Positions 1 to 12,919 of a DNA stretch of 12,919 bases are shown one piece after another; the first letter of the stretch is position 1; each line of letters begins with the position of its first letter. The notes beneath the pieces are model-generated. The model was not told the DNA's origin. It did no database searches and was given only the letters and a program-made list of their open reading frames with translations. The stretch is from Prevotella sp. Lineage in GTDB: Bacteria > Bacteroidota > Bacteroidia > Bacteroidales > Dysgonomonadaceae. Made by a program: the position numbers and the translations under genes. Location: assembly GCA_031260865.1 (NCBI GenBank), contig JAISKQ010000105.1, positions 1-12,919 of the forward strand, written 5' to 3'.

Positions 1-3000
1 TTCAAGGACAAAGCCATGACGACCTACAACAGTACCGCCTACCACCCGGCAGCCGATTCGGTCGCTTATTCCATGCCTGTTTACGAGGCTTCTCCGCTGA
101 ACAGGGTACTCGAACGATATGGACCGGGAGAAGCTTGGATGACCGGCAAGAAAGCCGTGCGCGCAGGCTACCTGACCAACATAGCCAAGACAGGGACGGC
201 ATGGGCGGACGCCGATTCGCTGGTATGCGCTTTGTATAAAACGACCGACGATAAAAAAAGCATCAGCCTGTCGCGGACAGGTAATTACAACGCCAACGAG
301 CTGTATGTCACCCGGATGAAAGACGAAGACGACAACACCTCGTATGAATTTAAGGATAAACAGGGACAGGTCGTCTTGGTTCGCCAAATCAATGACGGAA
401 AACGTTATGATACGAATTATATCTATGACAGTTACGGAAATCAGAGGGCGGTGCTGCCTCCCGAAGCTTCGGACAGACTGTTGAGTTCCTCGAACTGGAC
501 GGACGCCGATGCCAACCTCGCTCAATACGCCTATCTCTACAAATACGATAACCGCAACCGTTGCATTTATAAGAAGATACCCGGCTGCGAACCGGTTTAC
601 TATGTATATGACAAGGCTGATCGTTTGATCTTTACACAGGACGGCGAACAACGCGGTAAAATGCCTCAAGAATGGACATTCTCCATCCCCGACGCCTTTG
701 GAAGGGTAGTTTTGACCGGCCTTTGCAGGAACACACTTACCTATTCGGCAGACCCGTTAGGCACAGTTGTCGTGAAAGGGACGTATAATGCCAACTGTTC
801 AACTATAACAAGCAGTTATGCCATATCCGGCATCAACCTATCCAGCGGGACTATCACCAGTGCGGTGGTACTTTCCGCCAATTTTTATGATAACTATGAT
901 TTTATGGGAATGGCGGAAATACCCGACAATACCAATACGCAATATAACGAGGACACGGATTACAATACGCGTTACACCGGAGGCTACAAAGGCATGTTGA
1001 CAGGGACGCTGACGGCACAGATGAATACCGACGGGACGGTGTTATCCACCTACCTTTATTCGGTACTCTATTACGACAGCAGGGGCAGGGTGATACAGAC
1101 CAAATCGAACAACCACATGGAGGGAGGTATCGAAAAAGAGTACATCGCCTATAACTTCACCGGGCAACCGACCAAGAGAAAGCATATCCATCAGGCGACA
1201 GGCCAAACCACCCAGACGGAAGAGTACGCTTACACTTACGATCATGCCGGGCGGTTATTGACAACTACCCACCAGTTGACGGACGGCTCAACGGTGAAAT
1301 CGCAAGTCACCCTTGCCGAGAATACTTACGATGAACTGGGCAGGCTGAAAACCAACACGAAAGGCGGCATGGAAAGCACGCAGGCGACTTATGACTATAA
1401 TGTGCGCTCGTGGACGAAATCCATTACAGGTGCTTTATTCACTGAAAACCTGCAATACGGATATACGGGCAATATCAATCAAATGCAGTGGATCGTGGAT
1501 AACCAAAGCCGTAAATATGATTTCACTTACGATAACTTGTCGAGGCTGAAAGCGGCTGCCTACACGGGAATCGGAAGCGAACAGTACGGTACGGCATACA
1601 GCTACGACAAGCACGGCAATATGCTGACCTTGCAGCGGTATGGAAAGACGGCTGCTTCCACTTACGGATTGATGGATAACCTGACGATGACTTACTCAGG
1701 TAATCAATTAGTTAAAGCGGAAGACGCGGCTGCTAACATCAGCCTTGCTGAATCAGCGGACTTCAAGAATTATAGCAATGTGGCTACAGAATACACCTAT
1801 AATGCAAATGGCTCAATAAACAAAGATTTAAACAAAGGGATTTCCGATATTCAATATAATTCATTAAATTTACCGAGGATAGTGGATATAAAAAGTCCCG
1901 TTGCAGAGGCAAGGAACGAGTACACCTATTCGGCAGGAGGAGCTAAACTAAAGGTTGTACAGAAGTGGAATCCGAGTTACAATACCGCGCCTGTTGTTGG
2001 GTCGGATGTTACAGTTAGTGCTCTGATACAGAGTAAGACAACCGATTATGTGGGTAATACAATCTATGAAAATGGTTCTTTGAAACGCATATTAGTTGAC
2101 GGTGGATATATTGAAAATGGGGTTTATTACTATTACATTAATGACCATTTAGTCAATAACCGTGTTGTGGTGAACTCAAGTGGCACAGTAACCCAGAAGA
2201 CGCATTATTATCCGTTTGGAATGTCATTTGCCGATAGTTATGATAATGGAACGGATCAACCGTATAAGTACAATGGCAAGGAGTTGGACAAAATGCACGG
2301 GCTGAATATGTATGACTATTCTGCCAGGCATTTAGCTTTGGATATTCCGAGATTTACGACGGTTGACCCATTGGCGGAGAAGTATTATAGCATTAGTCCG
2401 TATGCGTATGTAGGGAATAATCCGTTGAAGTTTATAGATCCGACGGGGATGGATTGGTATGAAGATGACAAGGGAAATGTCATGTGGCAGGAAGGAAATG
2501 ATAAAACAGTGACAAAGACATATGAAGGTGAGAATGGCACAATTACTATTAACTATAGGAATGTCGGAACAAGTTATACCGTAAGGGTTGATGATAATGT
2601 TAGTGTTCGATACGAGCAAAATTCCATAGATAACGTCTTTTATTTGGATGAAGATCTGAAAAATATTAATCCTCAATTATCGGCAAGTACAAGAGAGCCT
2701 TCATTTTTCGAGAATTGGAGTAGTTCCGATAATTTCTTTGCCAATTTGGGTTATAATATATTAAATGATTTATATGTATCATTGCAGCCGTTTACATTTG
2801 GATTAGTAGGAGAAACTACAAATGAACTCACAGGAGGTATTGCTCATACTAATTTGGACGGAACTTCTAATTACAAAGGAATTGAATCATTCACTAATAC
2901 AGTTACATGGTTGATGCCAACGGGTGAAGCAAAATTGGGCTTAGATCCTTTAAAAACAATGAACGCTTCCCAATTCTCTCATGCATTTAAGGGTACATTG

Positions 3001-3144
3001 AGTACATTCTCTCCAGCGACAAGAGGAATGATTAATAGATCTATGAACAATGGCATGCGATTTATTAACAATCAGATTGGCAGTGGAAATGCAGTTGTAT
3101 TTCCAGTAAGTGTAGGATCATACTATAAACCTAATAATAAATGA
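1..3144 (+). CDS. RHS-repeat polymorphic toxin (DUF6443-type), 5' partial
   Basis: Large RHS protein, probably an exported or delivered shell carrying a C-terminal toxin. The frame is open to the left edge (FKDKA precedes the first ATG at 16), and the first visible residues already match the end of a DUF6443-like domain (SPLNRVLERYGPGEAW), so the true start lies upstream. Numbering from the ATG at 16, YD-type repeats include YTYDHAGRL, NTYDELGRL and FTYDNLSRL, and the RHS core tip runs from about 670 to 813 with HYYPFGMSF, YKYNGKELD, DPLAEKYYSISPYAY and DPTGMD (808-813). Residues 814-1042 form the variable C-terminal module, with no motif I recognise. In other RHS proteins this position holds the toxin, here by inference. 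A small membrane-protein gene follows one base after the stop. G+C falls sharply near 1750-1850, which suggests that the tip and toxin were acquired as a unit. Confidence 0.93.
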   Translation, partial: FKDKAMTTYNSTAYHPAADSVAYSMPVYEASPLNRVLERYGPGEAWMTGKKAVRAGYLTNIAKTGTAWADADSLVCALYKTTDDKKSISLSRTGNYNANELYVTRMKDEDDNTSYEFKDKQGQVVLVRQINDGKRYDTNYIYDSYGNQRAVLPPEASDRLLSSSNWTDADANLAQYAYLYKYDNRNRCIYKKIPGCEPVYYVYDKADRLIFTQDGEQRGKMPQEWTFSIPDAFGRVVLTGLCRNTLTYSADPLGTVVVKGTYNANCSTITSSYAISGINLSSGTITSAVVLSANFYDNYDFMGMAEIPDNTNTQYNEDTDYNTRYTGGYKGMLTGTLTAQMNTDGTVLSTYLYSVLYYDSRGRVIQTKSNNHMEGGIEKEYIAYNFTGQPTKRKHIHQATGQTTQTEEYAYTYDHAGRLLTTTHQLTDGSTVKSQVTLAENTYDELGRLKTNTKGGMESTQATYDYNVRSWTKSITGALFTENLQYGYTGNINQMQWIVDNQSRKYDFTYDNLSRLKAAAYTGIGSEQYGTAYSYDKHGNMLTLQRYGKTAASTYGLMDNLTMTYSGNQLVKAEDAAANISLAESADFKNYSNVATEYTYNANGSINKDLNKGISDIQYNSLNLPRIVDIKSPVAEARNEYTYSAGGAKLKVVQKWNPSYNTAPVVGSDVTVSALIQSKTTDYVGNTIYENGSLKRILVDGGYIENGVYYYYINDHLVNNRVVVNSSGTVTQKTHYYPFGMSFADSYDNGTDQPYKYNGKELDKMHGLNMYDYSARHLALDIPRFTTVDPLAEKYYSISPYAYVGNNPLKFIDPTGMDWYEDDKGNVMWQEGNDKTVTKTYEGENGTITINYRNVGTSYTVRVDDNVSVRYEQNSIDNVFYLDEDLKNINPQLSASTREPSFFENWSSSDNFFANLGYNILNDLYVSLQPFTFGLVGETTNELTGGIAHTNLDGTSNYKGIESFTNTVTWLMPTGEAKLGLDPLKTMNASQFSHAFKGTLSTFSPATRGMINRSMNNGMRFINNQIGSGNAVVFPVSVGSYYKPNNK
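2035..2454 (+). repeat. RHS tip direct repeat, copy A (inside the first RHS gene)
   Basis: First of three direct copies of the RHS core tip. It codes for KTTDYVGN through DPTGMD. Stretches identical or nearly identical with the other copies include ccgtttggaatgtcatttgc and ggcggagaagtattata. Such shared tips next to different C-terminal sequences are the substrate for homologous exchange of toxin modules in RHS loci. Confidence 0.85.
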
Positions 3145-3145
3145 C

Positions 3146-3406
3146 ATGAGAATATTATCTATCATATTTGCCAGTTTCTTTATTTTATATTTTGGAACGT
3201 TTCTTCGTTATTTATATAAGAAATATTTTAAGAAAGAAGAAGGGATTACTTTTAATAAATTACTTTTTAATGGTAAACGGTCAAAAAATAAAGAATATGA
3301 ATTTGAGGATTTTGAAAATGATATGTCGAATAAAGCATGGGGGTGTTCATTTCTAATTATATTAATTCTTTTACTTGTTTTTCTTTCTAAATCAGGACTA
3401 ATCTGA
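3146..3406 (+). CDS. Small two-helix membrane protein, probable immunity protein of the first RHS toxin
   Basis: An 86-residue protein with a hydrophobic helix at about residues 4-24, a basic stretch (YKKYFKKEEG), a hydrophilic acidic middle (YEFEDFEND) and a second helix at about 65-82 (FLIILILLLVFL). The ATG lies one base after the RHS stop (TGA C ATG), so the two genes are almost certainly co-transcribed and probably translationally coupled. Position directly behind an RHS toxin tip is the typical place for a cognate immunity gene, and a membrane immunity protein would fit a toxin acting at the inner membrane or neutralised there. The family is not recognised; the immunity role rests on position only. 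A shorter start at 3168 lies in another frame and is a shadow. Confidence 0.7.
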   Translation: MRILSIIFASFFILYFGTFLRYLYKKYFKKEEGITFNKLLFNGKRSKNKEYEFEDFENDMSNKAWGCSFLIILILLLVFLSKSGLI

Positions 3407-3454
3407 TATTCTCGTTCTTTGAAATAATTATTAGAATTTTCACACCCGTTTGTG

Positions 3455-3469
3455 CAGACGTCTCGTCTG
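3455..3469. repeat. Short perfect inverted repeat (cagacg-tct-cgtctg)
   Basis: A 6-bp perfect stem with a 3-base loop lies in the gap behind the small membrane protein gene. There is no T run after it, so it is not a convincing rho-independent terminator. It could be a weak transcript-end structure or part of a dispersed repeat. It lies in a 208-base gap (3407-3614) that otherwise holds only a short leader-like ORF. Confidence 0.35.
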
Positions 3470-3555
3470 AGTGTTGCGTAGCAATAATTATAGCTCAGCG
3501 AATGTTCGGCAGAGATAGTTATCGTTTTTCATAAATTTATCTATATAGGAAGGAT

Positions 3556-3618
3556 ATGAAAAAGAAAAATAATGAAAGAGTTGTTACTATTGTTACCTTT
3601 TTGCCAACGGCGCAATGA
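3556..3618 (+). other. Leader ORF / decayed signal-peptide remnant before the orphan RHS tip
   Basis: A 20-codon ORF (ATG 3556) ends in a TGA that overlaps the ATG of the orphan RHS tip (ATGA at 3615-3618). In another frame, from the ATG at 3572, the codons begin MKELLLLLPF. Adding one T to the T5 run at 3597-3602 would join this to LPTAQ and give MKELLLLLPFLPTAQ, which has the charged start, leucine core and small-residue end of a Sec signal peptide. This suggests the 5' end of an ancestral full-length RHS gene whose middle has been deleted. It could instead be a coupling leader. The T-insertion reading is inference. Confidence 0.4.
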
Positions 3619-4781
3619 AGTCAGATTTAAATAAAGGTATTTTGACGATGACCAAGACGACTGATTATGTCGGTAATATCATTTATGAAAACAACTCATT
3701 AAAAAGGATACTTGTAGACGGTGGATATATTGAAAATGGGATTTATTACTACTATATCAATGATCATTTGGAGAATAATCGTGCAGTAGTCAATTCCGGT
3801 GGTACGGTGATTCAAAAGAATCACTATTATCCGTTTGGAATGTCATTTGCTGAGAATACTGTTGCTGAACAGGGTTTGCAACCGTATAAGTATAATAATA
3901 AGGAGCTGGATCAGATGCACGGGGTAAATCTATATGACTACGGCGCAAGGCATAAGGATGATTTTAGGTTTACTACTATTGATCCATTGGCGGAGAAGTA
4001 TTATAGTATTAGTCCGTATGCTTACGTTGGAAATAATCCGCTCCTTAACATAGACCCTTCGGGGATGGATTATTGGAGTACAAATGATCCAGGAGAAATA
4101 GCAAGGTTTCTCTCATCAATACAAACTAATGAAGATTCAGATTGGACTCGATTTAATTTCAAATCATGGGTTCATATAACTGACTCAGAGTTTATTGGAG
4201 GGTTGACTTATAATGATGAAACCCAAATGTTTCATACAAGCTATGTGACAGCAGAACCTAATTCTGAATCTTCAAACGGATATGAATATATTGTTAACAG
4301 TATATCAGTTAAAGGTGCTTATTATCCTTATGCTGGTGAAAATGGCAATGCTGGTATTGCTTCTCACCGAAGACCTTTAGCCAGAGGAAATTTAGAGACA
4401 TTGGGCGCAAATGATCCTATTTTCATTGCATTGACTCTTGGTCGAAGTTTAACTCTTTCAGCAACAAGTAATGTTGCAACATCTGCGAGCTCTACGACTG
4501 TGGTTTCAAGTGGTGGCACAGCCATTAGTGCAACTATCCAAATAGGAAAACATGCTTTACAAAGAATGTCAGAAAGAGGCATTAGTAAAAAAATGGTTGA
4601 AGCAGCAATAAGAAAAGGAGTTAAAGTATATGATCCCAAAAATGGTGTAATTAATCATATTTTAAAAGGAGGTTTTGGGTCTGGACAAGATTTGTTAGTT
4701 GGAACAAATCCCGTAACAGGAGTCGTTACAACAGTTATTAGAGGTAGGCATTTATCAAACACAAGATTTATTCCATTATGA
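3615..4781 (+). CDS. Orphan RHS tip with C-terminal DUF4258-like toxin module
   Basis: A 388-residue protein made of a short RHS core tip and a different C-terminus. Residues 14-152 repeat the tip of the first RHS gene (TTDYVGN, HYYPFGMSF, YNNKELD, DPLAEKYYSISPYAY, DPSGMD at 147-152). The segment RHKDDFRFTT is shorter than RHLALDIPRFTT in the other copies. Residues 153-305 are an unrecognised linker region. Residues about 308-385 (HALQRMSERGIS, VEAAIRKG, then a Gly-rich turn and VVTTVIRG) resemble DUF4258, a small domain found at the ends of polymorphic toxins; H313, R317 and R321 are candidate functional residues. The start at ATG 3615 overlaps the stop of a 20-codon leader. No signal peptide is present in this frame, so it may be a silent cassette that is used after recombination, or expressed by coupling. 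Confidence 0.75.
   Translation: MKSDLNKGILTMTKTTDYVGNIIYENNSLKRILVDGGYIENGIYYYYINDHLENNRAVVNSGGTVIQKNHYYPFGMSFAENTVAEQGLQPYKYNNKELDQMHGVNLYDYGARHKDDFRFTTIDPLAEKYYSISPYAYVGNNPLLNIDPSGMDYWSTNDPGEIARFLSSIQTNEDSDWTRFNFKSWVHITDSEFIGGLTYNDETQMFHTSYVTAEPNSESSNGYEYIVNSISVKGAYYPYAGENGNAGIASHRRPLARGNLETLGANDPIFIALTLGRSLTLSATSNVATSASSTTVVSSGGTAISATIQIGKHALQRMSERGISKKMVEAAIRKGVKVYDPKNGVINHILKGGFGSGQDLLVGTNPVTGVVTTVIRGRHLSNTRFIPL
3654..4070 (+). repeat. RHS tip direct repeat, copy B
   Basis: Second direct copy of the RHS tip, from KTTDYVGN to DPSGMD. Just upstream, gatttaaataaaggtatt (3624-3641) matches gatttaaacaaagggatt at 1825-1842 of the first gene in 16 of 18 bases. About 190 bases that separate this block from the tip in the first gene are missing here, so copy B carries an internal deletion. 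Confidence 0.85.
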
Positions 4782-5116
4782 AATCATCATGACGTAAAAA
4801 AAACGCAAATGGCATGTAAATAACTAAAAAATGTGCATATTTGTAGTTGAAAGACCGACTTTTACTGGGATCACTATTTGCGGATAGTATAAACCCAATT
4901 ATGAAACTGGCTTCAACAGCTAAGCACCAAAGATTGAGACAAGGTTAATACTATAGTTCGTGCCTGAAATTTTATTTCTTTTAGCTGTTTATTTCTACTT
5001 TGATTTTGCTTTTACTGTCCGGCAAGTGCTTTTTTTTTTATGTTTTAATATAGGTTTCAGACGGTTTACTAACGAAAATAATGTTTAAAAAGACATTCTT
5101 ACTAATTTATTTACAC
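4782..5116. other. AT-rich gap between orphan RHS toxin and its presumed immunity gene
   Basis: About 335 bases without a convincing gene. It holds a 33-codon open stretch at 4847-4948, opened by TTG and following a TAG, that ends in ...MKLASTAKHQRLRQG and then TAA. It looks coding-like but I cannot assign it. A long T run lies near 5030-5040 without a clear stem before it. An in-frame alternative ATG for the next gene is at 5081. No RNA gene or promoter of the TTTG/TAnnTTTG kind was recognised. Confidence 0.4.
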
Positions 5117-5377
5117 ATGAAAAAAAAAATAGATTTAATAAAAAAAATGTTACAGAATAAATCTGGAAGGATAGAACAAATAAAGGTTTTCCAAGAATTA
5201 ATTTGGAATGATAATCATCCAAATTCTATTTTATCAGAACTTGCGTATGATTTGGATTTCTATGAACCTAACGAAGAATTGCGAAAGGAAGACCCAAGTT
5301 ATTATGGTGATGAAAAACTGGAAAGAATGTTAAATGTCATAATTATCAATTTACAAGGGAAGGAGGTTCATGGTTAA
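5117..5377 (+). CDS. Small acidic hypothetical protein, probable immunity protein of the orphan RHS toxin
   Basis: An 86-residue soluble protein from ATG 5117: a lysine-rich start (MKKKIDLIKKML), then an acidic body with LSELAYDLDFYEPNEE and KEDPSYYGDEKLERM. It has no signal peptide or membrane helix. Its place after a DUF4258-like toxin tip and before another RHS tip fragment is what is expected of a cytoplasmic immunity protein, but I do not recognise the family with certainty. An in-frame ATG at 5081 would add 12 residues (MFKKTFLLIYLH); I prefer 5117 because the longer form begins with a hydrophobic stretch out of keeping with the rest. An aaggagg sequence at 5360-5366 lies inside its 3' end and precedes a short out-of-frame ATG at 5370. 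Confidence 0.65.
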   Translation: MKKKIDLIKKMLQNKSGRIEQIKVFQELIWNDNHPNSILSELAYDLDFYEPNEELRKEDPSYYGDEKLERMLNVIIINLQGKEVHG

Positions 5378-5404
5378 AATACATTCGATTAGCTGGAGAT
5401 TGGC

Positions 5405-5758
5405 GGTTACTATGAAGGCGGAGTATATTATTACTATGTTAATGACCATTTAGGCAATAACCGTGTTGTAGTAAACGCAAGTGGTACAGTGATTCAGAAG
5501 AACCACTATTATCCGTTTGGAATGTCATTTGCTGAGAATAGTGTTGCTGAACAGGGCTTGCAACCGTATAAGTATAATAATAAGGAGCTGGATCAGATGC
5601 ACGGGCTGAATTGGTATGACTATTCTGCAAGGCATTTAGCTTTGGATATTCCGAGGTTTACCACTATCGACCCTCTGGCGGAGAAGTATTATTCGATTAG
5701 TCCGTATGCGTATTGTTTAAATAATCCGTTGAAGTATATTGACCCATTGGGTATGGAC
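5405..5758 (+). repeat. RHS tip direct repeat, copy C
   Basis: Third direct copy of the tip, from GGYYEGG to DPLGMD. It is closest to copy B in the block FAEN-x-VAEQGLQPYKYNNKELDQMHG and closest to copy A in YDYSARHLALDIPRFTT. This mosaic relationship is what recombination between the copies would leave. Confidence 0.8.
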
Positions 5759-5773
5759 ACTGTAGATATTACC

Positions 5774-5778
5774 TATTA
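5774..5778. repeat. Target-site duplication, left copy (TATTA)
   Basis: TATTA directly abuts the left inverted repeat and is repeated at 6928-6932 directly after the right one. It also supplies the last codons of the RHS tip fragment (acc TAT TA-a). Confidence 0.8.
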
Positions 5779-5796
5779 ACCTGAGTTCGACCTAAG
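5779..5796 (+). repeat. IS982 left terminal inverted repeat
   Basis: The 18 bases acctgagttcgacctaag match perfectly the reverse complement of 6910-6927. About 90 AT-rich bases lie between this end and the transposase ATG. Confidence 0.9.
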
Positions 5797-5884
5797 AAAT
5801 ATAAAAAAAGTGATAAAAAAAATTGGTAAGTTGGCGAAAATTTACTACATTAGAAGCTGAATATCAATTAAATAAATAAAAAAT

Positions 5885-6805
5885 ATGGCACAACTTACCA
5901 CCGATGAAATTACTGAAATTTTTTGTATTGCAGACGATTTTTGCAAAGAATTTGAGCAGGAACTCAAAAAACACCAAATCCAAGACAATGACGGCAAACA
6001 CCACAGAAATCGCAAATTTGCGATGTCCGATGCCGAAATCATTACCGTTATGATTTGTTTTCACTACGGAAGTTTCCGAAATCTCAAACATTTTTATCTG
6101 TATTATGTTGGAGAACATTTGCAAAGTGAATTCAATAACTTATTGTCTTACAATCGTTTTGTGGAACTTTAACGCAAAGTTATGATTCATTTTGTGCTTT
6201 TTCTCAAACTGATTTGTTTCGGAGAATGTACAGGAATAACCTTCATAGACTCCACCAAAATGGCAGTTTGCAAAAATAAACGCATCAAGCGCAACAAGGT
6301 TTTCAAGGATATTGCTACTGTTGGCAAAAGCACGATGGGCTGGTTTTATGGTTTCAAACTGCATTTGGTAATCAACGACAAGGGCGAACTGCTTAATTTT
6401 TGCATCACGCCAGCCAATGTAGATGACCGTGACTGGGGCGTTATTCAGCCGCTTTGCAAGAAACTTTTTGGCAAAATGTATGGAGATAAAGGTTACATTT
6501 CTGCCGCCTTGACAGAACTGCTTTTTGACGATGGCTTGCACCTTGTTACAGGTATCAAAAACAATATGAAAAACCGTCTTATGACAATGATAGATAAAAT
6601 TCTGCTCCGTAAACGCTCTGTAATTGAAACTATTAACGATGAGTTAAAAAACATTTGCGACATTGAACATTCACGTCATCGTAGCACTGCCAATTTTTTG
6701 ATAAACCTTTTCGCAGGACTTGCTGCATACTGTTTTTTTGAAAAAAAGCCCGCAATAAAGTTTGAACGTTCCCTGCAAACAGGACAGTTGGAACTGTTTG
6801 CATAA
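5885..6805 (+). pseudogene. IS982-family DDE transposase interrupted by an in-frame TAA
   Basis: Two pieces in one frame, 95 and 207 residues, are separated by TAA at 6170-6172. Reading through gives about 306 residues, the usual size for IS982 transposases: YNRFVEL-stop-RKVMIHFVLFLK. CAA (Gln) to TAA is the simplest explanation. Catalytic acidic residues are visible in order: D122 (TFIDSTK), D201 (YGDKGY) and E248 (SVIETINDELKN). The first piece is the N-terminal region, and all three catalytic residues lie in the second piece, which has an in-frame ATG at 6182 but would lack the N-terminal third. The element is probably unable to move by itself, though another copy could act on its ends. 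Confidence 0.88.
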
Positions 6806-6909
6806 TAATTTTCTGCTTCCAATTTTTTTGTACGACATTGCCTCAGCACGATGCCGCGTATCTTTATATCCCATCTTTTCCTTATAGAGATAATACTAAA
6901 AATGAATAT

Positions 6910-6927
6910 CTTAGGTCGAACTCAGGT
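6910..6927 (-). repeat. IS982 right terminal inverted repeat
   Basis: The 18 bases cttaggtcgaactcaggt are a perfect inverted copy of the left end. The minus-strand patatin-like frame runs into this repeat and stops at a TGA inside it (6922-6924). Confidence 0.9.
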
Positions 6928-8268
6928 TATTAGAGAAGATGGTTTTAGGTATTCACTTAATATCCTTGTTTCAAATTTATCTTCTGTTCTCTTTTCTCCT
7001 TCCCTCAATTGGTAAATAGCATTCATGATTCTCCTGTTTTTCCATTCTTCATTTTCATAAACAGGCTTATAGTTCAAACGGCGAATATGCTTCATAAATA
7101 CACTTCCTGTCAGCTTCATTACAGACATAACCCTGTTTTTTATAAATGATTCGAATACAAGAAGCTTTATATGGATCAAATTTTTAAGTTTTTTAGAATC
7201 AAGAATCTTTACGTTTTTCAATATTTTCCTGGAGGTAAATATAGCTATAACAGGTATTATAGATAATGTTAATGCAATTGTTGAGATTATTGCACTTAAA
7301 ATTGAATCGTAAACGATACCGCCCACCAAAGCCAATACTGATAGAATTAATACTCCTGTCGATATATTCTGTATTTTAGACAATGTTAAGGATCTCCACC
7401 AATTTTCTTTTTGTTGAACACTTGCTGTGAATTCCTCCATATAGGGACTAGCTACATCGGATATTATAATTAAATCTAAAACATAGTTTTTATGATCAGA
7501 ATTATTTAGCCTCATTCTCTTCTCAACTAGGAGTAGTGGCTCAATTCCCTGATTGTCAACGATGCTTCCATCCGTTAGACCAATTGGATATTTGTCATTT
7601 TGAACAAAATTTTCCAGTTCAGGCACATCCGGCAATATAAAATCCTGAAGAAAGTATATTGGTTCGAAACCTCATGGAGAGCAGGATGAAGAAACAAGGA
7701 TATCTCCCATTCTTATTTCTTTAGCCAGAGCTTCGGGGATGTTATTGTAATAATTCCCAATCAATCCTTTATCATATGGATCAGTATCTAACCCATAAAT
7801 TTTTTCTGATATTTGAAATCTGAACTGAAGTCCGGTTGTAAACTCAGTCGCATTAAAAAAAATATGTTTCAGGTGAATCGGGTCGTCTTCGTTGAGTAAT
7901 AATCCGAATTTTTCATGATCAAACAAATATGTGTCATATAAATCTGCAAAAGAATTAATTAAACTTTTTACTTTTTTTTCATTCCATCCTTCGTCAGAAC
8001 TCAAATGATTAATAATATCCGAAATCAGGTCAATATCTATGAAAAAATTGTATAGGGCATGATAAAAGTCTTCAACAGATTCCCCTCTTTTTATACCCAC
8101 TGCATATCGACCACCCGTAATAGTACCTCCGGAAACTGTCGATACAGCGACAACCTTGTTTAATAAAGAAGTATCATCTATTTTAATCTTATCCAAATAA
8201 GTCAATGTTCCCAGATTAAACGCAGAGGCTCTGTATCCTCCTCCCGAAAATGCAAGCGCTATTTTCAT
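6922..8268 (-). pseudogene. Patatin-like lipase/phospholipase interrupted by an in-frame TGA
   Basis: One frame of 449 codons including two stops. Residues 9-14 are the oxyanion-hole motif GGGYRA, the nucleophile is S46 in STVSGGT, and D233 lies in the DG motif (LTDGSIVDNQG), so the Ser-Asp dyad of patatin-type acyl hydrolases is kept. Two membrane helices are likely at about 303-348 (VLILSVLALVGGIVY and the following hydrophobic stretch), so the enzyme was probably membrane-anchored. Codon 199 is TGA (7672-7674) in SSSCSP-stop-GFEP, where relatives have a Gly (FPGGFEP); GGA to TGA fits. Without the IS, the frame would run about 15 codons further, antisense to the RHS tip, so the present end is made by the IS repeat. 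The gene is divergent from an MBL-fold gene. Proteins of this kind can be phospholipase effectors in secretion or anti-phage systems; which applies here is unknown. Confidence 0.85.
6928..6932. repeat. Target-site duplication, right copy (TATTA)
   Basis: This is the second copy of the 5-base sequence that flanks the element on the left. Removing the element and one copy rejoins the third RHS tip and the patatin-like gene. Confidence 0.8.
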
Positions 8269-8573
8269 AATTATTGATTTAGTCAGTTTATTAATATTAT
8301 TCTAATCACATCGATTGAGAGAAATATTATGATTATCAAATCAGTATATTGCTTTACTATCTGATGATATAAATTAACAATTTTAATTAAAAGAATTTTT
8401 ATTATTTTTCAAGTCCAATTAATCTGATATAAACGATATGGATAATATCTTATTCTATTCGTTCATTTTTTTAACTAATAATTTGTCAAAAACAAACATT
8501 AGTACTAAATTTACAAGTAATCATTAATTGGTTTAAACGGATTTGTAAGCTACTATAAATAAAGCATAGCGGT
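8269..8573. other. AT-rich divergent intergenic region
   Basis: About 305 bases between the divergent patatin-like and MBL-fold genes. It is strongly AT-rich and without ORFs of note. On the plus strand it holds one good Bacteroidota-type promoter match (8482-8513). I found no equally good match for the minus-strand gene. Confidence 0.5.
8482..8513 (+). promoter_or_regulatory. Candidate Bacteroidota promoter for the MBL-fold gene
   Basis: TTTG at 8482-8485, a 20-base spacer, and TAAATTTA at 8506-8513 (7 of 8 bases of TAnnTTTG). This matches the -33/-7 pattern known from Bacteroides. It would place the transcript start near 8520, about 50 bases before the ATG at 8574. Confidence 0.5.
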
Positions 8574-8944
8574 ATGATGTTCAGATTATTACAAGCAAGT
8601 AATGGAGACGCCATTCATCTTAGAACTAAAGTTGAAAAAGGGAGGTTTTATAATATTCTGATTGATGGTGGAATAGGAGAAACATATTCACATAAAAACA
8701 AAAAAGGAAAAACTGAAGATGGCGATTGAAACAACTTGTCCTGTGTATAAAGAGTCAAAACGAATTTATTGATTTGCTAATTCTTACTCATGTTGACGAT
8801 GACCATATTGGTGGGGTTTTGAAGTGGTTTGAGCAAGATGTAGATGCAAAAGATTTAGTAAAAAAGGTTTGGTTTAATTCAGGTAGGCTTATATTCGAGT
8901 ATTTCAAACAAATAGAAATCGAAGAAAATTTTTTGAGCGAATAA
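8574..8944 (+). pseudogene. MBL-fold metallo-hydrolase, frameshifted and truncated
   Basis: The first piece (8574-8729, 51 residues) starts MMFRLLQASNGDAIHL and has ILIDGG, the first strands of a metallo-beta-lactamase fold. The second piece begins around 8726 in another frame with LKQLVL and holds LTHVDDDHIGG, the HxDxDH metal-binding motif. The two meet at GD/LKQ, where restoring one base near 8726 would make a continuous protein. The second piece stops at 8944 after about 72 residues, too short for the fold (later metal ligands are absent), so the 3' part is lost as well. A small plus-strand promoter match lies upstream. MBL-fold proteins of this style (QASNGDA start, DGG, THxDxDHIGG) occur in accessory and some anti-phage loci; function here is unknown. 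An ATG at 8577 is an equally good start. Confidence 0.82.
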
Positions 8945-9041
8945 ACCATTCGCGGCGTGAAGCGATGATTGAAGAGGTCTTTGAAATAATGAAATAGTTA
9001 CAAGAAATAAAGAATGGCGAGAAGCAATGATGACTGTAAAG

Positions 9042-9056
9042 TGTTACTTTTGTCAC
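9042..9056. repeat. 15-bp direct repeat, first copy (tgttacttttgtcac)
   Basis: Identical to 9096-9110 and followed by a T-rich tract in both cases. The reverse strand of each would read KVTKVT in one frame. It is probably a dispersed intergenic repeat and not part of a gene. Confidence 0.6.
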
Positions 9057-9095
9057 TTTTTTTAGAACTCTAGTAAACTTGAATACTGAAAAAAC

Positions 9096-9110
9096 TGTTA
9101 CTTTTGTCAC
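9096..9110. repeat. 15-bp direct repeat, second copy (tgttacttttgtcac)
   Basis: Second copy of the 15-base sequence, 54 bases downstream of the first and followed by CTTTTT. The pair lies between the decayed accessory genes and the core operon. Confidence 0.6.
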
Positions 9111-9154
9111 CTTTTTCAATAAATGACCGTTGGCGGAAAAGGGGAACTCTATTC

Positions 9155-9185
9155 ACTGATTATTGATTTATAATACTTATTTTTG
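9155..9185 (+). promoter_or_regulatory. Candidate Bacteroidota promoter of the SUI1-addA operon
   Basis: TATTTTTG at 9178-9185 is an exact match to the -7 element TAnnTTTG. The -33 position, 19 bases upstream, holds ACTG at 9155-9158, a half match to TTTG. The start codon at 9208 is 22 bases after the -7 element, giving a short leader. Confidence 0.5.
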
Positions 9186-9207
9186 TAATAAATAAAACCG
9201 ATTAATT

Positions 9208-9546
9208 ATGAATGATTGGAAAGACCGTCTGAATGTGGTGTATTCTACAAATCCGGACTTCAAATATGATACGGATAACGAAAGTGAACAAGATACGCAA
9301 CCCAAAGAAAAACAGCAGTTACGCGTATCCTTGGATAAGCGTAACCGCAAAGGAAAAGCAGTGACCCTTATAACCGGTTTTATCGGGTCGAATGATGATT
9401 TGGAAGCATTGGGGAAGTTTCTGAAGGTAAAGTGCGGCGTTGGCGGCTCTGCCAAAGACGGGGAGATCATCATACAGGGAGATTTTCGAACTAAAGTATT
9501 AGAATTGCTTCAAAAAGAGGGCTATGCCAAATCACGTGTCATTTGA
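9208..9546 (+). CDS. SUI1/YciH-family translation initiation factor-like protein
   Basis: A 112-residue protein with a variable charged N-terminus (to about residue 35) followed by a SUI1-fold domain: LRVSLDKRNRKGKAVTLITGF, LEALGKFLKVKCGVGGSAKDG and EIIIQGDFRTKVLELLQKEGY. The basic loop KRNRKGK and the CGVGGSAKDGEI segment are hallmarks of the eIF1/YciH group. Bacterial members are small RNA- or ribosome-associated proteins whose exact role is not settled. The ATG at 9208 follows a good -7 promoter element. Its last 23 bases overlap the start of the helicase-nuclease gene in another frame, so the two are likely one transcription unit. Confidence 0.93.
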   Translation: MNDWKDRLNVVYSTNPDFKYDTDNESEQDTQPKEKQQLRVSLDKRNRKGKAVTLITGFIGSNDDLEALGKFLKVKCGVGGSAKDGEIIIQGDFRTKVLELLQKEGYAKSRVI

Positions 9547-12500
9547 TAACAAGGTAAATCTATATGTCTATAAGGCTTCTGCCGGTTCGGGGAAAACTCA
9601 TCGTCTTGCCGAAGAATACCTGCGTTTGCTTTTTTCATCGCCATACGCCTATAAACATATTCTGGCGGTAACCTTTACCAATAAGGCGACAGACGAAATG
9701 AAAGGTCGTATTATTGATGAATTGGCAAACCTTGTGTCGGGACGAAAGTCTGACTATCTGAAAATGCTTTCGGAAGAATACCAATATAGTGAAGAACGGG
9801 TAAGGAAAGAAGCCCTTGATATACTGACACGCGTCCTGCACGATTATTCCGTGTTTTCCGTCAGCACCATTGATAAGTTCTTCCAGCAAACCATGCGCGC
9901 GTTCACGCGGGAAATAGGGTTTGGCGGAGGATACAATGTAGAACTGGATACAAATAAAGTTTTGGGCGAAGCCATTGACTCATTGCTATATGACCTTGAA
10001 AGTTCCGATAATAAATTACTGTTGGACTGGCTTATCCGTTTTTCGGAAGAGAAAGTGGAAAATGGGGAGACATGGAATATTCGCAACGATATACAATCGC
10101 TTTCGTCCGAAATATTTAAAGAAAGTTATAAAGCGTATAGTAATCAGGTTCAGATTGATATAGCCGACAAACAATCGATGTCGGATTATAAAGACATGCT
10201 TTTTGCCATTATCCGGAACTTTGAGGAAACGTCCCGGCAAATAGGAGAAAAAGGCTTGAATATTATATCTCGCTTCGGATTGACCGTTGAAGACTTTAAA
10301 GGCGGTTCCCGCTCGCCGTTCGGCGGTTTCTCGAAATGGGCGAATGGAACTGTCGGCGAGCCTTCCAATAGCTTTCGTTTATTAGCGGATAATCTGTCGG
10401 GCTGGTACGCCAAAAGTACAGATCCTGCCTCAAGGAATAAAATAGAAGACGCTTATCCCGAACTGAATATCTGTGTTTGTGATATTATAAGCCATTATGA
10501 TAACTCATTGATATACCAGACGGCTTACGAAATAAACCGTTACTTTTTCACCTTAGGTATATTGGGCGATGTGGATAAGAAAATACGGGAATACAGTTCT
10601 GAAAATAATATCATGTTGATTTCCGACACAACGGAACTGCTCAATCGTATTATCGACGGAAACGAATCGCCTTTTATCTATGAAAAAGTAGGTCAGCGGG
10701 TAAATCACTATATGATAGATGAATTTCAGGACACATCGGGTATGCAATGGCTAAATTTCCTGCCGTTGGTTCGCGATAGTTTGGGAAGTGGAAACAGGAA
10801 TTTCATTGTAGGCGACGTAAAACAAAGTATTTACCGCTGGCGAAATTCAGACTGGAAATTATTAGATGAACAATTAGATAAAGATTTTCAGACAGAAGGT
10901 GTTATCCATGAATCGCTGGATACGAATTGGCGGAGTTCTCGGAATGTGATTTCGTTTAACAATGCTGTCTTTTCCATTGGGGCGAAGTTATTGCAGGAGG
11001 CCTATAATAGTAAATTAGAGGATATTGACGACGCGTGGTTAACGCCTTTTTTCTCCCGTATTACAAAAGCATACAGCGATCTTTATCAGAAAATACCGGA
11101 TAGCCATAAAGGGAATAAAGGTCACGTCAAAGTGGAATTTATAGACACGGACGAACAGGTGTGGCAAAACTACGCGTTGGAACAACTGCCCGGTCAGATA
11201 GAACAATTGCAGGACAAAGGATATAGCCTGAAAGATATAGCTATACTTGTCCGCACCAAAAAAGAAGGTTCGGAAGTTGCCAATTGCCTGTTGGAGTATA
11301 AGAACCGATACGCGGACAGTAAGTACCGCTATGACATCATTTCCGATGAGGCTCTATTTGTCGGCAATTCCAAAAGCATCAAGCTGATCGTCGCGTTGCT
11401 GAAATATCTGCATAATCCATTAGACGCGTCATTGCGGGCATTAGCTGTGTATGAATACTTTAAGTATAGCAGTCGGTTAAGCGCCGAAGAAGCCTTACTC
11501 AAATATTTTTCGGACAAGGAAGATTTACCGGAAGAAATAACAGCCAAACTCAAGCATATCAGGGAACTCCCTCTGTATGAAATGACTGAAGAAATATTTA
11601 ATCTGTTCCATGGAGCGATGGAGGAAAATGAGCATGTATATATCCAGTCGTTTCTGGATATGGTATTGGATTTTACTATCCGCAATTCTTCAGACTTGGA
11701 TGCTTTCCTGAGATGGTGGGACGAAACAGGGGTGAACAAAACGATCTTTACGCCTGAAGGTCAGGATGCTATTCGTATAATGACTATCCATAAGTCGAAA
11801 GGCTTAGGTTTTAATGTCGTGCTTATCCCATTTTGTAACTGGGAGATAGACCACAAGTTGACAACAATACTGTGGTGTCATCCCCGGTCGGAGCCGTTCG
11901 ATAAGATGCACCTCGTACCTGTGAAATATTCCCAGAAGCTGAAAAATACGATTTTCGCATACGAATATTTAGATGAACGGCTACATGCTTTTATTGATAA
12001 TATCAATGTGTTATATGTGGCTTTCACCCGGGCAAAAGACGAGTTGATCGTATTCGCGCCAAAACCGAAGAAAGAAGAGGTAACCAATATATCCTCTTTG
12101 CTTTGGGCTACCGTCAATTCCGCAGGTTCTTCCGGCGATGAAAGATCCTATATTAATCTGTCCGAACACATTGATGAAGAGGCGGCTACGTTTGAAATAG
12201 GCGAAGACTACATCCCTGCGAAAAAGGACAAGCAACCGTCGATGGAAGAAATAAGCGTGGAAGAATTATCCAGCATCCCTTTTGAGAAGCGGGTAAAGTT
12301 GGTGTTAAAAAACAAATACTATTTTTCTGATAGCGGGCAACGGGATTATGGCACGCTTATGCACGAAATCATAAGTCAGGTAAATACGACTAAAGACATT
12401 GATAACGCGATAGATAAGTATTATATTTCGGGAGATATTACGGCAGGGCAAAAAGGAGAAATAACGGCTTTATTGCATAGCTATTTATCGAACCCCACGG

Positions 12501-12760
12501 TAGCTCCATGGTATTCAGGTGAATATAAGGTATTGAACGAGATACAAATATTGCAACCTACCGGAAACATTATCCGTCCCGACCGTGTGATGATAAAGGA
12601 TGGGAAAGTAATTGTCATCGACTATAAGTTTGGGGGAAAGGAAGATAAGAAATATATCCGTCAGGTAAAATATTATGCCGACCAGATTCGCAAAATGGGC
12701 TATACCGATGTAAAAGCTTATGTCTGTTATATTACGTTGGGTAAAATAATTGAAGTGTAG
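9524..12760 (+). CDS. addA: AddA-like UvrD-family helicase-nuclease (double-strand break repair)
   Basis: A 1078-residue enzyme of the RecB/AddA class, which unwinds and resects double-strand DNA ends before recombination. Helicase motifs are in order: Walker A ASAGSGKT (K24), AVTFTNKATDEMKGRI, Walker B DEFQD (399-403), GDVKQSIYRWR, LDTNWRSS, MTIHKSKGLGF and YVAFTRAKDE (831-840). The C-terminal nuclease shows GTLMHE (H947), D1020 in RPDRV and DYK at 1033-1035, the PD-(D/E)xK core, so both activities look intact. Length is normal for the family. The ATG at 9524 lies 23 bases inside the preceding SUI1-like gene; the in-frame GTG at 9536 is another possible start, but any ATG further down would lose Walker A. 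An AddB partner is not in the window. RecB proper would be the alternative name; without RecC/RecD nearby AddA is preferred. Confidence 0.93.
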   Translation: MPNHVSFDNKVNLYVYKASAGSGKTHRLAEEYLRLLFSSPYAYKHILAVTFTNKATDEMKGRIIDELANLVSGRKSDYLKMLSEEYQYSEERVRKEALDILTRVLHDYSVFSVSTIDKFFQQTMRAFTREIGFGGGYNVELDTNKVLGEAIDSLLYDLESSDNKLLLDWLIRFSEEKVENGETWNIRNDIQSLSSEIFKESYKAYSNQVQIDIADKQSMSDYKDMLFAIIRNFEETSRQIGEKGLNIISRFGLTVEDFKGGSRSPFGGFSKWANGTVGEPSNSFRLLADNLSGWYAKSTDPASRNKIEDAYPELNICVCDIISHYDNSLIYQTAYEINRYFFTLGILGDVDKKIREYSSENNIMLISDTTELLNRIIDGNESPFIYEKVGQRVNHYMIDEFQDTSGMQWLNFLPLVRDSLGSGNRNFIVGDVKQSIYRWRNSDWKLLDEQLDKDFQTEGVIHESLDTNWRSSRNVISFNNAVFSIGAKLLQEAYNSKLEDIDDAWLTPFFSRITKAYSDLYQKIPDSHKGNKGHVKVEFIDTDEQVWQNYALEQLPGQIEQLQDKGYSLKDIAILVRTKKEGSEVANCLLEYKNRYADSKYRYDIISDEALFVGNSKSIKLIVALLKYLHNPLDASLRALAVYEYFKYSSRLSAEEALLKYFSDKEDLPEEITAKLKHIRELPLYEMTEEIFNLFHGAMEENEHVYIQSFLDMVLDFTIRNSSDLDAFLRWWDETGVNKTIFTPEGQDAIRIMTIHKSKGLGFNVVLIPFCNWEIDHKLTTILWCHPRSEPFDKMHLVPVKYSQKLKNTIFAYEYLDERLHAFIDNINVLYVAFTRAKDELIVFAPKPKKEEVTNISSLLWATVNSAGSSGDERSYINLSEHIDEEAATFEIGEDYIPAKKDKQPSMEEISVEELSSIPFEKRVKLVLKNKYYFSDSGQRDYGTLMHEIISQVNTTKDIDNAIDKYYISGDITAGQKGEITALLHSYLSNPTVAPWYSGEYKVLNEIQILQPTGNIIRPDRVMIKDGKVIVIDYKFGGKEDKKYIRQVKYYADQIRKMGYTDVKAYVCYITLGKIIEV

Positions 12761-12795
12761 GTAATAGCTTGTATTATAGTTGTTTGTGCTTTATT

Positions 12796-12919
12796 TTAGG
12801 ATAATTCCAATCCGAATTCATCCTTTAACCGTCTTAGGCTTTCATTCTCTTCCATCATCAGATTGAATCTTTCCGCGGCAGTAAAAGCCAGTTTCTTTTC
12901 GTTATTCTCACTTATTCTT
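12796..12919 (-). CDS. C-terminal end of an unrecognised protein, runs off the right edge
   Basis: On the minus strand an open frame of 40 codons enters from the right edge and ends at TAA (12796-12798). The visible end is helical and charged, with AAERFNLMMEENESLRRLKD followed by EFGLELS. It is convergent with the helicase-nuclease gene, with only 35 bases between the two stops and no clear terminator hairpin there. Family unknown; the call as a real gene rests on the open frame, sensible composition and its stop close to the convergent gene. Confidence 0.55.
   Translation of the reverse strand, partial: RISENNEKKLAFTAAERFNLMMEENESLRRLKDEFGLELS

Follow-up and report, generated by a model that had tools for sequence, protein, structure and literature searches.

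In Salmonella, the orphan fragment of the rhs locus shares 522 bp at 95% identity with the main gene and lacks initiation signals (Koskiniemi 2014, PMC3967940). The orphan cassettes of Proteobacteria diverge after a marker motif, PxxxxDPxGL (Poole 2011, PMC3150448). Here, we analyzed a window of 12,919 nucleotides, i.e., contig C214 of a Dysgonomonas-group MAG, a fragmented assembly of 335 contigs that is 74% complete. The locus follows the main-plus-orphan layout already known for polymorphic toxins, here in a member of the Bacteroidota. As judged from sequence, the array layout, the mosaic cores and the presence of related endings in main and orphan positions are evident, and we consider it very likely that this is an RHS-type polymorphic-toxin locus whose tip copies recombine over a shared core and whose endings reach the main shell. 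The product of the main gene would be a long RHS shell bearing a single toxin-like ending, and the downstream 5′-truncated tip copies would normally each bring another ending and, next to it, a small gene that is a candidate for immunity. Recombination between copies would use the homology of their common tip core (approximately 120-220 codons); gene conversion and crossing-over would shuffle blocks of the core, and over evolutionary time an ending and its neighbor gene could be transferred onto the main shell. The endings are presumably toxins, the small ORFs presumably immunity genes, and the exchange probably proceeds by homologous recombination. The features of the window, all on the forward (+) strand, are as follows.

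16-3144, +: main RHS gene, encoding 1042 aa when read from its first ATG, with DUF6443 and Rhs_assc_core
2035-2454, +: tip A, the core end within the main gene, from repeat comparison and Rhs_assc_core
2455-3141, +: ending A, with a proximal part (approximately aa 813-895) and a distal toxin-like part (approximately aa 896-1042)
3146-3406, +: ORF of 86 aa where an immunity gene for ending A would be expected, from the ORF list
3442-3603, +: linker, recognized by its copies on contig C255
3583-3601, +: motif GTTACTATTGTTACCTTTT, one mismatch from GTYACYTTTGTYACYTTTT
3615-4781, +: orphan tip B ORF, 388 aa, with a core scrap, an internal deletion, the tip core and ending B
4071-4778, +: ending B, with a shared pre-toxin 'YWSTNDP' module and then a distal DUF4258 domain
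5081-5377, +: ORF of 98 aa where an immunity gene for ending B would be expected, from the ORF list
5402-5776, +: tip C, 5′-truncated and without an ending; its stop codon (5777-5779) lies on the insertion sequence boundary
5779-6927, +: IS982-family insertion sequence, with a transposase frame split into 5885-6172 and 6182-6805

The frame of the main RHS gene stays open up to the left edge of the window, where contig C186 overlaps with 119 identical bp and carries further sequence of such a gene; the true start of the gene is thus beyond the window. A Pfam search with the 230 aa of ending A gave no family, its predicted structure (mean pLDDT 38.9) was too poor for a fold search, and a sequence search of the PDB with an ending-A profile, whose other rows extend into the core, yielded YenC2 and an Rhs protein, both core relatives, and nothing else. 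The 86-aa ORF, which had no match in the family search, is by its position the candidate immunity gene of ending A. When the main protein was compared with P0002, another RHS protein, the shell was 55% and the core 57% identical, versus 127 of 147 residues (86%) in the distal ending; to judge from this comparison, the distal toxin-like module of ending A has been kept while its carrier differs.

Orphan tip B, whose core spans 3654-4070, retains an earlier scrap of the core at approximately 3604-3641 (core aa ~595-606), followed by the internal deletion, and has an in-frame ATG. The DUF4258 match (Pfam, residues 312-339) has an E value of 9.9e-6 and 26.2 bits, against a cut-off of 25. A sequence search of the PDB with tip B found only core relatives (mosquito SGS1 and SGS4 and a teneurin-like protein), and the family search with the 98-aa ORF gave no convincing match. 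C255 has copies of the linker, 80-88% identical: two orphan tips are each preceded by one, and a further copy close to the end of the contig has no tip. A leader peptide ahead of B, with a stop overlapping the tip ATG, was considered by eye and dropped, as by the same inspection the frame is not kept before the C255 tips. The frame of tip C stops six codons after its DPxGMD, and the adjoining IS982-family element is flanked by the 5-bp repeat TATTA; copy C is a truncated remnant without an ending. The first-pass annotation had described three unrelated endings, namely an unknown module, a DUF4258-like module and nothing. The first two agree with our searches, while the third is a truncated tip at an insertion sequence.

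The same annotation placed three direct copies of the tip essentially correctly. Three repeats lie in one register (2035-2234, 3654-3853 and 5336-5535), the second and third being 79% and 61% identical to A; C itself begins at approximately 5402. Further repeat pairs join 3720-3953 with 5402-5635 and 2257-2453 with 5561-5757 (83% each), and a three-way repeat comprises 2350-2453, 3966-4069 and 5654-5757. NCBIfam Rhs_assc_core (TIGR03696) is found in all three copies (A residues 731-812, B 71-151, C 7-89), as are core-end motifs of the DPxG type (DPTGMD, DPSGMD and DPLGMD), and otherwise similar RHS proteins carry unrelated endings. All tips are on the same strand, with the 5′-truncated ones downstream of the main gene. 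An inverted-repeat search of the window (25 nt or more, seed 12) revealed no shufflon-type repeats flanking variable segments; the only inverted pair corresponds to the ends of the insertion sequence.

Uniform divergence of the three copies is not what a triplet run-sum permutation test shows. Comparing C with A and B over 74 informative sites, the maximal run-sum of 23 was reached in none of 100,000 permutations (p ~1e-5). Copy C matches A at 36/40 positions and B at 28/40 in 5442-5481, B at 115/120 and A at 89/117 in 5482-5601, and again A at 37/40 versus B at 25/34 in 5602-5641. Thus, the proposal that C is a mosaic of B-like and A-like blocks holds. Nevertheless, over 5442-5641 the nearest sequence to C is a copy on C255 (C255:2125; 188/200), and C does not necessarily descend from A and B. 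Within the window, the main and orphan cores have no long stretch of near-identity: tip A of the main gene matches B at only 75% and C at 79%, with a longest identical run of 26 nt. Such tips would be poor substrates for frequent recombination, and frequent main-orphan exchange within the window therefore appears doubtful.

Between contigs of the same genome, eight pairs of tips contain identical tracts of 57-112 nt within an overall identity of 72-83%. Among these are tracts of 95 nt between A and C255:5638, 84 nt between A and C255:7038, and 77 nt between B and C255:7038. The longer identical runs of a main tip, that of contig C308, are likewise found only between contigs, i.e., 98 nt with orphan C255:5638 and 112 nt with C255:5, which is labeled as main but, beginning where its contig begins (core aa 545 on), might instead be an orphan. 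Among 168 overlapping triplets of eight tips of this genome, 105 had p<=0.05 and 50 had p<=0.001; these tests omit C255:4068, the 5′ half of a split tip, and the misaligned 5′ scrap of B was masked in the multi-tip tests and unmasked in one alignment. In a fragmented MAG, single breakpoints could be assembly chimeras.

The mosaic pattern as a whole could also be an artefact of assembling repeats from short reads of a mixed metagenome, given the fragmentation of this genome and the location of the tips on C308 and C255 at contig ends. We regard this as very improbable, since an excess of mosaic triplets (p<=0.05) and the same array layout are also present in the single-contig genome G003 (0.42 of 12 triplets) and the 9-contig genome G005 (0.67 of 60). 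For reference, a clonal simulation with blockwise rate variation gave 3.8% mosaic triplets. In cross-genome controls on main genes, the shell segment gave 11%, the middle segment 15% and the tip segment 21% (24 main genes, one of the two at locus L075 being absent, sampled at 399-400 triplets for each segment). The fraction in G014, 0.18, was no higher than that of the cross-genome tip control (0.21).

Main-plus-orphan arrays are common in the genus, where as many as seven orphan tips follow a single main gene, and none of 43 loci, picked from among the matches listed, had tip matches on both strands. Ten of 18 main-type endings (C255:5 included), compared with 63 orphan endings (each of at least 25 aa), were related to orphan endings, and eight had no orphan relative in the set; on this comparison, endings do appear to move between carriers. 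Pfam, run on the 67 of 79 endings with at least 60 aa, identified the toxin families Peptidase_M91, Toxin-JAB1, Ntox24, Tox-REase-7, Ntox50 and Tox-MPTase2/3, and gave no family for most endings; an Rfam search had no match in seven sources.

It has to be considered whether toxin replacements in the past left the downstream tips behind, so that these are now decaying and have no present role, with passive gene conversion accounting for their mosaic cores. The truncation of C at the insertion sequence and the internal deletion in B would fit such decay, as would one C255 tip interrupted by a transposase-like insertion, another in which a 41-bp duplication shifts the ending that follows into a different frame, and the stops in several orphan matches of other genomes. 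We consider this rather unlikely, as many orphan endings hold open frames of approximately 180-250 aa and endings recur on main genes elsewhere. Additionally, tips follow the core version of their own genome: the nearest row to a tip segment was in the same genome for 88 of the 107 segments kept in the tip tree (chance 0.07), from which segments with stops or incomplete ends had been dropped. The evidence for tip recombination, for main and orphan tips with different endings, and for endings shared between both positions agrees with the previously suggested toxin-replacement layout. Nevertheless, 'replacement locus' is to be read in an evolutionary sense, because in 24 other genomes of the genus no full-length match of the main protein exceeds 63% identity, which leaves no near-identical strain among them for comparison.

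In several related species, most orphan tips, B included, begin just after a 19-bp motif. Of 95 scored orphan tips of the genus, 46 have the motif in the 160 bp upstream with up to three mismatches (36 with up to one), compared with 1.8% (1.4%) of random 190-bp windows from the same loci; this count excludes tips starting less than 200 bases from the locus edge or ending before core aa 700. Genome-wide, the motif lies upstream of ordinary genes and is oriented toward them, in G003 in 33 of 34 cases and in 27 loci of other genomes in 30 of 32, RHS tips included, genes being taken as long ORFs and not from annotation. On the core side, the junction falls at different points (core aa ~430, 595, 611, 630 and 690), and a shuffle-controlled local alignment gave several junction points and not the single ancestral one considered; in some tips, the first 45 nt after the motif had no core match above shuffles. 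The absence of the motif upstream of main matches was discarded as a control, as it was measured inside coding sequence.

These observations bear on whether the orphan tips are expressed toxin-immunity modules, transcribed from the motif region and kept by addiction or by the supply of immunity. There are precedents: the Salmonella rhs main and orphan toxins with internal promoters act as TA modules (PMC7043789), and E. coli EC93 makes orphan cdi immunity (PMC3150448). The motif-headed cassettes may be transcribed, the motif being a putative promoter. The form GTTACYTTTG contains TAnnTTTG, the consensus of the Bacteroides -7 box (PMC7366714), but the GTCAC form of G018 lacks the TA, and no second box at a fixed distance was found in 36 G003 copies, RHS tips among them; both results speak against a simple -7 box. 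Moreover, 49 of the 95 tips lack the motif, in five genomes of the genus no scored tip has it, and many tips have no good start codon nearby. Expressed modules are thus possible without being probable. With similar reserve, we suggest that the orphan cassettes of Dysgonomonas may be more than spare parts lacking a promoter: a gene-upstream element specific to the lineage, GTNACYTTTGTNACYTTTT, would form their constant 5′ boundary and may mark or drive expression of each cassette, the array then being both an expressed immunity or TA bank and a recombination store. The view that downstream tips are silent until recombined finds no support as worded; B has an in-frame ATG and the gene-upstream motif ahead of it.

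The locus, which we continue to read as a recombining array of tips, resembles the polymorphic toxin cassettes of Zhang 2012 (PMC3482391), in which toxin and then immunity genes recombine onto a constant 5′ body. Bacteroidetes are covered there, and the part of that work considered here makes no mention of Dysgonomonas, tip-core mosaics or an upstream motif. In the Salmonella rhs locus (PMC3967940), too, a main gene is followed by an orphan tip-ending with its immunity gene, and core homology permits fusion of that ending to the main gene; here, by contrast, A is 75-79% identical to its orphans B and C, the cores form mosaics and the motif heads many orphans across the genus. The same-strand downstream fragments that begin with conserved core also resemble the orphan cdiA-CT/cdiI and rhs 'silent cassettes' (PMC3150448), although the part of that report used here describes no common upstream motif, whereas ours is genome-wide. 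The layout worked out in Proteobacteria is now seen to be widespread in gut symbionts of the Bacteroidota, whose arrays hold several cassettes each and whose cores are clearly patchwork. Tip exchange thereby becomes testable in cultivable isolates that carry arrays, e.g., Dysgonomonas sp. BGC7, 521 and PFB1-18, and the cassette-boundary motif is a concrete handle on whether 'silent' toxin cassettes are transcribed. A conserved upstream element before many different Rhs endings is shared with the Salmonella RHS TA modules (PMC7043789); there, the P2 promoter lies inside the rhs frame and was tested, whereas here a putative element lies at the 5′ junction of the tips and occurs genome-wide. These motif-headed cassettes are possibly the part of the system that is new.

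The window corresponds to contig C214; the MAG to which it belongs measures 2.54 Mb (335 contigs, 74% complete) and falls in a genus group of 25 genomes. An RHS gene, referred to here as the main gene, opens the following arrangement, in which a tip is the end of the Rhs core up to DPxGMD:

16-3144: main RHS gene (DUF6443 and Rhs_assc_core); its C-terminal part is tip A plus a 230-aa ending
3' of the main gene, in order: 86-aa ORF, linker, orphan tip B and its DUF4258 ending, 98-aa ORF, tip C
tip C: without ending, IS982-family element directly 3'
5779-6927: IS982-family element, 5-bp flanking repeats TATTA
6925-8268, minus strand: patatin-like gene split over two frames, its 3' end adjoining the IS982-family element
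also beyond the IS982-family element: broken MBL-fold fragment, SUI1-type gene, RecB-like helicase gene
9043-9061 and 9097-9115: copies of a 19-bp motif

The three tip copies with different endings proposed in the first-pass annotation were recovered: A carries the 230-aa ending, B an ending in which the DUF4258 domain is present, and C none. The MBL-fold protein (8574-8941) lies in two pieces in different frames, resembles LmuA (PADLOC) and is probably a decayed defence gene.

Of 61 genomes, 42 contain matches to the main protein; this figure counts the own genome. Among the first 23 loci examined, most main genes have tips 3' of them, mostly 1.2-2.3 kb apart, and no tip was fetched behind the main gene of locus L064 in genome G010 or the two of locus L075 in G019. 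The largest array, in G015, has seven tips behind one main gene, and none of 43 loci showed tip matches on both strands. The nearest row came from the same genome for 88 of 107 tip segments (chance 0.07), for 54 of 85 when the own locus was excluded, and for 18 of 29 main genes. Clustering by genome is what one would expect if tips are homogenised within each genome, duplicated recently, or both.

Two further contigs of the own genome, C255 and C308, carry RHS tips. At C255 4331-5637, a transposase-like insertion (transposase judged by eye) interrupts a tip, leaving core residues 597-683 before it and 679-813 after it. At 7658-7772 of the same contig, a 41-bp stretch over the DPTGMD codons recurs 74 bp on (95%), and this duplication puts the following ending into a different frame. 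The protein at C308 1-849, upstream of a second RHS operon, has a C-terminus that we take, by eye, to resemble a type IX secretion C-terminal domain.

Comparison of tip C with its candidate parents A and B gave 74 informative sites arranged in blocks, with a run-sum reached by none of 100,000 site permutations; the earlier proposal that C matches B in one block and A in another is upheld. Over 5442-5641, neither A nor B is as close to C as C255:2125 is (188/200), so the exchange pool extends beyond the three copies of the window. We extended the triplet test to eight tips of the own genome, namely window A, B and C, the C308 main gene, and C255:5, 2125, 5638 (the 3' half of the insertion-split tip) and 7038. 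Of the 168 overlapping triplets, 105 reached p<=0.05 and 50 reached p<=0.001, compared with 3.8% at p<=0.05 in simulated clonal data with rates varying by block. Since cross-genome main genes gave 11% (shell segment), 15% (middle segment) and 21% (tip), recombination or saturation may act outside the arrays too. The longest identical tract was at least 45 nt in 10 of 28 tested tip pairs, eight of these ten being cross-contig; the longest tracts (112, 98, 95, 84 and 77 nt) lie within pairs only 72-83% identical overall.

One individual breakpoint in the own genome could be an assembly artefact. Artefact cannot explain the mosaic pattern in general, because mosaic triplets were also frequent in the single-contig genome G003 (0.42 of 12 triplets at p<=0.05) and in the nine-contig genome G005 (0.67 of 60). 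At the same threshold, the fractions were 0.37 in G018, 0.57 in G015, 0.35 in G010 and 0.18 in G014, the last no higher than the cross-genome tip control.

Family matches in a scan of 67 endings include Peptidase_M91 (3), DUF4329 (3), Toxin-JAB1 (2), Ntox24 (2), Tox-REase-7, Ntox50, Tox-MPTase2, Tox-MPTase3 and DUF4258 (one). A related orphan-tip ending (E<=1e-4) exists for 10 of 18 main-type endings, including C255:5, which begins at a contig edge and was counted as main by assumption. For nine of these ten the orphan partner is in another genome (for G010 L063 also in its own), and for the remaining one (G014) in its own genome only. Ending A of the window resembles a G014 orphan ending (45% over 114 aa). 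The first 58-60 residues of ending B are shared with the endings of C255:5 and a G010 main gene. The endings are two-part: a common pre-toxin stretch follows DPxGMD, and the distal part then differs. We compared the window main protein with P0002 (an RHS protein in a JGI record): the two are identical at 55% of 490 aligned shell positions, at 57% of the Rhs core and at 31% of the proximal ending, versus 86% (127/147) of the distal ending. The distal module has passed from one carrier to another, and an exchange point lies within the ending. The shell/distal contrast was absent in the RHS proteins P0003 (57% and 57%) and P0004 (44% and 49%).

Near-full copies of the linker that precedes B occur three times on C255 (87%, 80% and 88%), twice ahead of a tip and once near the contig end without a tip; shorter 3' pieces precede one C308 tip and one C255 tip. 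The linker's 3' end is GTTACTATTGTTACCTTTT, a variant of GTYACYTTTGTYACYTTTT. Within the own genome, this motif precedes B, C255:2125, C255:4068, C255:7038 and C308:8724, and it is missing from window C and from C255:5638 (4068 and 5638 being the 5' and 3' halves of the split tip). Across the genus, it lies <=160 bp upstream of 36 (<=1 mismatch) or 46 (<=3) of 95 scored orphan tips, which come from selected loci and are not independent within one array; random 190-bp windows from the same loci contain it in 1.4% and 1.8%, respectively. The junction between motif and core varies (core aa about 430, 595, 611, 630 and 690), and twelve tips from four other genera had no motif.

Motif-bearing among scored orphan tips, by genome (<=3 mismatches)
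G018 13/15, G014 5/6, G007 4/5, G003 3/3, G000 3/5, G019 1/1
G010 5/12, G005 3/8, G011 2/6, G009 1/3, G024 1/3
G015 5/16, all degenerate form
G001, G008, G016, G020, G021: 0

The same motif, GTNACYTTTGTNACYTTTT, is a 19-bp sequence with a 9-nt direct repeat, directed at downstream genes and present in 20 of the 25 genus genomes (476 copies at most, in G000; 193 in G003; none in five). Among 198 sampled genomes of the same order, more than one copy of the looser form was seen in just three, G000, G024 and G029, each a member of the window's family, and a single copy in three others; the stricter form was absent from G033, also of that family. None of the 34 copies examined in G003 lies in a long ORF, and 33 of them are directed at the ORF that follows; the preceding ORF has the same orientation 17 times and the opposite one 16 times. 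In other genomes (27 loci, RHS tips included), 30 of 32 copies are directed at the downstream gene. By eye, the downstream genes include glmS, trpS, kbl and transporters, and in the window the SUI1-helicase pair.

G011 has 40 copies with GTAAC in both half-sites versus one of the GTYAC form, the middle base being altered in both half-sites together; two of its RHS tips carry GTAAC (one, cut by the contig end, is not in the count) and a third another degenerate form. G019 has both forms (233 and 17 copies). Such agreement between tips and their own genome would be expected of a site that a species-specific factor reads. G015 departs from this, since the variant at its tips has six copies, five of them inside RHS arrays.

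A text search with the motif letters gave papers that are, judging from titles and abstracts, unrelated. Our searches of the open-licence literature gave no paper describing RHS arrays in Dysgonomonas, setting aside the single paper that contains both words, a termite-gut survey. Our analysis demonstrates the array layout, the mosaic cores and the movement of endings, and core-to-core recombination would be what replaces the main gene's ending. In the window, A has low identity to both B and C, which speaks against frequent switching there. In Salmonella, recombination between rhs cores replaces the main-gene ending, according to the parts consulted of PMC3967940, and such replacement is argued as general in the consulted parts of PMC3482391 and PMC3150448. 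Based on motif placement, transcription of the orphan cassettes, which the first-pass annotation took to be silent until recombined, is plausible; internal promoters described in Salmonella, in the portion consulted of PMC7043789, offer a precedent, and the motif here is a candidate promoter element. The main-plus-orphan RHS layout itself is already known in kind, and the motif-headed cassettes might be the new part.
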